From: Desulfoprunum benzoelyticum
GTDB taxonomy: Bacteria; Desulfobacterota; Desulfobulbia; Desulfobulbales; Desulfocapsaceae
NCBI RefSeq assembly: GCF_014201505.1
Contig: NZ_JACHEO010000005.1
Coordinates: forward strand, 1 to 64,000
Length of the DNA stretch: 64,000 nt
Direction: 5' to 3'
Part shown: positions 1 to 64,000 of the stretch, piece after piece
Position numbering within the stretch: position 1 is the stretch's first letter
Layout: each line of letters opens with the position of its first letter
Made by a program: the position numbers and the translations under genes
The notes under the pieces: model-generated
Seen by the model: the letters and a program-made list of their open reading frames with translations, nothing else
Told to the model about the DNA's origin: nothing
Database searches by the model: none

Positions 1-148
1 GCATCTGCCTCGTTATCTTGCCGAATTCTGCTATCGTTTCAACCGCCGGTTTCAACTCCATACAATGGTTGATCGGTTAACCTATATAGCCTTACGAACT
101 CAACCGGTCCCGCAGCGCCTGCTCAAGTTGGCTGAAGTTCGATGGTAA
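1..148 (+). mobile_element. C-terminal end of an IS1595-type transposase (cut by window edge)
   Basis: The frame is open from base 2 and ends with TAA at 146-148, so 48 residues are visible. They contain YLAEFCYRFNRRF followed by a basic tail ending KLAEVRW. The YLxEFxxRFNRR block is characteristic of the C-terminus of IS1595/IS1016-type DDE transposases. The rest of the element lies outside the window. I could not define its terminal inverted repeat in 149-235, so the right boundary is unknown. The element sits directly upstream of a toxin gene that has no visible antitoxin. Confidence 0.75.
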
Positions 149-235
149 TCAGATATTGGAAAGTGTATCCAGGTATTCTTCTACTGGACATTTGCCATTA
201 TCAGTTCGATAAAAGGTAACTTCTCTCATCTCTCG

Positions 236-541
236 ATGTTAGCATATATGCTAACATACATCAACTTGAAACGTTCGCCTCAGAAGCAAAACGGAGTCAA
301 AAAACTCCACCCGACAGAAAAACGTGAAGTAGATGCTGCAATCACAGCCCTCATCACCGACCCCTTCATCGGTACTGAGAAGAAAGGGGATTTGAAGGGG
401 GTGTTTGTGTATAAATTCAATTTGATCGAGACAGAATATCTCTTATCATATCGTCTTGTTGGCGAAGATCTCGAGTTGGTTGCTCTTGGACCACACGAAA
501 ACTATTACAGGGATCTGAAATCATACTTGAAAAAGAGATGA
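236..541 (+). CDS. RelE/ParE-superfamily toxin (orphan)
   Basis: A protein of about 101 residues. Its second half matches the RelE/mRNA-interferase-like fold: KKLHPTEKREVDAAI helix, KGDLKGVFVYKF strand pair, YLLSYRL, then the terminal block LVALGPHENYYRDLK. The GPHENxYRDLK ending is typical of a subgroup of RelE-like toxins, and family members act as ribosome-dependent or free mRNA nucleases. The start is uncertain: ATG 236 and ATG 248 both lie inside or next to a perfect palindrome and neither has a clear ribosome binding site. No antitoxin-sized frame lies immediately up- or downstream. The antitoxin may have been lost when the IS element inserted, in which case this may be a silent remnant. 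Confidence 0.7.
   Translation: MLAYMLTYINLKRSPQKQNGVKKLHPTEKREVDAAITALITDPFIGTEKKGDLKGVFVYKFNLIETEYLLSYRLVGEDLELVALGPHENYYRDLKSYLKKR
237..256. promoter_or_regulatory. 20-bp perfect palindrome at the start of the RelE-like toxin gene
   Basis: TGTTAGCATATATGCTAACA is a perfect inverted repeat. It overlaps both candidate ATG codons (236 and 248) of the toxin gene. Perfect palindromes of this size beside toxin-antitoxin genes are usually operators bound by the antitoxin. No antitoxin gene is visible here, so the binding protein is unknown. Confidence 0.5.
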
Positions 542-565
542 TGGGCGAATCGGACAGCCGGCACA

Positions 566-588
566 ATTCCCCTGTATAGCGGGAAAAT
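566..588. promoter_or_regulatory. HipB-type operator O1
   Basis: The core is CCC-TGTATAGC-GGG, centred near 576.5. The CCC-N8-GGG architecture has the same 8-bp spacer as the E. coli HipB operator TATCC-N8-GGATA. It is the first of three similar sites upstream of hipB, with the next centre 71 bp downstream. Confidence 0.6.
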
Positions 589-637
589 ATGTCTTAAAGC
601 GTCGGAAGAACATGGCCCAACGACTATATCAACATAA

Positions 638-660
638 TTTCCCTGTATAGAGGGAAATAA
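638..660. promoter_or_regulatory. HipB-type operator O2
   Basis: The core is CCC-TGTATAGA-GGG, centred near 647.5, and differs from O1 by one base in the spacer. It ends just before the -35 element of the predicted promoter, so bound HipB would block RNA polymerase. Confidence 0.65.
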
Positions 661-662
661 CC

Positions 663-691
663 TTGGCGAAGCTATCATTTACCTTTACTAT
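663..691 (+). promoter_or_regulatory. Predicted sigma-70 promoter of the hipBST operon
   Basis: TTGGCG at 663-668 and TACTAT at 686-691 are separated by 17 bp, close to the TTGACA-N17-TATAAT consensus. Transcription would begin near 698-700. The promoter lies between operators O2 and O3, as expected for an autorepressed toxin-antitoxin operon. Confidence 0.55.
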
Positions 692-710
692 AGGAATAAA
701 ATGCAGATTC

Positions 711-729
711 ATCCCTATAGAGAGGGAAT
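711..729. promoter_or_regulatory. HipB-type operator O3 overlapping the hipB ribosome binding site
   Basis: The core is CCC-TATAGAGA-GGG, centred near 719.5, which is 72 bp from O2. The AGAGGG of its right half is also the Shine-Dalgarno sequence of hipB, so occupancy would sit across the start of the leader. Confidence 0.6.
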
Positions 730-734
730 TTTTC

Positions 735-974
735 ATGTCAACCACCATCGCTCAACTGATAGCGTATCACCGCCGGCGCAGCGGCCTGTCCCAGCAGCAA
801 CTTGCCGCTCTGGCCGGAGTCGGCAAAAATCTGATTTATGAATTGGAAAAGGGGAAACAGACGGTGCGGCTTGAAAACCTGCTGAGCGTCTTGCGAGTGC
901 TGAATATCGAACTGGAATTCCGCAGTCCCCTGATGACCGCTTTCCACCGGGAACTCGCCGATGCGAAGAGCTGA
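735..974 (+). CDS. hipB: HipB-like antitoxin / operon repressor
   Basis: A 79-residue XRE-family helix-turn-helix protein. The HTH spans roughly residues 6-60, with SGLSQQQLAALAGVGKN and an LLSVLRVLNIEL segment typical of HipB-type repressors. ATG 735 is preferred over the in-frame codon at 663 because it follows an AGAGGG ribosome binding site and the HTH begins right after it. Three CCC-N8-GGG operators surround the predicted promoter upstream. hipS starts 14 bases before this gene ends, so the genes are translationally coupled. In the HipBST family HipB binds DNA and the HipS-HipT pair. Confidence 0.85.
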   Translation: MSTTIAQLIAYHRRRSGLSQQQLAALAGVGKNLIYELEKGKQTVRLENLLSVLRVLNIELEFRSPLMTAFHRELADAKS

Positions 975-1272
975 CGTCTTGTGCAACTTTCGTTCGGCGG
1001 GACACCTGACCGAAGAAAGGCCCGGAACGTCCTATGTCTTCGCGTATGATCCGTTCTATGATGGGCCTCCCGTCTCCCTGACCATGCCGGTCAGACCGGA
1101 GCCGTATGTTTTTTCTGAATTGCCTCCGTTTTTCGAGGGATTGCTGCCGGAGGGAATGCAGCTTGAAGGACTGCTGAAACAAAGGAAAATCGACCGGGAC
1201 GACAAATTCAGCCAGCTTGTGGCTGTGGGAACCGATACGGTGGGAGCGGTGACCGTCGCGGAGATCATATGA
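961..1272 (+). CDS. hipS: HipS-like small antitoxin (detached HipA N-terminal domain)
   Basis: 103 residues equivalent to the N-terminal subdomain 1 of HipA kinases (HipA_N / couple_hipA type). It contains SLTMPVRPEPY, a block ending LPPFFEGLLPEG, and DKFSQLVAVGTDTVGAV. In classical HipA this domain is fused to the kinase; here it ends in TGA and the kinase is a separate gene whose ATG overlaps that stop (ATGA). In the published enteropathogenic E. coli HipBST system the equivalent small protein HipS neutralises the kinase HipT. The sequence contains no tryptophan, although a Trp of HipS has been described as contacting the HipT active site. Confidence 0.8.
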   Translation: MRRADVLCNFRSAGHLTEERPGTSYVFAYDPFYDGPPVSLTMPVRPEPYVFSELPPFFEGLLPEGMQLEGLLKQRKIDRDDKFSQLVAVGTDTVGAVTVAEII

Positions 1273-2195
1273 ACCGCTGCCCGATCACTTACCAGCTCTG
1301 CACCGCCAGGTATTCCGAGCAGGGTCTGAAATTGCTTTCCCGCACCTTGACGACGCTGCACGACCTGCCTTTGACAACCGAACAACTGCGCCGTGAAGCC
1401 GCCGCACGGGCGGCAAAAATGTCGATCCAGGGAGTACAGCCGAAGGTAGGGGCCCGGCTGAATGTTGCCGCCGGCCGTTTCGAAATCGTTGATGTGGGTG
1501 GCCGTTACATCCTCAAACCGCAGACAGCTGCATATCCCGAAGTTCCCGAAAACGAGGACCTCACGATGCGGATGGCGGCGCAGGCGGGAATCGAAACACC
1601 CCTCCATGGGCTGATCTACGGAATCGACGGGGCCTTGACCTATTTCGTCAGAAGATTCGACCGCAAGGGCCGGAAAGAAAGGATTCATGTGGAGGACTTC
1701 GCCCAGCTCACGGGCAAAAGCCGTGCCACCAAATACCGGTCGAGCATGGAACAGGTCGTGAAAGTGATCGATGAATTCTGCACCTTTCCGGCGATTGAAA
1801 GGCTGAAACTGTTTCGTCTCGTCCTGTTCTGCTTTCTGGTCGGCAATGCGGATATGCACCTGAAAAATTTTTCACTTATCCGCCACATGGATATCATTAC
1901 CCTCTCGCCGGCGTATGATCTGCTCAACACATCCATAGTCCTGCCCGGAGCTCAAGAGGAGCTGGCCCTGCCGCTGAACGGCAAAAAGAACCGCCTGAGC
2001 CGTAACGATCTCCTCCTCTATTTCGGCGCCGAGCGCCTGCACCTTCCTCCCCGGCTGATGAACACAACCCTGGAGGAAGTACACGCAGCCCGTCCCGCCT
2101 GGGAGCAGCTTATTGCCGCCAGTTTTCTCTCCGCTGACGCCAGGCAGCGCTATCAGGATCTGCTTTATGCGCGCCTCGCCCGAATCTATTCCTGA
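1269..2195 (+). CDS. hipT: HipT-like serine/threonine kinase toxin
   Basis: 308 residues forming the HipA kinase core without its N-terminal subdomain. The Gly-rich loop is MSIQGVQPKVG (residues 51-61), with Ser52 as the candidate autophosphorylation site. ILKP carries the ATP-binding Lys83. The catalytic motif is GNADMHLKN (Asp195, Asn200), and the DFG-equivalent is SPAYDLLNT (Asp217). In known HipBST systems HipT phosphorylates a tRNA synthetase (TrpS in E. coli) and arrests translation; the target here is unknown. The ATG overlaps the hipS stop. The loop is of SIQ type rather than the SIS type of E. coli HipT, so only one loop serine is available. Confidence 0.85.
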   Translation: MNRCPITYQLCTARYSEQGLKLLSRTLTTLHDLPLTTEQLRREAAARAAKMSIQGVQPKVGARLNVAAGRFEIVDVGGRYILKPQTAAYPEVPENEDLTMRMAAQAGIETPLHGLIYGIDGALTYFVRRFDRKGRKERIHVEDFAQLTGKSRATKYRSSMEQVVKVIDEFCTFPAIERLKLFRLVLFCFLVGNADMHLKNFSLIRHMDIITLSPAYDLLNTSIVLPGAQEELALPLNGKKNRLSRNDLLLYFGAERLHLPPRLMNTTLEEVHAARPAWEQLIAASFLSADARQRYQDLLYARLARIYS

Positions 2196-2530
2196 TCTCC
2201 GGAAAAAGATCCCTTGCCGCCACGTCATAACGGCTCCGGCTACCCCCCCGTGGCCTCCGGTTCATGATCGCTGTCATGGAGAGGGCCGGTAGTCAAACAG
2301 GGTTGCAGGATGCAAAAGGCAGGCATTCCACCGGGGGTTCCCGGTGGCCGTCCGCCGACCTCCAGCAGCCGCTGCCGCTCGATCTGATCACCAGGATCGT
2401 GCACTTCCGGGTGGCGGAAGAGCAGCAGCAGGCGGCGGCGCGGGAAAAAGGCCGCCGGTGAGCGGGCGGGGGCCCGGGCGGGGGCGGGGCTGCACCGGGA
2501 ATCGGGGGACCGGGACCGGTCGCCGTGGTC
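2196..2530. other. Intergenic region with a possible decayed DUF1801-like fragment
   Basis: No well-supported gene. A 65-codon plus-strand frame (2264-2461) contains LQQPLPLDLITRIVHFRVAE, which resembles the C-terminal helix of DUF1801/YdhG-like proteins. It lacks the rest of that domain and a convincing ribosome binding site, so it may be a gene remnant or chance. The region separates the hip operon from the convergent hydrolase gene. Confidence 0.25.
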
Positions 2531-3301
2531 TCAACCGGCGAGACCTGTGATGAAGGTCGCCATGTGGTCGAGGGTGAGCTCCGGCAACTCGAGGTGGGGA
2601 GAGTGGCCGCAGCCGGGAAGCAGCAGCGGCGTCGCCGGGCCGCCGGTGCGGGCGGCGATGGTCTCGACCTGGGCCGGGATGCCGTACTGGTCGTCCTCCC
2701 CCTGCAGCACCAGCAGCGGCGCCTGAATCGCCGGCAGTAGGTACTCGATGGACCAGAAGCGGAAGGCCGGGTCAAGCCAGGTCCGGCACCAGGCGGTGAA
2801 CATCGTTTCGGTGTTGGCGCCGTGGTGGCGGACAAGGCCTTTCAGCCGGCCGGCGGCGTAGGCCTGGTCGGCGGCGGTGATGCCGGCAATCGTCAGGTCA
2901 TCGACATAGACGTGGGCGGCCTCGGTGATGATGCCGCGCAACCCCGGCGAACGGGCGGCGCCGTGGATCAGGGCGATGCTGCCGCCGTCGGAGTGGCCGA
3001 CCAGCAGGTAGGGCCGATCGGGCAGCAGGGCGGCGAGAAGGCGGGGCAGTTCGCACAGGGCGTACTCGTGCATGAAATGGATCGTCCGCGGCGAGCGCAG
3101 CGGTGCTGACTTGCCGTGGCCGAGGCGGTCGTAGACCAGCCCCGAACAACCGATGGCGGCACAGAGGCGCTGGGGGAAGTCCCGCCACTGGCTCACCGAG
3201 CCGAGTCCTTCGTGGAGAAAAACCAGGCAGGGACGATGGGTTGGGCCGGGGATCAACTCATAATGAAGGGAATAGTTGGGTTCGAGTTCAAGCAGCGGCA
3301 T
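2531..3301 (-). CDS. Alpha/beta-fold hydrolase
   Basis: 256 residues with the complete alpha/beta-hydrolase layout: HEGLGSVSQW oxyanion-side loop near residue 30, nucleophile elbow VGHSDGGS (Ser near residue 103), acid in QGEDDQYG, and catalytic His in PGCGHSPHLE close to the C-terminus. It has no signal peptide, so it should be cytoplasmic. The family includes esterases, C-C hydrolases and haloperoxidase-like enzymes, and the substrate cannot be read from sequence. It is monocistronic, convergent with the hip operon. The ATG lacks a strong ribosome binding site, so the start is moderately certain. Confidence 0.85.
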   Translation of the reverse strand: MPLLELEPNYSLHYELIPGPTHRPCLVFLHEGLGSVSQWRDFPQRLCAAIGCSGLVYDRLGHGKSAPLRSPRTIHFMHEYALCELPRLLAALLPDRPYLLVGHSDGGSIALIHGAARSPGLRGIITEAAHVYVDDLTIAGITAADQAYAAGRLKGLVRHHGANTETMFTAWCRTWLDPAFRFWSIEYLLPAIQAPLLVLQGEDDQYGIPAQVETIAARTGGPATPLLLPGCGHSPHLELPELTLDHMATFITGLAG

Positions 3302-3431
3302 GGGCGGACGCAGATAGAGGGAGAACGATGATGCGGCCGGGCGGGATCGGTCCGGCCGCTGACGATAGAGTCAACAGCTGAAAAGTACCCGCCACCACCG
3401 GCAAAGGCAAGGGGTGGAGAGTGGCGGGGAC

Positions 3432-3465
3432 AAAAAAAAGGCAGGACCCCCAGAGGGACCCTGCC
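3432..3465 (-). terminator. Rho-independent terminator of the PEP-CTERM gene
   Basis: On the minus strand GGCAGG pairs with CCTGCC around a CCCTCTGGGGG interior and is followed directly by eight T residues (A tract 3432-3439 on the plus strand). It begins about 35 bases after the stop codon of the PEP-CTERM gene. Confidence 0.85.
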
Positions 3466-3500
3466 TGATGATGCCTGGCGGCTGGAAATACTACGCCGCT

Positions 3501-4166
3501 TTAGTTCTTTTTCCGCCGCCGGGCGATACCGGCGAGACCGGCAAGACCGGTGCCGAACAGCAGCATGGTAGCCGGTTCGGGAACGGGAGTATCGCCTGGG
3601 TCGCCATATACTATCATATTGGAAAGTGCTCTATTATTATATGAGAGATCAAATAAACCTAATCCTGAACCCGGATCAGCAAGATATATGTTATCAAAGA
3701 AATATAATAGAGTCCCATCGCCTGAATTCCCAGATGAACCCCCAGAGCCTGCTTTAAACGTAAAAAGGAAATCATAATATGTTGGCAACTTATTATTACC
3801 TGCTGGACTTTCCTCCCACTGTAACGAAAAATCACCAACAACACTACCTACATCAGCATTTAGAGTGAATTTAATTCCATCCAATACTCCAAATTCATTA
3901 TTAATTGGTGCAGCTTCATCCTTAACAATATAATCAAATGTTTGCCCAAAATACGTTATAGATCCGGTTCCAGAAAACTGACCAGGATATGTTGTAAATT
4001 TAGTAGCAAAGGTAGGTATTGAATTACCGCCGGCATCTAAATAAGTAAATATTACATCATCAATGCGGGGTACACCATCACCATCTAAGACAAGGGCCTG
4101 CGCCACTCCCCCCATCCCCACGACCAACAATCCAGTTGCCAATGCTGCCAGAAATCTCTTCTTCAT
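3501..4166 (-). CDS. PEP-CTERM sorting-signal protein
   Basis: 221 residues, exported. It has an N-terminal signal peptide (MKKRFLAALATGLLVVGMGG, cleavage near AQA) and the C-terminal PEP-CTERM tripartite signal: PVPEPATM, a hydrophobic helix LLFGTGLAGLAG and a basic tail RRRKKN. Such proteins are processed by an exosortase (EpsH/XrtA type) and are often linked to exopolysaccharide or biofilm; no exosortase gene lies in the window. ATG 4166 is chosen because GGAGGGGGC precedes it. The passenger domain (roughly residues 27-190) is unrecognised and aspartate/glycine rich. Its DNA is markedly AT-rich, while both ends of the gene match the GC-rich chromosome, so the gene looks mosaic. An intrinsic terminator follows. 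Confidence 0.85.
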   Translation of the reverse strand: MKKRFLAALATGLLVVGMGGVAQALVLDGDGVPRIDDVIFTYLDAGGNSIPTFATKFTTYPGQFSGTGSITYFGQTFDYIVKDEAAPINNEFGVLDGIKFTLNADVGSVVGDFSLQWEESPAGNNKLPTYYDFLFTFKAGSGGSSGNSGDGTLLYFFDNIYLADPGSGLGLFDLSYNNRALSNMIVYGDPGDTPVPEPATMLLFGTGLAGLAGIARRRKKN

Positions 4167-4688
4167 AGAGCCCCCTCCTGTGCTGAGTTTTGTTTCGTTG
4201 TTCAATGCATCAAGGACCACCCACCCTCCTGCGGATGGTTCTTACCTTTTGTTCATATCTTGCAAATTCGGGGCCATACAGAGAAAAAGAGGGCGTGACA
4301 GAGGGGAAATCGACAGCGACGTGTTAACATCCCTTAATTAATAAATTATTTTTATCGCTGGCGACGACGAAAGAGCCCTTGGCGCGACCAGCGACCGGCC
4401 GGGGCCGGTTCCTGTCCGAAAAAGCAACCGGAATTCCGAAGCAGCGGCGATCAAGAATTATTCCCATGTTTAGAGCTAGATAGGGACAGGCAGGGATTTC
4501 CGGGCAGGGATGGCGGTCCCGGAGGAATCCTCGGAGACAACACTATATGTCTGTTATCATTGATATTCCATGATCTGCCGGAACTCTTCCGGAAATCTGT
4601 TCGTTTTTCCGGAAATACGGAGATGGGCGGGCGCGATCCTGACCCCTGGCTGCCGCCGGAAAGCGGCGATCAGCCCTCACCGCCACCG
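4167..4688. other. Non-coding spacer upstream of the PEP-CTERM gene
   Basis: I see no gene. The part next to the PEP-CTERM start should hold its promoter. A short AT-rich pocket lies at about 4321-4360 (TTAATTAATAAATTATTTTTA). Two TTCCGGAAAT elements occur near 4588 and 4609. Confidence 0.4.
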
Positions 4689-5921
4689 CTAGCGCAGCAG
4701 TTCCGGCCACAACACCATGACCGCGCCGAGCCCGATCATCACGATCCCGCCGACGATCTTGCAGTAGCCGGCGTAGCGCATGCCGACCGTCGTGTCGAGG
4801 GCCAGCACCGCCAGGCTGAAGATCGCCAGGTCGTCGAGCATGAAGAACAGGTCGTAGAGGAGGATGTAGCCGTAGTACTGCAGGGTCGGCAGCGCCCGCA
4901 GCGACAGGGTGTGGGTGAAGATCGCCGGCAGGGCGGCGGAGCAGGCGAACTCGATCGAGTTGACGATAAAGGCCAGGGCGATGATGCTGACCACCGAGAA
5001 CCAGGTCAGCGGCGAGTTGACGATCCGTTCGATCCGCCCCATCGTCCGTCGCTTCGCGGCGGCGTCGCCGATCCTGCAGGTCAGCTGGCCGCGGGTGCGG
5101 ATATATTCGCGGACGCTGAGGATCCCGGCGCCGAGCGCCACCAGGCCGATGATCAGGGTCAGGGTGTGGAGATAGCCCATCAGCAGGAAGACGTTGAGCC
5201 AGGCGGTCATGAACAGGAAGTACAGCACCCCCGAGCTGAGGACGAAGGTCCCGACCAGTAGCCAGACCTTGCGCCGGTCGTTGATGCCGACGATCAGCGA
5301 GATCAGGTAGACCAGGACCCACATCGCGCAGGGGTTGAAGCCGTCGACCAGGCCGATGATGACCGCCAGGGCCGGCAGCGAGTAGTCGGCGAGGCGGATC
5401 GTGCCGACCAGCGGCAGATCAAGGCTGTCCTGGGGCCGCGAGGAGCGCTCGGCCTCGGGGTAGAGGGAGGGATCGTCGTGGAGGTAGGCGCGGAGGGCCT
5501 TCTCGATCCGGACCCCGGTCGTCTCGGCCGAGGTGTAGCCGGCGATGACGTAGGGGCCGATAAAGGTCATCGGCACCCCGAGATCCTGCGGCGGCAGGCC
5601 GCTCTCGGCGGCGAGCCTGGTCAGCAGCTGGTGGTTCGCCGGCTGCGAGGTGTCGTAGCCGGCCCAGGGGATCTCCGGGTACTTGGCCTGCATGTAGGGG
5701 ATGAACTGTTTCTGCTCGCGGCAGTGCGGGCACTGGGGGTGGAAGAAGAAGGAGATCTGCTTGCCGCCGACCGTCGGGAGCTGCTGGCGGTCCCGGTATT
5801 CCTGGATCGTGAGGATCAGGCCGAGGAGGACCAGACCGATGAACAGCCAGCGCTGGAACGAATCGGCGAAATAGTCCCGCAGCCAGGCCGGGACCGCCAG
5901 GAATTTTCTGTCATCCGCCAT
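4689..5921 (-). CDS. Membrane protein fusing a periplasmic thioredoxin-fold domain to a CcdA/DsbD-like transporter
   Basis: 410 residues. A membrane anchor at about residues 24-40 is followed by a thioredoxin-like domain with a CPHC redox motif (Cys64, Cys67) and a cis-Pro loop GVPMTFIG. A C-terminal polytopic region then begins near residue 180. Two membrane-embedded cysteines in GFNPCAMW and EFACSAALP correspond in context to the thiol pair of CcdA/DsbD. The protein probably passes electrons across the membrane to its own CPHC domain, for disulfide or cytochrome c handling. The domain order differs from E. coli DsbD. ATG 5921 is chosen because GGAGG lies 10 bases upstream; an upstream in-frame codon at 5951 is less likely. 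It appears monocistronic. Confidence 0.75.
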   Translation of the reverse strand: MADDRKFLAVPAWLRDYFADSFQRWLFIGLVLLGLILTIQEYRDRQQLPTVGGKQISFFFHPQCPHCREQKQFIPYMQAKYPEIPWAGYDTSQPANHQLLTRLAAESGLPPQDLGVPMTFIGPYVIAGYTSAETTGVRIEKALRAYLHDDPSLYPEAERSSRPQDSLDLPLVGTIRLADYSLPALAVIIGLVDGFNPCAMWVLVYLISLIVGINDRRKVWLLVGTFVLSSGVLYFLFMTAWLNVFLLMGYLHTLTLIIGLVALGAGILSVREYIRTRGQLTCRIGDAAAKRRTMGRIERIVNSPLTWFSVVSIIALAFIVNSIEFACSAALPAIFTHTLSLRALPTLQYYGYILLYDLFFMLDDLAIFSLAVLALDTTVGMRYAGYCKIVGGIVMIGLGAVMVLWPELLR

Positions 5922-6163
5922 GATGCCCTGCCTCCGCCCGGAATCGGTCATCGGTGCTCAATCTGTGTGCCATCATCGTTCTCCCCTGCGGCGTCGATCT
6001 GTCCTTGCTGGTCAGTCCCTGTGGTCTGGGGCCGGGCCGGGGTCGGTAGTGGTTCGGGACCCGGGCCGCCATGACCGTGCAGTATAGCGAATGCGAAGGA
6101 ATTCCGCCACAGTTGGCGGCGGCGGGGAGGATTGCGGCTGGGACTGGGAGAAACGGAAGGACA

Positions 6164-6423
6164 AGATTTCTCGCTTCGCTTCGAAATGACAGCGGGGGTG
6201 GAGATTTTGGCCTTTGCCCTACCGGGGATAATGAGATTTCTCGCTTCGCTTCGAAATGACAAGAAAAATGTTCGAAATGACAGCGGGGGAGGCATCGCGA
6301 CCTGTGCCCTACCGGGAACATCGAGCACTGTCATCGCGACGAATTCTCTGACTTATGCCCTTTCATCTTCTGTCATCGCGACCTGCCCCCGCTGTCATCT
6401 CGACCGCAGGGAGAGATCTCCGC
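6164..6423. repeat. Cluster of interspersed GTCATTTCGA-type repeats
   Basis: Two direct copies of GATTTCTCGCTTCGCTTCGA followed by AATGACA lie at about 6165-6191 and 6233-6260. A partial copy TTCGAAATGACAGCGGGG lies at 6271-6288, and an inverted relative (CCCCCGCTGTCATCTCGACC, then GCAGGGAGAGATCTC) at 6386-6420. CCCTACCGGG is repeated at about 6217 and 6307, and GTCATCGCGAC at about 6330 and 6372. This is a family of short interspersed bacterial repeats with no coding potential, found between genes. Confidence 0.7.
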
Positions 6424-6432
6424 AGGGCCGGC

Positions 6433-7902
6433 TCAGCCCCCGTTCACCGGCAGCGACACGGTGAAGGCGCTGCCCTGGCCAAGCTTGCTCTCGACCCGGA
6501 TGCTGCCGCGATGGGCGGTGACGATGCTCTTGACGATCGCCAGCCCCAGGCCGGTGCCGTGGATCGTCCGGGTGTTGGCGTCCTTGACCCGGTAGAAGCT
6601 GGCGAAGATCTCCTCGAGGTCCTCCTCGGGGATGCCGTAGCCGCTATCGCGGACCGTCACCGCCAGGCAACCGCCGTCGACCCCGGCCGCCACGGTCACC
6701 CGGCCGCCCGCCGGCGAGTACTTGATGGCGTTGGTGATCAGGTTGGTGAAGACCTCGTCGAGGCCCTGGGGGTTGCCCTGGATCAGCGGCAGCGTCGGCA
6801 GCGGCTCGAGGGCCAGCTCGAGCCCGGCCGCCGTCGCCGCCGGGAGATGGAAGGCGACCTGCTCCTCCAGCAGCGTGCGGAGGTCGAGCTCCTCTTTGGC
6901 GTTGGCGATCAGCCCGGCCTCGATCCGGGCGAGGTCGAGCAGTTCCGACACCATGTTGGTGAGGTTGTGGATCTTGCCCGAGGCCCGCTCGAGGATCTCG
7001 CGCTGCTTGGCGGTGACCTCGCCGGCGAGGCCGTCGAGGATGACCTGGATCTGCATCAGCAGCGAGTTCATCGGCCCGCGGATCTCGTGCGAGACCATCG
7101 ACACGAAGTCCGACTTCATCCGCTCCATCTTCTTGCCGGCGGTGATGTCGTGGAGGACGACGATGGTACCGAGGTTGGCGCCGGTGCGGCCGCGGAACGG
7201 GGCGCAGCGGACGTCGAGGATCCGCTCGGGGCGGCCGTCGGCGGCGGGCACGGTGTGTTCCCGGACGATTTCGGTGAAGGTGTCGGCCGGCATCGCCAGC
7301 GCCTCGTCGATCATCTGCTGCAGCACCACCCCGGCGGCGACCTCCTCGACCCGGCGGCCGACGACGTCGCTCTCGGCCCAGCCGGTCATCTGCAGGAAGG
7401 CGGGATTGGCGAGGACGATGCGCTGTTCGCCGTCGGTCGTCATGACCCCGTCCATCAGGCGGTTGACGACGACCCGCAGCCGCGACTTGCTGTCGGCGAT
7501 GTCCTGCAGGGCCCGGGTATAGCGGAGCGACTTGGCGACGATGCCCCGCAGCTGGTCGGGGGTGAACGGTTTGGGGATGAAGTCGAAGGCCCCCTTCTTC
7601 ATCGCCTCGATCGAATGCTCGACCGTCGCGTAGCCGGTGATGACGATGACGACCGTGTCCGGGTGGTGTTCCCGGACCGCGGCGAGGACATCGAAGCCCG
7701 ACAGCACCGGCATCATCAGGTCGACGAGGATGATGTCGAAATGGCGGTCGGCGATCAGCGCCAGCCCCTGCTCGCCGTCGGCGGCGAGAACGACGTCGAA
7801 CCCCATCTCCTCGAGGACCATCCGGCACGCCTCGCGGATCCGCGATTCGTCGTCGACCACCAGGATCCGTCCCTTGTCTTTCGTCCCTGCTCCGATATCC
7901 AT
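6433..7902 (-). CDS. Hybrid receiver-PAS-histidine kinase
   Basis: 489 residues, no membrane segment. Domain order: an N-terminal receiver (VVDDESRIREAC, phospho-Asp in IILVDLMMPV, conserved Lys in IPKPF), a PAS domain (about residues 140-265), HisKA with the phospho-accepting His in SMVSHEIRGP, then HATPase with NLITNAIKY, DSGYGIPE and GTGLGLAIV. An N-terminal receiver suggests that another kinase feeds it; the kinase gene one base upstream is the obvious candidate. ATG 7902 is chosen because GGAG lies 6 bases before it; TTG 7914 and ATG 7908 are alternatives. It is the last gene of the long minus-strand block that begins with the Hdr/Met genes. Confidence 0.85.
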   Translation of the reverse strand: MDIGAGTKDKGRILVVDDESRIREACRMVLEEMGFDVVLAADGEQGLALIADRHFDIILVDLMMPVLSGFDVLAAVREHHPDTVVIVITGYATVEHSIEAMKKGAFDFIPKPFTPDQLRGIVAKSLRYTRALQDIADSKSRLRVVVNRLMDGVMTTDGEQRIVLANPAFLQMTGWAESDVVGRRVEEVAAGVVLQQMIDEALAMPADTFTEIVREHTVPAADGRPERILDVRCAPFRGRTGANLGTIVVLHDITAGKKMERMKSDFVSMVSHEIRGPMNSLLMQIQVILDGLAGEVTAKQREILERASGKIHNLTNMVSELLDLARIEAGLIANAKEELDLRTLLEEQVAFHLPAATAAGLELALEPLPTLPLIQGNPQGLDEVFTNLITNAIKYSPAGGRVTVAAGVDGGCLAVTVRDSGYGIPEEDLEEIFASFYRVKDANTRTIHGTGLGLAIVKSIVTAHRGSIRVESKLGQGSAFTVSLPVNGG

Positions 7903-7915
7903 GCCCATCTCCAAG

Positions 7916-9448
7916 CTAGCCGATCGAATCGAACAGGATCACGTCCGACATCGGCACCAGCGGCAGTTCGAGGGCAAAGGTCGTTCCCTCCGGGCTCGTG
8001 TCCTTGACGTAAATCCGTCCGTGGTTTTCTTCCATGATGCCGTAGGCCATGCTCAGCCCGAGGCCGGTCCCCTTGCCCACCTCCTTGGTGGAGAAGAAGG
8101 GATCGAAAATCTTCGACATGTTTTCCGCCGGGATACCGCCCCCGGTATCGCTGACCTCGAGGATCGCCTTGCGGTTGGGCCGGTCCTCATAGGTGCGGAG
8201 GGTCAGCGTGCCGTTGCCGTCCATCGCGTCGACGGCATTGATGATCAGGTTGATGACGACCTGGCACAGCTGGTTCTTGTCGGCATTGACCAGGACCGGG
8301 GCCGCCGGGGCGTCCTCGACGACCTTGACGTGGAGGAACAGCTTCTGGTCGCGGACCAGCCGCAGGCTCTCGCCCAGCGCCTCGTTGAGCTGGAAATACT
8401 GGCGGGTCGGGTTGGACTGGCGGCTGTAGGCGAGGAGGTTCTTGACGATCTCCTGGCAGCGCTGGGTATCCTCGATGATGTAGCGCAGATTCTGCTCGAG
8501 GGGGTGATCCTTCTCCAGCTTCTCCCGCATCATGCTGGCGTAGAGCAGGATGCCGGTCAGCGGGTTGTTGATCTCGTGGGCGACGCCGGCCGCCAGGCGG
8601 CCGAGCGAGGCCAGTTTCTCCGACTGGATCAGTTGGGCGTGGGCCTCCTTCAACTGGCGCTCGACCTCCAGCTTGTCCCGCAGGTCGTTGAAGATCCCGG
8701 CGGTCGCCGCCTCCCGCCCGTCCTCGTAGATGATGACGGCGGTCATCTCCGCCGGCACCTCGGCGCCGTCCTTGCGGCGGATCGTCACCCGGGTGATCGG
8801 CAGCTTGCCCTTTTCGCCGATCTCCTCGCTGCGCAGCTTCCGCATGATCTCCCGCGCCACCCCGGGCGGGTAGTAATCCTCGATGTTGACGTTGTCGATG
8901 TCATAACCGGAATAGCCGAACAGCTCCTCCGCCGCCCTGTTCATCAGGATGATCCGGCCCTGGCGGTCGGCGGCGATGATGCCGGAGACGGAGGTCTGGA
9001 CGACCTGGTCGATCAGCTCCCGGACGCCGCTGTACATCTTCTCGAGATTCTTGACCCGGGTGACGTCGCGGATGCTCTCGATGATGAAATCGACCTCCCC
9101 GTCGGCGCCGAGAATCGGCGAAAACACCCGCTCCTCCCAGCCTTCGCCGCCGTAGACGTCGTGGTACTTGAGCAGCACCGACTGACCGCTGCGGGTATGC
9201 ACCGCCCGGGCCAGCGGGCATTCGCCCTGTTCGGCGCAGGGGAATTTCTGCTCGGGATAATTGCGGAGGTTGACTTCCCGGCAGGAGCGACCGATGATCT
9301 CCTCCTCCTCGACCCCCATCTTCTCCAGGTACCGGCCGTTGACGGCGATGATCGTCCGGTCGGGCAGGAGGATGATCGTGGGGTAGGACAGTGACTCGAA
9401 CACCCGCAGCCGCCAGTCGATTTCCCTGTCGATGCCTTTGTTCATCAT
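7916..9448 (-). CDS. PAS-domain sensor histidine kinase with a Cys-rich first PAS
   Basis: 510 residues, soluble. Two PAS domains (about residues 10-130 and 140-265) precede HisKA ([17 protein letters not shown], phospho-His) and HATPase ([25 protein letters not shown]), an NtrB-like arrangement. The first PAS carries Cys56, Cys71 and Cys77 in RSCREVN and [10 protein letters not shown], a potential metal, Fe-S or redox sensing site. Start ATG 9448 follows GGAGGAAGAACGGCC; the longer frame to 9592 has no such signal. The next gene starts after the stop with almost no gap. Together the two kinases and the upstream CheY-like protein form a phosphorelay-sized set. Confidence 0.85.
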
Positions 9449-9548
9449 GGCCGTTCTTCCTCCACAGTATTGCAGCGATCCCGCCACACGAGCCGACTGC
9501 ACCACCCCCCGGACGGCGTCGGCGCCGCCGCAGCGATTCGCCGCCGCC

Positions 9549-10079
9549 TCAGCCATTGCTGGGCCCCGCCGGCGGCCGGCTGTCGATGACAAAGGTGTGC
9601 CTCAGGCAATCGACGGTCCGGGCGGCGCAATCCGCCGGCACCACCAGGTGGATGCTGGTCCCGGAACAGCCGGAGGCCAGCAGCGGGATCGCCGCCGCCA
9701 GCACCGGGGCGATCGCCGCCTCGGCGATGCCGTAGCGATCCTGGAAGTGCGGCCCGTGCAGATAGACCATCTCCACCGGCGCCAGCTGCCGCCACGACCC
9801 GGGACCGGCGCCGGTCCCGGATTCCAGCAGGCGGCGAATCCGCTGGTCCCGATCATCGTCGGACGCCAGCAGCAGCGACAGCCGCATCGTGCCGGCGGAG
9901 AGGGGCTGCAGGGTCACCAGCTGAAAGGTCACGCCGGCCTGGCCCAGGGAGGCGATCATCTCCCCCCAGTGCGCCAGCCGTTGCCCCGGGAACTCCACCG
10001 TGAACAGGGACAGACCGGTGACGGTCGAGACTCCGTAGATGCGGATCTGGGGTTCCCAGTATACAGCAATTGTTTCCAT
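9549..10079 (-). CDS. ACT-like regulatory protein (paralogue 2)
   Basis: 176 residues without a catalytic domain. The segments SLFTVEFPGQRLAHWGEMIA and GTSIHLVVPADCAARTVDCL have the beta-alpha-beta pattern and spacing of aspartate-kinase-type ACT modules, one in each half. It lies 24 bases downstream of a second ACT-like gene and overlaps no other gene. ACT modules usually bind amino acids or small ligands and modulate partner proteins. The position between the Hdr/Met genes and two kinases suggests a sensing role, but that is inference. The start has no strong ribosome binding site. Confidence 0.6.
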   Translation of the reverse strand: METIAVYWEPQIRIYGVSTVTGLSLFTVEFPGQRLAHWGEMIASLGQAGVTFQLVTLQPLSAGTMRLSLLLASDDDRDQRIRRLLESGTGAGPGSWRQLAPVEMVYLHGPHFQDRYGIAEAAIAPVLAAAIPLLASGCSGTSIHLVVPADCAARTVDCLRHTFVIDSRPPAGPSNG

Positions 10080-10103
10080 TGGCAGCTCAGAAAACTTCGG
10101 TAC

Positions 10104-10667
10104 TCACCGTTTGATCTGGGTGATGGAAAACTCGGGCCGGAAGGGGGAATGATGCTCCGGCAGATCGACTATGGCGCCCAGTATTGCCACCGCCTCATCG
10201 AGCCGCGGAAAGTCGATGTTGACCGACAACGCCGAGATCGAGGTGCAGAGGCTGTGGACAGCGATCCCGGCCTCGGCCAGGGAGGCGACGACGCGGCCGA
10301 GCAGGGCGGGGCTGCGGCGATGCGGAAAAATCGTCAGCGTCCCGACCCCGGCGATCCGCTCTATCCGCTCCGTTCCCGGCCGGCCGGCGACATCGCCAGC
10401 GTCGACCGGGACGGCGGCGAGGAGCGCATCGACCTCCAGGGCCGCGGCGGCGGCAACGCAGAAGGTGCTGCGGAGCAGGTCGCCATCGCGGCCGGAGCAG
10501 AAATAGGTCAGATTGATCCGCCGCCCCGCCAACTGCCGCAGCACGATCGGCAGCGACCGGTCGGCAATTGCGACCTGGCGGCAGGTGTACTGGACCAGTT
10601 CGGGGCTGAACTTGATGCCGCCGACATCGATCCGGGGTTCATCTGGAGGCGTTAGCTGCTTCTCCAC
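10104..10667 (-). CDS. ACT-like regulatory protein (paralogue 1)
   Basis: 187 residues. The N-terminal part (GGIKFSPELVQYTCRQVAIA, then a RRINLTYFC strand) and the C-terminal part (GVGTLTIFPHRRSPALLGRV, then AGIAVHSLCTSISALSVNID) look like paired ACT modules. The second closely follows the aspartokinase pattern in which Ser/Thr and Asn line a ligand pocket. No kinase or dehydrogenase domain is attached. The only in-frame start found is GTG 10667, so the N-terminus is uncertain. The gene sits directly upstream of a second ACT-like gene and downstream of a CheY-like regulator, in the same orientation. Confidence 0.6.
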   Translation of the reverse strand: MEKQLTPPDEPRIDVGGIKFSPELVQYTCRQVAIADRSLPIVLRQLAGRRINLTYFCSGRDGDLLRSTFCVAAAAALEVDALLAAVPVDAGDVAGRPGTERIERIAGVGTLTIFPHRRSPALLGRVVASLAEAGIAVHSLCTSISALSVNIDFPRLDEAVAILGAIVDLPEHHSPFRPEFSITQIKR

Positions 10668-10744
10668 TCGTCATCGGCCGGTAAAAGATGGGAATTCATC
10701 CTCCGGACAGCGCCGGAGGATCAGGGGATATTGCACGGACGAAT

Positions 10745-10784
10745 CCCGCATCGAACACATGGACCTTCTCCGTTTCGATGCGGG
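10745..10784. repeat. 11-bp perfect inverted repeat downstream of the CheY-like gene
   Basis: CCCGCATCGAA (10745-10755) and TTCGATGCGGG (10774-10784) are separated by 18 bases. The stem is strong but has no T tract in either direction. It may be a processing or pausing structure that separates the CheY-like gene from the ACT genes rather than a true intrinsic terminator. Confidence 0.6.
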
Positions 10785-10792
10785 AATGGGGT

Positions 10793-11176
10793 CTACAGGC
10801 TGTCCTGGACGATCTCAACGAGCTTGTCCATGTCGACCGGCTTCGCCACGTAGTCGTCGGCCAGGGTCGTCTTGCCGCCCATGTGGGTGTAGTTGGTCGA
10901 GGAGATCGCATCGGTGACCGCCGTCAGCAGGACGATGACGATGCCCTTGTACTCCTCGGACGTCTTCAGCTCGTTGCACAGGGTGTAGCCGTCCTTGCGC
11001 GGCATCATGACATCGAGGATGATCAGTGCCGGCCGCTCCTCCTTGATTTTGGCCATCGCCTCGACGCCGTCATAGGCCTTGGCGACCCGGAAATTCTTGC
11101 TCTCCAGTTTCATGGCCATCATCTCGACCAGATCGGTATCGTCATCCACTACCAGTATGAGATTGTTCTTACTCAT
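10793..11176 (-). CDS. CheY-like single-domain response regulator
   Basis: 127 residues comprising only a receiver domain: acidic pair VVDDDTD near residue 10, phospho-acceptor Asp in LIILDVMMPRKDG (about residue 55), Thr in LLTAV, and Lys in DYVAKPVD. It has no output domain. An insertion TNYTHMGGKTTLADDY between beta4 and beta5 is longer than in CheY. The ribosome binding site GAGGAGG lies just behind a short hairpin (11189-11204). The gene lies between metF and the ACT genes; a stand-alone receiver there could link the downstream kinases to the Hdr/Met complex, but this is not shown by sequence. Confidence 0.85.
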   Translation of the reverse strand: MSKNNLILVVDDDTDLVEMMAMKLESKNFRVAKAYDGVEAMAKIKEERPALIILDVMMPRKDGYTLCNELKTSEEYKGIVIVLLTAVTDAISSTNYTHMGGKTTLADDYVAKPVDMDKLVEIVQDSL

Positions 11177-11188
11177 GCTCTTTTCCTC

Positions 11189-11204
11189 CTCAACATCTGT
11201 TGAG
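11189..11204 (-). promoter_or_regulatory. Short hairpin abutting the CheY-like gene ribosome binding site
   Basis: On the minus strand CTCAAC-AGAT-GTTGAG forms a 6-bp perfect stem. It is followed immediately by GAGGAAAAGAGC and the ATG at 11176. It could tune translation of the CheY-like gene relative to metF. Confidence 0.35.
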
Positions 11205-11221
11205 ATCAGTCTCAGGTTTAT

Positions 11222-12145
11222 CTATACTACAGGTCTGGGCAGCAGGCCGGCTCGTTCAACGATTTCCTTGACCTTTTCTTCCCAGTCGATGGCCATGATG
11301 TGGAAGCCGGCGACGCCCTCGATCTTCTTCAGCCGCTCGATGGTCTCGATGCAGATGGTGATGCCCTCCTCCGGCTGCTTCTCCTTCGGCTGGGCCGCCA
11401 TCCGGTCGACGATCTCCTGGGGGACGTCCATACCGGGCACCTTGTTCTTCATGTAGCGGGCGGCGCCGACCGACTTGATCGGGGTGATGCCGGCGAGGAT
11501 ATAGCACTTCTTGTGCAGCCCCATCGACCGCACCCCTTCCATCCATTTCTCGAACTTGTCGACGTTGAAGATGCACTGGGTCTGGATGAAATCCGCCCCC
11601 GCCGCGATCTTCTTGGCCAGACGCAGGACCCGCAGCTCGAAGGGATCGGCGAAGGGGTTGGCGGCGGCGCCGATGAACATCTTCGGCGGGTTCTTGAGCT
11701 CGGCCCCGCCCTGGAACAGCCCTTCGTCGCGCATCCGCTTGACCATCTGGATCATCTGGATGGAGTCGATGTCATGGACGTTGGCGGCCATCGGGTGGTC
11801 GCCGAACTTGGTGTGATCGCCGGACAGACAGAGCATCGTGTCGATCCCCAGCGAATAGGCGCCGATGATGTCGGCCTGCATCGCCAGGCGGTTGCGGTCG
11901 CGGCTGACGACCTGCAGCAGCGGGTTGAGCCCCTCCTGCCTGAGAATCGCCGAGGCGGCGAGACTCGACATCCGCACCATCGCCGTCTGGTTGTCGGTGA
12001 CGTTGATCGCATCGACGACGCCCTCGAGATATTTTCCCTTCTCCCGCACCTTATCGGGCATGCACCCCCGCGGCGGGCCGCACTCGGAGGTTACTGCCAG
12101 ATGCCCTGCGGCCAGTACCTTCTCCAGTTTGCTTTCGGTTTTCAT
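11222..12145 (-). CDS. metF: Methylenetetrahydrofolate reductase, MetF-type
   Basis: 307 residues of the MetF TIM-barrel family, which reduces methylene-THF to methyl-THF. Visible family features are TSECGPPRG near the N-terminus (the catalytic-Glu region), SRDRNRLAMQADIIGA, the folate/FAD loop CLSGDHTKFGDHP with its conserved Asp, and GADFIQTQCIF. Its ATG overlaps the stop of the MetV gene (ATGA), typical of tightly co-expressed MetVF pairs. In Moorella and related anaerobes, MetF, MetV, HdrABC and MvhD are encoded together and form one complex; the same set is present here. It would act in the methyl branch of the Wood-Ljungdahl pathway. Confidence 0.9.
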   Translation of the reverse strand: MKTESKLEKVLAAGHLAVTSECGPPRGCMPDKVREKGKYLEGVVDAINVTDNQTAMVRMSSLAASAILRQEGLNPLLQVVSRDRNRLAMQADIIGAYSLGIDTMLCLSGDHTKFGDHPMAANVHDIDSIQMIQMVKRMRDEGLFQGGAELKNPPKMFIGAAANPFADPFELRVLRLAKKIAAGADFIQTQCIFNVDKFEKWMEGVRSMGLHKKCYILAGITPIKSVGAARYMKNKVPGMDVPQEIVDRMAAQPKEKQPEEGITICIETIERLKKIEGVAGFHIMAIDWEEKVKEIVERAGLLPRPVV

Positions 12146-12810
12146 TCTGCCAGATCCTCTCTGATTATCTTTCTTGGGCCAGCGCCTTTACCTGCCCGCC
12201 AGTCCTTGGCCGGGGCAATCTCCACATAGCGATCCTGCTGCCCTAATTCCTTCAACCGCTCCCAGATCAGGGCCCAGGCGCAGTCGACATCGTCGCCGAT
12301 CTCGCAGTGGCCGTTCGTCGACCCACCGCAGGGACCGTTCATCAGCTGTTTGGCACAGCGGGCGATCGGGCAGATGCCGCCGGTTTCACCGAGCAGGCAA
12401 TTGCCGCAGCCCATGCACCTCTCGGCCCAGACGCCCTGCCGTTCCGAGGCCCCCATGAACTTGGTGTTGAGGGCCGGGTAGACAGGTTTGTTCTTGAAGC
12501 GGCGGGCCACTTCCTGGACCCCGCAGCCACAGGCCATCGACATCACCGCGTCGACGCCGTCGAGCATCGGCACCAGCTCCTCGACATACTCGGGGTCGCA
12601 CTGGCGCTCGAGGGTGTGTTCCCGCACCTCGATGCTGGCGCCGGCCTTGAGCAGGGCCATCTGCAGCCCGGAGGCGAGCAGTCCCACCTCCTTGCGGCCG
12701 CCGGCGGCGCAGACCGTCACGCACTCGTTGCAGCCGACAAGCAGGATGCGCCGATAGGGACGAATATATTCAATGAGTTCTTCCAGGGGTTTTCGTTCTG
12801 CCGTGATCAT
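12142..12810 (-). CDS. metV: MetV-like iron-sulfur/zinc partner of MetF
   Basis: 222 residues of the methylenetetrahydrofolate reductase C-terminal family (MetV). The N-terminal part has VGCNECVTVCAAGGRKEV. The C-terminal part carries a Cys-rich ligand set CMGCGNCLLGETGGICP followed by ARCAK, then GPCGGSTNGHCEI. MetV couples MetF to electron donors in acetogens and sulfate reducers. Start ATG 12810 follows GGAGAGTG. It lies between the MvhD-like gene and metF, overlapping the latter by four bases, which fits a stable MetVF unit docked to HdrA/MvhD. Confidence 0.88.
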   Translation of the reverse strand: MITAERKPLEELIEYIRPYRRILLVGCNECVTVCAAGGRKEVGLLASGLQMALLKAGASIEVREHTLERQCDPEYVEELVPMLDGVDAVMSMACGCGVQEVARRFKNKPVYPALNTKFMGASERQGVWAERCMGCGNCLLGETGGICPIARCAKQLMNGPCGGSTNGHCEIGDDVDCAWALIWERLKELGQQDRYVEIAPAKDWRAGKGAGPRKIIREDLAE

Positions 12811-12854
12811 TGTTGTTCACTCTCCTGTTGCAAAAAATTGCAGGGAAATCGTCT

Positions 12855-13289
12855 TCAAGCCGCTTTTCCCGTTTCAATGGCGGCATGGATCGGGCTCGGC
12901 CCCATCCGACGGATCTTCTCGGTGATCTCCGTCGCCACCTGGGCGAAACGGTAGCCCATGCCGGCGGACATCGTCACCATTTCCAGGCGATCCGGCTCGA
13001 TGCCGATTTCATCCATATATCTGCGAACATAGGCAACCATGCGGGCCGCCTTGGTATTGCCGTTCTTGAAGTGGCAGTCACCCTCGAGGCAGCCGGCGAC
13101 GTACACCCCGTCGGCCCCCTTCTCGAAGGCCTTGACGACGTGCATCGCATCGACCTTGCCCGAGCAGGGAACCCGGATGACCTTGACATTGGGGGGATAG
13201 GAAAGCCGCTGGCTCCCCGCCATGTCGGCGGCGGTATAGGCACAGTAGTGGCAGCAGAAGGCCACGATGACCGGTTCAAAGTTATCCAT
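12855..13289 (-). CDS. mvhD: MvhD/FrhD-like hydrogenase iron-sulfur subunit
   Basis: 144 residues of the methyl-viologen-reducing hydrogenase delta family (2Fe-2S protein). Motifs: VAFCCHYCAYTAAD at the N-terminus, VIRVPCSGKVD, and VAGCLEGDCHFKNGN, which supply the conserved cysteines. MvhD normally passes electrons between a hydrogenase or other donor and HdrA. ATG 13289 overlaps the TGA of hdrA (TGATG), so the two are translationally coupled. A GTG one codon earlier is possible. No Mvh hydrogenase subunits are nearby, so the donor here is likely another protein, such as MetFV. Confidence 0.9.
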   Translation of the reverse strand: MDNFEPVIVAFCCHYCAYTAADMAGSQRLSYPPNVKVIRVPCSGKVDAMHVVKAFEKGADGVYVAGCLEGDCHFKNGNTKAARMVAYVRRYMDEIGIEPDRLEMVTMSAGMGYRFAQVATEITEKIRRMGPSPIHAAIETGKAA

Positions 13290-16200
13290 CACGCGATACT
13301 CCTCTCAAAGAGTTCTTCCAGTTTGGCCATGATCCGGTCATCCTCGAACTGCATCAGCTGGATGGCCTTGGCCGGACAGACGGAGGCGCAGACACCGCAA
13401 CCGTGGCACTTGGCCGGATCGATTTCCGAATAGCCGTCGGCATTGATGTAGGGGATGCCGAAGGGGCAGGCCCGGACGCAGACCAGACAGGCGGCGCAGC
13501 GATCGCGGTCGACCCGGGCCGCCCTGGCCCCGAGATCGATGGTGTCGCGGGCCAGCATCGTCAACGCCCGCGAGGAGGCGGCCAGCGCCTGGGCGACACT
13601 CTCGCGGATCAGCTTCGGCCCGTGGGCGGTGCCGGCGACGAAGAAGCCGGGCACCGGCAGATCGACCGGCCGCAGTTTGACATGGTCTTCGAGGAAATAG
13701 CCGTCGGCGGTCCGCGGGATCTTGAAGATCATCGCCAACTCGTCGTTGCCGTCCTCGTCGGCCACCAGGCCGGTGCTGAGACAGAGCCGATCGGCGTTGA
13801 CGGTGATCTCGCGGCCCAGGACCGGGTCGTTGAAGGTGACCTCGACCATGTTCCCCACCGCCTTCACCTGCGGCGGCGCCTCGGCGCTGTAGCGGGCGAA
13901 GATCACCCCGGCCTGGCGCGCCTTCTGGTAATACTCCTCCTGGAAGCCGTAGGTCCGCATGTCGCGATACAGCACGAAAATGCGGGCTTCGGGGTTGACC
14001 TCGAGGATCCGCAGGGCGTTCTTGACCGCGGTCTGGCAGCAGATCCGGGAACAGTTGGGATTGTCGGCGGTCCGCGACCCGACGCACTGGATCATCACGA
14101 CGTTGTCCCAGGTCCGGACGGTCTCGGGATTTTCCGCGATCAGGGCCTGCAGCTCGAGCTGGGTCGACACCTGGCTGCACTCGTCGAGCAGGTACTGGGC
14201 GGGGCGGTTCGGCAGGGCGCCGGTGGCGAGAATCGTGACCCCGTGCTCGATCTGGCGGTAGAACATCTGCCGTCCGGTCTGCATCCCGGTCTTGAACATG
14301 CCGGGCAGACCGCTGTGGTCGACGATCAGCGCCCGGGTGATGACCTGGATGTTGGCATGGGCCTCGGTGCGGGCGACAAGATCACGCACCAGCGGCGCCA
14401 CTTCGTCACCTTCCAGGGTCCGGTGGATCTTCGCCGCCTGACCGCCGAGCGCGGCCGAGCGTTCGGCGAGGTAGACCTTGTGGCCGTGGTCGGCGAGCTG
14501 GAGGGCGGCGGTCATGCCGGCGACACCGCCGCCGACGACCAGCACGTCCTTGTTCATCGGCAGACTGTGGTCGGCCAGCGGCTGGGAGCGGACAACGCTG
14601 CCGACCGCCATCCGGACCAGGTCCTTGGCCTTTTCGGTCGCCCCTTCGGCCCGGTTGGCATGAACCCAGGTGACCTGATCGCGGATATTGGCAATCTCGA
14701 GAAGATAGCGGTTGAGGCCGGCCTTGCGGATGACTTCCTGGAACTTGGCCTCATGGGTGCGGGGCGAACAGCCGCCGATCACGACCCGGTTGATCTTCTC
14801 GTCGACGATGATCTGCTGGATCTGGCGCATCGACTCGCGGCTGCAGCCGTGGCCCTGGAGGCGGGAGACGGCGACATGGGGCAGGGTCCCGGCGTAGTCG
14901 GCCAGGGCGCCGGCATCGATGACCCCGCCGATATTCTCGCCGCAGTCGCAGATGAAGACCCCGACCCGCGGTTCCTCGCCGACCACGCCGAATTCGGGGG
15001 GCAGCAGTTCCTGGTCCGCCTCGGTCTTCTCGACCTTCTCGGCCGGGGCGAGATCACCGGCGGCCATGATCGCGGCGGCGCTGGCCTGGACCATGGTCTC
15101 GGGAATATCCTTCGGCGCCTCGATGACCCCGGCGACATAGACGCCGGGTACCGAAGTCACCACCGGGTTGAAGCCGTCGGTGGTCGGGAACCCGCCGCTG
15201 TTGAGATCAAGGCCCAGCTTGCCGGCCAGGACCCGGACGTCGTCGGCCACCCGGAAACCGGTGGAGAGGACGACGATATCGAATTCCTCCGTGACATTGA
15301 CGGGACCGCTGTCGGTGCCGTAGGTCACGACCAGATTGTCGACCCCGGCCGGGCGGAGGACACTGTGCGGCCGGCTGCGGACGAAGCGGACCCCGAACTC
15401 GTCCCGCGCCCGCAGAAAGTAGCGCTCGTAGTCCTTGCCCATGGTCCGCATGTCCATGTAGAAGATCGTCGTCTCGATGTCGTCGCCGAACCGCTCCTTC
15501 GTGACGATGGCCTCCTTCAGGGCGAACATGCAGCAGGCGCTCGAACAGTACTGGCCGGCCCCCTTCTGCAGGCCCCGGGAGCCGACGCACTGGATCCAGG
15601 CGACCTTCTTCGGCTGCTGGCCGTTCGAGGGCCGGATCAGCCGACCCATCGTCGGTCCGGAGGCGGACAGGATCCGCTCGTACTCGAGGCTGGTGACGAC
15701 GTCGGCCTGGGCGGCGTAGCCGAGATAATCGAGATGGCTGGGGTCGAACAGGGCGCCGCCGGGAACGAAGACGATCGAGGCGCACTTGACCTCGCGCCTG
15801 CTGCCGAAGTCGTCGGGGTTGATCGCCCCGGCCGGGCACGATTCCATCAGGGCCTTGACGTCGGTGCACTTGGCCATGTCGATCGAAAAGGCCTGGGGCG
15901 TCGCCTGGGGATAGCGCATGCAGGTCGGGGCGCGATGGTCGAGCCCGGGGGTGAACCGCACCCATTCCGGAAATTTCTTGTGGCACTCGCCGCAGGCGGT
16001 GCACTTGTCGAGGTTGATGAAGCGGGGGGCGGTCTCGAGCTGGACCGTGAAATCGCCCTTCGTGCCCTTGACGTCGGTGACCGTCGTCATCGTCACCAGT
16101 TCGATGTGTTCCTGGCGGCTGCCCTCGGAGAGATTGGGCGCCAGGGTGCACAGATCGCAGTTGTTGGTCGGGAAGGTGCGGTCGAGCTGGGTCATCAGCC

Positions 16201-16324
16201 CGCCGATGGAGTAGGCGCGATCGACAAGGATGACGTTCTTTTCGGCCTCGGCCAGGTCGAGAGCCGTACGGATGCCGGCCATGCCGCCGCCGATCACCAG
16301 GACTCTGTTGTTGCTGGTATTCAT
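13289..16324 (-). CDS. hdrA: Double-length HdrA: FAD- and Fe-S-containing heterodisulfide reductase subunit A
   Basis: 1011 residues, about 1.5 times a methanogen HdrA. Two complete FAD-binding Rossmann modules are visible: VLVIGGGMAGIRTAL at residue 9 and VLVVGGGVAGMTAAL near residue 595. Each is followed by a Cys cluster of IQCVGSR type (WIQCVGSRGLQKGAGQYC; IQCVGSRTADNPNCSRICC). Further clusters are DKCTACGECHKKFP near residue 110 and a C-terminal 2[4Fe-4S] ferredoxin (CAACLVCVRACPFG and CHGCGVCASVCPA, about residues 940-985). HdrA is the flavin-based electron-bifurcating core of Hdr complexes. The tandem arrangement and the MvhD, MetFV and HdrCB neighbours indicate a cytoplasmic bifurcating or confurcating complex rather than a methanogenic CoM-S-S-CoB reductase. 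Confidence 0.93.
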   Translation of the reverse strand: MNTSNNRVLVIGGGMAGIRTALDLAEAEKNVILVDRAYSIGGLMTQLDRTFPTNNCDLCTLAPNLSEGSRQEHIELVTMTTVTDVKGTKGDFTVQLETAPRFINLDKCTACGECHKKFPEWVRFTPGLDHRAPTCMRYPQATPQAFSIDMAKCTDVKALMESCPAGAINPDDFGSRREVKCASIVFVPGGALFDPSHLDYLGYAAQADVVTSLEYERILSASGPTMGRLIRPSNGQQPKKVAWIQCVGSRGLQKGAGQYCSSACCMFALKEAIVTKERFGDDIETTIFYMDMRTMGKDYERYFLRARDEFGVRFVRSRPHSVLRPAGVDNLVVTYGTDSGPVNVTEEFDIVVLSTGFRVADDVRVLAGKLGLDLNSGGFPTTDGFNPVVTSVPGVYVAGVIEAPKDIPETMVQASAAAIMAAGDLAPAEKVEKTEADQELLPPEFGVVGEEPRVGVFICDCGENIGGVIDAGALADYAGTLPHVAVSRLQGHGCSRESMRQIQQIIVDEKINRVVIGGCSPRTHEAKFQEVIRKAGLNRYLLEIANIRDQVTWVHANRAEGATEKAKDLVRMAVGSVVRSQPLADHSLPMNKDVLVVGGGVAGMTAALQLADHGHKVYLAERSAALGGQAAKIHRTLEGDEVAPLVRDLVARTEAHANIQVITRALIVDHSGLPGMFKTGMQTGRQMFYRQIEHGVTILATGALPNRPAQYLLDECSQVSTQLELQALIAENPETVRTWDNVVMIQCVGSRTADNPNCSRICCQTAVKNALRILEVNPEARIFVLYRDMRTYGFQEEYYQKARQAGVIFARYSAEAPPQVKAVGNMVEVTFNDPVLGREITVNADRLCLSTGLVADEDGNDELAMIFKIPRTADGYFLEDHVKLRPVDLPVPGFFVAGTAHGPKLIRESVAQALAASSRALTMLARDTIDLGARAARVDRDRCAACLVCVRACPFGIPYINADGYSEIDPAKCHGCGVCASVCPAKAIQLMQFEDDRIMAKLEELFERSIA

Positions 16325-16420
16325 ATTGTCTCTATCTCTCTCTTCATTTCCCCGGCCCGATGGCGGGCCCCCGGACGCTCTCCGGAAGCCCGGACATTCC
16401 GGGTCGGCGACGATTGGTTG

Positions 16421-17293
16421 TCAGATTCCGGCGATATCGAGAATTGCCGGCAGCTTGTGCTCCCAGCCGAGGGTCTGGATCATGACCCCTTCGGTCATCG
16501 TCTTCAAGGCCGCCACCGTCTCGCCGGCGATCTGGATCCCCTCCTGCTCGCGATCCGATGACTTCCTGATGCGGCGGGTGAGCTCGTCGGAAATATGGGC
16601 GCCGGGTTCGCTGTTGGCGATATACTGGGCGATCGCCAGCGACTTGAGGAGGAAGACGGTGGGAATGACCGGGACCCCGAGCTTCTTGAACTGCGGCAAC
16701 TGGGTGGCGAAGTGGGAAAGATCGAAGACCGGCGGGGTGATGACGAACATCGCCCCGGCCTCGATTTTTCTGGCGGCGACCGCCAGTTCGGCCTCCAGTT
16801 CGGCGGCATCGGCGCAGGGGGCGATGGTGCAGCCGACGGTGAAGCTGGGAATGCCGTCAAGATCGAAACCGGCCAGGTCGCGACCGGCCTGGAGCTGGCG
16901 GATGGCGCCCAGCAGGCCGATCTCGTCGAGGTCGGCGACGGTCTTGGCGTCGCTGTGGTCACCCTGGCTCATCTCCTCGCTGTGGGCGACGATCAGGTTC
17001 TGGATGCCGAGGACATGGGCGGCGAGGATGTCGCCCTGGAGGGCCATGCGGTTGCGGTCGCGACAGTAGGTGTGGATGATTGCCTCCACCCCCTGCTGCT
17101 GCATCAGGACGCCGCCGGCAATCGCGCTCATGCGCATGATGCCGTTGTCCATATCGGGAATGACGACCGCATCGATCCTGCCCTTGATGCGCCGCGCATC
17201 GGTCATCAGCCTCGAGATATTCACACCCTTCGGGGTATGCATCTCGGCCAGGACTACAAATTCATGTGCCTGTAATCTTTTCTGAAAACTCAT
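16421..17293 (-). CDS. Second MetF-family protein within the Hdr cluster
   Basis: 290 residues clearly homologous to the MetF barrel: LAEMHTPKG at the N-terminus, RMSAIAGGVLMQQQG, CRDRNRMALQGDILAAHVLG and KIEAGAMFVITPPVFD. Where metF in the same operon has the loop SGDH, this protein has VAHSEEMSQGDH, so the usual Asp of the folate-binding loop is replaced or displaced. It lies between the HdrCB gene and hdrA. It may be a second MTHFR-like subunit, a structural partner, or an enzyme for another C1 carrier. Start ATG 17293 follows GAGAGAGGAAACG. Family membership is secure, function is not. Confidence 0.75.
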   Translation of the reverse strand: MSFQKRLQAHEFVVLAEMHTPKGVNISRLMTDARRIKGRIDAVVIPDMDNGIMRMSAIAGGVLMQQQGVEAIIHTYCRDRNRMALQGDILAAHVLGIQNLIVAHSEEMSQGDHSDAKTVADLDEIGLLGAIRQLQAGRDLAGFDLDGIPSFTVGCTIAPCADAAELEAELAVAARKIEAGAMFVITPPVFDLSHFATQLPQFKKLGVPVIPTVFLLKSLAIAQYIANSEPGAHISDELTRRIRKSSDREQEGIQIAGETVAALKTMTEGVMIQTLGWEHKLPAILDIAGI

Positions 17294-17359
17294 CGTTTCC
17301 TCTCTCCGGATACCAGCATCTCAGCTTCGGGTTGCTCCCTGCAGGTCATCATGACCTCC

Positions 17360-18679
17360 TTACAGGGCAGTTTCGGGATGAAAAACATTGACGTCGCGCA
17401 GATCGTCTCCCAGGTAGGTCCGCTCGTTGGGGCCGAGGATCCCCAGCGACAGACAGATCAGGGTCCAGATATGGACGGTACTGTACTTGCCGCCGAAATG
17501 GTGGCCGATATCGTGGACCTGGGCGTGGCAGTTGTGGCAGCCGGTGATGCAGTAATCGGCCCCGGTGGCCGTGATCTGGTCGAACTTGATCTTGCCGTAG
17601 GTCCGCCGCTCCTCGGGATAGCCGGACTGGAGGAAGCCGCCGCCGCCGCCGCAACAGTAGTTGTTCGACTTGTTCGGCGTCATCTCGATGATATTCTCCT
17701 TGCCGACGACCGATTCGACGACGAAGCGGAGGTCATCGGCGACGGGATCGCCGAAACTCTTGCGGACGATCTGGCAGGGATCCTGGATCGTGAACTTGAC
17801 CCCCAGATCCTTGTTCCAGTCGGAATTGACCTTCAGGCGGCCTTCGCGGATCCACCTGGCGTAGTACTGATAGATTGAAGCAACTTCAAACTTGTGATCG
17901 ATGTTGAATTTTTTCAGTCCGGCCCGGACCGAGAAGGTGATGTGGCCTCACTCGGTGTTGAGAAAGACCTTCGCCCCGAGCTGGTCGGCCTGGCGGGCCG
18001 AGACCCGGGTCACATGCTCCCAGCTCTCGTTCTCGGCGAGGAACATGCAGTAGTTTTCCGCCGCCCAGCCCTTGCTGCCGTAGGTCCAGTCGACCCCGGC
18101 GAGATGGAGGATCTTCCACAGCGGCACCAGCTCGTCCGGCTCCGTCACCGGTTCGCGGGAGTTCTGGTTGAGGAAGAAATGGGCACCCTCCTTGTCGATC
18201 GGGGCCTGCATGTCGGCGAATTCCGGCTGCGACTCGCGGTACTCTTCGAGCACGTCCTGGACGACGAAGACGAAGTCGTCGGGCGCCGTGCCCATGGCGC
18301 TGTTGGAATCGTTGCGCAGGGCCATGTCGCAGGAATTGCGGATGCCGCTCGGCCGCTTGTCCCGCGGCCAGGAGGCCCGGGCATTGAAGACGAGCTGGGG
18401 GATGTTGATCTTCATCGGGCAGACGTAGCTGCACCGCTCACACATCGTGCACATCCAGACCCACGGGGTCGTCGTGACCTCGTCGTCGAGGCCCATCGCA
18501 CACATGCGCAGGAATTTGCGCGGGTCCATATCCGCCAGACCGGCCGCCGGGCATCCGGAGACGCAGGCGCCGCAGGTCAGGCAGAGGTTGAGGTTGCCCC
18601 CTTCCGGGAGAAGCTCCTTCACCGCATCGATGAAACCGCTCTTCTTTTTACCTGTTATAACAATACTGTTTTCCGGCAT
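17360..18679 (-). CDS. Fused HdrC-HdrB-like Fe-S protein with a predicted selenocysteine (TGA at 17948-17950)
   Basis: The frame runs 440 codons from ATG 18679 to the final stop with one in-frame TGA at codon 244, giving 439 residues. The N-terminal HdrC-like part has two [4Fe-4S] motifs: CLTCGACVSGCP (Cys33, 36, 39, 43) and CTMCERCSYVCP (Cys77, 80, 83, 87). The C-terminal HdrB/HdrD-like part contains a full CCG module after the TGA: Cys302, then CCGGGGG at 342-343, then CHNC at 381-384. The TGA sits in TE-U-GH, where related CCG proteins have Cys, and a bacterial SECIS-like hairpin lies 23 bases downstream. A conventional reading would give two truncated genes. HdrB subunits carry non-cubane [4Fe-4S] clusters that reduce disulfides or pass electrons. 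Ribosome binding site: GAGAGGAAAAGG. Confidence 0.85.
17917..17950 (-). promoter_or_regulatory. UGA selenocysteine codon and candidate bacterial SECIS hairpin
   Basis: The TGA is at 17950-17948 in minus orientation. Starting 19 nt after it, GUCCG-GGC-CGGAC (17929-17917) forms a 5-bp stem with a 3-nt loop. The loop begins with G and lies 23 nt from the UGA. This fits published bSECIS criteria (loop 16-37 nt from UGA, loop of 3-14 nt, G in the first two loop positions). A weaker alternative pairs GGCC right after UGA with the later GGCC. Confidence 0.65.
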
Positions 18680-18761
18680 GAATCTGTCCTTTTCCTCTCG
18701 GGTTTCTACATCGGGATATCCCGGTTCTTCCTACCGTCCGTCGCCGCTCCCGCCCCCGCCT

Positions 18762-19010
18762 TCAGGGCCGGCACTTGCGGATCCGCACCCGGAAAAAATC
18801 GGGTCCGGTATAACTCCTGCCGTCCATCAGCACTTCGTACGAGGCCTCGGGCAGCACCTTCAGCAGATCCTGTTTGATATCGGGGTCGGAGCCCCGGATC
18901 TCCATGATCTGTGACGGCTGCATCCGACTGAAGGCCTCCGTCATCTTCAACAGTGAGATGGACGAGAAGGTATTTCTGAAATCCAGTATGATGTCGTCGT
19001 TGCCTGCCAC
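18762..19010 (-). CDS. TusA/SirA-like small protein lacking the CPxP cysteine
   Basis: 82 residues with the TusA fold pattern: IILDFRNTFSSISLLKMTEA, then MEIRGSDPDIKQDLLKVLPE and a final strand DFFRVRIRKC. Typical TusA proteins read LDxRGxxCPxPLLK, with Cys as sulfur carrier. Here the position reads NTFSSISLLK, so persulfide transfer by that Cys is not possible. A longer frame to ATG 19037 exists. GTG 19010 is preferred because GGAGGAG lies 9 bases upstream and the sigma-54 promoter predicts transcription starting near 19038, which would leave the longer form almost leaderless. It is the first gene of the Hdr/Met block. TusA-like proteins often accompany Hdr-like complexes. Confidence 0.65.
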   Translation of the reverse strand: MAGNDDIILDFRNTFSSISLLKMTEAFSRMQPSQIMEIRGSDPDIKQDLLKVLPEASYEVLMDGRSYTGPDFFRVRIRKCRP

Positions 19011-19048
19011 TTCCGCACACTCCTCCATGTTGTCCACCCGATCTGTTG

Positions 19049-19064
19049 AGCAACAATCGGGCCA
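19049..19064 (-). promoter_or_regulatory. Sigma-54 (-24/-12) promoter for the Hdr/Met block
   Basis: The minus strand reads TGGCCCGATTGTTGCT, against the consensus TGGCAC-N5-TTGCW, with only one mismatch and correct GG-N10-GC spacing. Transcription would start about 12 bases downstream, near 19038. A sigma-54 activator is encoded divergently, 200 bases away. Confidence 0.7.
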
Positions 19065-19181
19065 GTTGCAGGGGAAGTGAAAATATTATCCCCCAGACAG
19101 TACTTTTCTCCCTGCCATTCCAGCCTCTTGCCATCATTGACAAAATTTTCTGGAGATTGAAAAAGATCGGAAAGATGGGTA

Positions 19182-19244
19182 CAGTGCTTAACATCACTGC
19201 TAAATTGTTTAAACAGTTACCCTTTACAGGTGTTAAGGCTTAAC
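19182..19244. promoter_or_regulatory. Candidate enhancer elements for the sigma-54 activator
   Basis: Three inverted repeats lie about 140-200 bp upstream of the predicted start: CAGTG-N8-CACTG (19182-19199), TGTTTAAACA (19206-19215) and GTTAAG-G-CTTAAC (19232-19244). CTTAAC recurs in two of them. The distance and symmetry fit upstream activator sites. They also overlap the promoter region of the activator gene, which would allow autoregulation. Confidence 0.45.
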
Positions 19245-19257
19245 AGGGGGAGATCGC

Positions 19258-20646
19258 ATGACCGGGCGGGAATTGGATGGGTATTGGAAGACCGTGGTGA
19301 ACACCCTTCGCGACGGCATCATGATCGTCAATACCCGCGGCGCCATTGTCTCCGTCAACCGGGCCTTCGAGCAGATCACCGGCTACGACCGCGAGGAGCT
19401 GATCGGCAAGAGCTGCGAAATCCTTCACTGCGACACCTGTGCCCGCGCCCGGGCCGAGGGGGGCGCCTTCTGGTGCAGCCTGTACCTGTCCGAGGAGGCC
19501 GAACAGCGGAAATGCCAGATCCGGCGCAAGGACGGCCGGGAAATCCAGGCCCTCAAGAACGCCGCGATCCTCCGCGATGCCGAGGGCAACGTCATCGGCG
19601 CGGTCGAGACCCTGGCCGATCTCTCCGAAATCACCGAGAAGGAAAACCAGATCGAGGCCTTCCGGCGGCAGCTCCACTCCGAGGACGAGTTCCACGGCAT
19701 CGTCGGCAGTTCGGCAGCGATGCAGCGGGTCTTCGCGATGATCGAGAACGCCGCCGCCTCCGACGCCCCGGTCATCATCTACGGTGAGAGCGGCACCGGC
19801 AAGGAGCTCGTCAGCCGGGCGATCCACGACATCGGCCTGCGTCGGACCCGACCGTTCGTCAAGGTGAACTGCGCCAGCCTGACCGAATCGCTGCTCGAAA
19901 GCGAACTGTTCGGCCACGTCCGCGGCGCCTACACCGGTGCCTACAAGGACCGGGTCGGCCGCTTCGAACTGGCCAACAAGGGCGACATTTTCCTCGACGA
20001 AATCGGCGACCTGCCGATCCCGACCCAGACCAAACTGCTGCGGGTGCTGGAAGAAAAGATCGTCGAGCGGGTCGGCTCCAGCACCCCGATCACCACCGAC
20101 GTCCGGATCATTTCCGCCACCAACAAGGACCTGCTGCAACTGGTGGAGCAGGGCGCCTACCGCCAGGACTTCTATTTCCGGATCAACGTCATCCCGATCG
20201 TCCTGCCGCCGCTGCGTCAGCGGGTCGACGATATCCCGCTGCTGGCCGAGAAATTTTTCAACAAGCTGCGGCTGAAGAGCGGCAAGGAGCTCGCCGGCAT
20301 CAGCCGGGAGACGATGGAGCTCCTCGTCAACCACAGCTGGCCCGGCAATGTCAGGGAACTGAAGGGGGCCTTCGAATACGCCTTCGTCACCTGCCATGAG
20401 GAGATGATCCAACCCATCCATCTCCCCGAGACGATCCTGCGGCCGAAGGCGGCCGAAACCGCCGCCAAAAAGAAGGCCTTCAGCCTGAAGGAGATCGAGA
20501 AACAGGAACTGCTCGAAGTCCTGGAGCGGACCGGCGGCAACCAGTCGAAGGCGGCGGAGATCCTCGGGGTGTCGCGGGTCACGGTCTGGAACCGGATGCG
20601 ACGGTTCGGGATCGACGCCAAACGGACGATCGAGACCAGGGGGTGA
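19258..20646 (+). CDS. PAS-containing sigma-54-dependent transcriptional activator
   Basis: 462 residues, NtrC-family layout without a receiver. The N-terminal PAS domain (1-125) contains Cys53, 58, 61, 73 and 86, a likely metal or redox sensing cluster. The AAA+ domain (about 145-380) has Walker A GESGTGKE, the sigma-54 contact loop GAYTGA, Walker [11 protein letters not shown] and arginine-finger region [12 protein letters not shown]-terminal Fis-type HTH reads [23 protein letters not shown] 19258 follows GGGGGAG. The gene is divergent from the Hdr/Met block, whose first gene has a near-consensus sigma-54 promoter, so it is the probable regulator of that block. The octamer repeat array starts right after its stop. 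Confidence 0.9.
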
Positions 20647-20782
20647 GCGTTTAAGCGTTTAAGCGTTTAAGCGTTTAAACGTTTAAACGTTTGATCGCTT
20701 GATCGCTTGATCGCTTGATCGCTTGATCGTTTGATCGCTTAATCGCTTAATCGCTTGATCGCTTGATCGCTTGATCGCTTAA
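20647..20782. repeat. Tandem array of 17 octamers, consensus NCGYTTRA
   Basis: Immediately after the stop of the activator gene, 136 bp consist of 17 uninterrupted 8-bp units. The first four read GCGTTTAA, then ACGTTTAA and ACGTTTGA, then mostly TCGCTTGA with TCGTTTGA and TCGCTTAA variants. The gradual drift from one unit type to the next indicates growth by slippage or unequal exchange. It ends 24 bp before the cytochrome gene and therefore lies in that gene's promoter/leader region. It is not a CRISPR (no spacers), and 8 bp is not a multiple of 3. Confidence 0.95.
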
Positions 20783-20806
20783 ACATTCTTTCCAAGAGGA
20801 CGAACC

Positions 20807-21127
20807 ATGCTCAACCCGGCGGATGTCAAGATCCCCCTTATCCTCCTCACCCTCTTCGGCGCCGCGATACTGACGGCCTGCAGTACCCCGGCCGGCGATG
20901 CCGCCAACGGCAAACGGTGGTATGCGATGCACAACTGCTCCGCCTGCCACGGCCAGAACGCCGACGACGGCCGCGCGCTGGCGATCGCCGACCTCGACAT
21001 GGGCTTCACCAGGTTCGAGGCCATCCTCCGGAAGCCCTCGTCGCCGAGCATGCCGGCGTTCTCCGAGGAGAAACTGCCGCGCCAGGACGCCGCCGACATC
21101 TACGCCTGGCTCAAATCTCTCAACTGA
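20807..21127 (+). CDS. Monohaem cytochrome c lipoprotein
   Basis: 106 residues. The N-terminal hydrophobic segment ends in a lipobox-like LTAC (Cys near residue 25), so the protein is probably exported and lipid-anchored. One c-type haem site is visible, NCSACH (about residues 43-48), with a distal Met candidate in SMPAF, the usual SMPxF axial ligand context of class I cytochromes. The C-terminal helix DAADIYAWLKSLN is typical. Ribosome binding site: AGAGGAC. It follows the octamer array and precedes a DUF2231 membrane protein. The likely role is a small periplasmic electron carrier. Confidence 0.85.
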   Translation: MLNPADVKIPLILLTLFGAAILTACSTPAGDAANGKRWYAMHNCSACHGQNADDGRALAIADLDMGFTRFEAILRKPSSPSMPAFSEEKLPRQDAADIYAWLKSLN

Positions 21128-21239
21128 GCGGATTCATAGATCTCTTCGTTTTCAAGGGCGGGAGAAAAAATGGATGCCAAGGGATGAGGAATGATTATCC
21201 TATTGGCATGGGAGGCGCCGTCCGACCCGCCTCCGCCCG

Positions 21240-21261
21240 GCAGACGACGAATGTCGTCTGC
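21240..21261. promoter_or_regulatory. 9-bp perfect stem-loop between the cytochrome and DUF2231 genes
   Basis: GCAGACGAC-GAAT-GTCGTCTGC forms a strong hairpin without a T tract, about 30 bases before the DUF2231 start codon. It may stabilise or separate the mRNA segments of the two genes. Confidence 0.5.
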
Positions 21262-21293
21262 ACCCTTGCACCGGCCGCGGAAAGGAGGAGAAC

Positions 21294-21719
21294 ATGGTTG
21301 AAGATCTCTTTGCACTCCTGGAAAACATAGGCTTCAGTCACCCCCTGCACCCGATGATGACCCATCTGCCGATGGGCATGGTCGTCGGGATGGTGGTGTT
21401 TTCGTTGATCGGCCTGGTGGGGAAAAAACCGCGACTGAGCGAGACCGCGTATTACTGTTCCCTGCTGGCTCTGGTATCGGTCTTTCCGGCGATCGCCGCC
21501 GGGCTGCTCGACTGGCTGCATTCGTTAGGCGGGATCTGGAGTCCGTTGATCATCGTCAAGATGATTCTCGCCACCCTGCTGATCCTGCTGCTGATCGGCG
21601 CGGCGGTCCTCAAGCAATGGGGCGCCTCACCCGGAAAGCTGCTGCTGGTCTATCTCCTGTGCCTGGCCTGCGCCGGCGGCCTCGGCTACGCGGGAGGCGA
21701 ACTGGTTTACGGCGGATAA
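21294..21719 (+). CDS. DUF2231-like integral membrane protein
   Basis: 141 residues with four hydrophobic segments (about residues 23-42, 52-75, 85-107 and 115-135). The N-terminal signature HPLHPMMTHLPMG is typical of the DUF2231 family, whose histidines have been suggested to bind haem or metal in redox-linked membrane proteins. A strong ribosome binding site AAAGGAGGAG precedes ATG 21294. Same strand as the cytochrome c lipoprotein gene upstream, so the two may cooperate in membrane electron transfer; this is inference from proximity. Confidence 0.75.
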   Translation: MVEDLFALLENIGFSHPLHPMMTHLPMGMVVGMVVFSLIGLVGKKPRLSETAYYCSLLALVSVFPAIAAGLLDWLHSLGGIWSPLIIVKMILATLLILLLIGAAVLKQWGASPGKLLLVYLLCLACAGGLGYAGGELVYGG

Positions 21720-21780
21720 GCCGACAACGACCGCGATCAGTCTGCCTTGCCTGCCGTTTTCCGCCCCCGGTTCCCGCCTT

Positions 21781-22953
21781 TCACCGATCGGAGATGTCGA
21801 CGGCGAGGGAGAAGGAATAATCCTTGCCCTCGAATTCAAGGATAGTGATCAAGACCTTCACCGGAAACGTGGTGCCGTCCTTGCGGCGGTGCATCGTCTC
21901 GATGGTCCCGCCCCGGCTCGCCCTCATCCTGTGGCGGTGCTGCAGCCAGCTTTCCCTGGTGAAGTTCGGGTCGATATCGAAGACCGTCAACGCGGTGAGT
22001 TCCTCCAGGCTGTAGCCCAGGCTCCTGCAGGCATGGTGATTGGCGGAGATCACCCGGCCGTCCGGCTCCTCGATGCTGAAGATGCTGATCCCGGCATGGT
22101 CGATACAGTACTGGGTCAGGCGGAGATTGGCCTCCGCCCGCAACCGTTCGGTGATATCGTTGTACATGACGATGACGTTGGTCACCAAGCCCTGCTCATC
22201 CTTGACCGGCGCCACCGTCACCTCGAAGACCGAGGAGGGATCGCCCTCCCGCCCCCGCCCGACCCGTTCCTCGTCCTGAAGCAGGAAGTGAACGGCACTG
22301 CCGCCATCGAAGACGACACGGACCACCGACAGAAAACCCTGCTCCCGGATCCGGCTGTCGCGCAGGATGTTGTAGCCGCCGGCCGCCCCGGTCTCGAACC
22401 GTTTCAGGGTTTCCCGGCAGGCGCTGTTCATCTGGATCAGGCTGCCGAACCGGTCCGCGATCCAGATTGGATACGGGTTCTGGGTGAAGATGCCGTGCAG
22501 CAGGCTGGTGGTGCGGACCTGGAGCTTCTCCGCCTCCTTGCGGGCGGTAATGTCGAGGATCAGGCCATGCCAGCAGACGGCGCCGTCCCAGTCCGGTTCC
22601 GGCCGGGCCATGAAGTCGTACCACCGGACCAGGCCGTTGATGACGAGACGCAGTTCCATCCGCCACGGGCTGAAGGTCACGGAGTTGTGGTGCAGGGACT
22701 GTTCGTAGCCCTCCCGGTCGGCCGGATGGATCAGCCGCAGGAAGAGCCCCGCATCATCCGTCAGGGCCTCCGGGGTCAGACCGATGAGTTCGAGGGCATC
22801 CTTGCTGACATAGGAAAAATTAGAACTGTGATCCGGATAGAGGATCAGCGAGAAGACCATCCCCGGGATGTTCTCCTCGAGGCGCTCGTATTTCTTGCGC
22901 CAGTCGACGGCGTTCCTTCCTTTCCGCTGCTTTTTACCCCGCTGCTCCGCCAT
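21781..22953 (-). CDS. Multi-PAS protein without an output domain
   Basis: 390 residues with three PAS/PAC repeats. The first (about 20-140) ends WHGLILDITARKEAEK, the second (about 145-275) ends NVIVMYNDITERLRAE, and the third (about 285-390) ends SFSLAVDISDR, directly before the stop. A PAC linker of the DISDR type normally leads into a kinase, cyclase or further PAS domain, but here the protein simply stops. It is either a stand-alone sensory adaptor or a 3-prime truncated sensor kinase; no kinase fragment is visible in 21720-21780. ATG 22953 follows GGAGGGCGAGCG, and a longer frame to 23010 lacks such support. No membrane segments. Confidence 0.75.
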   Translation of the reverse strand: MAEQRGKKQRKGRNAVDWRKKYERLEENIPGMVFSLILYPDHSSNFSYVSKDALELIGLTPEALTDDAGLFLRLIHPADREGYEQSLHHNSVTFSPWRMELRLVINGLVRWYDFMARPEPDWDGAVCWHGLILDITARKEAEKLQVRTTSLLHGIFTQNPYPIWIADRFGSLIQMNSACRETLKRFETGAAGGYNILRDSRIREQGFLSVVRVVFDGGSAVHFLLQDEERVGRGREGDPSSVFEVTVAPVKDEQGLVTNVIVMYNDITERLRAEANLRLTQYCIDHAGISIFSIEEPDGRVISANHHACRSLGYSLEELTALTVFDIDPNFTRESWLQHRHRMRASRGGTIETMHRRKDGTTFPVKVLITILEFEGKDYSFSLAVDISDR

Positions 22954-23116
22954 CGCTCGCCCTCCGTTGCCCGTCTGCCCTCCCTGCCGCCACCCAGCCC
23001 TTCTGTTCATTACGCCACAGATCGCTCCCGCAAGGCAAGCCTTTTCTTGGCGCCCCGGCCCGCAATCCCTCTATCCTCGCGAGATCATGACCTTGTCGCC
23101 GTTGCCTGGAAGAGGA

Positions 23117-26100
23117 TCATCCAGCCCCCACCCGCCGGCACCCCGGGCCGACGATCGTGCTGCGGCCGCCGGAACCGGTCCGCACCCTGATCCGGGTGGC
23201 GATCCGCTCCCGCAGGGCCGGCACATGCGAGATCACCCCGATCAGCTTGCCGTCCTGCCGCAGGCCGGCCAGGGTCTGGAGGGCGGTCTCGAGGGCGTCG
23301 TCATCGAGGGTGCCGAAGCCCTCGTCGAGGAAGAGCGAGTCGACCCGGACCCTGCGGCTCGCCATCTGCGACAGACCCAGCGCCAGGGCCAGGCTGACGA
23401 TAAAACTCTCGCCGCCCGACAGGTTGCGGGTGGAACGGATCTCGCCGGCCTGGTAGCTGTCGATGACGTTGAGATCGAGGGGCTGGGACTGGTCCCGCAC
23501 CAGGAGGTAGCGGTCGCTCATCTTCTGCAGCTGGCGGTTGGCATGGCCGACCATGATCTCGAAGGTCAGACCCTGGGCGAAATTGCGGTACTTCTTGCCG
23601 TCGGCCGCCCCGATCAACTGATGGAGGCGATCCCAGCGTTCCCACTCCCGGCGCTGGGCCGCGACCGCGATGGCCCGCTGCGCCTGACGCTCCTTCAGCT
23701 CCTCGTTGTCCTTGAGTTTGCGGCGGATCCCGCCTATCTCCTGCTGCAGCTCGGTCCGTTGGGCGACGCCTCCGTTCAGCTGTCCCTCGATCTCGTCCCG
23801 GGGGCGGTCGGTCAGCCGGCGCTGCCGCTCTCCCGCCAGCTGCGTCGTCCGATCCCGCTCCGCGGCCCCCAGCTCCGCCTGTTCCGCCGCCAGCGCCCGG
23901 GCCTGCGCCGTCAATCGGCCGCGCTCCTCCTCCGCCAGACAACCGGCCAGATAGGCGGCCTCGTCGGCAAACCCGGCTCCGGCCAGCCGGGCCTCGAAGG
24001 CCGCGGCGGCGGCCTCCAGTCGCCCGGCCCGGGCGCCGATCGCCGCTTCCAACCCCGCCTGCCGCTCGTTCACCCGCTCGAGTTCGAGATTCGCCGCGTC
24101 GCATCGCCGGCGGGACGTCTCGACGGCCATCGCTGCATCCTCGACGGCCTGCGCCAGCCGGGCCTCCTCATCGTCGGGATCCTTGCCGCCGAAGAGATCA
24201 CGCCGCTGCCCTTCCAGGCTTTCCCGCTCCCGCCGCAGGCCCTCGTGCAACCGCCGCCGCGCCGCCAGTTCTTCGCCGGACTTCTCTATCTCCCCGGCCT
24301 GGTGTCGGGTCAGGATCTCGAGGGCGGCGACCTGCCGTTGGCGTTCCGCCCTTTGCGCCTGCCGCGACAGCCAGCGATCGCGCCGGGCGGTCAACTCCGC
24401 CACCGCCGGCGGCAGGCGGTCGATGGCGACGATCTCGACCCCGAAACCGGCGACCTCCCGCCGCAGCCGGTCGAGCGCTTGTTCCTGCTGCGCCTGGAGG
24501 GCCGCCGTTTCCTGCCGGAGCCGGTCCAGCGCCTGCCGGGCCGATTCCCGGCGGTGGGCGGCTTCCCGGGTTTCACGCTCGACCTGCGCCACTGCCTCCC
24601 GGCCCTGGTCCAGCGTCCGGTCCAGCCTTGCCAGCTCCTGCTCCTGGGCCTCGGCGGCGCCGACAATCGCGGTGGCCTGGTCAAGCCGGGTGGCGACCGC
24701 CGTCCGCCGTTCAGCGATCTTTTCCGCCAGATCGGGGTCGGCGGCATGGAGGGCAAAGACCGCCCCGTCCTTGTCGATCAGCGCTTCCCATCCGGATATT
24801 TTTGCCGCATGGTCGCTGCGGCCGGCAGCGATCTGCTCCAGGTCCTTGCCGATCCTGGCCTGTTCGACAAGGAGGGCGGAGATCGCCGCCGCTGCCGTTG
24901 CCAGGCCGGCCCTGACGGCGGCGAGCTCCCGGCGGGTGGCGTCCGGCGCCGGAACGTTGCCGGCGGCAAACGGGTGCTCGACGGCGCCGCACAGCGGGCA
25001 GGCCTCGCCATCCCGGAGCCGATGCCGGTGCTCGTCGAGGGCGGCGATCCGGTTGAGCAGCGACAGCTGGGATTCGAGCAGTTCCATCTCCCTGGTCAGG
25101 GCCGCCTGCTCCCCGGTTCCGGTCCGGAGCCGATCCGCCAATCCTGCCGCCGCGGTCGTCAGCGTCGCCGCACGGCCATCGAGCTCCCCGAGAATCAGGC
25201 GGGAAGCGGCCAGGGACCGGGCCGCGTCGTCAATGGCGGCAAGACGGCGGTCATCCGCCAGCAGCGACGCCTGCTCCTGCCGCCAGGCCGAGAGTTCCCT
25301 GTCCCGGAGGAGGGTCCGGAGTTCCAGCCGGGTCTGCGCCGCCGCGGCCTGACTGGCGCGAAGGCCCTGCTCCAACCCCGCCAGCTGTTGCGCCTGCGCC
25401 TGCCAGCGTCGGACCGCCTCCTCGACCTCGCCTTCGGCCCGGGCGACCGCCTCGAGCTTCGCCCGCACCTGGGCCTGGAGGGCGAGCAGCCCCTCACCGC
25501 GCTCCCGGATCCCGGCCAGGTGTTCGACCAGCCCCTCATCGGTTTTCGTCGCCTCCAGCAATCGGCTCAGTTCGGCACAGTCCTCGCGTTTGCCGTCGAG
25601 TTCGGCACAGTCTTTGTCGTGCCTGGGACCGAGGGTCGCCAATGTCTGCTCCAGGGCGGCGACGGCCGCGGCCGCGACGGTCAGCGGCGCCGCCTTTTCC
25701 CGGATCTGCAGATCCATCTCCCGCACCCGGCGGACCACGGGCAGCGCCTGCAGCTGCGCCGCTTCCCGCTCCGCCCGCTGCCCGACGGCCCTTGCCATCG
25801 CCACCGCCGCCTGCCTGACCGCCTCCCGGCGGGCCGGCAGCGCCTGCCGGCACTCGTCGAGGCTGCGCCGGTCCGTTTCCTGCTCGCCCCGGATCGAGAC
25901 CAGGCCGGCATGGTCGCCGGCCAGTTCGAGGGCCTGGCTCGCCCGTCGAAGCCGTTCGAGATCGGGCCCGAAGGCCTCCTGCCTTGCCAGCAGCTCCTGC
26001 CGCTGGCGGCGGACCTGCTCCAGCTCCCGCTCCAGCCGCCTCATCCCGTCGAGCCAGGCCAGGGTCGCGCTCAGCTCGTCGATCTGCCGGCTCAGCTGCC

Positions 26101-26797
26101 GGTCCTGCTCGAGCTTCTGCTCCAGGGCGGCGCCCAGCTGCCGTTCATCCTCCTCGCCCAGCAGCTGCAGACCGGCCTGCTCCGCCTCCAGCGCGTCGAG
26201 CCGGCCGCGCTCGTCGGCCCGGCGTGCATGGACCGCCATCGAGATCCGGCTGTAGATCTCGGTGCCGGTGATCTGTTCGAGGATCGGGGCCCGCTCGTCG
26301 GCCGCCGCCTGGAGGAAGGCGGCAAAGCCCCCCTGGGCCAGCAGCATCGAACGGGTGAAGCGGTCGAAGTCCATGCCGGTGACCGCCTCGACCTGCTGCC
26401 CCACCCCCAGCAGCATCGCCGCGAGGATCGTGCCGGAGCCGGCATCGGCAAGCTCGTGCCGCGGCGCCTGGAGGTTGCCGTCGACCCGGCCCCTGGCCCG
26501 GCGCTGGCTCCAGTGACAGCGGTACCGCCCGCTCTGGGTCTCGAAGGTGACCTCGGCAAAGCACTCGCCGGTCTGGCGCGACATGATCTCGTTGCCGCCG
26601 GCGGTGACCCGGCCGAGCCGGGGGGTGCTGCCGTAGAGGGCCAGGCAGATCGCATCGAGGACCGTCGTCTTGCCGGCGCCGGTCGGGCCGGTGATGGCGA
26701 AGATGCCGTCGGCGGCGAAGGCGGCCTGGGTGAAATCGATCTCCCACTCGCCGACCAGCGAGTTGAGGTTCTTCAGCCGTACCTGGAGGATCCGCAC
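23117..26797 (-). CDS. sbcC: SbcC, ATPase subunit of the SbcCD (Rad50/Mre11-type) nuclease
   Basis: 1226 residues, longer than E. coli SbcC (1048). Walker A GPTGAGKTT (37-45), a Q-loop region LLAQGGFAAFL, then two long Ala/Glu/Gln/Arg-rich coiled-coil arms separated by a zinc-hook CPLCG (about residue 600). The C-terminal ABC signature is NLSGGESFIVSLALALGLS, followed by Walker B SLFLDEGFGTLD. SbcCD removes hairpins and protein-blocked DNA ends. The start is GTG 26797, just after the sbcD stop and behind GGGAGAGCGGCG; MRILQVRLKNLNSL is the expected N-terminus. It is the third gene of a three-gene operon. Confidence 0.93.
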   Translation of the reverse strand: MRILQVRLKNLNSLVGEWEIDFTQAAFAADGIFAITGPTGAGKTTVLDAICLALYGSTPRLGRVTAGGNEIMSRQTGECFAEVTFETQSGRYRCHWSQRRARGRVDGNLQAPRHELADAGSGTILAAMLLGVGQQVEAVTGMDFDRFTRSMLLAQGGFAAFLQAAADERAPILEQITGTEIYSRISMAVHARRADERGRLDALEAEQAGLQLLGEEDERQLGAALEQKLEQDRQLSRQIDELSATLAWLDGMRRLERELEQVRRQRQELLARQEAFGPDLERLRRASQALELAGDHAGLVSIRGEQETDRRSLDECRQALPARREAVRQAAVAMARAVGQRAEREAAQLQALPVVRRVREMDLQIREKAAPLTVAAAAVAALEQTLATLGPRHDKDCAELDGKREDCAELSRLLEATKTDEGLVEHLAGIRERGEGLLALQAQVRAKLEAVARAEGEVEEAVRRWQAQAQQLAGLEQGLRASQAAAAQTRLELRTLLRDRELSAWRQEQASLLADDRRLAAIDDAARSLAASRLILGELDGRAATLTTAAAGLADRLRTGTGEQAALTREMELLESQLSLLNRIAALDEHRHRLRDGEACPLCGAVEHPFAAGNVPAPDATRRELAAVRAGLATAAAAISALLVEQARIGKDLEQIAAGRSDHAAKISGWEALIDKDGAVFALHAADPDLAEKIAERRTAVATRLDQATAIVGAAEAQEQELARLDRTLDQGREAVAQVERETREAAHRRESARQALDRLRQETAALQAQQEQALDRLRREVAGFGVEIVAIDRLPPAVAELTARRDRWLSRQAQRAERQRQVAALEILTRHQAGEIEKSGEELAARRRLHEGLRRERESLEGQRRDLFGGKDPDDEEARLAQAVEDAAMAVETSRRRCDAANLELERVNERQAGLEAAIGARAGRLEAAAAAFEARLAGAGFADEAAYLAGCLAEEERGRLTAQARALAAEQAELGAAERDRTTQLAGERQRRLTDRPRDEIEGQLNGGVAQRTELQQEIGGIRRKLKDNEELKERQAQRAIAVAAQRREWERWDRLHQLIGAADGKKYRNFAQGLTFEIMVGHANRQLQKMSDRYLLVRDQSQPLDLNVIDSYQAGEIRSTRNLSGGESFIVSLALALGLSQMASRRVRVDSLFLDEGFGTLDDDALETALQTLAGLRQDGKLIGVISHVPALRERIATRIRVRTGSGGRSTIVGPGCRRVGAG

Positions 26798-26808
26798 CGC
26801 CGCTCTCC

Positions 26809-28053
26809 CTACTCCACCCGGACATCGGCGGCGGCAAGCGCGGCGACGATCTCGCGGTAGGACTGCAGCAGCTGCGGCCGTTGCGATGCCGGCACCGCAT
26901 GCAGGGTCAGACAGCGTTCGAACACCTCGTCGACCTGCAGATCGTCCAGCGACTCCTCGTCATCGATCCGGCTCAGGGCCCGGTCCATGACCCGGGGGTT
27001 CCTGACTCGCAGGATCTCGATCGCCGTCCCGGCGACCTCCTCCTCCAGACGCCGGCGCAGATCGCTGATAATCTCGTCGCCGTCGTAGACGACCTCCAGC
27101 CAGATCGATTCGCATTCGGCGGCAAGCCGGCGAAGGCCGGCGACAATCTCGCCCCAGTCGCCGTGCAACCGCGCCAGCCGCTGGAAGCGCGGCACCGGCA
27201 CCAGCTCGACCGCAAGATCGCGGCCGACCGCACGCACCAGACAGAGGCTCTTTTCCTGCCCGGCCTCGCCGAATCCCATCGCCAGCGGCGAACCGCTGTA
27301 GCGCCGGCAGGGAGAACCGCCGACCTCCTGCGGCACATGGAGATGACCAAGGGCCAGGTAATCGAAGGCGGCGGGGAAGATCGATGCCGACAGATGGGCG
27401 AGCGAACCGACATAGAGGTCACGGACCCCGTCGCCCTCGAGGGTCCGGCCGCCGGCGGTGAACAGGTGCCCCATGGCGACGATCGGGATGTCGCCGCCGG
27501 CAATCCGGCGGCGATCCTCGGCGACAGCGGCAACCTCGGCATAGTGGCCGCGGATGCCCCTTATCAGCTTCAGATCCTTGTCTTCCAGACTCTCGCCGGC
27601 CTCCGCGATCCGGATATCCCGGTCCCGCAGGTAGGGCACGGCGCAGACGATCAATTCCGGCGCCCCGTCCAAGCCGTTGAGGACCACGACCTCGTCGCCG
27701 ATCTGGTCGCCGATGGTGCCGACCACGTGGATATGGAGGGCCCGCAGCAGCTGGCGCGGGGCATTGAGGAACGAGGGCGAATCATGGTTGCCGGCGACCA
27801 CGACGACATGGCGGCAAGGAGAGGCGGCGACCCGGCAGAGGAAGCGGTAGTACAGCTCCTGCGCCCGATTGCTCGGGGTGCTGGTGTCGAAGACGTCGCC
27901 GGCCACCAGCAGGACGTCGATCCGCTCCTCTTCGATGAGATCCGCCAGCCAGTGAAGAAAGGCCTCGAATTCGCGGTAACGCCGGCGACCATAGAGGGTG
28001 CGGCCGATATGCCAGTCCGAGGTGTGGAGGATCGTGATGGTCGGGCTAGACAT
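26809..28053 (-). CDS. sbcD: SbcD, Mre11-type nuclease subunit
   Basis: 414 residues with the five calcineurin-like phosphoesterase motifs: LHTSDWHIG, VAGDVFD, VAGNHDS, MGHLF and LGHLHVPQ, which bind the two catalytic metals. The C-terminal part is the DNA-binding and SbcC-docking region. A longer open frame extends to 28452 but is arginine/serine-rich shadow sequence. ATG 28053 is right because the protein family begins with ILHTSDWHIG and because it overlaps the stop of the upstream gene (ATGTCTAG). sbcC follows after 11 bases. Confidence 0.93.
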   Translation of the reverse strand: MSSPTITILHTSDWHIGRTLYGRRRYREFEAFLHWLADLIEEERIDVLLVAGDVFDTSTPSNRAQELYYRFLCRVAASPCRHVVVVAGNHDSPSFLNAPRQLLRALHIHVVGTIGDQIGDEVVVLNGLDGAPELIVCAVPYLRDRDIRIAEAGESLEDKDLKLIRGIRGHYAEVAAVAEDRRRIAGGDIPIVAMGHLFTAGGRTLEGDGVRDLYVGSLAHLSASIFPAAFDYLALGHLHVPQEVGGSPCRRYSGSPLAMGFGEAGQEKSLCLVRAVGRDLAVELVPVPRFQRLARLHGDWGEIVAGLRRLAAECESIWLEVVYDGDEIISDLRRRLEEEVAGTAIEILRVRNPRVMDRALSRIDDEESLDDLQVDEVFERCLTLHAVPASQRPQLLQSYREIVAALAAADVRVE

Positions 28054-28498
28054 TGCCGCCCTTGTCCTCGCCCTTCTTGAACATCGCCTCGACATCGGCG
28101 AAGAGCGCTTTCTTCTTTTTCGCCATCTCGGCCTGGAGTTCGGCGACCTTCTGGTCGATGCTCTTCTTCCCGGCCTGGAACTTCTGAAGGTCCCGGGCCA
28201 GACTGTTTTCCTCCCCGGTCTGACGCGGGATCTTTTCGATCCGGAGGTGGTCGGCGACCGCGACCATGATCGAAAAAGGATCCTCCAGGGTCTCGATGAT
28301 CCCCGCCTTGGCCAATCGGCGGCAGATCGAATGGCCCAGTTCGACGGAGATCTGCAGCATCTCACAGACATCCTCGAGTCGCGGCGGAGTCTGGTTGCGA
28401 TGCTGGAGGATCCTGACGGCGGCAACAAAGAGATGGGCTTCGGTATAGGCATCCATGGTCTTCAGGGTGTAGGGGTTGAATCCAGGCGGCAACGGCAT
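28046..28498 (-). CDS. Small winged-helix-like protein in front of sbcDC
   Basis: 150 residues. The central part LEDVCEMLQISVELGHSICRRLAKAGIIETL has the helix-turn-helix and wing pattern of a small winged-helix domain. A charged helix follows (QKVAELQAEMAKKKKALFADV), probably a short coiled coil. Its stop overlaps the sbcD start by eight bases, so it is co-translated with the SbcCD nuclease. It could be a regulator or a DNA-binding accessory protein of SbcCD. I do not recognise a named family. Confidence 0.7.
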   Translation of the reverse strand: MPLPPGFNPYTLKTMDAYTEAHLFVAAVRILQHRNQTPPRLEDVCEMLQISVELGHSICRRLAKAGIIETLEDPFSIMVAVADHLRIEKIPRQTGEENSLARDLQKFQAGKKSIDQKVAELQAEMAKKKKALFADVEAMFKKGEDKGGNV

Positions 28499-28581
28499 CT
28501 CGATCGCCGGAGCCGGGGGTATTGGAACTCTTTGTACCCGATTCGGGTCATCTTTTCACTCGTCTACCGACGGCAGCGGGG

Positions 28582-29391
28582 TCAACCCTGCGCATCCGTC
28601 CCTGGTCCGCCGCCATCCAGGATCTGCTGATAGTGCCTGATCATCCGGCCGGCGATGGTCGCCGGCCCGGGGATCAGCGGCAGCCGCCGATAGTGGTACC
28701 AGGCGGCATCGCTGATCTCCACCCCGTCGATTTGTATCTCACCGCCGGCGTATTCGGCGAGAAAGCCGAGCATCAGCTGGCCGGGGAAGGGCCAGGGCTG
28801 ACTGCCGAAATAGCGCAGACCGCCGACGCGGACCGCCACCTCCTCGCCGATCTCCCGGTGCACGGCCGCTTCCACCGATTCGCCCGGCTCGACGAAACCG
28901 GCGAGGGTGCTGTACATGCCCTCCTGGAAGTGCGGCGACCGCGCCAGCAGCAGCTCTTCACCGCGGGAGACGAGGACGATGACGCAGGGCGAGATCTGCG
29001 GGTACCACGACAATGAACAGGATGGGCAGATCATTGCCTGGTCGCTGGCGTGGGCGATCGTCGCCTGGCCGCACCGGCCGCAGAAGCGGTGGGTCCTGTA
29101 CCAGTGCAGGAGCTGGACCGCCTTGCCCCAGGCATTGAACTCCTCGTCGGCGACGCGGCCGACAAGGCGGCGCAGGCTCATCCACGCGAATCTCTCGCCG
29201 GCCTCGAATCCCGTTTCCATTTCCACGGCGAAGGTGCTGCCCTCAGGCCCCTTGTCCAGCGGCAGGACCGTGGCGGCGCGGGGCTGCAGTTCGCGCCAGT
29301 CGCCGGGACTACAGGCGGCGATCTCCCGCCGGTCCGTGCGCACCAGGATCTTACCCTCGCGGAAGATGAAAAATCGCTCCTGCCCGCTCAT
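28582..29391 (-). CDS. nudC: NADH pyrophosphatase (NudC-type Nudix hydrolase)
   Basis: 269 residues. A zinc ribbon (Cys104, Cys107, Cys122, Cys125) precedes the Nudix box GFVEPGESVEAAVHREIGEE, which matches GX5EX7REUXEEXGU. The NudC-specific SQPWPFPGQLM follows about 20 residues later. NudC hydrolyses NAD(H) to NMN(H) and AMP, and in E. coli removes NAD caps from RNA. ATG 29391 follows GAAAGGAGG; the longer frame to 29577 contains no conserved sequence. It is monocistronic and divergent from ppk. Confidence 0.92.
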   Translation of the reverse strand: MSGQERFFIFREGKILVRTDRREIAACSPGDWRELQPRAATVLPLDKGPEGSTFAVEMETGFEAGERFAWMSLRRLVGRVADEEFNAWGKAVQLLHWYRTHRFCGRCGQATIAHASDQAMICPSCSLSWYPQISPCVIVLVSRGEELLLARSPHFQEGMYSTLAGFVEPGESVEAAVHREIGEEVAVRVGGLRYFGSQPWPFPGQLMLGFLAEYAGGEIQIDGVEISDAAWYHYRRLPLIPGPATIAGRMIRHYQQILDGGGPGTDAQG

Positions 29392-29811
29392 CGCCGGCGC
29401 CCTCCTTTCAATTTGCTTTCCATCTTTCTGTTGATGCAAGGCGGCATCAGGGTCCAGCCCGGACGCCACCCCACTGCAGTCGTTCAACCAGCCGAAAACG
29501 GTGTAAAAATAACCACGATCCCGGAAGTTTCCAGGCAATCCGGACAATTGTCCGGCTGCCACGGCTCCGCCGCCCACCCCATGGGATTCCGGCGCTGCCG
29601 GCCGCTCCGCTCTCCCGCCCTCACCCGGTCGCCGCCCGGATGTTCTCTGTTGTATTTGACTTATTGCTCATTTTTCCGTAATTTCACAACAAAGTAATGA
29701 TTGCCGATCCGCGACGGTTCGGGACGATCAGCCCCCCCGGGAGGCGCCCGGTTCGACCAACGTTTTCGGCGGCGCCAGCCCGCCCCGGACGGTCAAGGAG
29801 GAAACGCGACG
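29392..29811. other. Divergent promoter region between nudC and ppk
   Basis: 420 bp with no gene. It must carry the promoters of both flanking genes. An AT-richer stretch near 29650-29700 (TTATTGCTCATTTTTCCGTAA) is the most likely ppk promoter area. I see no clear PhoB box, riboswitch or terminator. Confidence 0.4.
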
Positions 29812-31998
<2,187 letters not shown>

Positions 31999-32095
31999 CC
32001 CGCTCCTGCCGCGCCAGGCTCAAGCCGCCGTCGGGATCGCGATCCAGCAACCTGCTGGAATGTACAACCAGTGACAGAGAAGGAGCACGACACCA

Positions 32096-32827
32096 ATGAA
32101 ACTGCAATCAACGGGAATTTTTCTCATTCTGCTCGCCGGATGGCTGGCTGCCTCTCCGGTCGGGGCAACAGAGCCGTCGCCGTTCGCCCTCCCCCCTGCA
32201 GGCGACGAGGAGCAGAGCGCGACCACCGCCGCCGGCGAGCCGGCGGCCGCCTCGCCGTTCGTCCTGCCCGCGGAGCAACAGCCGCCACCCAAGGCTCCCG
32301 CCGCCGATCCGCAATCCGCCTTCGAGCGGCCGGCGACCGGGACGGTCGTCGACCTGGGGGCCCCGCCGCCGCCGGCCGGCGGCTCCACCGTGCCGCCGGC
32401 AACGATCGACACTGTGCCGACGACAGCGCCGACTCCTGGCGCCGGCACCCCGGCAGGAGGGCTTTCCGCCGCCGATCTGCTCGGAATGGGCACGGATTTC
32501 GCCCGTCAGGGGAGATACGAGGAGGCGCGGGCGGCCCTGGAGAAGGCCGTCGCCATCGACCCCACCAACGCCTATGTCCTCAACAACCTCGGCCTCGTCA
32601 TGCGCCGGCTCGGCCGCATCGACGAGGCGACCCGGGCCTACGCCGCGGCGATCCAGTTCAACCCGGGATACGCCCTCACCTACAAGAATTACGGCATCCT
32701 CCTCGAACAGAACGGCGAAACGCGACGGGCAATCGACGCCTATCGCCGTTACTCGAGCCTCGCCCCGTCCGCCCCGGATGCCGGCAAGGTCAGCCAGCGG
32801 GCCGACTGGCTGGCGGGAGGGAATTGA
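32096..32827 (+). CDS. Exported TPR-repeat protein
   Basis: 243 residues. A signal peptide (LQSTGIFLILLAGWLAASPV, cleavage near GATE) is followed by a long proline/alanine-rich linker (residues 27-120). Tetratricopeptide repeats then run from about residue 123 to 225, including GRYEEARAALEKAVAIDPTN, RIDEATRAYAAAIQFNPGY and ETRRAIDAYRRYSSLAP. TPRs mediate protein-protein contacts; the protein is probably periplasmic or envelope-bound. Ribosome binding site: AAGGAGCACG. The next gene starts two bases after its stop, so the pair is likely co-expressed. Confidence 0.8.
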   Translation: MKLQSTGIFLILLAGWLAASPVGATEPSPFALPPAGDEEQSATTAAGEPAAASPFVLPAEQQPPPKAPAADPQSAFERPATGTVVDLGAPPPPAGGSTVPPATIDTVPTTAPTPGAGTPAGGLSAADLLGMGTDFARQGRYEEARAALEKAVAIDPTNAYVLNNLGLVMRRLGRIDEATRAYAAAIQFNPGYALTYKNYGILLEQNGETRRAIDAYRRYSSLAPSAPDAGKVSQRADWLAGGN

Positions 32828-32828
32828 T

Positions 32829-33272
32829 ATGGGAACCGCTATCTTCACCTGGCGACGCGCCATGTTTCTTGCCGCCGGCAGTCTCGCCCTGATCATCGCG
32901 GGGTGCGCCGGACCGCCGTCGCGCAGCGGGATGATCTCTCCCCCGCCGAGCAGGCACTACATGACCGTGCAGGCCGACACCCTCAACCTGCGCCAGTGCC
33001 CGGACACCTCCTGCCAGGTCACGGTCCTGCTCTATCGGGGGGAAGAGATTGCCGTTCGCCGGCAGAGCGGCCTGTGGTCGGAAGTCGAAACGCAGCGAGG
33101 GACCGTCGGCTGGGTTGCCTCACGCTATCTCGGCAACCTTCGTTCCAGCGACGATCCGGCGACAATGGGAACCGCCCCTCCCGCCATGCCGGAAGAGGAA
33201 CTGGCGGCACCGGTGGCGCCACCCGCCCCCGGCGCCCAACCGCCGGAGATATCGGAGGAGTTCAGCCGGTAG
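32829..33272 (+). CDS. SH3-domain lipoprotein
   Basis: 147 residues. The N-terminal signal ends in a lipobox-like LIIAGC (Cys near residue 26). A bacterial SH3 domain follows (about residues 45-105: TVQADTLNLRQCPDTSCQV, LYRGEEIAVRR, GWVASRYL), then a proline-rich tail. Such domains often bind peptidoglycan peptides or metal. It starts two bases after the TPR gene and ends 12 bases from the convergent lipoprotein gene. A longer in-frame reading starting at 32574 lies within the TPR gene and is rejected. Confidence 0.8.
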   Translation: MGTAIFTWRRAMFLAAGSLALIIAGCAGPPSRSGMISPPPSRHYMTVQADTLNLRQCPDTSCQVTVLLYRGEEIAVRRQSGLWSEVETQRGTVGWVASRYLGNLRSSDDPATMGTAPPAMPEEELAAPVAPPAPGAQPPEISEEFSR

Positions 33273-33284
33273 CGGCTGCCCCGC

Positions 33285-34343
33285 CTAGCGAACCGGCGCC
33301 ATCAGCTTCAGCGAATCGACCATGTGCTGAAAAATCGCCACATTCTGCTGGTAGATCTGGCGCGGAGCCGCGTAGCTGATGAGCAGCAGGTAGGGCGAAT
33401 GGTCGATGCCCAACTGGGTATGACCGAAGGTGACCCGTTGCTTTTTCGAGTCCTCGGCCGGGTAGGTCACCAGAAAGAACGGAGCGGCCTGGCCGGCGGC
33501 CTGGAACTGGCTCTTCGATTCAATTTTGGCCCCGTTCATCCGGGAATAGTGGTTGAGGAGGGTCAGCATCTGGTCCTTGAGGCTGCCGACCGCCCCTTTC
33601 TCGGTATCGACGACCTGGACGATGACGCTGATCTCGGACTCCGGGGTTCCCGACGGGCCGCTGAACAGGTAATCGCTGTTGACGCCGACAGTCTGGAACG
33701 TCCAGTTCTCCGGCAGCTCGAACGAGAAGCCGGTCTGCCTGTCGAGGAAGGTCTTGTATTTCAGGTCGGGCTGGGACGACACCGTTGTCTGTCCGCCCGA
33801 GGGCGGGGCGGCTGGAGCGGCACCCTCCGCCCCCGCCCCCGCCGCCGGTGAAGCCGGAGATGGCGCCTGAGCGGGCGGCAACTGCTGCCCCGGGGCGCTC
33901 GGGAACCCGGTCGTCACCGGGATGTCGGGGGCAGGCACGATCGAGAAGGCCGCCGTTTCCCTGACCTCGTCGCCGAGCACGAACTCCACCTCGTAGCGAC
34001 CGGCCGGCCAGCCGTTTTCCGGGGGATTGAAGGCATAGCTGAGATAGCGGCTGCCCTCGCCCCTGGCCGTATTCTCGGCAATCTGCTGCCGGCTTTCTTC
34101 CAGATAATAGAACACCGCCTTGACGTCGGTGTCGGCCGGGGCGTTCTTGACCCTGACCGTGGCATACAGCGTCTTGGTATCGGCGGGAAAGATTGTCGCC
34201 TTCTCCAGCGGCGCCTTGGTGTTGAGATCGACGGCGGTGCTGATCGCCGGTTCGCTGAGGCCGGCAGTCGTCAGCGGCAGGGGTGACTCACAGCCGGCAA
34301 GCGCCAGGGACATGACGGCAAGGAGAAGGGGAAAAAGGCGCAT
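33285..34343 (-). CDS. Lipoprotein with a C-terminal PsbP/DcrB-like region
   Basis: 352 residues. Signal MRLFPLLLAVMSLALAGC gives a lipobox Cys at residue 18. An N-terminal Ig-like region (about 45-150, DTKTLYATVRVKNAPADTDV, AGRYEVEFVLGDE) is followed by a proline/alanine linker (about 150-200). The C-terminal domain reads TGFSFELPENWTFQ, a pattern of DcrB/PsbP-like proteins. ATG 34343 follows GGGAGGATCCGT; a longer frame to 34472 has no signal. No partner is obvious; the gene stands between the SH3 lipoprotein and rhamnose genes. Function unknown, probably envelope-associated. Confidence 0.7.
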   Translation of the reverse strand: MRLFPLLLAVMSLALAGCESPLPLTTAGLSEPAISTAVDLNTKAPLEKATIFPADTKTLYATVRVKNAPADTDVKAVFYYLEESRQQIAENTARGEGSRYLSYAFNPPENGWPAGRYEVEFVLGDEVRETAAFSIVPAPDIPVTTGFPSAPGQQLPPAQAPSPASPAAGAGAEGAAPAAPPSGGQTTVSSQPDLKYKTFLDRQTGFSFELPENWTFQTVGVNSDYLFSGPSGTPESEISVIVQVVDTEKGAVGSLKDQMLTLLNHYSRMNGAKIESKSQFQAAGQAAPFFLVTYPAEDSKKQRVTFGHTQLGIDHSPYLLLISYAAPRQIYQQNVAIFQHMVDSLKLMAPVR

Positions 34344-34493
34344 ACGGATCCTCCCACAATGGCAGTGTGGATAATTTTTATGGAATGCAGCAGGATTGGG
34401 GCAAAATTCGGCCACCCGGTGCCATTCCGGTGCGGCTGGCAGTAATCTAATGGGTTTTGCCGCGGTGTTCAAGCCTCTCGGCTCATGCCGCCG

Positions 34494-35066
34494 TCAGCCC
34501 CCGTGTCTCGACGGCGGATCGCCGTCGTAGACCTCCGCCGCACGGAAAGGAACACCCTGGGTGTCCTTGACGGACAACACCGGGTCGCCGTCCAGCGGCC
34601 AGGTGATGGCGAGGTCCGGATCGTTCCAGATGATGCAGCGTTCGTGCTCCGGGGCATAGTAATCGGTCGTGCGATAGAGGAACTCGGCCGACTCGGAGAG
34701 CACCAGGAAGCCATGGCCGAAACCCGCCGGCAGCCACAGCTGCCGCTTGTTGTCGGCGCTGAGGATCTCGCCGACCCAATGGCCGAAAGTCGGCGAATGG
34801 CGGCGCAGATCGACCGCGACATCGAAGACCTCGCCGACCGCCACCCGCACCAGCTTGCCCTGGGCCTGGCGGATCTGGTAATGGAGGCCGCGCAGGACGC
34901 CGTGGATCGAGCGGGAATGGTTGTCCTGGACAAAGGTCGTCGTCAGGCCGGTCTGCTCCCGCCACAGGCGCTGATTGAAACTCTCGTAGAAAAACCCCCG
35001 GTCGTCGCCGAACACCTTCGGTTCGACGAGCAGCACCTCGGGGATGGCTGTCTGAATGATCCGCAT
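34494..35066 (-). CDS. rfbC: dTDP-4-dehydrorhamnose 3,5-epimerase
   Basis: 190 residues, a typical RmlC cupin. Visible motifs: VFGDDRGFFYESFNQ, TFVQDNHSRSIHGVLRGLHYQ (catalytic His), GHWVGEILSADNKRQLWLPA and GFGHGFLVLSESAEFLYRTTDYY. It epimerises C3 and C5 of dTDP-4-keto-6-deoxyglucose on the way to dTDP-rhamnose. ATG 35066 is set by GGGAGGGG upstream. It lies 47 bases downstream of rfbB. rfbA and rfbD are not in the window. Confidence 0.95.
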   Translation of the reverse strand: MRIIQTAIPEVLLVEPKVFGDDRGFFYESFNQRLWREQTGLTTTFVQDNHSRSIHGVLRGLHYQIRQAQGKLVRVAVGEVFDVAVDLRRHSPTFGHWVGEILSADNKRQLWLPAGFGHGFLVLSESAEFLYRTTDYYAPEHERCIIWNDPDLAITWPLDGDPVLSVKDTQGVPFRAAEVYDGDPPSRHGG

Positions 35067-35113
35067 CGTTGCCCCTCCCTGTCGCCCCCTGGCGGGAGCG
35101 CAGCCTCCTTCCT

Positions 35114-36190
35114 TCAGTTGCCGCCGTACATCGTCCGATAATATTCCTGGTAACTGCCGTCGACGACCGCGGCCACCCACTCCTGGTTGGCCAGGTACCA
35201 GTCGACGGTCATCTCGATGCCCTGCTCGAAACCGACCTGCGGCTGCCATCCCAGTTCTTCCCTGATCCTGGTGGCGTCGATGGCGTAGCGGCGATCGTGG
35301 CCGAGCCGGTCCTTGACGAAGGTTATCAGCGAGCGGCGGGTCATCCCCGTCGCCGGCAGGCCGAGACGGCGGTCGAGGATATCGCAGACCAGGGTCACGA
35401 CCTCGATGTTCATCTTCTCGTTGTTGCCGCCGATATTGTAGCTGCGGCCGGGCACCCCGCGCTCCAGGACCTCGAGCACGGCCTCGCAGTGGTCGCCGAC
35501 ATAGAGCCAGTCGCGGATATTGCGGCCGTCGCCGTAGACCGGCAGGCTCCTGCCGTGCAGGGCGTTGTGGATGATCAGCGGGATCAGTTTTTCCGGAAAC
35601 TGGTAGGGGCCGTAGTTGTTCGAGCAGTTGGTGATCAGCGTCGGCAGGCCGTAGGTATGGAAATAGGCGTTGACCAGATGATCGGAGGCGGCCTTCGAGG
35701 CCGAATAGGGCGACCGCGGGTCGTAGGCGGTGGTCTCACGGAAATACCCTTCGGCCCCGAGCGAGCCGTAGACCTCGTCGGTACTGATGTGGAGAAACCG
35801 CGAGTCACCGTCCTGGCGCCCTGCTCCCGACCAGCTTTTACGGGCCGCTTCGAGCAGGGTGAAGGTGCCGTTGATATTGGTGGCGATGAACGCCGCCGGG
35901 CCGGTGATCGACCGGTCGACGTGGGATTCGGCGGCAAAGTGGACGACCGTGTCGATGGGCTCGGCGGCGAACAGCTCCTCGATCGCGGCGGCATCGCCGA
36001 TATCGGCCCTGACAAATCGATACTCCGGCCCCTCGGCTATGCCGGTCAGGTTGTTGAGGTTGCCGGCATAGGTCAGCTTGTCGAGATTGATCAGCCGCCA
36101 TTCCGGACGTTTGGCCCGGAGCAGGCGGACGAAATTGGCGCCGATGAAGCCGCAGCCCCCGGTCACCAGGACGGTGCGTGTTTTTTGCAT
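35114..36190 (-). CDS. rfbB: dTDP-glucose 4,6-dehydratase
   Basis: 358 residues of the extended SDR family. NAD-binding VLVTGGCGFIGANFVR (residues 7-22), HFAAESHVDRS, STDEVYGSLG (catalytic Thr/Asp/Glu) and the catalytic Tyr-Lys pair in SPYSASKAASDHLV, followed by NCSNNYGPYQFPEKLIP. It converts dTDP-glucose to dTDP-4-keto-6-deoxyglucose, the second step of dTDP-rhamnose synthesis. It is transcribed with rfbC and divergent from prfC. Confidence 0.95.
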   Translation of the reverse strand: MQKTRTVLVTGGCGFIGANFVRLLRAKRPEWRLINLDKLTYAGNLNNLTGIAEGPEYRFVRADIGDAAAIEELFAAEPIDTVVHFAAESHVDRSITGPAAFIATNINGTFTLLEAARKSWSGAGRQDGDSRFLHISTDEVYGSLGAEGYFRETTAYDPRSPYSASKAASDHLVNAYFHTYGLPTLITNCSNNYGPYQFPEKLIPLIIHNALHGRSLPVYGDGRNIRDWLYVGDHCEAVLEVLERGVPGRSYNIGGNNEKMNIEVVTLVCDILDRRLGLPATGMTRRSLITFVKDRLGHDRRYAIDATRIREELGWQPQVGFEQGIEMTVDWYLANQEWVAAVVDGSYQEYYRTMYGGN

Positions 36191-36309
36191 GGCAGTGGGT
36201 TTTCTGTTTGCATTATGGGAAAAAGGACCTATTCTGCTGTGTTCTTCTCAGCCTGTTCTTATAATACCAGTTGCCGATATCGCAAAGGACAATCTTTGAC
36301 AATAGCACC

Positions 36310-37896
36310 ATGAGCAAACAACTCGAAGCAGAAATCGCCAGGCGGCGGACCTTCGGCATCATCAGCCATCCCGACGCCGGCAAGACCACCCTCACCGAAA
36401 AGCTGCTGCTGTTCGGCGGCGCCATCAACCTCGCCGGGGCGGTCAAATCGCGCAAGGTCGAACGTCACGCCACCAGCGACTGGATGGCGATCGAGCAGGA
36501 GCGCGGCATCTCGGTCACGACCTCGGTGATGAAATTCACCTACCGCGACTTCGAGATCAACCTCCTCGATACCCCCGGTCACCAGGATTTCTCGGAGGAT
36601 ACCTACCGGGTGCTGACCGCCGTCGACTCGGCGATCATGGTCATCGACAGCGCCAAAGGGGTCGAGGCCCAGACCGAAAAGCTGATGGAGGTGTGCCGGA
36701 TGCGCAACACCCCGATCATCACCTTCATCAACAAGCTCGACCGCGAAGGCCTGGCGCCGCTCGACCTCATGGGCGAGATCGAGGAGAAGCTGCAGATCGA
36801 GTGCACCCCGCTGACCTGGCCGATCGGCATGGGCAAGACCTTCAAGGGGGTCTACAACATCCTCCGCCGCCAGCTCCACCTGTTCACCGCCGGCCACGAC
36901 AGCCGGCTCAGCCCCGGCATCACCATCAACGGCCTCGACGACCCCGAACTCGATCGGCTGCTCGGTCACCAGGCCGACGAACTGCGCACCGATATCGAAC
37001 TGCTCGACGGCGCGGCCAACCCGCTGGAGTACGACCATTACCTCTCGGCCAGCCAGACCCCGGTCTTCTTCGGCAGCGCCATCAACAACTTCGGGGTCCG
37101 CGAACTGCTCGACACCTTCGTCGAAATGGCCCCGCCGCCCGGACCGCGCCAGTCGGCCACCCGGGTGGTGAGGCCGCAGGAGGAGGCCTTCTCCGGTTTC
37201 GTGTTCAAGATCCAGGCCAACATGAACCCGGCCCACCGCGACCGCATCGCCTTCCTCCGCATCTGTTCCGGCACCTTCAGCCGCGGAATGAAGGTCCGCC
37301 ACCACCGGCTCGGCAAGGACATCACCCTCGCCAACGCCACGATCTTCATGGCCCAGGAACGCTCCCACGTCGAGGAGGCCTATCCCGGCGACATCATCGG
37401 CCTGCACAACCACGGCACGATCAAGATCGGCGACACCTTCACCCCGAAGGAAGAGCTGAAGTTCACCGGCATCCCCAACTTCGCCCCCGAGCACTTCCGC
37501 CGCGTGCTGCTGAAGAACCCGCTGAAGATGAAGCAGTTGCAGAAGGGGCTGGTGCAGCTCGCCGAGGAGGGGGCGATCCAGGTGTTCCGGCCGATCATCG
37601 GCCCGGACTATATCATGGGGGCGGTCGGCGTCCTGCAGTTCGAGGTGACGATGGCCCGGCTGAAGAACGAGTACGGGGTCGAGGCGGTCTACGAACCGGT
37701 CGATTACCAGGCCGCCCGCTGGGTCAGTTGCGGCGACAGAAAGAAGATGGCGGAATTCGAACGCAAGAACCAGATGGCCCTGGCCTACGATGCGGAAGGG
37801 TTCCTGACCTACCTGTCGCAGAGCGAATGGATGCTCAAATTCTTCATGGAGAAATGGCCGGACGTCGAGTTCCACAAGACCCGCGAGAATATCTGA
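36310..37896 (+). CDS. prfC: Peptide chain release factor 3
   Basis: 528 residues, the standard RF3 length. GTPase motifs: [17 protein letters not shown] (P-loop), [27 protein letters not shown] and [11 protein letters not shown]3-specific C-terminal parts include [22 protein letters not shown]-like domain II sequence and the final [20 protein letters not shown]3 recycles RF1/RF2 after termination. ATG 36310 gives [20 protein letters not shown], matching the family; a codon at 36271 is less likely. Monocistronic. Confidence 0.95.
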
Positions 37897-38002
37897 GCCG
37901 CGGAACCGGTCAACAAGCGTCGGCCTCGCCGGCCGCCGGGCGGAGTGCTTCCGGGACCGACCACAGAACGGTCTCGAGTAGGATTACGGGGCGAGGGACG
38001 AC

Positions 38003-38305
38003 TTATGCCGGCTCGTCCTCATTGACGAAGATCAGGGCCTGCCCCTCGGTGAGGGCGGTGGCCGTCTTCTTTCTGGCCAGGGTGATGATCCTCTGGATTG
38101 TTCCCCGCGACACCCCCATCCTCTGACCGGCCTCTTCCTGAGTCAGGCCCTCGCTGTCGCACAGACGCAGGGCCTCGAGCTCATCCTGGTACAGGTGAAC
38201 CTGTTCAAGCTCGGCCAAGGGGGTACCGGTCGGCTTGAAGGCCCGACCGCAGAACTTGCATTGGCAGTGGCGGATTTTTTTTGGTCGTGGTGACATCAAC
38301 GGCAT
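38003..38305 (-). CDS. DUF134-family predicted DNA-binding protein
   Basis: 100 residues. An N-terminal zinc-like motif CQCKFCGRAFKP is followed by VHLYQDELEALRLCDSEGLT and an HTH (QEEAGQRMGVSRGTIQRIITLARKK), the full DUF134 pattern. These proteins resemble sigma-70 region 4 and are often next to NifX/MTH1175-type genes, as here (nifX-like gene 95 bases upstream, same strand). It may regulate that gene through the two palindromes at 38831-38863. The start could be ATG 38305 or ATG 38296; neither has a clear ribosome binding site. Confidence 0.88.
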   Translation of the reverse strand: MPLMSPRPKKIRHCQCKFCGRAFKPTGTPLAELEQVHLYQDELEALRLCDSEGLTQEEAGQRMGVSRGTIQRIITLARKKTATALTEGQALIFVNEDEPA

Positions 38306-38400
38306 CTGGGTGGAGATTGAGGCAGGCCTGCAAACAACGGCCTGCCGGGAAGGTTGTTATCGACTTATACTGATGATCGGTCCAAATAGCAACGATTCTG

Positions 38401-38790
38401 TCAATGATGACAATTACCTGAGCCTTGGCACACCTGGTCCGGATGCATCACCGGCAGCTGGTTGGCAGCCAGATGGTCGATGACCGCGCCGACGCTGGGA
38501 ACGGCGTCGCGATTGGCGAAATAGACCTTGATGCCGACCTCGGCGAAACCCTGCATCGGCCTGGCCCCCATGCCGCCGACGACGATCGCGTCGACACCGG
38601 CATCGTGGAGGATCCTGACCGGGACCAGACATCCGCCCGCCGCGTGCGAACCGTTCGCCACCGTCTCGACCGCAGTGACGGCGTTGTGTTCATCAAGATC
38701 GACGACGGTAAAGATCTCGCAATGACCGAAATGATCCGATCGTGCGGCATCCAACCCGCCGGGACGATCGGTTGGTATCGCTACTCGCAT
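38401..38790 (-). CDS. NifX/MTH1175-like Fe-Mo cluster-binding family protein
   Basis: 129 residues of the dinitrogenase iron-molybdenum cofactor biosynthesis family. The fold signature is clear: MRVAIPTDRPG, SDHFGHCEIFTVVDLD, GCLVPVRILHDAGVDAIVVG, GMGARPMQGFAEVGIKVYFA, then a His/Cys-rich tail CQGSGNCHH. Members bind metal-sulfur clusters (for example the orange protein complex). It is not nitrogen fixation by itself; no nif genes are present. ATG 38790 is preferred because AGGAG lies 8 bases upstream; ATG 38796 would be too close. It heads a two-gene unit with DUF134. Confidence 0.85.
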   Translation of the reverse strand: MRVAIPTDRPGGLDAARSDHFGHCEIFTVVDLDEHNAVTAVETVANGSHAAGGCLVPVRILHDAGVDAIVVGGMGARPMQGFAEVGIKVYFANRDAVPSVGAVIDHLAANQLPVMHPDQVCQGSGNCHH

Positions 38791-38830
38791 TTTCATTCTC
38801 CTGCTGATAAAATTATCGTATGTTTCCGGA

Positions 38831-38863
38831 TGTGCATATGCACATTATACCGTGTATATGCAC
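38831..38863. promoter_or_regulatory. Pair of palindromic operators upstream of the nifX-like/DUF134 genes
   Basis: TGTGCATATGCACA (38831-38844) is a perfect 14-bp palindrome. GTGTATATGCAC (38852-38863) is the same core with one mismatch. Their centres are 20 bp apart, two helical turns, so two dimers could bind on one face of the DNA. They lie 41-73 bases upstream of the nifX-like start, a normal operator position. Confidence 0.65.
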
Positions 38864-39054
38864 ATGTAGTCCCCCGGCCGCCGTTTGTCAAGGTCTAATG
38901 CCGGACGCCCGGGCAGGAGCCGTCGGGTCTGGCCCCGCGGGAACAAGCGATGGACAGTCGTTATCATTTCAGGTAGATTGTCGGCGTATCCCGCCCCCGG
39001 CACCATCCCGGAATCGTGCAGACACTGCCTTTATTACAATACGTTCGCATATCG

Positions 39055-39642
39055 ATGTTGAAAAGAATCGTTCTCCTTCTGCTGCTGATCGCGCTCGCCA
39101 CCCAGGGGTTGTCCCCGGCCGGGGCGGAGGAGAATGAAGATGCGGCGATCGTCGATCTCACCGCAACCGGTTCCGACACCCACCTGCTGCTGTTCGGCTC
39201 CCTCCGCAACAGTTTCACCGAAGAGATGCTGGAAGGTCTGCACAGCGGCCTCCCCATCCGCTTTTCCTTCTTCATCGAACTGCGTCAACGGACAGGCTCG
39301 ACCGCCGACAAGGTCGTCGTCTCGCAATCCTTCACCCACACATTGACCTACGATATCCTCAAGGAGATCTACCGTGTCGAACTCGAGGAGGACAGGCGCA
39401 GCCATGCCTTCGCCTCGTTGCTCGATGCCCAGAGTGTCCTCAACGACCTCAACGGCATCAAGGTCATAGAACTGTCGCGACTGTCGCCGGACGCCGTCTA
39501 CACCCTTCAGGTCAAGGCCGAACTGTTCAACAAGACCCTGCCCCTGAGCCTGCAGCATGTCGTCCCGTTCGTGTCATGGTGGGATATCAAGACCGACTGG
39601 CACACCCTTACCTTTAAACTCGGACCACCCGACAGGCCCTGA
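39055..39642 (+). CDS. DUF4390 family exported protein
   Basis: 195 residues. A signal peptide (MLKRIVLLLLLIALATQG, cleavage near GAE) is followed by a beta-rich domain: TGSDTHLLLFGSLRNSFTEE, LPIRFSFFIELRQR, QSFTHTLTYDILKEIYRVEL and a final WWDIKTDWHTLTF. This matches the DUF4390 family, which typically sits directly upstream of an NtrY-like kinase in Desulfobacterota; the next gene here is such a kinase, starting on the last base of this stop codon (TGATG). No strong ribosome binding site precedes ATG 39055. Function unknown, probably periplasmic and linked to the sensor. Confidence 0.75.
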   Translation: MLKRIVLLLLLIALATQGLSPAGAEENEDAAIVDLTATGSDTHLLLFGSLRNSFTEEMLEGLHSGLPIRFSFFIELRQRTGSTADKVVVSQSFTHTLTYDILKEIYRVELEEDRRSHAFASLLDAQSVLNDLNGIKVIELSRLSPDAVYTLQVKAELFNKTLPLSLQHVVPFVSWWDIKTDWHTLTFKLGPPDRP

Positions 39643-41936
39643 TGAAGCCGACGCCTCCAGCACGGAACATGCCTTTGCCGAACGACGATCAGGCGCCGGA
39701 AAAACGCCCCTACACCCCGGAGCAGCTCGCCCAGAAACGTCGCCTGATCCGCTGGGTCATCGTGATCTGCCTCGGCTTCATCCCCCTGTCGGTCTGGATC
39801 CAGGGATCGCTGCTGGAGCACGAAACGACGTTGCCGACCGGCAACAACATCCTCATCTTCGCCCTGCTCAACCTCAACGTCCTGCTGGTCCTCTTCGTCC
39901 TCTTCCTGGTTCTCCGCAACCTCGCCGAACTGCTGTTCGAGAGGCGGATCAACCGCCTGGGCAGCAAGCTCAAGACCAAACTGATCATCTCCTTTCTCTC
40001 GCTCACCCTGATCCCGACCATCCTCCTGTTCTTCGTCTCGCTGCAATTCGTCTCGACCAGCATGGAGTACTGGTTCAACACCAGCATCGAAAACTCGCTG
40101 CAGGAATCGCTGAAGCTCGCCCAGTCCCTGCTCCTCGAGACCGAAGAGCAGGTCGGCGAGATGAGCAGGGGGGTCGAAGACCGGCTGCAGCAGCTGGATC
40201 TGCAATCCGCCAACGCCCTCGAAATCAACCTCTCACTCGAACACATCCTCGCCTTCAACGCCATCAACGGCCCCGACAGCCTGGCGCTGATCTCCGACGA
40301 CAACAATCTCGAGATCTCGGTCGTCAGCCCCGACCTCAAGGACGTCAGCCTGCCGCGGATCCCGCTCAGCCTGATGCGCGAGGTCAAGACCAGCGGCAAG
40401 CGCCGGACCATCATCCAGGAGACGCCCAAAGGCGACCTGGTACGCTGCGTCAGCAAGATCGAGGTCGGCAATCTGCCCGCGACCCTGATCACCTCGCTGC
40501 TGGTCAGCCGGGAACAGGTCTCACGGATGGAGGTCATCTCGAAGGGACTCGAAGGCTATCGCCAGCTCAAGCATTTCAAGGACCCGTTCAAGTTCTGGCT
40601 CCTGGTCATCCTGCTGATCGTCACCCTGCTGATCATCTTTGCCGCGATCTGGTTCGGGCTCTACATCTCCCGCGGCATCACCGGTCCGCTGGAAAAGCTG
40701 GCCGCCGCCACCCGCCGCGTTGCCGACGGCGATCTCGAGTTCGAGATGGCGGCCGAGTCCGACGACGAAATGGGCCAGCTCGTCACCTCGTTCAACACCA
40801 TGACCCACAACCTCAGCACCAGCAACCGCCATCTGGCCGAGGCCCATGCCGCCCTGCAGACCAGCTCGCAGGAGGCGGAACAGCGACGGCGCTATACCGA
40901 GATCATCCTCCAGAGCGTCTCCACCGGCGTCATCTCCCTTGACGAACACGGCCACATCACCACCTTCAACCGCTTCGCCGAAAAACTGCTCCACCTCGAC
41001 AGCTCCCTGTTCCTCGGCCGGCGCTACTCCGAGATCCTGCCGCCGCAGCAGGCGGCGATCGTTTCCGGCTTTATCGACGAGCTGAACATCACCGGCAAGA
41101 CCACCGTCGAGCAGCACCTCCGGCTCAACATCATGGGCCGCAACTACTCGCTGCTGGTGACCTTCATGCGACTGACGGACGAGGGCAGAAACCCGCTCGG
41201 CTTCGTCCTCGTCTTCGACGATCTGACCAAAATAGAGAAGATCCAGCGGGTGGCGGCGTGGCGCGAGGTCGCGCGCCGGATCGCCCACGAGATCAAGAAT
41301 CCGCTGACCCCGATCCAGCTCTCGGCCCAGCGGCTGCGCAAACGTTACCCGGAGATCCTGGCGGAGGCGGACGGCGTCTTCGATACCTGCACCGGCACCA
41401 TCATCACCCAGGTCGACGAACTCAAGCGCCTGGTCAGCGAATTTTCCAAATTCGCCCGGATGCCGAAAATCCACAAGGCCCCGGCCGACCTGACCAGGCT
41501 GACCCGCGACACCCTGTTCCTCTACGAACAGGCGCACCGCGACATCGTCTTCCACTGCGACGAACGCACCCCGATCCCGATCTTCAGCTTCGACGCCGAA
41601 CAGATCAAACGCTGCATCATCAACCTCCTCGACAATGCCGTTGCAGTTCTGCCGGGCGGAGGTACAATCGCCATTGAGTTGTCCCTGTCCCAGGATGGGG
41701 AAAGCGCCATCATCAAGATATCCGACGACGGACCGGGAATCTCCAAGGAAAACAAGCCGAAACTCTTCGAGCCCTACTTTTCGACGAAAAATGCCGGGAC
41801 CGGTCTCGGGCTCGCCATCGTCTCGACGATCGTCTCCGACCATAACGGCTATGTCCGGGTGGAGGACAATGTGCCGAAGGGCTCGACCTTCATCGTCGAA
41901 CTCCCCGTCACCTCGCCGGAATCGCGCAAGGGCTAA
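39642..41936 (+). CDS. NtrY-like membrane sensor histidine kinase
   Basis: 764 residues. Several N-terminal membrane helices (about 36-56, 68-92 and 112-132) are followed by an extracytoplasmic sensor region (about 140-310). A further helix (about 316-338) leads into HAMP ([20 protein letters not shown]). A PAS domain lies at about 420-530. HisKA has [20 protein letters not shown], with the phospho-accepting His. HATPase follows with [19 protein letters not shown] and GTGLGLAIV. This is the NtrY architecture (nitrogen or redox sensing). No NtrX-type regulator follows; hemB is next after 94 bases, so the cognate regulator must be elsewhere. Coupled to DUF4390 by TGATG overlap. Confidence 0.9.
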
Positions 41937-42030
41937 GCAATCGGAAGGGGCAGACGCATGCCGGGCAGCGACGACGCCCCGGACATCCGGCCGGAACGTC
42001 TCCCTCACATCTCAACAACAGGAGCAGATT

Positions 42031-43005
42031 ATGGTTTTTCCAGAATATCGACCGCGCCGCATGCGCAAAAACGAGGCCTTTCGGGGCCTGATCCGCGAGA
42101 ACCGGCTTGACCCCGCCCAGTTCATCTATCCCCTCTTCGTCATGCCGGGAAAAAACAAGCGCGAGGCCATCGCCTCGATGCCGGGGGTGTTCCGGGTCAG
42201 CATCGACCAGTTGGCGCAGGAGGCGAGGGAGTGCCTCGAGCTCGGCGTCAATTCCGTCATCCTCTTCGGCCTGCCGGAGAAGAAGGACGCGATGGGTTCC
42301 GGCGCCCACGCCAAGAACGGCATCATCCAGCAGGCGATCCGGGAATTGAAGAACAAGGTCCCCGAGCTGATGGTCGTCACCGATGTCTGCCTCTGCGAGT
42401 ACACCGATCACGGTCACTGCGGCTGCCTGATCAACAACGACGTCGACAACGACGCCACCCTGGAGATCCTCGCCAAGACCGCCCTGTCCCATGCCGAGGC
42501 CGGGGCCGACATCGTCGCCCCCTCCGACATGATGGACGGCCGGGTCGCCGAGATCCGCGCCGCCCTCGACGAGCACGGCCACGAGACCGTGCCGATCATG
42601 TCCTACGCCGTCAAGTACGCCTCGGCCTTCTACGGCCCGTTCCGCGACGCCGCCGACTGCGCCCCCCAGTTCGGCGACCGCCGCGGCTACCAGATGGACC
42701 CGGCCAACAGCCGCGAGGCCCTGCGCGAGGCCACCCTCGATGTCGACGAGGGGGCCGACATCCTGATGGTCAAGCCGGCGGTGGCCTACCTCGACATCAT
42801 CAGCAGGCTGCGCGACGAGTTCGACCTGCCGATCGCCGCCTATCACGTCAGCGGCGAATACGCGATGATCAAGGCCGCCGCCGAGAGGGGCTGGATCGAC
42901 GGCGACCGCGTCATGGCCGAGACCCTGCTGTCGATCAAACGGGCCGGCGCCGACATCATCATCACCTATTTCGCCAAGGACATGGCCCGCCTGCTGCGGC
43001 GCTGA
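42031..43005 (+). CDS. hemB: Delta-aminolevulinic acid dehydratase (porphobilinogen synthase)
   Basis: 324 residues, full length. [17 protein letters not shown] is the usual N-terminus. The zinc site is [18 protein letters not shown] with three Cys, so this is a zinc-type enzyme. The two active-site lysines lie in [16 protein letters not shown] and [12 protein letters not shown]. It condenses two 5-aminolevulinate molecules to porphobilinogen, feeding haem, sirohaem and cobalamin. ATG 42031 follows CAGGAGCAG. A strong terminator follows at 43025. Confidence 0.96.
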
Positions 43006-43024
43006 TCACGGCATAGGAGGCACA

Positions 43025-43070
43025 ACGCACAAAAGGGAGCCGAGGACATCCTCGGCTCCCTTTTGTGCGT
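43025..43070. terminator. Bidirectional intrinsic terminator between hemB and the VanZ gene
   Basis: The sequence is a 46-bp near-perfect palindrome with 21-base arms (right arm ending CCTCGGCTCCCTTTTGTGCG) around a 4-base ACAT loop. The core stem GGGAGCCGAGG/CCTCGGCTCCC is followed by TTTT on both strands. It can stop transcription from both convergent genes. Confidence 0.9.
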
Positions 43071-43095
43071 CAGGCGGATCAATCGGACGGCGGGC

Positions 43096-43494
43096 TCAGC
43101 CCGTCTCTTCTCCGGTTTTTTCCGACGGTTGCCGGAAAACCAGCGCCCCCAGGGAGACGACGATCGCCCCGAGGGTGTCGGCGCCTATGTCCGCCAGGCT
43201 CGGCGACCGGCCGGGGATAAAGGACTGGTGGAACTCGTCGGCGATGCCGTAGGCCAGGCACCACAGGACTATGGCCCCGGCCGCCGCCCAGGGCCGACGC
43301 CGCCGCAGGTCCGGGGGGACGGCGCCGACCAGGGTCGCCGCCAGCAGGCCGTAGATCGAAAAATGGGCAAGCTTGTCGAAGTGCGGGAACAGCGGCGGCA
43401 GGTCGGTCGCCGGCTGGTGCGACAGCAGGAATATGGCGCCCATGACCCCGAGCGCCGGCAGGAAACGGGCCAGGGCCGGCAACGACCGGCTCAT
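43096..43494 (-). CDS. VanZ-family small membrane protein
   Basis: 132 residues with four hydrophobic segments. The VanZ-like signature is present: FLLSHQPA, FPHFDKLAHFSIYGLLAATL and GIADEFHQSFIPGRSPSLADI, with the conserved Asp/His of DKxxHF and the DExxQxFIPGR loop. Function in non-resistant bacteria is unknown; it is not evidence of glycopeptide resistance. Its ATG overlaps the stop of the SEC-C gene upstream (ATGA), so the two are co-translated. Confidence 0.88.
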   Translation of the reverse strand: MSRSLPALARFLPALGVMGAIFLLSHQPATDLPPLFPHFDKLAHFSIYGLLAATLVGAVPPDLRRRRPWAAAGAIVLWCLAYGIADEFHQSFIPGRSPSLADIGADTLGAIVVSLGALVFRQPSEKTGEETG

Positions 43495-44015
43495 GCGGCG
43501 GTACTGCCCTCCTTGTTCGGCAGGTGAATGGCCCGCAGCTGGCTGTCGGAAAAGCGGCGGCGGATCCGCCTGATCGCGGCGCTGATCTCCCGGCTGGGGG
43601 CATCGGCCAGGACCTGCACCGATTTGTCGGCATAGGCGGTGATCTCGAGCCGCTTGTCGCGGATGGCGAAGGTATGGCTCCAGTTGACCTCGATGATCTC
43701 CGGGTTCTCATCGATCGGCGACTCCAGGATCTCGCCGCCTCTCGCCACCTGGACGCAGTCGCAATCGGTCATCTCCAGCAGCCAGGCATCACCGGCCGCC
43801 GTCGCATAAAGGAAAAAGACCCCCAGCTCGCGATTGACCGCCCGCTTCGCCAGCGCCGCCTCCTGAATCGCTCCGACCCCGCTCATCAGGGTGATCTTCA
43901 GGGCCGCCTCGGGGCTGAGCTGCGGCGCGGCCTCACGCTCCTTCAGGCCGCAGCAGTGCTTGTACTTCCTGCCGCTCTGGCAGGGACATTTGTCGTTTCT
44001 TCCTATTTTTCCCAT
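43491..44015 (-). CDS. SEC-C motif protein
   Basis: 174 residues. The N-terminus is a SEC-C zinc motif, NDKCPCQSGRKYKHCCG (residues 7-23), as found at the SecA C-terminus and in YchJ/YecA proteins. The remaining 150 residues (ITLMSGVGAIQEAALAKRAV, LEMTDCDCVQV, IRRIRRRFSDSQLR) form a domain I do not recognise. The zinc motif may bind ribosome or SecB-like partners. It overlaps VanZ by four bases and is 33 bases from nrdJ, same strand. Confidence 0.8.
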   Translation of the reverse strand: MGKIGRNDKCPCQSGRKYKHCCGLKEREAAPQLSPEAALKITLMSGVGAIQEAALAKRAVNRELGVFFLYATAAGDAWLLEMTDCDCVQVARGGEILESPIDENPEIIEVNWSHTFAIRDKRLEITAYADKSVQVLADAPSREISAAIRRIRRRFSDSQLRAIHLPNKEGSTAA

Positions 44016-44048
44016 ATCGTCACACCATGCTGTCGATGATCTTGCCCT

Positions 44049-46220
44049 TTATGAACATTTGCTGTAGCCGCAGGAGCGGCAGGACTCGCACCCCTCCTCG
44101 AACACCAGCCGGCCGGAACACTCCGGGCAGATGCTGGAAAATCCCTGCTGGGTGCCGGCCAGAAATGATTTGAACAGTTTACTCAACTGCGCCGGCAGGT
44201 CAAGCATATGTCCGCTCGAACGGTCGAGTTGCTTGATGATTTCGTCCATCGGCACGTTGAAGCGCAGCGCCAGCGACACCAGGCGGCAGGTCGTGGTCCA
44301 CATCGTCGACTTGTCCTTGAGATCGAAGCGGTTGTCGAAGGGGAACTTGGCAAAGACCTCCATCGGCTTCTCGTTCTCGTCGAAGCAGACGATGATATAC
44401 ACCGACTTCTGGTCCTGGTCCTTCAGCTTGTAGCGCTTGGCGTCGAGGATGTCGGGCAGGGTCTTCTTGACCGGGCCGCTGGTCGAAACGACCGCCGTCT
44501 CCTCCTTTTTCGCGCTGTCTTTGGTGTTGAGCACCTGCGAATCGCGGGAGCCGTCGCGATAGACGGTCAGCCCTTTGCAGCCCAGCCTGTAGCCGGTGAT
44601 GTAGGACAGCTTGACGTCCTCGCGGGTCGCCGACTTCGGCAGGTTGATGGTCTTCGAGATCGAGCTGTCGACGCCGCTCTGCTGCAGGATCCCCTGCATC
44701 CGGATGTGGTCCTCGGGGCTGATATCCTGGGCGGTGCGGAAGACCTCCTGCCATTTTTCGGGGATCTCGGGATGGCCGATGACCGTGCCGCTGTCGGCGA
44801 CCCGGCTCATCAGCTCCTCCGAATAGAAGCCCTCGGCGCGGGCGATCTGTTCGAAGTACTTGTTGACCAGGATCAGCCGGTCGCCGTCCATGACGTGCTT
44901 GACCATGACGATCGAGTAGTACGGCTCGCAGCCCGAGGCGCAATCGGCGATCATCGACACGGTGCCGGTCGGCTGGATCGAGGTCAGGGCCGCATTGCGT
45001 CGGGCCGGATAGTCGTTGACGGCCGGATCGTAGGCCGGGAAGGGGCCTTTGTCGGCCGCCAGTTCCATCGAGCGCTCTTCGGCCGTATTCCTGATAAACT
45101 TCATCACCGTCGCCGCCAGCTGCCGCCCCGGCTCGCCGGCGTAGGGAATGCCGAGCTGGATCAGCATGTCGTGCATCCCCATGATGCCGAGGCCGATCTT
45201 GCGGGTCTTCAGCGTCATCTCCTCGATCTCGGGGATCGGGAAGCGGTTGCAGTCGATGACGTTGTCGAGGAAATGGGTGGCGATCCGGGTGACATGCTTC
45301 AGCCGCGTGTAGTCAACCTCTCCCCCGCGGACGAAATTGGCGAGATTGATCGAGCCGAGATTGCAGCTCTCATAGGGCAGCAGCCACTGCTCGCCGCAGG
45401 GATTGGTGGCCTCGAACTCGCCCAGCTGCGGCGTCATGTTGGCGCGGTTGGCGGCGTCGATGAACAGGACCCCCGGTTCGCCGTTATGCCAGGCGAGATC
45501 GACGATCTTCTCGAACACGGCGCGGGCGCTCAAAACCGCCGTGACCTCTCTGGTCGACGGTTCGATCAGTTCATAGTCGTCTCCCTCTTCCACCGCCTGC
45601 ATGAAGGCATCGGTGATGGCGACGCTGAAATTGAAGTTGTTGAAGCGGCTCTGATCTTCCTTGGCGGCGATGAAATCCATGATGTCGGGGTGATCGACCC
45701 GCAGGACCCCCATGTTGGCGCCGCGGCGCTTGCCGCCCTGCTTGATCGTCTCGGTGGCGGCATCGAAGACGGCGGCAAAGGACAGCGGCCCCGAGGCGAC
45801 GCCCTGGGTCGAACGGACGGAGGCGTTCTTCGAGCGCAGGCGGGAAAAGGAGTAGCCGGTGCCGCCGCCGGTCTTGTGGACCAGGGCGCCGTTGCGGATA
45901 GCGGAGAAAATACCGTCCATCGAGTCTTCGATCGGCAGGACGAAACAGGCCGACAACTGGCCGAGATCGGTGCCGGCATTCATCAGGCAGGGGGAATTGG
46001 GCAGAAAATCCATGTGATAGATGAGGTTGAAAAAGGAATCGCGCAGCAGCCCGACCTGCTCGGGTTCCCGGTCGACCGCCGCCACGGCCCCCGCCACCCG
46101 GCGGCACAGCGTCTCCCAGGTTTCGGTGGGGTTGCCTTCGGCATCTTTCAAATAGTACCGTCTGGCCAGTACCGTCTCAGCGGTACTGGTCAACACCTGT
46201 TTCGTCAAATCCGGCGCCAT
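44049..46220 (-). CDS. nrdJ: Vitamin B12-dependent (class II) ribonucleotide reductase
   Basis: 723 residues. The N-terminal region [20 protein letters not shown] is typical of adenosylcobalamin-dependent NrdJ. Active-site cysteines occur in [20 protein letters not shown] and [20 protein letters not shown], with the second redox Cys later. The C-terminus has a Zn-ribbon/thiol tail [20 protein letters not shown]. It makes dNTPs from NTPs or NDPs and works with or without oxygen. ATG 46220 follows GAGGAGGGTGGGAG. An NrdR-box-like site lies 172 bases upstream. Confidence 0.95.
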
Positions 46221-46391
46221 CTCCCACCCTCCTCAAGGTGTCGAAAATTTGCAGTGGTATGATTTTCTGTCCGTGCCCCACGGCGTTGAAATTTACGCAA
46301 TAGATGACAGGTCAAACCGACCGGCACAGTCTGCGTAAAGCGGCAATCGAGTCAGTTTATACACCACATTTATTGGCCGCTCAAGTCTTAT

Positions 46392-46403
46392 CTACAATAT
46401 GTT
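46392..46403. promoter_or_regulatory. NrdR-box-like site upstream of nrdJ
   Basis: ACAATATGTTGT fits the core of the NrdR box (ACwATATnTwGT) and is close to palindromic. NrdR usually binds two boxes about 31 bp apart; only a poor second match (ACACCACATTTATTGG, 46359-46374) is visible. No cobalamin riboswitch was recognised in 46221-46486. Confidence 0.35.
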
Positions 46404-46486
46404 GTACCTGTGGAAATAAACCGAAAAACAACGGGATGGCGTTCCGCAACCAATTTCTGACGGTCCGGGAAGGATAATTGCCGGGG

Positions 46487-46813
46487 TCAGGATGTCCCCT
46501 TGCCCCGGTAACGTACAATCGTCATCCCCACCAGCCGGGAAACCACCACGGCGATATAGGCGACACCGGCGAACTGTTCGAGCATCACCAGCACCCGCGC
46601 CGGCGGGGTGAGCGGGACGATATCGCCGAGGCCGGTGGCCGACAGGTTGTTGAAGCTCAGGGACAGCAATTCGAGGAAGGTATGGGGTCGACCGGCGGCA
46701 GGATCGCCGCCGAAGCTGGCCGGGATCCACATCTGGCAGGCCAGAAACGCGTAGGCGAATCCCCAGGCGAGGAGGGTGAAGGTGGCGCCGGCGGCGGGCG
46801 AGACTCCGCCGGT
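46487..46813 (-). pseudogene. Truncated two-TM ion channel (pore and second helix only)
   Basis: The frame is open from 46813 to the stop at 46487. It reads TFTLLAWGFAYAFLACQMW, then SLSFNNLSATGLGDIVPLTP, then MLEQFAGVAYIAVVVSRLVG. The second piece is the pore helix and a TGLGD selectivity filter of Ion_trans_2/K-channel type; the third is the following TM helix. A stop codon lies just before residue 1 of this fragment, the earlier helices are missing, and the only ATG (46732) is inside the extracellular loop. It is therefore probably a 5-prime truncated channel gene. The frame overlapping it on the same strand (to 46838) is a shadow. Confidence 0.6.
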
Positions 46814-47183
46814 TCAGCGAAAAAGTTTCAGTGGTCATAGCGGCTGCACCCCCCTGAGTCCTGTGTCCATAACAGGCTCATCTTTGCGGTATTCATGCCA
46901 TCCCTTCATGCTTTCGTCACAGCGACAGGCATCCATCCCCTTCCTTCTCCGCCGGGAGTTGGCGCTGCCGGAGATTGGCCGGGCCGGCGCCCGGACGAAA
47001 CCGAGGCGGCTGATACTTTTCTGCCGCATCAGGGTTTGGACCCGATCCAATCTTACATCCACAGCCCGGCGGAGGACAAGCGCCACCCGTCTGTGACACA
47101 TTGTGACACTTGATTTCACGGTGGCGAAGAAATATTATAAACATATGTTCATTTGAACGACCTCGACACGGAGGAGGACTCCA
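46814..47183. other. Spacer before the second NifX cluster
   Basis: No gene seen. Near its right end AACATATGTT (47140-47149) and GTTCA-TT-TGAAC (47147-47158) form overlapping inverted repeats just before a GGAGGAGGA ribosome binding site. They are likely promoter/operator elements for the genes that follow; their spacing resembles ArsR/SmtB-type operators, but no such regulator is adjacent. Confidence 0.35.
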
Positions 47184-47336
47184 ATGAAAGAGGTTTTTTT
47201 GAAATTACGTTTGCAAGGCCTCCAAAGGAACAGACGATTCCGGTGGAGGCCTTTAATTTTTTCGGCGAAGCGCAGGAAACCCACAGGTCAATGGCCAGGG
47301 GAACGTGCCCGGATCGGGCAGACAATACCACAGTAG
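47184..47336 (+). CDS. Possible 50-residue leader ORF
   Basis: ATG 47184 follows an excellent ribosome binding site (GGAGGAGGACTCCA). The product is 50 residues, strongly basic, beginning MKEVFLKLRLQGLQRN and ending GQTIPQ. Its stop lies 8 bases before the start of the NifX-like gene. Codons 11-27 overlap an intrinsic terminator, an arrangement seen in leader peptides that control attenuation. It may alternatively be a decayed gene remnant. No homologue recognised. Confidence 0.4.
   Translation: MKEVFLKLRLQGLQRNRRFRWRPLIFSAKRRKPTGQWPGERARIGQTIPQ
47216..47262 (+). terminator. Intrinsic terminator inside the leader of the NifX-like gene
   Basis: AGGCCTCCA (47216-47224) pairs with TGGAGGCCT (47244-47252) as a 9-bp perfect stem. 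It is followed by TTTAATTTTTT. It lies downstream of the leader start and about 83 bases upstream of the NifX-like start, so it would stop transcripts unless antitermination occurs. Confidence 0.75.
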
Positions 47337-47344
47337 AGGACGAT

Positions 47345-47782
47345 ATGAGACTATGCATAAGCGCCAGCGGCAAAGACATGGATTCCAGGGTGGACACCGC
47401 CTTTGGCAGGGCTCCCTATTTTCAGATCATTGATACCGAGAGCATGGCACGCGAGGTGCTTGAGAACCCGGCTGCCGCCGGCAACCAGGGAGCAGGTATC
47501 GCCGCGGCCCAGGTCATGGCGGACAAGGAAGTGCAGGCCATAGTGACCGGTATTGTCGGCCCCAATGCCTCCAAGGCCCTGCAGGCCTGCAATATCAAGG
47601 TCTTTGAAGGGGCATCCGCCGCCGATACCGTGCAGGAGGCGCTGGCCAGGTTTCAGCGCAGTGAATTCAAGGAGGACTCCGCTGCAGCTGCCGGGCAGGA
47701 ATGCCGCCCCGGCATGGGGCAGGGCATGGGACGGGGCCGGGGACAGGGAATGGGCAGAGGAACGGGGCGATGCCGCCGGTAA
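47345..47782 (+). CDS. NifX/MTH1175-like protein with a Gly-Met-Arg-rich tail
   Basis: 145 residues. The N-terminal 105 residues form the cluster-binding fold: MRLCISASGKDMDSRVDTAF, APYFQIIDTESM, GAGIAAAQVMADKEVQAIVT, GPNASKALQACNIKVFEG. The last 25 residues are a low-complexity repeat of GMGQGMGRGRG type ending GRCRR, a tail common in this family in anaerobes. ATG 47345 is set by AGAGGACGAT; the in-frame extension to 47153 is disrupted by the leader. It is followed by an apparent frameshifted gene and an Mrp ATPase, a grouping typical of metal-sulfur cluster handling. Confidence 0.8.
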   Translation: MRLCISASGKDMDSRVDTAFGRAPYFQIIDTESMAREVLENPAAAGNQGAGIAAAQVMADKEVQAIVTGIVGPNASKALQACNIKVFEGASAADTVQEALARFQRSEFKEDSAAAAGQECRPGMGQGMGRGRGQGMGRGTGRCRR

Positions 47783-48068
47783 GTCGACAGATACACCAGG
47801 GCGTCGCCAAGCAGGCAATGAGAACACTGCATCCTGAATTGCTCAAGGCCCTTCACGGCAGGGTGAACGGCTGCTCGCAAACGGACTCGATGTGCTGATC
47901 TCCCACCAAGACCAGGCCGGCACAGGGCCGCAGTTTGTGCTGGGAAACAGCAATGCGGAAATTCTTCTCGCGAAGGAACGCGACGCCGACGACGTCCTGT
48001 CCATGGTGCAGGCCAAGGCGAAAGAATATGCCGGCAGGAATGCGGGACAAATGGAGTCAACCAGCTGA
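47770..48068 (+). pseudogene. Apparent frameshifted small gene between nifX-like and mrp
   Basis: Frame one starts at ATG 47770 inside the end of the NifX-like gene and reads QAMRTLHPELLKALHGRV before running to a stop at about 47898. Frame two, open only after a stop near 47835, continues with GERLLANGLDVLISHQDQ, then FVLGNSNAEILLAKERDADD, MVQAKAKEYAGR and a TGA at 48066. The two frames abut near 47865 and together make a coherent alpha/beta protein of about 98 residues. A single-base indel, programmed frameshift or assembly error would explain this. I do not recognise the family. Confidence 0.45.
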
Positions 48069-48100
48069 AAACAGCAGTGACGGGGGCAAAGGAGACAAAG

Positions 48101-49153
48101 ATGATGACGGAAAAGGAAATTGGCGCGGCATTGCGGGCAATCATCCATCCCAGCCTGAAGAAACCGCTGATCGACCTGGGGATGATCCGCGACATCGCGG
48201 TCCGGGGGACGGAAGTCACCCTGACCCTGGCGTTGAAATCGGACCATGGTCCCCTGAAGGAAAAATTTGTCCGGGATATTGAACAAACCGCAGGGGCATT
48301 GGCCGATGTCTCGGTGGTGAAGGTGAATGTCATTACCCTGAGCGAGGAAGAGCTGCAGCGGCTGTTCCCCAGGGTGCCGCTCAAGGGGATCGAAAAGGTC
48401 CGCCATATCGTCGCGGTGGCGAGCGGCAAGGGCGGGGTGGGCAAGACCACGGTTGCCGTCAACCTGGCCCTGGCTTTTTCGCGCAACGGGCTGCGTACGG
48501 GACTGCTCGACGCCGACGTCTATGGCCCCAGTGTCCCCCTGATGCTGGCCCTGCCCGAATCCCTCGAAGAAGAAGCGGGAATGATCCTGCCCAGGGAAAA
48601 ATTCGGTCTGCGTGTCGTCTCGCTGGGCATGACGGCCGGCGAGACCGACGCGTTTATCTGGCGCGGCCCCCTGGTTTCGAAGATGATCCGTCACCTGCTG
48701 GAGCGGGTGCAGTGGGGCGAGCTCGATTATCTGGTCATCGACCTGCCGCCGGGGACCGGGGATCCCTCCATCACCGTGGCGCAGGCCATTCCCCAGGCCT
48801 CGATCCTGATGGTCACCACCCCGCAGGAAGTGTCCCTGATCGATGTGCGGCGGTCGGTCACCCTGTTTCAGAAACACCGCCTGCGCATCGCCGGTCTGGT
48901 GGAAAACATGTCGTACTTCCGCTGCGGTCATTCGTCGCAGCCGATAGAGATTTTCGGCCATGGCGGCGGCGAGAAACTGAGCCGGGAAACCGGCCTGCCG
49001 CTGCTGGGCGCGATCCCCTTCGATCTTGAGCTCGGGCGCGGCGGCGACAACGGCGTGCCGCTCCTGGTGTCGGCGCCTGATTCCGAGACCAGCCGGGTTT
49101 TTCTGCAGGTGGCACGTGAACTGGACAAACAGAACGAGGCGGCGAGTCGATGA
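48101..49153 (+). CDS. Mrp/NBP35-type Fe-S cluster carrier ATPase
   Basis: 350 residues. An N-terminal MIP18-like (DUF59) domain (about 5-85) precedes the P-loop ATPase: VASGKGGVGKTTVAVNLA, LLDADVYGPSVPLML, DYLVIDLPPGTGD and VTTPQEVSLIDVRRS. In most Mrp proteins the dimer interface carries CxxC after ENMSYF; here it reads ENMSYFRCGHSSQPIEIFG, with only one Cys. ATG 48101 follows AGGAGACAAAG. Neighbours are a NifX-like protein and a methyltransferase. It likely carries or inserts Fe-S clusters, though the missing Cys makes cluster binding uncertain. Confidence 0.85.
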   Translation: MMTEKEIGAALRAIIHPSLKKPLIDLGMIRDIAVRGTEVTLTLALKSDHGPLKEKFVRDIEQTAGALADVSVVKVNVITLSEEELQRLFPRVPLKGIEKVRHIVAVASGKGGVGKTTVAVNLALAFSRNGLRTGLLDADVYGPSVPLMLALPESLEEEAGMILPREKFGLRVVSLGMTAGETDAFIWRGPLVSKMIRHLLERVQWGELDYLVIDLPPGTGDPSITVAQAIPQASILMVTTPQEVSLIDVRRSVTLFQKHRLRIAGLVENMSYFRCGHSSQPIEIFGHGGGEKLSRETGLPLLGAIPFDLELGRGGDNGVPLLVSAPDSETSRVFLQVARELDKQNEAASR

Positions 49154-49449
49154 GCGATCGATTTGTTCATTTTCCCGGCAGAGGCAAGCACGCGCGACCA
49201 TCACCGGTCGCCAGTCACGGTTGCCGGCGATCCGCGACTGTCCCGTGCCCCGCCGACAACGGCCACCAACCCCAAAAAAGGAAGATGACATGCTGGAATT
49301 CGGGACTCCATTTTCAGGACTGGCCGGGGCAGGAAGCTCACCCATGAAGACATCGAGTTCTGCGGCGGCCCGGGCTCTATGCCTCTCACCACATCGTTGC
49401 CGGGAGACAACCGTCGGATGGTCGAGGCGCTGCGGGAGGGTGCTACGGC
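49154..49449 (+). other. Spacer with a degenerate coding remnant
   Basis: An ATG at 49290 behind AAGGAAG starts MLEFGTPFSGLAGAG, which resembles the N-terminus of ferritin-like/encapsulin-cargo proteins (xEFGxPFxGL). Another frame then reads RKLTHEDIEFCGG, as if a frameshift occurred. Neither continues as a recognisable domain, and the methyltransferase starts at 49450. It could be a gene remnant; low confidence. Confidence 0.3.
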
Positions 49450-50085
49450 ATGCCTAGGATCGCGCCCTTCGAGGCGCATCATCAGCGCTACGAGGCCTGG
49501 TTCGAAAAGCACCAGGCCGCCTACATCTCGGAACTGCTCGCCCTGCGGCCATTCGTTCCCTGGCTGGGGCGGGGCATCGAGATCGGCGTCGGCAGCGGCC
49601 GTTTCGCCGCGCCTCTGGGTGTGCAGGTGGGGGTGGACCCCTCCCCGGCCATGCTGGTCCGCGCCGCCAGGCGTGGCATCAAGGTCGTGGAGGGTACGGC
49701 CGAAGCCCTGCCCTTCGCGGACGCCAGCTTCGACCACGCCCTGGTGGTGACCACCATCTGCTTCGTCGATTCCCCGTCGACGATGCTGGCCGAGGTGCAC
49801 CGGATCCTCAGGCCGGGCGGGCGTCTGGTGCTCGGCTTCATCGACCGGGAGAGCCCCCTGGGCCAGGAGTATCTGGCACATCAGGCGGAAAACGTGTTTT
49901 ACCGTGACGCCACGTTCCATTCCACTGTCGAGGTGGAGCGGCTCCTGTCGAACTCAGGGTTTTCAATCCACGCCCGGGTCCAGACTCTCGCCCACTCTCT
50001 GGCCGAGACACGGGCGATCGAGCCGCTGCGGCCAGGACATGGCCACGGCGCGTTCGTGGTCATCGCAGCGACGAGCGGCAGGTAG
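49450..50085 (+). CDS. Class I SAM-dependent methyltransferase
   Basis: 211 residues. SAM-binding motif I is GIEIGVGSGRFAAPLG (about residues 38-53), with the acidic strand end VGVDPSPAML, motif II LPFADASFDHALVV and motif III RILRPGGRLVLG, a Methyltransf_11 pattern. The substrate is unknown. Enzymes of this type commonly accompany NifX-Mrp clusters in Desulfobacterota, and it is here the last gene of such a cluster. ATG 49450 lies 11 bases after GGGAGG. Confidence 0.85.
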   Translation: MPRIAPFEAHHQRYEAWFEKHQAAYISELLALRPFVPWLGRGIEIGVGSGRFAAPLGVQVGVDPSPAMLVRAARRGIKVVEGTAEALPFADASFDHALVVTTICFVDSPSTMLAEVHRILRPGGRLVLGFIDRESPLGQEYLAHQAENVFYRDATFHSTVEVERLLSNSGFSIHARVQTLAHSLAETRAIEPLRPGHGHGAFVVIAATSGR

Positions 50086-50426
50086 CGTATCGCGACTTTT
50101 CAGCACGATGGGGAAAATTTTCCGACCTCATCGCCCCCTCTCCGTCCACTAACGCTGCCCTGCCAGCCGGTGCGCCGGTCTGCTCCTCCATCGGCCGACG
50201 GGCGGCACGGTATGGAAACCGTGGGTTTCCAGGCCACGGTGGGGGCAAATGTTCGCCGTCGCCTCCGGAGGAGTTGAAAGGAGATGTGCGCCCGGGTAAT
50301 CTTGCAACAGGCCTGCCGGGCCTGCATCTCCGGCCGCCTGATCGCCGAAGAGATGTCGGCGGCAGCAGATGGCCGGACGTTTTTTCGACGGAGGCGCCAG
50401 TGCTTTATCCGCAACGAACATCGAAC
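50086..50426. other. Leader/promoter region of the HD-GYP gene
   Basis: No gene with good support. A hairpin GGAAACC-GTG-GGTTTCC lies at about 50214-50230. GGAGGAGTTGAAAGGAG near 50267-50283 looks like a ribosome binding site but leads only to a short frame. I do not see a cyclic-di-GMP riboswitch. Confidence 0.4.
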
Positions 50427-53144
50427 ATGATATCGGGAATATACCGCGTTCTCCTGGCCTTGCTGCTGTTGCTGCCCGTTTTCCTGGCGGCCGGCGACGC
50501 CCGGTCCCAGGCCGCCCGTGACGTCCGGATCGGCCTGCTGGCGAAACGGGGCTCGGAGATCGACGTCCAACTGTGGACCGCGACCGCCGACTATCTCACC
50601 GCCCGCTTGCCCGGCCACCGTTTCCACCTCGTCCCCCTCGATTTCACCGAGATCCACGATGCCGCCCGGGAAGCGAAGATCGATTTCGTCCTCGCCAATT
50701 CCGCGTTTTACGTGGAACTGGAAAAACTGTACGGGGTCAACCGGATCGCCACCCTGATCAACCGCAATCTGCCGGGGCAGCAGACCACCACCTTCGGCGG
50801 CGTCGTCTTCGCCCGGGCCGACCGCCATGACATCAAGGGAATCAAGGACCTGCGCAACCGCCGGTTCATGGCGGTCGAACCGCGCTCCTTCGGCGGCTGG
50901 CTGGTCTGCTGGCGGGAGTTGAAGCGTCTCGGCATCGATCCCCTCCGCTTCTTCGCCTCACTGGAGTACGGCAACACCCATGACGCCGTGGTTCAGGCCG
51001 TGCAGAGCGGTACGGTCGACGCGGGGACGGTCCGCACCGACACCCTGGAGCGCATGGCCGAGGCCGGCAGCATCCAGCTCGACGAATTCCGGATTCTCAA
51101 CGAGCGGCAGGTCGCCGGCTTCCCCTTCAAACTCAGCACCGCCCTGTATCCGGAATGGCCCATGGCGGCGATCAGGACCACCCCCGCCGAGCTGACCCGC
51201 CGGGTCGCCTCGGCCCTTTTGGCCATGGATAGCGACGATCCCGCCGCCAGGGCCAGCAACAGCGCCGGATGGGCCGCACCGCTGAACTACCAGCCGGTGC
51301 ACGACTGTCTGCTCGACCTGCGCATCGGCCCCTATGCCGATTTCGGCCAGTTCACCCTCAACGACGTCCTCCGCCGCTATTGGCGGCAGCTCGCGGTCAT
51401 GCTGCTCCTCGTCACCGTCGTTCTCCTGACCTCGCTCTACATACTCCGCCTCAACCGGCGGCTGCGGCAAAAGAACAGAGAGGTGGACGAACTCAACGCC
51501 ACGCTGGAGGACAAGGTCGTCGAGCGGACCAGCCGGGTCAACACCCTGCTTGACCAGGAACTGTATCTTCGCGAGATCATGGAGACGATCGCCGAGGTCA
51601 ACGGTCTGCTGATTTCGGCCACCGACCTGGAAACCCTGCTGCCCGCGGCATGCCAGGCGATGAGCGAACACAGCCATTACGGCTACTGCTGGATCGGCCT
51701 GCTCCACGATGGCCTGGTCGACACGGTTTTCAGCACCGACGCCCCCCTCCGGCTGCCGGGCGAGCCGCCCTTCAACCCCTTCGATCCCACCGGTCTCTTC
51801 GCCGCGTCAGCCGAGGGCCGCTGCATCACGACGAACCGGACCGTGGTCATGGTCAGGGAAGAGGGGGAGGGTGATGCCACCCCCGGCCCCGATCCGGCCA
51901 CGACCGGCAGGTTTCGGGCGGTCGTCGCCCTGCCGCTGCGTGCCGACCGCCACTCCGCTCCGCTGGGGGCGCTCTGCGTCTATACCATGCGCCGGGAAGG
52001 ATTCGAGCCGGAGGAGATCGCCATGCTCGAGGAACTGGCCGGCAACATCGGTTTTGCCGTCAACTCCTTCCGCCAGAAGGAACAGGTGGCCGGCCTGGAA
52101 CGGGCGCGGATCGAGAATTACCAGCAGACCATCAGATCCTTTGCCGACATGATCGACCAGCGCGACACCTATACCGCCGGGCACACGCTGCGGGTCGCCC
52201 GGTACAGCCGGCTGCTTGCCCTGCAGATGGGACTTGCCGAGGAGCAGATCGATCTGCTGCAGCAGGCGGCGATCCTCCATGACATCGGCAAGATCGCCAC
52301 CCCTGATTCGGTGCTGCTCAAGCCGGGCAAACTCTCGGCCCTCGATTACGACCTGATCAAAAATCATGCCTCCGCCGGCCACGTCATGCTGGCGGGCATT
52401 CCCATGTACCGGGAGCTGGCCGAGATCATCCGCCATCATCACGAGCGCCATGACGGCATGGGCTACCCGGATCACCTGGGGGGCAAGGACATCCCCCTGC
52501 TGGCGCGGATCATCGTCGTTGCCGACTCCTTCGACGCCATGACCACCAACCGGATCTACAAGCCGCGCAAGACGGTTGACGAGGCCCTGCGGGAGCTGAA
52601 CACCCTCGGCGGCAGCCAATTCGACCCGGACGTTGTCGCCGCCGGGCTGATCGCGCTGCGCAATGTGGAGATCCCCGAATCCATCAACCAACTTCCCAGA
52701 AACCAGATGGAACAACGCAGATTTTTGTACTTTTTCAGCGACAAGCTCACGGGCCTTTACAACGAGGACTACCTCCAGATCATGCTGCGCAACAACCAGG
52801 TACTGCGGGAATTTCACTGCCTGCACAGCCTCCATGTCAACAATCTGGAGCAGTACAATCTGCGCCTGGGCTGGGAGCAGGGCAACCTGCTGATGCAGAA
52901 AATCGCCACCGAGCTGCAGGCCCTCTTCCCCGGAGCGCTGCTGTTCCGGGCCTATGGCCGTGATTTCGTGATCATCACCGCCCGCCACGTCCACCTCGCC
53001 GCCGATTCGCTCCACTTGGCCAGCCTCGATGGAACGGAGGTGACGCTGGAGGCAAACCACACCGACCTGCTCGAGGACACGACCTACGCCATCGACAAAC
53101 TGGAGCATCTTGAAATCACCAGTGAAGCTGACAAGCGCCGATAA
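50427..53144 (+). CDS. Membrane sensor: PhnD-like binding domain, GAF, HD-GYP and degenerate GGDEF
   Basis: 905 residues. A signal/anchor segment (YRVLLALLLLLPVFLAAGD) precedes a periplasmic PhnD-type phosphonate-binding-like domain (about 35-300), a TM helix (about 320-345) and a short coiled coil. A GAF domain (about 385-560) leads into HD-GYP with HTLRVARYS, AAILHDIGKIATPD and HHHERHDGMGYPDHLGG, which bind the metals of cyclic-di-GMP phosphodiesterases. The C-terminal region LYNEDYLQIMLRNN with RAYGRDFVII is a GGDEF fold with a degenerate signature. Likely role: c-di-GMP hydrolysis controlled by a periplasmic ligand. ATG 50427 is chosen for the signal sequence; no strong ribosome binding site. 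Confidence 0.85.
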   Translation: MISGIYRVLLALLLLLPVFLAAGDARSQAARDVRIGLLAKRGSEIDVQLWTATADYLTARLPGHRFHLVPLDFTEIHDAAREAKIDFVLANSAFYVELEKLYGVNRIATLINRNLPGQQTTTFGGVVFARADRHDIKGIKDLRNRRFMAVEPRSFGGWLVCWRELKRLGIDPLRFFASLEYGNTHDAVVQAVQSGTVDAGTVRTDTLERMAEAGSIQLDEFRILNERQVAGFPFKLSTALYPEWPMAAIRTTPAELTRRVASALLAMDSDDPAARASNSAGWAAPLNYQPVHDCLLDLRIGPYADFGQFTLNDVLRRYWRQLAVMLLLVTVVLLTSLYILRLNRRLRQKNREVDELNATLEDKVVERTSRVNTLLDQELYLREIMETIAEVNGLLISATDLETLLPAACQAMSEHSHYGYCWIGLLHDGLVDTVFSTDAPLRLPGEPPFNPFDPTGLFAASAEGRCITTNRTVVMVREEGEGDATPGPDPATTGRFRAVVALPLRADRHSAPLGALCVYTMRREGFEPEEIAMLEELAGNIGFAVNSFRQKEQVAGLERARIENYQQTIRSFADMIDQRDTYTAGHTLRVARYSRLLALQMGLAEEQIDLLQQAAILHDIGKIATPDSVLLKPGKLSALDYDLIKNHASAGHVMLAGIPMYRELAEIIRHHHERHDGMGYPDHLGGKDIPLLARIIVVADSFDAMTTNRIYKPRKTVDEALRELNTLGGSQFDPDVVAAGLIALRNVEIPESINQLPRNQMEQRRFLYFFSDKLTGLYNEDYLQIMLRNNQVLREFHCLHSLHVNNLEQYNLRLGWEQGNLLMQKIATELQALFPGALLFRAYGRDFVIITARHVHLAADSLHLASLDGTEVTLEANHTDLLEDTTYAIDKLEHLEITSEADKRR

Positions 53145-53242
53145 GCTCCCGGGACGGGTTGCACCATATTTTCCCTGGCCGGAAAAAGCAGTCGCGGGTA
53201 TCCGAGACTGCGGCAGCAACGAACCGCTTCCGGCAGGTCTGG

Positions 53243-53755
53243 TCAGACGACACGGGTGGCGACATAACCGGTGTAACTCGCCCGTGAGGGATGAGATTTC
53301 CCCTGCAGCAGCAGTTTGTCGCTCTGCTCTGCGAGGAGACGGTCAACCACCTGTTTCCTGGAGGCAAAGGCGTTGCTCTTGCCCCAGGCGATGAGAATGA
53401 TATCGGCTTCGGCAATCGCCCGGGCGAGGTGGCGATCGTTGTCGGGACCGATATCCGTCTCCGCCCCGACGAACCCTCTGGTCTGGATCAAGGCGAACTG
53501 ATTCACGATTATCAGCCTGCCCACCCCGGCAAACTGGGGGACCCCCTTCATGAATACCAATTTTTCAAGAAACTGGACGGAGCGGTCGGCGATATCGGCG
53601 TCGGCGACACTGGGATTCTGCAGGATCGCGCACACGGTCAGCGGATGGCCGCCGCCAGGTGCATTGCGCGTGACCTCGAGCCGGTAGCGGTACCTTCGAC
53701 AGGGTGAAAAAGCGGCCGCCACCTGGACACCATCGATATGCCGGTAAATTCCCAT
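53243..53755 (-). CDS. DUF1643 family protein
   Basis: 170 residues. The DUF1643 signature is visible: CRRYRYRLEVTR, AILQNPSVADADIADRSVQF, VGRLIIVNQFALIQTR, GPDNDRHLARAIAEADIILI and AWGKSNAF. The family is widespread, often near defence or mobile genes, with unknown function. ATG 53755 follows GGAGGATGCG; a longer frame to 53839 lacks support. Monocistronic. Confidence 0.85.
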   Translation of the reverse strand: MGIYRHIDGVQVAAAFSPCRRYRYRLEVTRNAPGGGHPLTVCAILQNPSVADADIADRSVQFLEKLVFMKGVPQFAGVGRLIIVNQFALIQTRGFVGAETDIGPDNDRHLARAIAEADIILIAWGKSNAFASRKQVVDRLLAEQSDKLLLQGKSHPSRASYTGYVATRVV

Positions 53756-53917
53756 CGCATCCTCCACTCTGTGATCGGCCCCCGGTCCGCCATTCCCCCG
53801 GTCATCCCGAACCCGACCGCCCACCCGTTGCCGGAACATCGCCGCGAGGAGGCCCTCCGGAAGGGAGCCCGGCTGACCGTCATTGACAACCGGAGACCAT
53901 GGCCGAAGCTGGACCGC

Positions 53918-54727
53918 TCATTCCCCGGTGGTCAAAAACTCCAGGACCTCATCCCACCACCCGGCACCCGGATGGTTGGGCCAATCGTTGTGACCGGCCT
54001 CGGCAAAGGTCCACAGCCGCTTGGGCTGGGCAAGCGAGCGGTACAGCGCCTTCGTCAATCGGTTCGGGATGATCTCATCCCGCCCGGCCATGACCACCGC
54101 CACCGGCCCGGTATAACTCGCCAGGTTGGCCGCATTGTCGTAGCGGTCGTGCAGCAGCAGCCTGACCGGCAGCCAGGGGTAGTGGACCCTGGCCTCGTTG
54201 GCCAGCGAGTCCCACGGGGTGATCAGGACCACGCCCTGCGGGCGGAGATCGGCATCGGCGGCCAGGGCGGAGGCGACGCCACATCCCAGCGACTCGCCCC
54301 AGACGTACAACGGCCCGCCGAATTCCTGTCGCGCCCGCTGCGCCGCCCGGCGGGCATCGGCGACGAAACTCCCCTCGCTCAACTCGCCCGGCCGGCCGCC
54401 ATATCCCGGATACTCGAGCACCACCACCCGGTAGCCCCGTCGCTCCAGGGCGGCGATATAGTACCCGCGGTCGACCGCCGCCCCGGCGTTGCCGTGGCAG
54501 ACGACGATCGTGCCCTTGAAGGCGGCCGGTCCATCGCGGCTGATAATGCCGTAGTAGTCGACGTCATCGGTGGGCCACAGCAGCCGGTCGCCGGCCGCGG
54601 CAGAGCGCCGCACCTCGGCCAGCGAATACGATCCGGGGTAATAGAGCAGAGAGCGCTGGATATTGCCGCGACAGAGCACGACAACAATGAGTATGAGGAC
54701 GGCGACGACGACGGCAACCTTGATCAT
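53918..54727 (-). CDS. Membrane-anchored alpha/beta hydrolase
   Basis: 269 residues. An N-terminal hydrophobic helix (IKVAVVVAVLILIVVVLC) anchors the protein. Motifs: IVVCHGNAGAAVDRG (oxyanion loop), YVWGESLGCGVASAL (nucleophile Ser), MAGRDEIIP (acid) and EAGHNDW (His). This resembles the YfhR/Bem46-like family. Substrate unknown. ATG 54727 overlaps the TGA of the upstream YjdF gene (ATGA), so the two are coupled. A longer frame to 54922 is rejected for that reason. Confidence 0.85.
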   Translation of the reverse strand: MIKVAVVVAVLILIVVVLCRGNIQRSLLYYPGSYSLAEVRRSAAAGDRLLWPTDDVDYYGIISRDGPAAFKGTIVVCHGNAGAAVDRGYYIAALERRGYRVVVLEYPGYGGRPGELSEGSFVADARRAAQRARQEFGGPLYVWGESLGCGVASALAADADLRPQGVVLITPWDSLANEARVHYPWLPVRLLLHDRYDNAANLASYTGPVAVVMAGRDEIIPNRLTKALYRSLAQPKRLWTFAEAGHNDWPNHPGAGWWDEVLEFLTTGE

Positions 54728-55374
54728 GACGGATGTCCCCCTTCCCGGGAAGATTCGACAGCGAGCCGCCGCAGTTGCCGATCGTGCAGCCATCCGAGGC
54801 AGACGAGCGCCGATATCGCCCCCAGCAGGGCGAAAAACATGTCGGACTGGGTATCCCAGGGGTCGCCCTGGGTGCCGAGGAACTCGTCCGCCCCCTGCCC
54901 GAGAACGAGCGCCGCCCCCCACTCGATCAGCTCATAGGTGGCGCTGATGGCGAGAGCGACGCATATCACCAGAAAGGCCAGCATCGACCGACCCCGGACA
55001 TACCCCCCGCGGAGCAGAATTTCCCGAGCCGCGAGGGCCGGGACGAATCCTTGCACAAAGTGGCCGATCTTGTCGTACGGATTGCGGTCCAGCCCCAGCA
55101 GCTCCTGGATCTGGAAGCCGAGCGGCACCCGGGCATAGGTGTAGGCGCCGCCGAGCGTCAGCACCATGGCGTGGACGAAGATGCAGAGGTACAGCAGCGA
55201 GGTGAGCGGGAAGCGCCGGTAGGTCAGCAACAGAACCGGCAAGGCGATGATGACCGGCACGACCTCCATGACCCACGTGGCCCGGTCATAGGGAGACCAC
55301 CCGGAGGCGACCAGCAGGCCGACGGTGGCGGCAACGGCCATCAACAGCAATGGAGAGCGAAGCGAAGGGGACAT
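54724..55374 (-). CDS. YjdF-like DUF2238 membrane protein
   Basis: 216 residues with about six TM segments. DUF2238 features: GGAYTYARVPLGFQIQELLG, RNPYDKIGHFVQGFVPALAA, SATYELIEWGAALVLG and DEFLGTQGDPWDTQSDMFFA. The conserved acidic and His residues lie at the membrane face. ATG 55374 gives MSPSLRSPLLLMAVAATVG; GTG 55389 is possible. The first 22 bases of the coding part are repeated at 57004-57025 on the other side of bioB. Function unknown. Confidence 0.85.
   Translation of the reverse strand: MSPSLRSPLLLMAVAATVGLLVASGWSPYDRATWVMEVVPVIIALPVLLLTYRRFPLTSLLYLCIFVHAMVLTLGGAYTYARVPLGFQIQELLGLDRNPYDKIGHFVQGFVPALAAREILLRGGYVRGRSMLAFLVICVALAISATYELIEWGAALVLGQGADEFLGTQGDPWDTQSDMFFALLGAISALVCLGWLHDRQLRRLAVESSREGGHPS
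55344..55365 (+). repeat. Direct repeat copy A (5-prime part of the yjdF gene)
   Basis: ACAGCAATGGAGAGCGAAGC followed by GA recurs exactly at 57004-57025. Similarity continues for about 26 more bases (GACATCGGTTC versus GGCATCGTATC, then CCTGCA), so both copies derive from the start of yjdF plus its leader. Confidence 0.85.
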
Positions 55375-55389
55375 CGGTTCAACCTGCAC

Positions 55390-55614
55390 TCAAAGTGTAT
55401 AATCCCGGATTATGTTCAACGATTTCAACTGGTAAATCGCTACCTTTTCCCCTAAATGTCGGGGTCGGGCATTGGATGCCTTGACATCGAAGACCCAAAA
55501 AAGTTTTGAAAGCAGTTCCCATATTCTTGTCTTCAGGTCGTTGGAGGCGCTGACCTCACGGGCGTTGTCGCCGTTCAGCTCGATCCTCTTGCACCTGCCG
55601 ATAGAGACCAGCAT
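55390..55614 (-). pseudogene. 3-prime fragment of a second sanA-like gene
   Basis: 74 codons reading IGRCKRIELNGDNAREV, LKTRIWELLSKLFWVFDVKA and ARPRHLGEKVAI. It aligns with the C-terminus of the full sanA-like gene at 57253 (IGRHKGIRLNGFNAEDV, LKTRVRELVSKLFCVLDVKI, TRPRHLGDKIVI) at roughly 60 percent identity. Everything upstream of this C-terminal part is missing, replaced by bioB. It lies between bioB and yjdF. Confidence 0.85.
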
Positions 55615-55635
55615 CGGTGCATTTCCTGTGCATCG

Positions 55636-56610
55636 CTACCTGAGCGCCTCTCCCTCTATGGAATAGCCCAGAGAGGTTATCATCCTGATGTCGTCCTCCA
55701 CCTGGCTGCCGCTTGTCGTCAGCATATCGCCCGTTATCACCGCATTGGCGCCGGAGGTGAAGCAGCGCCTGCCGTTGTCGGCCAGGAGTGCCCTCCCCCC
55801 TGCCAGTCGCAGGACACATGCGGGATGAATGAATCTGGTCATGGCGATGGTCCTCAACACCTCTTCCTCGCTGAGCTTTTCCTTGGTCGCGAAGGGCGTG
55901 CCGGGAATCGGGTTCAGGATATTGATCGGCATGGAGACCACATTCAACTCGCGAGCGGCAAAGGCGAGATCAATTCTGTCTTCGAAAGTTTCACCCAGTC
56001 CGATAATTCCTCCTGAGCAGATTTCAAAACCATACCGTTGAGCGGTCAATATCGTTTCAACCTTCTGCCGAAACGTATGTGTCGTGCATATTTTGGGGAA
56101 AAAGTTTTCCGATGCCTCCAGATTGTTATGTATTCGTGTAACCCCTGCGTCTTTCAGTTGAACTAATTGATCTTCCGTCGATAAACCGATCGATACGCAG
56201 ATCCCCAATGCTGTTGTTGCTTTTATTTGGCGGACGGCATGACAGATACGGTCGATTTCGTTATCCGACAATCTTTTCCCGGATGTAACGATGGAGAATC
56301 TTCTCACTCCCCTGGCATGGCAATAAATCGCCGTTTGAATCAGGACATCGTTGTCGACCAGCTCGTAATACGTGGTGTTCGTCGCATACCTGCGCGACTG
56401 GGCACAAAATTTACAGTCTTCGGAACACACGCCGCTTTTGGCGTTCACTATGGAACAGATATCGAATCTGTCCTTGTTGAAATGCCGCCTGATCCTATCG
56501 GCGCCACTGCAGATTACATCCAGAGGGGCGGTAATCAGTGGCAGTATTTCATTTTTGTTCAAGAGCTCGTTCGCTTGTATTCTCTCGACGAACTCGGATA
56601 CATTCACCAT
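55636..56610 (-). CDS. bioB: Biotin synthase
   Basis: 324 residues, normal length. Radical-SAM motif SGVCSEDCKFCAQSRRY (CX3CX2C). Further BioB blocks: RRFSIVTSGKRLSD, HNNLEASENFFPKICTTHTF, EICSGGIIGLGETFEDRIDL, INILNPIPGTPF and LRLAGGR, with the [2Fe-2S] ligands downstream. It inserts sulfur into dethiobiotin. ATG 56610 follows AGGTGAGTAT. GC content is visibly lower than that of the chromosome. The gene sits alone, without bioADF, between duplicated sanA/yjdF fragments, which suggests acquisition by transfer. Confidence 0.92.
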   Translation of the reverse strand: MVNVSEFVERIQANELLNKNEILPLITAPLDVICSGADRIRRHFNKDRFDICSIVNAKSGVCSEDCKFCAQSRRYATNTTYYELVDNDVLIQTAIYCHARGVRRFSIVTSGKRLSDNEIDRICHAVRQIKATTALGICVSIGLSTEDQLVQLKDAGVTRIHNNLEASENFFPKICTTHTFRQKVETILTAQRYGFEICSGGIIGLGETFEDRIDLAFAARELNVVSMPINILNPIPGTPFATKEKLSEEEVLRTIAMTRFIHPACVLRLAGGRALLADNGRRCFTSGANAVITGDMLTTSGSQVEDDIRMITSLGYSIEGEALR

Positions 56611-57252
56611 ATACTCACCTGACATTTTCTTAGACCGTCGCATCGACGGGATCGTGCTGTGGGTAGCATCTCCGGGACCAGTTCCATCGCCAGCTCCACC
56701 GCAACGATTGATCGTTCAAACAAACTATTTCACGCACCCACTTTCAACCTCAGGCCATCTTTATAGATGCAATATGCGATATATGCAACACGATCCCCAT
56801 GCAAGCGCCAGGCCATCGGCTCCGGCAACATCAATCCCGGCTTCGGGATTGAAGCACTGATCTCTGCCATGCCGGGGCCCATCCGACGGACCGACACCCG
56901 GCGCAATACCGGGCTCGGCACCCGGCGGGTAAAAGCCGGTCCTCCGAGTCATCCTCCGTTGCGATGAAACCGTCAAGGCTCGCGGCTGCGTAGTACTACA
57001 TCGACAGCAATGGAGAGCGAAGCGAGGGCATCGTATCTTCCTGCAATCAATTTAAATCAAGGTAGGATTCAGGTCTGCTCACCCTGCCGTTTCGCCTGCC
57101 GGGAGAATTCTCCACGGAAGAGGACAAGATTTTCAACCCTCGCCCAGGATGACAGGAAACAAGCTCCCCTTCAATATTGTCAACCAGAAACTAATAGTTT
57201 TACAATTGACTGAAATCGGCGTGAATTCCCGGCATGGAGGCAGCCTTCCGCC
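56611..57252. other. Spacer upstream of bioB with fragments of the yjdF start
   Basis: No gene supported. It contains AATCCCG-GCTT-CGGGATT (56831-56848), a stable hairpin with no T tract, and the second copy of the yjdF 5-prime repeat (57004-57025). The bioB promoter must be in its left part. The sequence near 57150-57215 is AT-rich. Confidence 0.45.
57004..57025 (+). repeat. Direct repeat copy B (yjdF 5-prime fragment)
   Basis: Identical for 22 bases to 55344-55365, with decaying similarity to about 57051. No yjdF coding sequence follows it. It marks the far side of the segment containing bioB and the truncated sanA copy. Confidence 0.85.
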
Positions 57253-57891
57253 TCAAATTACGATCTTGTCGCCTAAATGACGTGGACGGGTATTGAAAAT
57301 CTTGACATCGAGGACACAGAAAAGCTTTGAAACCAGTTCCCTAACTCGGGTCTTCAAGCCATTGTGGACGTTGACATCTTCGGCGTTGAAGCCATTCAGC
57401 CTGATACCTTTGTGTCTGCCGATAAAGACCGCTCGATTGTTGTGGAATTGTTGCGACACGACGATGCCGGCGGTCTGGCCGAAAATTTCCTTGAACCTGA
57501 TGATCGAATCCAGGGTTCGTCTGCCGGCGTAATCACAGACAATAACCTCTGCCGGCACCCCCAGGAGGATGAGATCGCTTTTCATGTCCCGGGGCTCGTT
57601 ATACCCCATTGTCCGGTTGTCGCCCGAGACAATGATTTTCTTGCATTTATTAGCCTGATACAGCTGCACTGCGGCCAGGATCCGATTTTTGTAATACTGG
57701 TTTTCCCGGCCATTTTTCAATTTTTTCGAGGTCCCCAGAACGATTGCTGAATAGACCGGCGCAATCTCATCGACAGTGTCGTAGGTGAATCGGCTGTAGG
57801 TGTTGACCATCATATTCGCTCCTATGACACTCGCCATCAGAATCAGAAAGATTAAACCAGAAACGCTTTTAAATACATAGACTTTCTTCAT
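57253..57891 (-). CDS. sanA: SanA-like DUF218 membrane protein
   Basis: 212 residues. One N-terminal TM helix (SGLIFLILMASVIGANMMVN), then the DUF218 domain: YSAIVLGTSKKLKNGRENQY, KKIIVSGDNRTMGYNEPRDM, GVPAEVIVCDYAGRRTLDSI, IVVSQQFHNNRAVFIGRHKG. SanA in E. coli is an envelope barrier protein linked to vancomycin exclusion at high temperature. ATG 57891 has a short-spaced AAAGGG. AT-rich for this window. The same C-terminus is duplicated as a fragment at 55390. Confidence 0.85.
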   Translation of the reverse strand: MKKVYVFKSVSGLIFLILMASVIGANMMVNTYSRFTYDTVDEIAPVYSAIVLGTSKKLKNGRENQYYKNRILAAVQLYQANKCKKIIVSGDNRTMGYNEPRDMKSDLILLGVPAEVIVCDYAGRRTLDSIIRFKEIFGQTAGIVVSQQFHNNRAVFIGRHKGIRLNGFNAEDVNVHNGLKTRVRELVSKLFCVLDVKIFNTRPRHLGDKIVI

Positions 57892-58021
57892 GATCCCTTT
57901 ACAAGATGAAATGCCGCTGGCCGTATTGCCGCGAACCATGACCAGGTTTATTCCCGGGGCAGCATGAAACGAAGCGTCATACCGCCCGCAACCACATGTC
58001 AATACTTTGACTACCAGGCTA

Positions 58022-59350
58022 TCAATTGGTTTCTATTGCATACCAATCAATTTTTCTGGTGATGTACATTACACTGCTGAGAATAACAAAAAGCCCCACA
58101 CTTCCCATGATCAGCGCATAATCTTCGAGTTGCAGCACAATGAACAAATACAAGTACATAATTGCAAGTATTCCTGAAACAGTATATGCAAATCTTTTAT
58201 TTCTTAATATCCCATACGCGTATCCTGTAATCATGATGGTGATAGATAGAGCGGAAACTATATATGCATGATTGAATTTTATATATTCCGACAACGAAAT
58301 CAACAAAGTGTAAAACACTAATATTGCCAGACCGATCAAAATGTACTGGATAGGATGCAACTTACGCTTTTTGATTATTTCTGAAATGAAAAAAGCTGCG
58401 AACGTAAAGATGATAAACATACTTGCATATTTCAATATTCTCGTCGTCTTTTGATACACATCAGTCGTTAATATCAGCTTAAGGCCAAATGCTGACGGCT
58501 CAATTTTATATTGGTTATCAACCCAGTATTGGGGGTAATTTCTGTTCAGGTGCAACACCTTCCAACTCGCTGTAAAACCATGATTGTTTACCGCTCTTGA
58601 TGTCGGAAGAAACGCGCCGTTAAAACTCGGAGAAGGCCAAGGAGAACGAAGCGTTACATTGCTGGATTCACCGACCGGGATAAAATTCAGCTGTTCGCTG
58701 CCGTTTATGTTGATTTTAAATGAAAAAGTATTGCTCCCTTCAGGACGCAATGAACGTACCAAGGTACCGACTCCAGATGAGGCCAAATCTGTCGTTGTCA
58801 GTCCCGGGTTGCAGTTATAAACTGATCCGTTGAATTTTATCTCTATTCTTTCCTGAATTCCTCGAAGATCACTAATCCCAATCGAAAAAAAAGCCTTATC
58901 CCACAGTATGTTTTTGTCTTCTATATTTAATTGAGATAATTCTGGAATTTTTAACTTTCCATGAATATCGAGATTGACATTATACATTACTGCCTCGTAT
59001 AAGCTTCGGTATCGTATCTCTGGCCTTATCTTTCCTGAAATACTCAGCTCTTCGGGCAGAATATGCAGGTAATGCAAGTCGTATTTTGTTTTATCCTTAT
59101 AATCTTTATAGAAATTTTTATACGGAATGGTGATGAATGGACCTGTAATTGTCTGACTGTTTCCCCATTTACTGCTGATCTCATCGACAACAGAATTTTT
59201 TCGATGTTCTCTTTCATTTATCAGTGATCTTATCATCGAGGTCGGTATCAGCAGCACCAAGACCAGGATACCAATAGAAAATATTTTAAACGTTGCTGAA
59301 TTTCTGATATAATTTGATGTTTTTTTAATTGTTTCCTGTGTATTGATCAT
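58022..59350 (-). CDS. creD: CreD-like inner membrane protein
   Basis: 442 residues. One N-terminal TM helix (FKIFSIGILVLVLLIPTSMI) is followed by a large periplasmic domain (about 45-300) with MIRSLINEREHRKNSVVDEI and the CreD block GFTASWKVLHLNRNYPQYW. Five or six C-terminal TM helices follow (SMFIIFTFAAFFISE, IQYILIGLAILVFYTLLIS and others). CreD is linked to the CreBC regulon and colicin/beta-lactam tolerance; creBC are absent here. The DNA is strongly AT-rich, unlike the chromosome, so it was probably imported. ATG 59350 is the likely start; TTG 59386 is an alternative. Confidence 0.88.
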   Translation of the reverse strand: MINTQETIKKTSNYIRNSATFKIFSIGILVLVLLIPTSMIRSLINEREHRKNSVVDEISSKWGNSQTITGPFITIPYKNFYKDYKDKTKYDLHYLHILPEELSISGKIRPEIRYRSLYEAVMYNVNLDIHGKLKIPELSQLNIEDKNILWDKAFFSIGISDLRGIQERIEIKFNGSVYNCNPGLTTTDLASSGVGTLVRSLRPEGSNTFSFKININGSEQLNFIPVGESSNVTLRSPWPSPSFNGAFLPTSRAVNNHGFTASWKVLHLNRNYPQYWVDNQYKIEPSAFGLKLILTTDVYQKTTRILKYASMFIIFTFAAFFISEIIKKRKLHPIQYILIGLAILVFYTLLISLSEYIKFNHAYIVSALSITIMITGYAYGILRNKRFAYTVSGILAIMYLYLFIVLQLEDYALIMGSVGLFVILSSVMYITRKIDWYAIETN

Positions 59351-60108
59351 TTTCTTCTGGTCGTTTGAGTGAGGTAACATTGGCAATCACCAAGGCGCGC
59401 CACAGCACAGATTTCCGAAAAATCAGGTTGAAGCACGTCCGATACATTGCGTTGATGTCAGACATTTTTGTCTTTAACTGATCAGAAAAATTGGATTGAA
59501 ACTGCTGCACCGCTTCCGCCAATCAGCTCAAGATCCCCTTTCCAATACCGGGGCTCTGCCTTTTTCCGGCAATGTGACGACTTGTGTGAGGCGCATACTT
59601 CTGACTGCAGCTGCCACCGGCGCCGACATGCGACTACCAAACAGTCTTTTGGCACCCACCGACACCAGAATACCAGCAGAGACTTTCATTCTGCTGACAT
59701 CGTGGTGGCTGGCACGTCTTTCTTTTGCTGAGACAGGTACAGTTTTCCATACCATAGACGATAGGAGGAGGATCGTAGGCGGCAGCACCGGGGGATGAAG
59801 TTTTCGGCGCAAACTATGAAAGGGCGAAAAGGTTGTGGTGTGATCTCAGAGCAGGCAGAGCTGTTTGTTCTTTCTCCAAAGGGAAAAGATTGGTAAGAAT
59901 TATCGCATTGGCCGCCGAATCACAGGCGTCCGAACCGGCGGCCGGTTCGTGAGGGGCGCAGCTCTTCGATCACCGCCGGATCGAGATCGCCTCGATGCCC
60001 TGCCGCTGGGACGATGACTTCGGCAGATCGGATCCGACTGCCCCTCTCAGGATGCGGGTCGCACTCGTGCCTGCCCGATCAATCAACGCTTTGAAAACGG
60101 AGAGAGCC
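59351..60108. other. Spacer between creD and the Fe-S/DUF3786 gene
   Basis: About 750 bp. Short frames occur on both strands (for example minus 59528-59812), but none shows a recognisable domain or ribosome binding site. It marks the change from the AT-rich island back to GC-rich sequence at about 59900-60000. Confidence 0.4.
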
Positions 60109-60927
60109 ATGGCGCTTTCAGTGGTCGACCTGTACCGCGATGTTCTGCCCAAAACCAATTGCCGGGACTGCGGCTTTCCGACCTGCCTGGCCTTCGCCTC
60201 CAAGGTCGTGTCGGAAAAACACCCTCTCCGGGACTGTCCCCATCTCGCCGCCGACCTCCTGGCACGCTGCGAGTCCGAACTGGCCGAGCAGTACAGCCAG
60301 GGCAAGTGGCTGAAGCGGGACCTGGCCGAGGACGCCCTGCAGTGGGCCAGGAGCCGAGCCGCCTCGCTGGCGGTCGAGGACCTGCCGGCGCGGATCGGCG
60401 GGGAATTGACGCAAATCGGCAGCGACACCGTCCTCCGGTTGCCCTACTTCAAGCAGTATCTCCACATCCTCGGCACGACCATCACCGGAGCCGACGGCAG
60501 CGAATTGACCAGGTACGAGCAGGTGTTCATCCTCAACCACCTTGCCCAGGGCGGCAGTCGCCCGCCGACCGGGAAATGGAAGGGCTTTGTCGAGTTTCCG
60601 AACACCGTCTCCAAAATGGTCAGCATGAAGAGCGCGGTCGAAGAGCCTCTGATCGCACGATTTTCCGGCCGGACCGATGAACTGCGCCGGCGCGCCCTGG
60701 ATCTCGGGGCCCAGCCGCTGCCGGCGTCCGCAGGCTCGGCCGATGTCGCCGTCGTCTTCACGCCGCTGCCGCGGGTTCCGGTGGCCCTGCTGTTCTGGGA
60801 TGCCGCCCCCGGCGATGACGTCGAGGCCCAGGCAAAACTGATGTTCGATGAGACGGTGCTCGAACACCTCGACATCGAATCGATCGTTTTTCTCAGCGAA
60901 CGGCTGCGGCAGCTGCTCTGCGATTGA
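60109..60927 (+). CDS. Fe-S cluster and DUF3786 protein
   Basis: 272 residues. The N-terminal domain has a CX2CX4CX16C set (NCRDCGFPTC, Cys18, 21, 26, 43), the pattern of the 4Fe-4S domain found in the corrinoid Fe-S protein large subunit (AcsC/CdhE) and RnfB-like proteins. The C-terminal domain, beginning near LRLPYFKQYLHILGTTITGA, fits DUF3786 (YEQVFILNHLAQGG, TGKWKGFVEFPNT, MFDETVLEHLDIESIVFLSE). A role in corrinoid or C1 metabolism is plausible but unproven. ATG 60109 follows ACGGAGAGAGCC. Confidence 0.8.
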   Translation: MALSVVDLYRDVLPKTNCRDCGFPTCLAFASKVVSEKHPLRDCPHLAADLLARCESELAEQYSQGKWLKRDLAEDALQWARSRAASLAVEDLPARIGGELTQIGSDTVLRLPYFKQYLHILGTTITGADGSELTRYEQVFILNHLAQGGSRPPTGKWKGFVEFPNTVSKMVSMKSAVEEPLIARFSGRTDELRRRALDLGAQPLPASAGSADVAVVFTPLPRVPVALLFWDAAPGDDVEAQAKLMFDETVLEHLDIESIVFLSERLRQLLCD

Positions 60928-61049
60928 TCGGCGTTGATTACGGGATCTGATACCAGATCCTTCGTCACAGGGATTTCCTGCGCCAGGCAGCAGCCAACCG
61001 AATGGAAGCTGCCATCCTGACGCATGGAGTTGAAGATACAGCCGGGCGA

Positions 61050-61562
61050 TCAGTGATGATCGACGAATATCAATTTATCGGTGTCGAAATTCAAGGCGGC
61101 GGCCTTCGCGATCAGGATGTCCCTCAACTCCTGGTCCATCTGCGGACTTCGCGCCAGAAGCCACAAATACGATGTATTCGGTCCACATACCAGAGAATAC
61201 TGATAATTCTGATGATCAAGGTCGAAGATGACATAGGAACCGTAAAACGGACCGAAGAACGATACCTTCAGGTAACCTTGATCCGGTCGGCCGACAAAAT
61301 AGGCCTTGCCCTGAGCTTCTTTCCAGGCCTTTTTCTTCTCGGAGTACCCTCTGTTGACTACCCGTACACCCCCGTCATCCTGCAGACTGTACTCGGCGCT
61401 TACCTGGGTCAGTCCGCGTTCAAAGGAATGATCGAGTCTGGCGATCTCGTACCATGTGCCCAAATATTTGTTAACGTTGAAACCATCGACCGGTTGCACA
61501 TTCGCAGGGATTTTTACACATCCGGTCAGCAGCCCCAACACCACAAGCAATATCTTTTTCAT
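61050..61562 (-). CDS. blc: Blc-type lipocalin lipoprotein
   Basis: 170 residues. A lipoprotein signal MKKILLVVLGLLTGC (Cys15) is followed by the bacterial lipocalin pattern: NKYLGTWYEIARLDHSFERG, TQVSAEYSLQDDGGVRVVNR, FFGPFYGSYVIFDLDHQNYQ, VCGPNTSYLWLLARSPQMDQ. Outer-membrane lipocalins bind lysophospholipids or fatty acids under envelope stress. Monocistronic; a small gap separates it from the hydrolase gene. Confidence 0.95.
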   Translation of the reverse strand: MKKILLVVLGLLTGCVKIPANVQPVDGFNVNKYLGTWYEIARLDHSFERGLTQVSAEYSLQDDGGVRVVNRGYSEKKKAWKEAQGKAYFVGRPDQGYLKVSFFGPFYGSYVIFDLDHQNYQYSLVCGPNTSYLWLLARSPQMDQELRDILIAKAAALNFDTDKLIFVDHH

Positions 61563-61658
61563 CTCTGTTTTCTACCTGTATAACGATGCGATAAACCGGA
61601 ATGCCGGGTCTCGGGGCATCCAGCGTGGGTACGGCGTACCTTTCGCCTCCGGCGACGG

Positions 61659-62225
61659 CTACTCCGCCGGCATCCTATCCATTTCATACATTATTTCATT
61701 CGATGGGAGCACCTTGCCGTACACCCCGTTCAGAGCGGCAAGAAAGGCGGTATGGACGTCCTGGGCGGCAACGATACGGTCGCCAAGCTGCAGACTGCGC
61801 GTGGCACAGGCATCCGACGCGATAAGGCAATCGTAGCCATAGTCGCAAGCTGCCCGCACGGTGGCGTCGACACACATATGGGTCATCATGCCGGCGACGA
61901 TCAACCGCTGAATGTTTGCTGCCTGCAGTTGCTGCAGCAAGCCGGTTTCCCGAAAGCTGTTGGGGTACTGTTTCTGAACGATCTTTTCATCGCCAACCGG
62001 CTTGACGCTCCGATGAATTTCAGCTCCCGCAGTGTTGGGCAGAAAGAAGGTGGCGCCTGCTTGTCTGGCAAGATGTTGAATATGGAATATCGGCAACTGC
62101 CTGGTCCGGAAATATTCCAAAAGTTTCGCCGCGTTGATGGCAGCCTGGTCACTGCCTTCCAGCTCCATTCTGCCGTCTTGAAAATAGTCGTTTTGAATGT
62201 CAATGAGAATGAGACCGAGAGACAT
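61659..62225 (-). CDS. Isochorismatase-family cysteine hydrolase
   Basis: 188 residues. Catalytic triad contexts: Asp in LGLILIDIQNDYF, Lys in IVQKQYPNSFRET and Cys in VAGMMTHMCVDATVRAACDY, with the non-proline cis peptide region before the Cys. Such enzymes hydrolyse nicotinamide, N-carbamoyl or related amides; the exact substrate is unknown. ATG 62225 follows AAGGAGCACAT; a longer frame to 62252 is unlikely. Confidence 0.9.
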   Translation of the reverse strand: MSLGLILIDIQNDYFQDGRMELEGSDQAAINAAKLLEYFRTRQLPIFHIQHLARQAGATFFLPNTAGAEIHRSVKPVGDEKIVQKQYPNSFRETGLLQQLQAANIQRLIVAGMMTHMCVDATVRAACDYGYDCLIASDACATRSLQLGDRIVAAQDVHTAFLAALNGVYGKVLPSNEIMYEMDRMPAE

Positions 62226-62340
62226 ATGTGCTCCTTGGTTTATGGTGGACACCGTTGTGACACCCCGAGTACTGCTCTGGACTATACCCTATCGTTGTTC
62301 CTTTCGCGTCGCCGGAACAGGGGCGCTGTTAATTGCCGCG

Positions 62341-63678
62341 CTACATCAGCCACTCATCGATGATCTCATCGATGGCGGCAGGCAGCAACCCTGCGGCAAG
62401 GCCGAGACTGAGAGAAGTGAAACGTTCGCGGATCGAGGCGGCATTGCACACGGCGTGGAAAAAATCTTCCCGTGTCGATCCGATATCCTCCAGCCGATGC
62501 GCACCACCGGCCGACGCGAGACAGCGCTTGAACACCGCCGGGGAGCGCAGGCATGGCCTCAGGTTCGCCCTCAGTTCATCCCATGCCCCAGGCCGGCGAA
62601 GGATCGCGACGGCCGCGGCCATACGGGTTGCGGCGAGATCATGCTGCTCGCGTACACGGGCGGCAAGAGGGCCCCAGTAGGCGGCATCGAAGTGGAGGGC
62701 CGCCCTGGTGAAATCGGGTGTCTCCAGACGGAGAAGCCTGTCGTACAGGGCAGCGGCGAAGATCGTCGCGACCCCGACCTGGCGCCCGTGCAGATCATGG
62801 CCACGTCCCGTGATATAGGCCTGCATGTCCAGCGTATGACTGATCAGGTGCTCGCCGCCTGAGGCCGGGAGCGAGGAGCCCTGCAGGGTCATGGCGCAGC
62901 CGGAAAGCACGAGCGCTTCCAGGAGCCCCCGAAGAGTTGCGGGATCCTTTGCCTTGATGCCCGCGGGATGATCGAGATAGGTCGGTTCCACCTCAGTGAT
63001 GATGGCCGCCACCTCTTCGGAGTAGGGCTCGGCAAAGAGCTGGTGGTTCATGACCCAGTCGGAGGTGCTGACAGGTTTGGCCAAGACATCGCCCAATCCG
63101 GCCGTGGTGAGCCGGCTGGGCGCCGAGGCGATGACGGCCGGGTCGGCAGCGATGACAATCGGGGCCTTGGCCCTGAACAGACTCTTGATGCCGTTGATCG
63201 CGGGGGCGACGTTGGCGGCCGCAAACCCGTTCATCGAGGCCGCCGTAGCGAACACGGCATAGGGCTTGCGGGCCTCGGCGGCCAGCCATTTGACGAGATC
63301 GTTGATCACCCCGCTGCCGACGGCCAGGTAGGCATCGACGGTCGGCAGCGCGGAACGGAGCCGGCTCATGGTGACATCGTCGCATACCGGCGGCGATCCG
63401 TCAGGACCGTCGGGGATCAGATATTCCAGTACCGTCCAGCCCGAGGCTTGCAGGGCGTCGAGACAGGTCTCCCCGGCAACGGCCCGTGTGCGTTGGTCGA
63501 AGAACACCAGGACCGACGACATATGGGAGTGAGTCCTGAAATCCTCGGCGAGATGGGACGCGGCATCATGCCCGTACAGGAACGCGCGTGGAAGCTCCGA
63601 AATTCTCGCCACGGCAGGCCCGCGCAGGCGCATTTTCATATACTCGGGGAGATTCATGGGGCAGAGTGGTCTGTTCAC
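62341..63678 (-). CDS. Glycerol-1-phosphate dehydrogenase-like (EgsA/AraM family) protein
   Basis: 445 residues of the iron-containing alcohol dehydrogenase/dehydroquinate synthase-like superfamily. NAD-binding AYLAVGSGVINDLVKWL, then FATAASMNGFAAANVAP and KAPIVIAADPAVIASAPSRL. Metal-site residues lie in AGLGDVLAKPVS (Asp), GGEHLISHTLDM (His) and GHDLHGRQVGVAT. These match sn-glycerol-1-phosphate dehydrogenases (AraM in Bacillus, EgsA in archaea), which reduce DHAP to sn-glycerol-1-phosphate. A C-terminal extension of about 80 residues is present. Start GTG 63678 has AAGGA six bases upstream; ATG 63657 lacks a site. Confidence 0.82.
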   Translation of the reverse strand: MNRPLCPMNLPEYMKMRLRGPAVARISELPRAFLYGHDAASHLAEDFRTHSHMSSVLVFFDQRTRAVAGETCLDALQASGWTVLEYLIPDGPDGSPPVCDDVTMSRLRSALPTVDAYLAVGSGVINDLVKWLAAEARKPYAVFATAASMNGFAAANVAPAINGIKSLFRAKAPIVIAADPAVIASAPSRLTTAGLGDVLAKPVSTSDWVMNHQLFAEPYSEEVAAIITEVEPTYLDHPAGIKAKDPATLRGLLEALVLSGCAMTLQGSSLPASGGEHLISHTLDMQAYITGRGHDLHGRQVGVATIFAAALYDRLLRLETPDFTRAALHFDAAYWGPLAARVREQHDLAATRMAAAVAILRRPGAWDELRANLRPCLRSPAVFKRCLASAGGAHRLEDIGSTREDFFHAVCNAASIRERFTSLSLGLAAGLLPAAIDEIIDEWLM

Positions 63679-63737
63679 CTGTGATCCTTGTCAAAGAGTT
63701 TGCGTTGCCAACGCCACATTCCGCCGCGCCGACCTAT

Positions 63738-64000
63738 TCACCGCCCCATCAGCGCGAACACGCCCCAGCCCAGGTATTCACGCGTGTACGCGGCGTAGCG
63801 CGCGGGTTCCGCGGTCAGCTGGGCTCGCACCTCTTTGGCGAACTCGTCGTCGGGATTGGCGTCAAGCCAGCGGCGCATGGTGAGCCACTTGGCCGCCTCA
63901 TATCTGTCCCAGCTGTCCTGGTCGGCCACAACCATTTCCACGACGTCGTAGCCGAGGCGGCCGAAAAACACGAGAAGTTCCGGAAGCAGGAGAAAGTCGG
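63738..64000 (-). CDS. C-terminal part of a SAM-dependent methyltransferase-like protein (cut by window edge)
   Basis: 87 codons are visible to the stop at 63738. The sequence FFGRLGYDVVEMVVADQDSW, YEAAKWLTMRRWLDANPDD and YTREYLGWGVFALMGR is the C-terminal substrate-side region often seen in class I methyltransferases of the Methyltransf_11/25 type. The SAM-binding half lies beyond the window, so the assignment is provisional. Same strand as the G1PDH-like gene, about 60 bases upstream of it. Confidence 0.55.
   Translation of the reverse strand, partial: DFLLLPELLVFFGRLGYDVVEMVVADQDSWDRYEAAKWLTMRRWLDANPDDEFAKEVRAQLTAEPARYAAYTREYLGWGVFALMGR

Follow-up and report, generated by a model that had tools for sequence, protein, structure and literature searches.

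Which electron partner the Hdr-type methylene-THF reductases (MTHFRs) use is an open question for acetogens and Wood–Ljungdahl sulfate reducers alike. The window analysed here, a stretch of 64,000 nucleotides from Desulfoprunum benzoelyticum, contains genes of such a reductase beside a gene for an HdrC-HdrB fusion that is interrupted by an in-frame TGA codon. The locus raises two questions: whether this codon ends the protein or encodes selenocysteine (Sec), and which part the joined protein would play next to MetF and MetV.

Decoding of UGA codon 244

The fusion gene lies on the minus strand at positions 17360..18679; the initial annotation had given this interval without a strand. The reverse complement from 18679 to 17360 forms one frame of 439 residues ending with TAA, and translation of this strand agreed with the earlier statement that TGA at codon 244 (17948..17950, minus strand) is the sole interruption. 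The context of the codon is LNTE-U-GHITF, and C302, C342-C343 and the CxxC at 381-384, which had been named before, were all found in the translated frame. Site 244 stood out within the window as a TGA with coding potential on both flanks. A coding-potential scan of the window for further TGA-joined genes gave none that we judged convincing, the other candidates being gene ends or out of frame. Gene callers that end at TGA can split a Sec-containing HdrCB subunit in two.

By default TGA ends translation, and the resulting 243-residue product would have the whole HdrC-like part of the protein. The codon could therefore be a true stop, in a pseudogene, through an assembly error or in a gene making the short HdrC-like product only. 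Comparison with relatives argued strongly against this. Codon 244 was the identical TGA in all first orthologue matches (110/110), which showed 73-96% identity and came from many assemblies; they were taken from GTDB genomes and same-family genomes, two collections that overlap in part. In a wider set of 148 distinct relatives, comprising the orthologues together with paralogues and sequences from genomes across the phylum, the column held Sec (TGA) in 124 and Cys in 24, with no other residue, and the Cys that the initial annotation had stated for related CCG proteins was present in paralogues. On a quick tree of 61 members, well supported branches forced at least five switches between Sec and Cys, and parsimony counted nine. 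Selection on the protein was alike before and after the UGA, with dN/dS of about 0.03-0.17 for pairs with unsaturated synonymous sites, a range that leaves out the pair with the relative L096, in which these sites are saturated.

A bacterial SECIS stem-loop with an 8-bp stem and a GGC loop was located at 17914..17932 (minus strand). Its hairpin, GUCCG-GGC-CGGAC, starts at the 19th nucleotide after the UGA and has its loop G at the 24th, and the full predicted stem comprises 8 pairs. The folding energy was mildly unusual only (z = -1.78; 11 of 200 shuffles folded as well) and is weak evidence by itself, so that comparative evidence has to decide. Among the 124 TGA copies, 8 stem pairs were formed in 93, 7 in 30 and 6 in one, always at a fixed distance from the UGA; the Cys copies did not keep the stem and had 1-6 of the 8 pairs. 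The stem variants GUCC/GGAC, AUCC/GGAU and ACCC/GGGU showed that the sequence changes and the pairing is retained. Paired cells made up 94.3% of the stem, compared with 10-47% with slid partners, a control that keeps the relatedness of the sequences. Cells changed on both sides of the stem numbered 34 against a shuffled mean of 12, a control that is inflated by related sequences. In addition, synonymous variation across 88 orthologues was lowest at codons 251-255 among all five-codon runs of the gene: the third-position entropy there was 0.24 bits, whereas the rest of the gene had a median of 1.64. Nothing useful came from Rfam, either when the window was scanned at gathering thresholds or when the SECIS region was scanned by E-value. 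The pairing in Sec copies, the covariation and the synonymous constraint bear out the SECIS hairpin that had been proposed from the single sequence.

The genome also has the machinery for Sec insertion, and the selA, selB, selC and selD genes for which the initial annotation had suggested a search are represented by selA, selB, tRNA-Sec (anticodon UCA) and two selD genes. Each selD gene (L128 and L129; G000:C13 and C2) contains one in-frame TGA, so SelD is apparently itself a selenoprotein in both copies. tRNA-Sec scored over the cut-off in 35 of 38 other genomes of the phylum having the family; the three family-bearing genomes without it (G145, G282 and G307) may be incomplete.

A pseudogene or an assembly error is untenable in view of the conserved UGA, the stem-loop, the selection on both sides of the codon, the Sec machinery and the Sec/Cys exchange; sequencing error is ruled out on the same grounds, and we give a true stop of any kind next to no weight. 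The product of the gene is almost certainly an intact selenoprotein with Sec at residue 244, as the initial annotation had claimed.

Domain architecture and the Sec site

The first part of the protein is HdrC-like (18407..18592, minus strand). Residues 30-91 matched Pfam Fer4_8 and the HdrC chains of 8rvv, 7bkb and 5odc, and this part carries two [4Fe-4S] motifs (C33/36/39/43 and C77/80/83/87), all eight Cys residues of which were invariant in 60 relatives. The remainder is predicted to have the HdrB fold: in the AlphaFold model built with 41 sequences (mean pLDDT of 80, pTM of 0.83), the best PDB matches were HdrB of 8rwn and 5odc. Both results agree with the HdrC-HdrB-type fusion described initially.

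The HdrB-like part has one complete CCG module, module 2 (17441..17818, minus strand), whose residues C302, C342, C343, C381 and C384 were invariant in 60 dereplicated relatives and form a predicted noncubane [4Fe-4S] site. Module 1 (17876..18187, minus strand) is degenerate. Two of its five ligand positions are left, C211 and U244, the other ligand positions not being Cys, and H246 is retained beside them. In the 60 relatives, residue 211 was Cys in 56 and Gly in 4, residue 244 was Cys or Sec in all, and H246 was invariant. The initial annotation had placed the UGA in the first CCG module, which is correct by topology; the Cys residues that it listed after the UGA (302, 342-343 and 381-384) belong to module 2. 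Since module 1 is degenerate, it is unlikely that U244 ligates a complete first cluster.

A profile alignment to mycobacterial EtfD (9ojn, E 7.9e-7) placed U244-G-H246 on C581-P-H583-C584. Of these EtfD residues, C581 and C584 bind a linear module 1 cluster, and H583 is a ligand to the noncubane cluster in module 2 (PMC13083937). The equivalents of C503 and C584 are missing in the Sec protein, and hence the module 1 cluster is probably absent. On the basis of this alignment and the predicted secondary structure, we infer that H246 reaches the open iron of the module 2 noncubane cluster and that Sec244 lies beside the cluster. Comparing the profiles of the two modules directly gave no significant match (E 0.19); the register of this comparison put N-Y-C211 on N-Y-C342 and, when extended, U244 on C381, in agreement with the EtfD alignment. 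A Sec that exchanges only with Cys, next to an invariant His whose counterpart in EtfD is a noncubane ligand, indicates where the CCG subunit is likely to react.

The position of the UGA, between the HdrC-like part and module 2, would also suit a dual use of the codon, in which selenium yields the full HdrCB and its lack the HdrC-like part only, so that selenium supply switches the complex. The separate Cys paralogues found in some relatives could then take over. However, truncation at UGA without selenium is general to Sec genes, and we regard such a switch as very unlikely. Selenium supply may limit C1 metabolism in bacteria with a Sec-containing HdrCB.

Gene neighbourhood and proposed function

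Downstream of the Sec gene and on the same minus strand lie genes for a second MTHFR-like protein about 30% identical to MetF (MTHFR2, 16421..17293), a 1011-residue HdrA with two FAD modules (13289..16324), an MvhD/FlpD (VhuD-like) [2Fe-2S] subunit (12855..13292), MetV (12142..12810; PF12225, the MTHFR C-terminal domain) and MetF, the methylene-THF reductase flavoprotein (11222..12145). The gene set of an Hdr-type MTHFR, namely metF, metV, mvhD, hdrA and hdrB/C, is thus found together, and the Hdr-MTHFR setting named in the initial annotation was confirmed by the HdrA, MvhD, MetV and MetF genes. MetF is followed on the minus strand (6433-11176) by genes for a lone response regulator, two proteins that matched no Pfam family, a PAS histidine kinase and a hybrid kinase, which are possibly a regulatory module for the MTHFR cluster. 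The Sec gene is also adjoined by a gene for a TusA-fold protein without the catalytic Cys (18762..19037, minus strand; weak PF01206 match below the cut-off), which has an SSIS-type sequence in place of CPxP. A TusA-fold gene was seen beside the Sec gene in 20 of 80 loci, nearly all of them MTHFR-type clusters.

The cluster recurs in relatives in more than one arrangement. The order in Desulfocapsaceae and other relatives was Sec-HdrCB–(MTHFR2)–HdrA–MvhD–MetV–MetF, and that in many Desulfobacterales was HdrA–MvhD–Sec-HdrCB–MetV–MetF. Cultured relatives that share the cluster include Desulfofustis glycolicus (L030), Desulfopila aestuarii (L014) and Desulforhopalus singaporensis (L032). MTHFR2 stands between the Sec gene and HdrA in the Desulfocapsaceae-type clusters and is missing from several others (for example, L019 and L082); it may work on a different C1 carrier or have a structural role. 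MetF and/or MetV lay beside the gene in 46 of the 80 loci, in several orders, and a further 8 showed HdrA only, most of them on short contigs. Neither MetF/MetV nor HdrA was next to the gene in the other 26, about half of which have at least 5 kb on both sides; the link to MTHFR is therefore not universal.

The same genome carries two further Sec copies. One (L132, G000:C13, 7710-9005) is 70% identical to the protein described here and lies in an HdrA-MvhD-Sec-MetV-MetF cluster of its own, which brings the Sec-containing Hdr-type MTHFR clusters of this genome to two. The third (L133, G000:C3, 6934-8082) is 34-36% identical, lies beside HdrA and MvhD, and is the likely orthologue of the GlpC selenoprotein reported in 2006; in the relative L145, VhuG and VhuA hydrogenase genes come after its counterpart, and this arrangement is the operon of the 2006 report. 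A Cys-form paralogue (L142, 6526-7773) adjoins GlpA and GlpB and is therefore probably a GlpC-type subunit there. We set it aside as a model of function, as its partners differ.

These distributions bear on the possibility that the Sec protein is a GlpC/HdrD-like protein with the U-G-H motif for which the MTHFR link is incidental, a general electron-transfer module working with quinone or DsrC in the manner of TmcB, HmcF and DsrK. The best NCBIfam matches were indeed to TmcB (164.7 bits against a cut-off of 735), HmcF (156.7 against 750) and DsrK (100.6 against 400), all below the cut-offs; the 26 relatives outside MTHFR/HdrA clusters and the related paralogues with HdrA-MvhD-hydrogenase or with GlpAB point the same way. 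However, linkage to MTHFR genes recurs in several gene orders and occurs twice in one genome, and we consider an incidental link improbable. The gene linkage indicates that the Sec protein likely belongs to an Hdr–MTHFR complex.

We therefore favour, with a probability of roughly 0.8, a reading in which the Sec244-containing HdrC-HdrB protein is the CCG subunit of a MetF-MetV-MvhD-HdrA complex. UGA-244 would be decoded by SelB and tRNA-Sec with the stem-loop, and the product would be the subunit that faces a thiol/disulfide or a cofactor, in a methylene-tetrahydrofolate reductase complex of the kind that has been proposed for Moorella. Electrons would pass between the FMN of MetF, the Fe-S centres of MetV and MvhD, and the flavin of HdrA, which probably bifurcates or confurcates them, and from HdrA through the cubane clusters of the HdrC-like part to the single noncubane [4Fe-4S] cluster of module 2. 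Sec244 and His246, which with C211 are the remains of module 1, would face this cluster, His246 capping or gating the open iron and the Sec244 selenolate acting as a nucleophile or an extra ligand toward a disulfide or persulfide partner. The complex could work in the direction of methylene-THF reduction in CO2 fixation, or in reverse in acetate oxidation. A likely reactive site at Sec244 opens a direct test of the partner of Hdr-type MTHFRs.

A more specific version is that Sec244 and His246 at the open iron make the protein a half-site heterodisulfide reductase, with Sec replacing the second noncubane cluster of HdrB; in sulfate reducers, methyl-THF/methylene-THF chemistry would then be coupled to a partner that is a thiol or persulfide. 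We offer this version tentatively and regard it as doubtful.

Relation to known systems

The initial annotation had called the selenoprotein undetected, which did not hold for the family. Published lists from 2006 onward include a Sec-containing "Fe-S oxidoreductase-like (GlpC)" or HdrD-type family with the motif UGH (PMC1794560; PMC13188914), the second of these sources being a 2026 review that lists the GlpC-like family with this motif. Furthermore, hdrD4 of Desulfobacterium autotrophicum, of the HdrC–HdrB type, was called a selenoprotein in 2009 (PMC2702500). The protein from the window resembles the GlpC UGH family in its architecture, the U-G-H motif, the Cys homologues at the column and the adjacent HdrA and MvhD, and its Pfam Fer4_8 and CCG matches, both above the cut-off, give the ferredoxin and CCG combination of that family (COG0247/PTHR43551). 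However, the operon of the family is glpC-hdrA-frhD-frhG-frhA with a NiFe hydrogenase, whereas the protein described here belongs to a separate branch with MetF/MetV and is about 35% identical to the hydrogenase-linked branch. Of the published hdrA-frhD-frhG-frhA operon, which is not strictly defining, hdrA and frhD/mvhD are present, and metV and metF replace frhG and frhA. Scores for the GlpC equivalogs were below their cut-offs (TIGR03379, 34.8 against 279.9; NF008369, 43.3 against 278). HdrD4 of D. autotrophicum, likened here by its published description only (PMC2702500), is likewise a soluble Sec protein of a sulfate reducer with HdrC and HdrB domains.

Structural comparisons relate the Sec protein to two other systems. 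HdrB of methanogens (5odc and 8rwn) has the same fold, being the best structural match, and the same module 2 motif. However, HdrB has two complete CCG modules with two noncubane clusters, whereas module 1 of the Sec protein lacks most ligands, keeping C211 and U244 only, and the score for NCBIfam HdrB (TIGR03288) was 23.3 bits against a cut-off of 345. Mycobacterial EtfD (9ojn; PMC13083937) shares the HdrC/HdrB-type soluble part, the CPHC of module 1 aligned with U-G-H, and the noncubane cluster of module 2. Unlike the Sec protein, EtfD has a heme b-containing membrane domain, and its module 1 keeps a linear [3Fe-4S] cluster; of the Cys ligands to that cluster, two are missing in the Sec protein, and the equivalent of C581 is Sec.

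Gene sets of Hdr-type MTHFR (MetFV-HdrABC-MvhD) are known from Moorella and Sporomusa (PMC9430772) and from the sulfate-reducing partners of methanotrophic archaea (PMC10553843), and deep-sea Chloroflexi have such a set with HdrC fused to HdrB (PMC5736913). In Sporomusa, MetVF and the Hdr subunits interact, yet the Hdr subunits did not co-purify with MetVF (PMC9430772). We found no statement of Sec in the CCG subunit of an Hdr-type MTHFR in the open-licence literature, to which our search was limited, so the absence of an earlier report is not proof of novelty. The apparent novelty lies in the conserved presence of the Sec form in Hdr-type MTHFR clusters, together with the argument for the location of the Sec residue. 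The cluster described here has the same genes as those of Moorella and Sporomusa, namely metF, metV, mvhD, hdrA and hdrB/hdrC, with the last two fused as in Chloroflexi. It differs from the known Hdr-type MTHFRs in that its HdrCB has Sec and one complete CCG module and that an extra MTHFR-like gene is present.

Follow-up and report, generated by a model that had tools for sequence, protein, structure and literature searches.

Homology-facilitated illegitimate recombination (HFIR) usually yields an insertion coupled with a deletion, with 3-10 bp of microhomology at the joint (PMC3240628). In a comparable model, proposed for the type VI secretion effector loci of Vibrio cholerae, an inserted gene pushes the 3' end of the old gene downstream, where it is left as a scrap (PMC5361080). 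A further comparison is metabolic and concerns the 'A1' biotin auxotrophs (169 genomes), which retain BioB alone and are supposed to salvage dethiobiotin (PMC6593275).

The locus described here lies in a 64,000 nt stretch of the Desulfoprunum benzoelyticum genome (positions 1 to 64,000 of contig NZ_JACHEO010000005.1; hereafter the window) and has features of each. As in HFIR and insertion-duplication (PMC3240628), an apparently foreign segment is anchored by homology at one side and joined without homology at the other: the anchor is the junction between the 3' end of a sanA-like gene and the 5' end of a yjdF-like gene, which flanks bioB on both sides. In the closest congener (G003) the flanking genes are conserved, without sanA, yjdF or the bioB of the island, and a contig gap falls at the site. 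Unlike HFIR, however, the junction is duplicated, its copies differ by 27%, and microhomology can no longer be clearly read. The likeness to the V. cholerae loci (PMC5361080) is that the 3' end of a gene has been left as a scrap downstream of an inserted gene; the differences are that effector and immunity genes are absent, that the genes are housekeeping-like, and that a full copy of the scrapped gene stands upstream. As in the 'A1' auxotrophs (PMC6593275), BioB is present without BioA, BioD or BioF and together with the biotin transporter BioY (in a genome that is 93% complete), but the remaining bioB is no remnant of the native operon and appears to come from outside the lineage.

Organization of the locus

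The module spans positions 54724-57891 of the window and is read on the minus strand, as are its parts and the two flanking genes. Its order – full sanA, a fragment of the start of yjdF, bioB, a 3' scrap of sanA, full yjdF – had been proposed from the letters and open reading frames alone (the sequence-only reading) and is borne out by alignments and profile matches, with 30-52 nt for the yjdF fragment. The upstream sanA-like gene (DUF218; 57253-57891, 212 amino acids) matches Pfam PF02698 with 70 bits. The full yjdF-like gene (DUF2238; 54724-55374, 65% GC) matches PF09997 with 194 bits and has backbone-like GC and GC3; at its stop codon it overlaps with the beginning of a gene for an alpha/beta hydrolase (53918-54727). 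This hydrolase gene (79% amino acid identity in the closest congener) and creD on the other side (58022-59350; 80%) are the conserved flanks. The names 'sanA' and 'yjdF' are family-level: while the Pfam matches to DUF218 and DUF2238 are clear, both proteins miss the NCBIfam equivalog cut-offs (155.7 bits against 363 for the SanA model, and 306.1 against 353 for the yjdF-like protein).

That the sanA-yjdF junction is duplicated, with bioB inside the duplication, was claimed in the sequence-only reading, and it is confirmed. The sanA ends (55434-55609 and 57255-57430) are identical at 129 of 176 positions (73% nucleotide identity) and align without gaps; the yjdF starts (55339-55368 and 56999-57028) are identical at 28 of 30 positions and contain the exact core of 22 nt that had been noted before. 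With small gaps allowed the latter match extends to 55339-55393 against 56999-57050 (82%; E 8e-8 for the whole genome). On this value, together with the failure of any shuffle to reproduce the yjdF-start match, a chance origin of the repeat was rejected. The 21-mer TCGCTTCGCTCTCCATTGCTG, taken from the yjdF start, has exactly two occurrences in the window compared to 0.00 expected from shuffles, and a query with the junction against the whole genome returned the two junction copies as the only matches. Spacing between sanA and yjdF is unequal: the downstream copy has about 60 nt, whereas the upstream one has about 200 nt (57051-57252, seen on aligning both junctions). A 27 nt inverted match, in which the end of the upstream sanA (57283-57309) pairs at 78% with the spacer that follows it (57120-57146), was judged to be at chance level for a region of this size.

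The yjdF scrap (56999-57050), recognized by its match to the true yjdF start, consists of upstream bases, the start codon and about 10 codons; it reads M-PSLRSPLLSM and then stops. Joined directly to it, at about position 56998, is a third scrap that the sequence-only reading had not seen: a RibD_C/DHFR-like pseudogene (56861-56998). A gene of the closest congener that itself matches the RibD_C profile aligns by its start (C41:6521-6591) to 56927-56997 of the window at 86%, and by its end (6962-7034) to 56862-56934 at 85%: the pseudogene keeps the first 71 nt and the last 73 nt of that gene, and about 370 nt are missing. At the joint between the yjdF scrap and the pseudogene no clear microhomology can be read; the source sequences are diverged. 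The RibD_C scrap shows that the insert also contains DNA from the genus's own lineage, so the insert cannot be a single piece of foreign DNA. Shortly after the stop codon of bioB (55636-56643) comes the sanA 3' scrap (55434-55611), which comprises 59 codons, has lost its stop codon and is 61% identical to full sanA at the amino acid level. The duplicated scraps have no evident function.

Origin of bioB and loss of the native biotin operon

The island gene encodes a protein of 335 amino acids (an alternative start is possible at 56625) and is, by genome search, the sole bioB in the genome. The frame is intact: its product scores 381 bits against TIGR00433 (equivalog cut-off 225), has the domains Radical_SAM (PF04055) and BATS (PF06968), and carries the radical-SAM CxxxCxxC motif as CSEDCKFC at residue 67 (in the 329 amino acid reading). 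The closest match among solved structures is biotin synthase 8vcw.

The protein shares just 44-48% identity with BioB of the congeners (72% among themselves), and in the BioB tree it lies outside a clade made up of 27 sequences from the family and order. An AU test marginally rejects its placement with the congeners (P = 0.041) and gives P = 0.08 for placement with the family as a whole; the marginal outcome is attributable to the long branch of the island protein. The base composition of bioB is distinctive as well (51% GC and GC3 of 0.61, compared to 65% GC for the gene of the closest congener and a GC3 of about 0.8 for most backbone genes). No close donor of bioB was found in a sample of the phylum, and matches to plasmid and phage BioB proteins were all below 60%.

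Stronger evidence than the tree comes from synteny. The closest congener carries the operon fabD-bioB-bioA-bioF-bioC-bioD (identified with NCBIfam models, although the scores of BioF and BioC fall somewhat short of the equivalog cut-offs), and orthologs of bioB, bioA and bioF are present in another genome (G001). In the genome studied here, homology to the closest congener ends beside fabD and resumes after 163 nt (L097 11399-11562, in the interior of contig C1): about 5.9 kb has gone in a clean deletion. BioF, BioD and BioA of the congener, used as queries, recovered just paralogs of 31-35% identity and no BioD, that is, no ortholog of bioA, bioF or bioD; because the genome is a draft (51 contigs, 93% complete), this absence is strong rather than absolute. 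Judged from synteny and from the sequence of the gene, bioB is not the native gene of the lineage and was probably acquired horizontally.

A BioY transporter is encoded elsewhere in the genome (PF02632, 162 bits; contig C7). Given that bioA, bioF and bioD are missing while BioY is present, the BioB product most likely makes biotin from imported dethiobiotin, and the cell is probably confined to biotin import or dethiobiotin conversion.

How the structure arose

The divergence between the two sanA ends bears on the history of the duplication. A tree of the 59 residues common to both pairs the scrap with the resident full sanA (95/91), with a branch length of 0.79 for the scrap and about 0 for the resident gene. 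Of 11 positions at which ten other SanA proteins show no variation, four are altered in the scrap; in a leave-one-out control, nine of these ten differ at none or one of the invariant positions, and one differs at three. Because the scrap is sister to the resident gene, because nearly all change lies on the scrap branch, and because invariant residues are altered, these data point to relaxed constraint and fit a decayed duplicate of the resident gene, which is the simplest reading at the limited resolution that 59 residues afford. Part of the divergence may nevertheless predate the loss of coding, since conservation is lowest at third codon positions and dN/dS is 0.27/0.64 (about 0.43). The yjdF scrap (28/30) is better preserved than predicted from the site rate of the sanA copies (binomial, 0.006): a later conversion tract is possible, as is plain luck. 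A search of the phylum sample returned no close donor of sanA.

We lean towards reading the locus as the scar of a horizontally acquired bioB, formed by insertion-duplication (through a single crossover or one-sided homology) and followed by decay. An ancestor of the species would have lost the native bio operon, as comparison with the closest congener shows, and the variable site between the hydrolase gene and creD would have gained sanA and yjdF, and bioB with adjoining DNA of mixed origin. Vertical inheritance of the same arrangement in all relatives, which the sequence-only reading had named as the outcome to count against it, was not seen: a search of four congeneric genomes recovered neither sanA nor yjdF from any of them, and we infer a gain rather than repeated loss at the site. 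On entry, the bioB-bearing DNA would have duplicated the sanA-3'/yjdF-5' junction by one of two routes: either a circular molecule carrying the junction plus the insert was integrated by a single crossover, or homology acted on one side and an illegitimate joint (bioB|sanA') was formed on the other. A junction doubled around an insert, with each copy cut inwards, is expected from integration of a junction-bearing molecule. Later decay would have removed redundant pieces, such that the upstream yjdF kept just its start and the downstream sanA just its 3' end. Several observations count against this reading: the closest congener has a contig gap where an empty site would be expected, the AU test is marginal, the phylum sample yielded no donor, the yjdF scrap is better preserved than the sanA scrap would predict, and the insert includes native-like RibD_C DNA.

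The sequence-only reading had offered insertion by homologous recombination between related loci or, alternatively, an imported allele that brought a sanA end along with it. The first part stands as a plausible mechanism suggested by the anatomy, given a duplicated junction with a non-native bioB inside it. The second part is not supported, in view of the sister relationship of scrap and resident sanA and the altered invariant positions. Comparison with genomes in which sanA and yjdF are adjacent had also been proposed: neither such a junction nor an undisturbed sanA-yjdF pair was found among the loci retrieved.

The main rival supposes that sanA-yjdF was first duplicated in tandem, and that RibD_C-bioB then replaced the middle (most of the first yjdF copy and of the second sanA copy) by separate insertions and deletions. 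This would yield identical anatomy, it accords with the finding that scrap and resident sanA are sisters, and it suits a neighborhood that gathers insertions and deletions piecemeal. On the other hand it requires more events, and a simple tandem pair occurs in no genome among the loci retrieved. We regard it as unlikely while still deserving serious weight, and the data do not separate it from insertion-duplication.

In another alternative, bioB arrived beside the resident sanA as part of an entirely foreign block that also held yjdF and a diverged sanA end. This would account for the 73% identity of the sanA copies, and the dN/dS of about 0.43, with the lower third-position identity, suggests divergence in part while both were coding. 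It is nonetheless improbable: no sanA other than the resident one groups with the scrap, the changes in the scrap fall almost entirely on its own branch and at otherwise invariant positions, and the GC and GC3 of yjdF are those of the backbone. We give equally little credence, or slightly less, to bioB being a native gene that moved and diverged rapidly in the absence of horizontal transfer. Its best match is indeed the BioB of a congener (49%), and the AU test is marginal, but the identity of 44-48% against 72% between congeners, the position outside the family clade, the GC of 51% against 65% and the disappearance of the remaining operon all count against such a history. Finally, an assembly artefact or chance repeat, conceivable for a draft of 51 contigs and 93% completeness, is hardly credible given a 27% difference between copies (beyond assembler confusion), a yjdF-start match unequalled by shuffles (E 8e-8 genome-wide) and a location inside a 163 kb contig.

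Implications for biotin metabolism

A possible though somewhat doubtful account is that loss of the whole native operon was followed by selection for regaining just the last step from outside the family, the gene being captured at the junction-duplication scar. If true, the locus would be a natural record of a shift from biotin prototrophy to dethiobiotin salvage by way of a foreign gene. Irrespective of that account, the locus gives a nucleotide-level view of how a single-enzyme gene can be captured at a variable chromosomal site, with readable scraps of the neighboring genes left behind. A testable prediction follows: growth on dethiobiotin or biotin, and not on earlier precursors. A lone bioB that is foreign, in a genome from which the native operon has gone, is less usual than the lone-BioB class itself. 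The kind of event is already known, and the locus is a well-preserved but ordinary scar that reveals no new system.

The neighborhood of the locus

The proteins YjdF, BioB, SanA and CreD had no PHROG match that would mark them as phage or plasmid cargo, and a pattern search of IMG/VR returned no relatives of SanA. PADLOC gave no match to defence genes among the four proteins scanned, Rfam gave no match to structured RNA between 53.5 and 60.5 kb, and no tRNA insertion site was found within the window. An integron cassette array was considered and rejected, since a simple home-made scan of the window and of L086 from the closest congener detected no attC-like pair.

In that congener the flanks are found on two contigs, the hydrolase side on one and creD-DUF3786 on another, with the contig gap exactly at the site of the island. 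Both contig ends at the gap (L086 13406-13421; L087 1-16) carry the same 16 nt inverted repeat, GGGGTAGTCGGTTAGC, which suggests that the gap holds an insertion sequence. A truncated frame at the contig end resembles, as far as can be judged from its sequence, a GNAT acetyltransferase. The creD gene is AT-rich (37% GC here and 34% in the congener, against about 63% for the surrounding region): as this holds in both genomes the composition would predate their split, and creD is probably an older acquisition kept by both species.

The RibD_C-like gene of the congener has the DUF3786 gene on one side and egsA on the other, a place taken in the window by genes for a lipocalin and an isochorismatase. 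The neighborhood is therefore a mosaic that contains at least two variable spots. The second spot (window 60966-62343) holds the lipocalin and isochorismatase genes, at 50-54% GC; in the congener it holds a membrane-protein-like frame, two RibD_C-like frames and a GNAT gene.
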